Assembly (NCBI GenBank): GCA_030612585.1
Contig: JAUWNP010000225.1
Coordinates: 1-6,723 of the forward strand
Origin: Anaerolineae bacterium
Lineage (GTDB): Bacteria; Chloroflexota; Anaerolineae; B4-G1
Length of the DNA: 6,723 nucleotides
Reading direction: 5' to 3'
The notes beneath the pieces were generated by a model, which was not told the DNA's origin, did no database searches, and worked only from the letters and a program-made list of their open reading frames with translations. Position 1 is the stretch's first letter; every line of letters begins with the position of its first letter. The position numbers and the translations under genes are program-made. Positions 1 through 6,723 of this stretch are shown in pieces.

Positions 1-677
1 AGCAGGTAGCGGTCGTGGGAGACGATGATGACCGATCCCTTGTAGCCGCGAATGAACCTTTCCAGGAAGGCTTTCCCTTCCAGGTCCAGGTGATTGTCAG
101 GCTCGTCGAGCAGGAGTAAGTCGGGTTGGATGACCAGCAACTTTGCCAGGCCGACCAGTTTTTTCTGACCACCGCTGAGCGCCTCCACTGGCAGGTTCAT
201 GTCGGCGTCGGTGAACCCCAGGCTATGCAGCGTCGAGCGGACGCGCCCCTCGTAGCCGGGGCCACCAAGTTGCGTGTACTCGTCCAGCAGCCGCGCCTGC
301 CGGTCTAGCGTGCGCGTCAAGACCCTCTCGTCGCCGTAGACGGCCGGGTCGGCCAATTGGGCCTCGACACGGGCCAGTTCCGCCTCAACACGAGCCAGTT
401 TGGTCGAAGCGGCCAACGTCTCCTGCCACACAGTGTGCCCCGGTCCCAACCGGGGCTCCTGGCGCAGGTAGCCGACGGTCAACCCCTTGCGGCGGACGGT
501 GAAACCGGTGTCGCTGGTCAACTCACCGGCAATGAGGCGCAGCAGCGTGCTCTTGCCACAGCCATTCGGCCCGATCAGTCCCACACATCGGTCGTCGTGG
601 ATTTCCCACGAGAGGTTTTCGAAAACCGGTTCTGAGATGTACGTGACGCTTACGCGATCAAGGTTTACAGCGATCAT
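1..677 (-). CDS. ABC-F family ATPase, N-terminal half (cut by left window edge)
   Basis: Cytoplasmic ABC-F protein: two fused ATPase domains with no membrane part. The family acts on ribosomes, in translation control or antibiotic protection. The visible 225 residues cover the first nucleotide-binding domain: Walker A GPNGCGKST (36-44), Q-loop in GYLRQEP (Q73), a charged helical arm (about 85-150), signature LSGGQ (167-171), Walker B LLLLDEP (187-193) with catalytic Glu192, and switch His221 in SHDRYL. The D-loop region reads DEPDNHLD where DEPTNHLD is usual. The arm carries a duplicated heptad. The start is the ATG at 675-677, preceded by GGAG seven bases upstream; the ATG at 688-690 is out of frame. 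It follows the DUF4037 gene by 50 bp on the same strand. The linker and second ATPase domain lie beyond the window, so the subfamily (housekeeping or resistance type) cannot be decided. Confidence 0.95.
   Translation of the reverse strand, partial: MIAVNLDRVSVTYISEPVFENLSWEIHDDRCVGLIGPNGCGKSTLLRLIAGELTSDTGFTVRRKGLTVGYLRQEPRLGPGHTVWQETLAASTKLARVEAELARVEAQLADPAVYGDERVLTRTLDRQARLLDEYTQLGGPGYEGRVRSTLHSLGFTDADMNLPVEALSGGQKKLVGLAKLLVIQPDLLLLDEPDNHLDLEGKAFLERFIRGYKGSVIIVSHDRYL
361..402 (-). repeat. 21-nt in-frame tandem duplication in the ABC-F arm
   Basis: Two adjacent 21-nt units (361-381 and 382-402) match at 17 of 21 positions. In the protein they give two successive heptads, KLARVEA and ELARVEA, followed by a partial third, QLA. 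Two of the four differences are synonymous third-position changes. This looks like a heptad duplication lengthening the helical hairpin between the Q-loop and the signature motif. Confidence 0.7.
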
Positions 678-727
678 GATGCTACTCCATTAAGAACATG
701 GATTCCAGGACATCAACGGATTCTTCC

Positions 728-1825
728 TCACTGATACATGAGCCTGAGTTGCTTGAACTGTTCGGGACAACTCAGCACATCGGTGGAATCAATGAACTGG
801 TCAATCGCGCCCAGGTTGACCGGCAGTGCCTGAACTTCCTCGCTGGTGATTGCCGCGCGGATAGCGTCAGCAAAATTGTTGGCGTGGATGATCTGGAAGG
901 GGCGGTCGTAGAACTGTGAAACCTGGGTCGGCAAGGGAGCGGTGATACCCAGGTCATTGTGCATCCCGGCGGCGAACTCGTAGGCGGACGATAAGTGCTC
1001 TTCTATCTCTTGCCAGGACGTAGCATCCAGAACGCGCATAAAGATGGGCGTGAGATGACCGGCGCAATCGAGTCGTGCAAACGCGGTCCCCATCCACTTG
1101 ATGTAGGGGGCGTATTGTCGTTCTATGAGAAAACAGAGTCTCATCAAATCACGCACCAGCCGGGCCGCTACCAGGCGGGAACCTAGCTCATCGCCAACTT
1201 GACCGCAACGGCCCATGAAGGGTTCTTCCTGGGATATGCGCCTCCACTGGGCAGCCAGCAGATACAGCCACACGTCGCGTGGGTAGTAGTGCAGTTTAGC
1301 CCGGATGGGCTCCAACTGGCCCAGGCCATCGTGGAAGATGCAACCGCTGACAACGCTGCGCAAGTGTTGTTCCGGGAAGGTCAGCCAATCAACCAGGCGC
1401 AGTTCCTCACCGGGGTCAAAGTTCAGATAGTGGCTGAAGAAAGCGCGAACGGTGTGAATAGCGACGCGATGATTGACTGGGCCACTGTCGCCCCTCGTCA
1501 TCACGGAAGTGCCATCCTCGTTCAAACCGAAATCAGTGGGATAGCCATGAATTTCGCGGGCAAGTTCCTGGCGTAGCACGTGGTCAATTTTGTCCTGGTA
1601 GGACTCGCGATCAGCCCCGTCCAGGAACAGCATCAGCCTGGGTCCCCAGTCGTGATCCATAGACTGGGGCGTGTCGAAACCCAGCACGTCGGAGCCATGC
1701 CCCAGCAGCGCGGCCGAGTAGGTGACGCCAGGAAAATGCGTCGCCAGAGTTGGCTTGACTGCTTCCTCGTAGAACAGTGCGCTGAGTTCTAGCCCCTGTA
1801 TAAAGTGAGGGTGTATGTTAGACAT
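728..1825 (-). CDS. DUF4037 domain protein, nucleotidyltransferase-like
   Basis: A 365-residue protein matching my recollection of the DUF4037 family, whose biochemical role is unknown to me. Near the N-terminus it has a nucleotidyltransferase-fold active-site pattern: GHGSDVLGFD (42-51) followed by SMDHDWG (55-61). The GS pair (44-45) and acidic Asp57/Asp59 fit the G-S-x(n)-D-x-D metal-binding signature of that superfamily, which includes aminoglycoside nucleotidyltransferases. A long helical part follows (about 180-365), with the aromatic stretch HYYPRDVWLYLLAAQW (179-194). No signal peptide or membrane segment is seen, so it is probably cytoplasmic. The start is the ATG at 1823-1825; its GGAGG (1829-1833) lies only 3 bases upstream, unusually close, and no in-frame alternative start was seen nearby. 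It begins 16 bp after the alpha/beta hydrolase, so the two are probably co-transcribed. Family call is fairly sure; transferase activity and substrate are inference. Confidence 0.85.
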   Translation of the reverse strand: MSNIHPHFIQGLELSALFYEEAVKPTLATHFPGVTYSAALLGHGSDVLGFDTPQSMDHDWGPRLMLFLDGADRESYQDKIDHVLRQELAREIHGYPTDFGLNEDGTSVMTRGDSGPVNHRVAIHTVRAFFSHYLNFDPGEELRLVDWLTFPEQHLRSVVSGCIFHDGLGQLEPIRAKLHYYPRDVWLYLLAAQWRRISQEEPFMGRCGQVGDELGSRLVAARLVRDLMRLCFLIERQYAPYIKWMGTAFARLDCAGHLTPIFMRVLDATSWQEIEEHLSSAYEFAAGMHNDLGITAPLPTQVSQFYDRPFQIIHANNFADAIRAAITSEEVQALPVNLGAIDQFIDSTDVLSCPEQFKQLRLMYQ

Positions 1826-1841
1826 ATTCCTCCAAACTGCT

Positions 1842-2591
1842 CTACGTCTCCAATGTTCCCAAGAAATAGTCGCTGACGTGGCGAAAATCTTGCGGTTGAC
1901 TCCACATCAACGGATGGGTTCCTCGATTGTTCAAGAAAACCCGGCTGTCGGGAACCTGTTCGGGCATTCTATACACCTGGCGTATGACGTTGGGCAAGGC
2001 ATCATCCTCCCTGCTGGCAGTGAAAAGCACAGGGCACACGATTTCTTTCAAGCGGCCATTGAACCAATCTCCGCCTCGTTCAGCCAGACGCAATAATACG
2101 TCGCTGTCGGCATCTACCACCTGTTGCCAGTCATCGCCGTGGGCACGTTGCCAGAAGGCGATCTGTTCTGGCGTGCGCCTGGAACGCTCTTCTACGTTCT
2201 TCCGCAGCATCTCGGGAGAGAATCGCTCGACGCAACTGTCTGCGACGACGGCCTGCACGTGCCTTGGAAAGAGAAGGGCCATCAACAAGGCGGCAATTGC
2301 TCCTCCGCTGGTGCCCATAACCAGACAACGTTCCTGGCCCAGGTGTTTGACCAGTGCCTTGGCGTCGCGTGCTCCTTGCTCCCACCACTCACCCGGCCAG
2401 ACCGCGATCCTGTCGGATTGGCCTGTGCCCAAAAAGTCAATGGAGACAGCGTGATAACGTTGACCAAAGTAGGCCAACTCGGCCTCGTGGCAAGCCGACG
2501 AGACGGTGTTACCGGGCAAGATCAGCAACAGTGGACCCTTGCCTTGCTCTCGGTAGAAAAGACGATTATCGTTGCGGATAAAGTACGGCAT
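1842..2591 (-). CDS. alpha/beta hydrolase
   Basis: A 249-residue cytoplasmic alpha/beta-hydrolase-fold enzyme, probably an esterase or related hydrolase of unknown substrate. The oxyanion-loop region reads LPGNTVSS (25-32), followed by DFLGTGQSD (52-60), the nucleophile elbow GTSGG with Ser95 (93-97), a helical cap (about 120-180), a candidate acid Asp196 or Asp197 in SREDDA, and catalytic His226 in RGTHPLMW. The full triad is present and the length is normal. The start is the ATG at 2589-2591, with AGGAAGG (2601-2607) nine bases upstream; extending 13 codons to 2630 gives an unlikely N-terminus that runs into the upstream palindrome. The DUF4037 gene follows 16 bp downstream. The gene has its own 143-bp upstream gap with an operator-like palindrome, so it may head its own transcription unit. 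Confidence 0.92.
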   Translation of the reverse strand: MPYFIRNDNRLFYREQGKGPLLLILPGNTVSSACHEAELAYFGQRYHAVSIDFLGTGQSDRIAVWPGEWWEQGARDAKALVKHLGQERCLVMGTSGGAIAALLMALLFPRHVQAVVADSCVERFSPEMLRKNVEERSRRTPEQIAFWQRAHGDDWQQVVDADSDVLLRLAERGGDWFNGRLKEIVCPVLFTASREDDALPNVIRQVYRMPEQVPDSRVFLNNRGTHPLMWSQPQDFRHVSDYFLGTLET

Positions 2592-2625
2592 GATGGATTT
2601 CCTTCCTGCAAATGTCCTTGACTGT

Positions 2626-2642
2626 CGCATACGCCGTATGCG
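2626..2642. promoter_or_regulatory. operator-like perfect palindrome upstream of the hydrolase
   Basis: CGCATACG-C-CGTATGCG: 8-bp perfect inverted repeat around one central base, centred 43 bp upstream of the hydrolase ATG in the 143-bp gap after the amidohydrolase. A one-base loop cannot form a hairpin, so a site for a dimeric DNA-binding regulator (TetR- or MarR-like in size) is more likely than a terminator. No regulator gene is in the window, and I could not place a convincing -35/-10 pair in this gap. Confidence 0.45.
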
Positions 2643-2734
2643 CCCATCTCCTGGGACTATGGTGCACTATCCAATCTACATCCATGCTTCCTTGCCCAGA
2701 AGATCGCGCGGCTTGATGTTTCCGTTCGTTTTCT

Positions 2735-4057
2735 CTATATCTCCTCCAAACCCAGTTTGAAGAACCGGTTTGGGTTGTTGAACAGCCAATCAGCGGCCAG
2801 CGACAGAGATTCTTCCTCTTCCAGCCACCCCCGTTTGACCAGGCGTGCCAGCGTGCCGGCGATATTCTCCCGTGCGATTTGCAGATGCCCGGCGACAAAC
2901 TCGGGCACGTCGCCGTAATCCCCGCCAAAGCCATGCACTTTGGTATGCGGCAAAGTCAGCACTGACCGCTCCAGCAACTCAGAAGCATAGTCGGGGTCAA
3001 TGATATGCAGCCAGCAGCAGTCGAGGGCAACGTTGGGATAGTTCTTGCCCAGAAAGAGCAAATCGCCCAGGTATGGCCAATTGCCGTGAAATAGATCAAA
3101 GCGCACATCGCGGTGAAGTTCAAGCACCGAGGCCAGGTAGGCGGCGTTGGTCTTGTCCACCCGATTGTAAGCACCTGCCATGTGACCGGTGTGAAGTTGC
3201 ACCGGCAGATCGAGATCACGGGCAAAGCGCATATACTGGTGAAAGAGATAATCATTCAACGGTTTACCCTCTGGCCACCCCAGGCTGTTACGTGGAGCGG
3301 CCAGTATTCGGTTGAACTGTTTCTCTGCCTCTGCTTTAGGCACCAAGTCATAGGAGAGGTTCCGCACGTAGGCTGACTGATCTTTGATGCCGATAGCCCC
3401 GCGTTCCATGCATCGCTCGAACACGATGAACACCGCGTCCAGGTACTCATCCAGTGAGGTGATGTGCCGGTCGGCCAGGGTCCCATAGCAGTCAATCGTT
3501 TCCCAGTTCATGGTAGTTGGGTGCAAACCGGGCAGCGAGATCATCGGCCGCCACTTGTCCGGGAAGGTCTTTTTGCCATCCAGGAAACTGCTCAACCCTT
3601 TGGGCAGCCACCCCAGCACATCCACCAACATCACCTGGATACCAGCCTCGTCAATGGTGCGAAAATAGACCTCTTCGGTTTGGCCGGTCAGTTTCTCGGC
3701 GACACGATCCAACGCCTCCCTGGTCAGTTCACTTTCGCCGTACACGTTCTTGAGCACCAGTTTAGTCACCCGTGCGTAGGCGGTGTGCTCAGTAGCATGC
3801 CACAGTTTCTCAAAGAGAGGCCACTTCTCGTCGGTGGAAACATCCTGATCTTCCAGGCGTGCCACGTCACTATCGCTGATGCCAAAAGCTGCTGAGTGCA
3901 AGTCGCTCAGCATGTAGCCGCAGATCAATGAGGCGATCGGCTCCTTGTAGGGAGGTCGCTCCTCTGGACCGGTCAGGTGTTCGTGACAATCAATGACCGG
4001 CATAGCGTTGATCTGCTCGTACAAACGGTTGAATAGTGGAGATCGAGAATACAACAT
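2735..4057 (-). CDS. amidohydrolase superfamily metal-dependent enzyme (uronate-isomerase-like)
   Basis: A 440-residue TIM-barrel amidohydrolase. Its candidate metal ligands appear in the expected order: DCHEH on strand 1 (His25, His27), GIKD on strand 4 (Lys225, possibly carboxylated), QLHTGH on strand 5 (His289), LFHGN on strand 6 (His324) and GFGGDYGD on strand 8 (Asp380). It resembles the Amidohydro_2 and uronate-isomerase-like group; hydrolysis, decarboxylation or isomerisation are all possible and the substrate is unknown. No signal peptide is seen. I chose the ATG at 4055-4057 because the N-terminus MLYSRSPLFN then leads directly into the first strand. An in-frame TTG at 4073-4075 would add only six residues, starting inside the inserted element. 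An element appears to have displaced the original ribosome binding site, leaving only a weak GAGAAG upstream, so expression may be reduced. The coding sequence itself is intact. Confidence 0.88.
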   Translation of the reverse strand: MLYSRSPLFNRLYEQINAMPVIDCHEHLTGPEERPPYKEPIASLICGYMLSDLHSAAFGISDSDVARLEDQDVSTDEKWPLFEKLWHATEHTAYARVTKLVLKNVYGESELTREALDRVAEKLTGQTEEVYFRTIDEAGIQVMLVDVLGWLPKGLSSFLDGKKTFPDKWRPMISLPGLHPTTMNWETIDCYGTLADRHITSLDEYLDAVFIVFERCMERGAIGIKDQSAYVRNLSYDLVPKAEAEKQFNRILAAPRNSLGWPEGKPLNDYLFHQYMRFARDLDLPVQLHTGHMAGAYNRVDKTNAAYLASVLELHRDVRFDLFHGNWPYLGDLLFLGKNYPNVALDCCWLHIIDPDYASELLERSVLTLPHTKVHGFGGDYGDVPEFVAGHLQIARENIAGTLARLVKRGWLEEEESLSLAADWLFNNPNRFFKLGLEEI

Positions 4058-4063
4058 AGTTTG
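4057..4063. repeat. target-site duplication, left copy
   Basis: TAGTTTG, identical to 4177-4183. It abuts the palindromic element and overlaps the first base of the amidohydrolase ATG. The two copies cannot be extended as a direct repeat in either direction (4056 A versus 4176 G; 4064 G versus 4184 C). Confidence 0.75.
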
Positions 4064-4065
4064 GC

Positions 4066-4075
4066 ATCTTCTCAA
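4066..4075 (+). repeat. left terminal inverted repeat of the element
   Basis: ATCTTCTCAA, the exact reverse complement of 4164-4173. On the minus strand it reads TTGAGAAGAT and supplies the GAGAAG that now lies 10 bases upstream of the amidohydrolase ATG, as well as the ATG of an out-of-frame start (4065-4067, using the neighbouring base). Confidence 0.8.
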
Positions 4076-4089
4076 AAAATTGGGGCGGG

Positions 4090-4114
4090 TGTAGGTCGGA
4101 TTTGCTATCCGACC
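4090..4114 (+). repeat. REP-like unit 1 (GTAG head plus hairpin)
   Basis: A GTAG head (4091-4094) leads into a perfect 8-bp stem, GGTCGGAT (4094-4101) with ATCCGACC (4107-4114), closing a TTGCT loop. REP sequences tied to RAYT (Y1-type) transposases typically have a GTAG or GGAG head followed by a hairpin; the similarity here is by layout only. Confidence 0.7.
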
Positions 4115-4118
4115 GGAC

Positions 4119-4142
4119 GGCGGTTAGCAAAACCGCCCTACA
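4119..4142 (-). repeat. REP-like unit 2, inverted copy
   Basis: Read on the minus strand, this 24-nt unit starts TGTAGG and forms a 7-bp stem, GGCGGTT with AACCGCC, around the same TTGCT loop. It matches unit 1 at 20 of 24 positions. The four differences form two compensating base-pair swaps (stem positions 7/23 and 11/19), so both hairpins stay perfectly paired. Confidence 0.7.
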
Positions 4143-4163
4143 GTCGTCATCCCCCCCTAAATA

Positions 4164-4173
4164 TTGAGAAGAT
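4164..4173 (-). repeat. right terminal inverted repeat of the element
   Basis: TTGAGAAGAT, the exact reverse complement of 4066-4075. In the amidohydrolase transcript this repeat comes first and could pair with the other copy, closing a long stem around the hairpin core. Confidence 0.8.
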
Positions 4174-4176
4174 ACG

Positions 4177-4183
4177 TAGTTTG
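4177..4183. repeat. target-site duplication, right copy
   Basis: TAGTTTG, identical to 4057-4063, and directly next to the displaced Shine-Dalgarno sequence (4184-4190). Confidence 0.75.
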
Positions 4184-4190
4184 CTCCTTT
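4184..4190 (-). promoter_or_regulatory. displaced Shine-Dalgarno sequence of the amidohydrolase
   Basis: Reads AAAGGAG on the minus strand. It now lies 126 bases upstream of the amidohydrolase ATG and precedes no convincing gene start. Without the element and one repeat copy it would sit six bases (CAAACT) from that ATG, an ordinary spacing, so it is best read as the gene's original ribosome binding site. Confidence 0.7.
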
Positions 4191-4281
4191 CATCTCTACA
4201 TAATCCTCTTCGGCGTTGGCGAATCGCAGTGCTTTGGCGTCCATCACCTCAAAGGAACTTTTCATCTTTTCCAGCAGCCTG

Positions 4282-5196
4282 CTAGAACTGCCTCGTCCAG
4301 GGATAGCCAATGCAGTTCTTCTGGAACCCAATCGCTTCATAGAACGGCTGGCCTGAGCCGACACGGGCCTTTTCCGCACCGAGGGCAGATATCCGCCGGA
4401 TGCCTTCCATCACGACCGCCCTCCCGAATCCCCTGCGCCTGAAATCGAGATGGGTACTGACAGGTTCAAAGAAACCCATCCGATTGTGTTCATCGTACCA
4501 AACGATGCAGGAGGATACAAACTCGCCGCCAGGTCCCACGACATAGAGATCCAGGTCCTTCCGGTAGTCTGGCGCCTTTTGCATTTCCTGGTAGGCGAAA
4601 ACGGTCGCCCACTCTGACGGGTCCCGATGATTGAACCCCAACCCCTGGACTTTGTACCTCTTCTCAAGGTCGTTCTCCTGCGCCATAGACTGAACGGCAT
4701 ACCCTTCCGGCAATTTCCGCTCAGGCAGTCCCTCGATAACGAACACCGAGTCATATCCAGGATGCTCCACGTCTTGTTGGTAGCCACGCTTTTGAACCAA
4801 CGTCCGAAACGGCTCGGCGTGGTCGTAAACATAGATGCGGAGCGTGTTGTTTTCCTTGTCGGCAAGGGTTTCCTCGGCATAGTCAAGCATCTCGTCAAGG
4901 AGAAAAGCGTATTGCGGATGACGCTGGAAAAAGGCTTCCCCAAACCTGGGTGCCTCTGCGTTCACGACGCCCACAATCTCGTTCTCGTCGTTCTCCCAGA
5001 TACCAACGACTTTTTCCCAGAAGCGGATCTTTTTCTCAATGTCTCCCTCAAACATACTTGGGTGATACCGCGCCCAGTTCCAGCGCTCAAAACCCCAGTT
5101 GTAGGGTTCCGCAGAAGCCAGGTAGGTCTCGACAAGAAAGTCACGAATCCGCAAAAAATCCTGCTCTGGTCTGTACTTTCGAAGTTGTGTTTTCAC
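4282..5196 (-). CDS. GNAT family N-acetyltransferase, tandem-domain
   Basis: A 304-residue cytoplasmic protein with two GNAT-type halves. GNAT enzymes move the acetyl group of acetyl-CoA to an amine. The C-terminal half (about 160-304) has the clear acetyl-CoA-binding motif A, THLDFRRRGFGRAVVMEGI (248-266), preceded by FEPVS and followed by the motif-B-like GSGQPFYEAIGF (280-291). The N-terminal half (about 1-155) has the expected strand and helix pattern and a closing KRGYQ (136-140) but no obvious pyrophosphate-binding loop, so it may be degenerate or structural. The start is GTG at 5194-5196, with GAGGG (5203-5207) six bases upstream; the ATG 13 bases upstream is out of frame. It follows the ABC exporter by 83 bp. 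Substrate unknown: family members modify antibiotics, small metabolites or proteins. Confidence 0.9.
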   Translation of the reverse strand: MKTQLRKYRPEQDFLRIRDFLVETYLASAEPYNWGFERWNWARYHPSMFEGDIEKKIRFWEKVVGIWENDENEIVGVVNAEAPRFGEAFFQRHPQYAFLLDEMLDYAEETLADKENNTLRIYVYDHAEPFRTLVQKRGYQQDVEHPGYDSVFVIEGLPERKLPEGYAVQSMAQENDLEKRYKVQGLGFNHRDPSEWATVFAYQEMQKAPDYRKDLDLYVVGPGGEFVSSCIVWYDEHNRMGFFEPVSTHLDFRRRGFGRAVVMEGIRRISALGAEKARVGSGQPFYEAIGFQKNCIGYPWTRQF

Positions 5197-5279
5197 CTTT
5201 GTCCCTCATTGGAATCATCATGGCTTACGCACCGTTTGCCCTGACCACCCTCCTCGGCGTGGCTGGAGCGGGAGATGGC

Positions 5280-6723
5280 CTACGCCGCCACCGGGGCAAG
5301 CGCAGGTGTCTTGAATACATCATACTCCTGCTCCAACTGTCGCCGGAACTGCTGTGTGTACAGCCGGTGGTAGTGCCCTCCGGCGCGCAACAGTTCGGCG
5401 TGGCTGCCCATCTCCGCGATGCGTCCATCCTCAATAACCAGGATGCGGTCCGCCCGCTTGATCGTGCTAAGCCTATGGGCGATGACGAAACTGGTGCGAT
5501 CCTGCATCAGCGTCTCCATCCCCTGCTGGATCAGCGCCTCGGTGAGTGTGTCCACCGAACTGGTCGCCTCGTCCATGATAAAGATCTCGGGCTGCGCCAG
5601 TACCGCCCGCGCCAGGCTGACCAATTGCTTCTGGCCGACTGAGAGCAATACGCCGCCCTCGCCCACCTCTTCGTCGTAGCCCTTCTCTAACGTGGCGATG
5701 AAATCGTGTGCGCCGGCCAGTTTGGCCGCCTCAACGACCTCCTCGTCGCTGGCGTTCAGCCGCCCGTAACGGATGTTCTCGCGGACGGGGCCGGAGAAGA
5801 GATGCGGCGTCTGCAACACCACCCCGATCCGCGATTGTATACCGTGCAGCGATAGTTCGGTGTAGTCCCGCTCGCCGATGCGTATAATACCCCCTGTCGG
5901 CTCGTAAAAGCGGCACACCAGGTTGACGATGGTGGATTTGCCCCCGCCCGTCGGCCCGACCAGCGCGATCGTCTCGCCCCGTCTCACCTTCAGCGTGAAG
6001 TCCTGTAGCACCGGGTTGTCCTCCTCGTACCAGAAATCCACGTGGTCGAACTCGACGTCGCCCCGGATGGTGCCCGGGTCAATCGCGCTGGGCCGGTCGG
6101 TCACCTCGGGCAGCGCGTCAACGAGCGAAAAGACGCGTTCGGCCGAGGCGATGGTGTGCTGCATCTCGGCGTAGACGCGGGCCAGGTCCTGGATTGGCCA
6201 GAGCATAAAGGTGATATACCCGACGAACGCCTGGATGCCACCGATGGTCAGAGCGCCCACTTGCACTTGCAGACCGCCGTACCAGACGATGCTGCCCAAC
6301 GCCACCGCGCTGACCAACTGCACCATCGGCAGGAACAGCGCCGACAGATACGCCGCCCGGTAGGATGCGCGGTACATTTCCCCCGTCAGATCACCGAACT
6401 CGCGCAGATTCTCCTCCTCCCGGCAGAGCGCCTTCACCACCCGCACGCCCTGGATGTTCTCGTTGTACGCGCCGGTGATTTTCGAGTTGAGTTTGCGAAC
6501 CTTCCGGTACTCTACAATGATCTTTTTCCTGAATCGGGCCGCCACGACCACCAGCACCGGAATGATGGCGAACACTACGAGAGCCAGTTTCCAGTTGATG
6601 ATCATCATAAAGCAAACCGCTGTGACAATGTTCATAAAACCCCAGGTGACGTCCAGCAACCCCCAGGTCACCAACTCGGCCAAACGCCTCGAATCGGATG
6701 TGACGCGCGATATAATCCAGCCC
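5280..6723 (-). CDS. ABC exporter half-transporter (permease fused to ATPase), 5' end cut by right window edge
   Basis: Inner-membrane type-1 ABC exporter with fused membrane and ATPase domains. About 480 residues are visible, starting in the first intracellular loop (GWIISRVTSDSRRLAELV), so transmembrane helices 1-2 lie outside. Four hydrophobic segments follow (about 28-45, 46-62, 125-148 and 157-178). The second coupling region is YNENIQGVRVVKALCREEE. The ATPase domain has Walker A GPTGGGKST (256-264), Q-loop VLQTPHLFSG, signature LSVGQ (360-364) in place of LSGGQ, Walker B IFIMDEATSSVD (380-391) with catalytic Glu385, and switch His416 in IAHRLST, so it looks ATPase-competent. Such half-transporters work as homo- or heterodimers exporting drugs, lipids or peptides. 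No second half-transporter lies downstream; a heterodimer partner would have to be upstream. An internal TTG at 6683 is not the true start. Confidence 0.95.
   Translation of the reverse strand, partial: GWIISRVTSDSRRLAELVTWGLLDVTWGFMNIVTAVCFMMIINWKLALVVFAIIPVLVVVAARFRKKIIVEYRKVRKLNSKITGAYNENIQGVRVVKALCREEENLREFGDLTGEMYRASYRAAYLSALFLPMVQLVSAVALGSIVWYGGLQVQVGALTIGGIQAFVGYITFMLWPIQDLARVYAEMQHTIASAERVFSLVDALPEVTDRPSAIDPGTIRGDVEFDHVDFWYEEDNPVLQDFTLKVRRGETIALVGPTGGGKSTIVNLVCRFYEPTGGIIRIGERDYTELSLHGIQSRIGVVLQTPHLFSGPVRENIRYGRLNASDEEVVEAAKLAGAHDFIATLEKGYDEEVGEGGVLLSVGQKQLVSLARAVLAQPEIFIMDEATSSVDTLTEALIQQGMETLMQDRTSFVIAHRLSTIKRADRILVIEDGRIAEMGSHAELLRAGGHYHRLYTQQFRRQLEQEYDVFKTPALAPVAA

Follow-up and report, generated by a model that had tools for sequence, protein, structure and literature searches.

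The closest described relatives of the insertion analysed here are IS66 elements of the ISBst12 group. In the excerpted account of ISDge4, a member of this group, a single ORF lies between ends GTGACTACTCAGCA and GTAACTGCTCAGCA, flanked by an 8-bp repeat, CCTCGATG (PMC12898284). The table excerpt of PMC3281130 enters ISPpa5a and ISPpa7, both IS66, with an 8 in a column that we read as duplication length. Short non-coding derivatives are described for other families: the passages at hand report a MITE from ISCca4, an IS982 element (PMC9769881), and MITEPsy1, which is tied to ISPsy2 (entered as "IS5?"), generates 4-nt duplications, has proven transposition and in one copy precedes the start codon of a transposase by 14 nt (PMC3189936).

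Two further systems bear on the interior and the position of the insertion. GTAG REPs that pair in inverted orientation are described for other bacteria, longer palindromes enclosing REP dimers are noted in Anabaena variabilis and others, and Chloroflexi are reported to carry GTAG repeats (PMC3733652, in part). In phage T4 genes 25 and 38, RNA structures shorten the spacing between Shine-Dalgarno (SD) sequence and start codon from 27 to 11 and from 22 to 5 nt, respectively (PMC3014915, section on these genes). In open-licence PMC papers we found no description of IS66-family MITEs, of the present family, or of a MITE insertion at an SD sequence or start codon.

A 112-bp palindromic element parts a Shine-Dalgarno sequence from its start codon

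The stretch of DNA analysed (6,723 nt, hereinafter the window) carries an amidohydrolase gene on the minus strand and, directly upstream of its start codon, the following features:

2735-4057, minus strand: amidohydrolase gene, 440 aa, intact, start ATG at 4057; Pfam Amidohydro_2 above cut-off
4056-4063: gene-side copy of the target duplication, ATAGTTTG, which on the minus strand supplies the AT of the ATG
4064-4175, no strand: IS66-type MITE, 112 bp, non-coding; ends match 116 sampled short copies and L252 995-2860
4064-4075, plus strand: left terminal inverted repeat (TIR), GCATCTTCTCAA (family form GTATC[T/A]TCTCAATA)
4091-4114, plus strand: GTAG-tagged REP-like palindrome, GTAGGTCGGATTTGCTATCCGACC; a similar unit stands alone in L001 at 3417 and paired in G010
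4119-4141, minus strand: second GTAG-tagged REP-like palindrome, GTAGGGCGGTTTTGCTAACCGCC, in the opposite orientation and likewise with the loop TTGCT
4164-4175, minus strand: right TIR, GTATCTTCTCAA as read on this strand
4176-4183: SD-side copy of the target duplication, GTAGTTTG, with one mismatch, at 4176
4184-4190, minus strand: native SD sequence AAAGGAG, now parted from the start codon (anti-SD duplex energies)

The first-pass annotation had described a 113-bp insert with inverted repeats, bracketed by a 7-bp target duplication. Its repeated word TAGTTTG is present at 4057-4063 and 4177-4183, and insert, inverted repeats and duplication all stand; the lengths have changed. Because family members elsewhere start with GTATC (the window copy reads GCATC), we set the element at 4064-4175, GCATCTTCTCAA...TTGAGAAGATAC, and take the duplication, ATAGTTTG/GTAGTTTG, to be 8 bp long with a mismatch in the first position. 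Removing 112 + 8 = 120 bp gives AAAGGAG-CAAACT-ATG, the same join with a six-base spacer that the annotation had obtained by removing 113 + 7 bp. The ends of the element are GTATCWTCTCAATA...GGGG, and its outer inverted repeats span 26 nt at 77% complementarity (4066-4091 with 4148-4173). Its DNA fold is better than that of 200 of 200 dinucleotide-preserving shuffles (z -6.8), and the RNA fold of 4040-4200 likewise surpasses all 200 (z -5.1). A search of viral contigs with a 24-base cargo word gave 0 matches. A 129-codon open frame on the minus strand (3990-4379) crosses the element into the amidohydrolase gene in a different frame; it is kept in frame by the 120-bp insertion, has no Pfam match and is probably a chance frame.

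A protein search with the amidohydrolase returned 40 loci, whose orthologues align from residue 1, in agreement with the annotation's view of the gene as undamaged. The closest (L001, 78% identity; L027, 74%; L002, 73%; L003, 68%) all come from Anaerolineae or Chloroflexota MAGs, and in these four a purine-rich SD sequence lies directly before the ATG, with predicted anti-SD duplexes of -8.1 (L001), -11.5 (L027), -10.2 (L002) and -11.0 kcal/mol (L003). Two other scored orthologues give -9.0 (L006) and a weaker -6.0 kcal/mol (L004). The window yields -8.2 kcal/mol for the rejoined flanks and -2.7 kcal/mol for the sequence now preceding the ATG; the median of 2000 random 25-mers from the window is -3.4 kcal/mol.

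By eye, the element is absent from the 150 bases upstream of the 21 of 40 orthologues whose upstream sequence was printed. When all 40 loci were searched for exact matches to the end 10-mer, one unrelated place came up, in L035. The proposed comparison with relatives is thus borne out as far as the four nearest orthologues go, which have the SD sequence adjoining the ATG and no element. The literal empty site was not seen among the orthologues, since their upstream DNA does not align to the window by eye.

The element belongs to a high-copy family in Anaerolineae

The ends of the window element are found in many copies in Anaerolineae. An exact match to the 14-base end is present in 56 of 298 genomes drawn from this class, with a single match in all for the reversed control. 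In the genome of orthologue L001 (G001) we counted 178 occurrences of the end word TTGAGAAGATAC at no more than one mismatch (reversed control, 7), and a second genome (G009) holds 463 exact copies of GTATCWTCTCAA (control, 0). The window copy is thus a short (112 bp), transposase-free member of a family abundant in other genomes.

We assembled 116 distinct short copies, each with both of its flanks, at 99 loci: the window and, by our reading, 98 in 23 genomes. The sample is composed of listed and fetched loci and is not random. Some pairings in it are due to chance or nesting: three members have interiors of 5-8 bases, and two of these three lack a duplication. The flanking 8-mers agree with 0 mismatches in 67 copies and 1 in 20, so that 87 of 116 carry an 8-bp repeat at 0-1 mismatch, as against 0 of 116 for control 8-mers taken 12 bp further out. 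The remaining 29, with at least two mismatches, speak against the family rule. Exact repeats of 5, 6, 7, 8, 9 and 10 bp flank 3, 1, 2, 67, 5 and 1 copies, respectively. Among the 20 one-mismatch copies, the window included, the mismatch falls at least once on each of the eight positions, as expected for an 8-bp duplication mutated later. A later, cargo-biased set gave 0-1 mismatch at 13 of 22 places and is not pooled with the 116 because some copies are repeated in both.

The flanking repeat in the window is not a product of chance, and the family consensus of the ends is GTATC[T/A]TCTCAATAa-nnn-GGGG. The further copies with different flanking repeats that the annotation had proposed to look for are therefore abundant (the 87 above), and together with the orthologues lacking the element they support its central proposal of a small non-autonomous element inserted between SD sequence and ATG. 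We infer one insertion event at this locus.

An IS66-type transposon shares the ends of the family

Contigs of G138 and G070 start at a fixed distance inside the element and carry coding sequence, as is typical of a longer element present in many copies. Transposase tails of 45 residues and shorter had no usable family match. Searched against 36 genomes, the 45-residue tail had matches (E up to 1) in 22, from which full frames were reached. A complete element in G125 (L252 995-2860, 1866 bp) has matching ends and a perfect 8-bp duplication, AGTGACAT. It is filled by a single open frame (1117-2787; 556 codons counted stop to stop, the start codon not being fixed) with no accessory ORFs. The encoded protein matches Pfam PF03050 (DDE_Tnp_IS66) at 49.2 bits (cut-off 23.1) and scores 119.8 with the NCBIfam IS66 equivalog NF033517, below the cut-off of 180. 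A second element, in G034 (L256 1155-2989), has the same ends and a perfect duplication, TGCAGATG, with a stop within the transposase. Two other loci, L253 and L255, hold IS66-type genes between end-like words and showed no matching duplication.

Judged from its sequence, L252 is the likely autonomous partner of the window element. Same ends, an 8-bp duplication and a partner with an IS66-type transposase lead us to read the insert as a MITE of an ISBst12-like, single-ORF IS66-family element. With good confidence, we take it to have been mobilised in trans into the SD-ATG spacer, where it probably weakens initiation and does not abolish it. Movement in trans would be the work of the IS66 transposase.

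Two other candidates were rejected. DDE_Tnp_1 (IS4/IS5 type) genes give 12 matches in 7 of 8 genomes, and the sole full end pair at these loci belongs to a 110-bp MITE copy in L113 and does not delimit the gene. The long end pairs in G009 contigs (L151 and L160) enclose ordinary genes (rho-like, fructose-bisphosphatase-like and RNase H-like, named by eye) and no transposase. In L160, 10352-11854, two IS66-type copies, one of them cut off, are surrounded by three occurrences of the word ATTTAAGC, with the RNase H-like gene (named by eye) between the two copies; the arrangement looks like a local rearrangement.

The insertion is expected to weaken initiation

Among the 87 duplicated copies, 12 loci (the window included) have a possible start codon opening at least 90 codons within 15 bp of an element end. 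We counted an SD sequence as parted if the rejoined flanks reach -6 kcal/mol or better and the present value is weaker by more than 3. Three copies satisfy this rule: the window (ATG, -8.2 to -2.7), L093 (TTG, -6.6 to -2.6) and L167 (TTG, -6.6 to -2.7). The window is the strongest case and the only one with an ATG; the TTG starts of the other two belong to doubtful genes. L187 (ATG, 405 codons) just misses the rule, at -5.7 to -2.7.

In the predicted mRNA, the base of the hairpin stem is perfectly paired from 4175:4064. The native SD sequence is open at 0.08-0.68, and the AUG at 0.92 (A), 0.42 (U) and 0.21 (G). If the element loops out, the distance from SD to AUG becomes 8 + 6 = 14 nt, compared with 6 originally. 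From this model, translation of the amidohydrolase is expected to be reduced and not absent, residual initiation at the old SD sequence being possible because the looped-out hairpin leaves 14 nt to the AUG.

The same fold allows a second reading, in which the insertion has become a working split ribosome-binding site whose hairpin unites SD and AUG, so that translation is maintained or tuned and the fold is selected. The perfectly paired stem base, the partly open SD sequence, the exposed A of the AUG and the intact gene are all consistent with such a site, and T4 genes 25 and 38 work in this manner, according to the part of PMC3014915 devoted to them. So is the mismatch in the duplication. 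Since the target ends in AT and the element starts with G, insertion would create a second ATG six bases after the SD sequence, followed by a stop after six codons, and the mismatch, which turns this ATG into ACG, eliminates it. The mismatch thus fits removal of a decoy start, although one base proves nothing. Against a working split site, the collapsed spacing of 14 nt exceeds the 5 and 11 nt known from the proven T4 sites, the openness of the second and third bases of the AUG reaches just the values given above, and strong folding is general to MITEs. We regard this reading as unlikely and retain weakened initiation as the preferred one.

It is also conceivable that the insertion has no effect that matters, either because another initiation signal is used (the TTG at 4075, an SD-like word in the TIR, or leader-independent initiation) or because the gene is dispensable. 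The TIR does contain GAGAAGAT 8 nt before the ATG, and the TTG at 4075 is in frame. We rejected both as replacements: GAGAAGAT is fully paired in the predicted mRNA and its -2.7 kcal/mol falls short of the random median (-3.4), whereas the TTG has no SD sequence (+0.4). A neutral insertion is accordingly very improbable.

The interior is a pair of REP-like palindromes

The interior of the window element consists of two inverted GTAG-tagged palindromes with the common loop TTGCT and different stems. It has traits of GTAG REPs and BIMEs, namely a GTAG tag beside a hairpin, inverted pairs and free repeats in genomes. The TGTAG-hairpin-hairpin-CTACA plan, or one near it, recurs with other stems in G164 (L195, L307) and G020 (L065, L075, L125). 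Grouped by shared 7-mers, the 116 interiors fell into 30 clusters (40, 31, 10, 6, 3 and 2 members, and 24 singletons), which include plain hairpins, inverted hairpin pairs and some interiors resembling intergenic repeats. In L126, L146, L134, L316, L323 and L325 the middles between IS66 ends are other repeats (CACCACAGAGACAC-like, CACGAATT-like, GGTTGAGCTTGTCGAA-like and GACCGCAGAGGTC-like), some of them free in G009.

Across 338,655 bases of G009, pattern matches to four interior types fall inside and outside end pairs 26/2, 3/0, 2/0 and 5/0 times (both strands counted). Two repeat types that form interiors in other genomes fall there 0/2 and 0/3 times. These counts therefore establish free repeats for some interiors only. 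We infer that repeats have been captured into IS66-ended elements.

The minus-strand REP unit of the window, sought at no more than two mismatches in 13 genomes, is present in 5 of them, at 20 places in all. An enclosing IS66 end pair (ends at up to three mismatches) is found at none of these; 4 have a one-sided end-like word and 9 an inverted partner. At eight of these free places (L281, L283, L285, L288, L290, L292, L295 and L299) a start codon with an SD-like word follows after 14-58 nt, and several of the eight are just a few bases ahead of the SD. REPs are said to sit mostly downstream of genes.

REPs of this kind raise a third alternative, that a RAYT tyrosine transposase moved the REP pair as such, and that the IS66-like ends are incidental. 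In its favour, the same REP unit occurs without IS66 ends at all 20 free places, and Y1_Tnp (RAYT-type) genes are found in 7 of 10 genomes (18 matches, 17 above cut-off). Yet 0 of the 18 Y1_Tnp loci in these 10 genomes carries the REP of the window (7 have some GTAG hairpin), the duplication lies outside the IS66 ends and not at the REP pair, and 116 copies follow the same rule with other interiors. The lack of the window's REP at Y1_Tnp loci is why we do not file the interior as a RAYT-mobilised REP. We rejected a RAYT as mover of the window element, an extremely improbable role that the place of the duplication already disfavours. At one locus (L266 1923-2203, in G010), a Y1_Tnp gene has three nearby GTAG hairpins unlike the window's REP. 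On the sequence evidence, we read the window element as an IS66 MITE enclosing a REP pair.

Scarcely credible is an ancestral leader RNA of the amidohydrolase gene (an attenuator or cis-regulatory hairpin, with no insertion): the predicted RNA fold is strong, but the element is missing upstream of the orthologues inspected, as described above, Rfam gives no match at the gathering threshold, and the same ends stand at hundreds of unrelated places, copies that refute this reading.

Discussion

In the mechanism that we propose, an IS66 transposase supplied in trans would recognise the GTATCWTCTCAATA...GGGG ends and insert the element into the spacer that separates AAAGGAG from the amidohydrolase ATG, duplicating 8 bp. 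Its middle would be a BIME-like inverted pair of GTAG REP palindromes, and in the mRNA the element would fold as one long hairpin separating SD and AUG. Initiation would then most likely be weakened and not abolished, the looped-out hairpin allowing residual use of the old SD sequence at 14 nt.

A broader and unlikely extension is that IS66-type fixed ends with exchangeable palindromic interiors, REP pairs included, constitute a mobile hairpin cassette, and that one insertion made a new split ribosome-binding site driving and tuning translation. With its constant ends and variable palindromic interiors, this high-copy family offers a natural series for how MITEs gain their middles, and lets one ask whether REP pairs spread by riding within DDE transposons. 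The window copy is a natural test of how much hairpin distance between SD sequence and start codon is tolerated with translation continuing.

Set beside known systems, the family resembles the ISBst12 group of IS66, for example ISDge4, in its single transposase ORF, DDE_Tnp_IS66 domain, 8-bp direct repeat and ends of the form GTnnCTnCTCAnnA. It differs from ISDge4, as portrayed in the excerpt, in that the window copy has no transposase, the end sequence is GTATCTTCTCAATA and there is a whole MITE family with varied interiors (PMC12898284). With MITEPsy1 the window element shares a length of about 100 bp, inverted repeats, a non-coding interior and a target duplication, whereas the 4-nt duplications, the link to ISPsy2 and the proven transposition recorded in the cited part of PMC3189936 set MITEPsy1 apart.

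The interior is like GTAG REPs and BIMEs in its GTAG tag, its 20-40 bp palindromes and their inverted pairing. In contrast to the REP dimers covered by the passages of PMC3733652, however, the outer palindrome of the window element is formed by the paired ends of a transposon whose transposase family is identified and which is flanked by a target duplication. Finally, as in the split sites of T4 genes 25 and 38, a predicted RNA hairpin lies between SD and AUG and could shorten their effective spacing; the T4 sites, in the portion of PMC3014915 that treats them, are native phage mRNA of proven function, whereas the window presents a transposon insert with a predicted effect.
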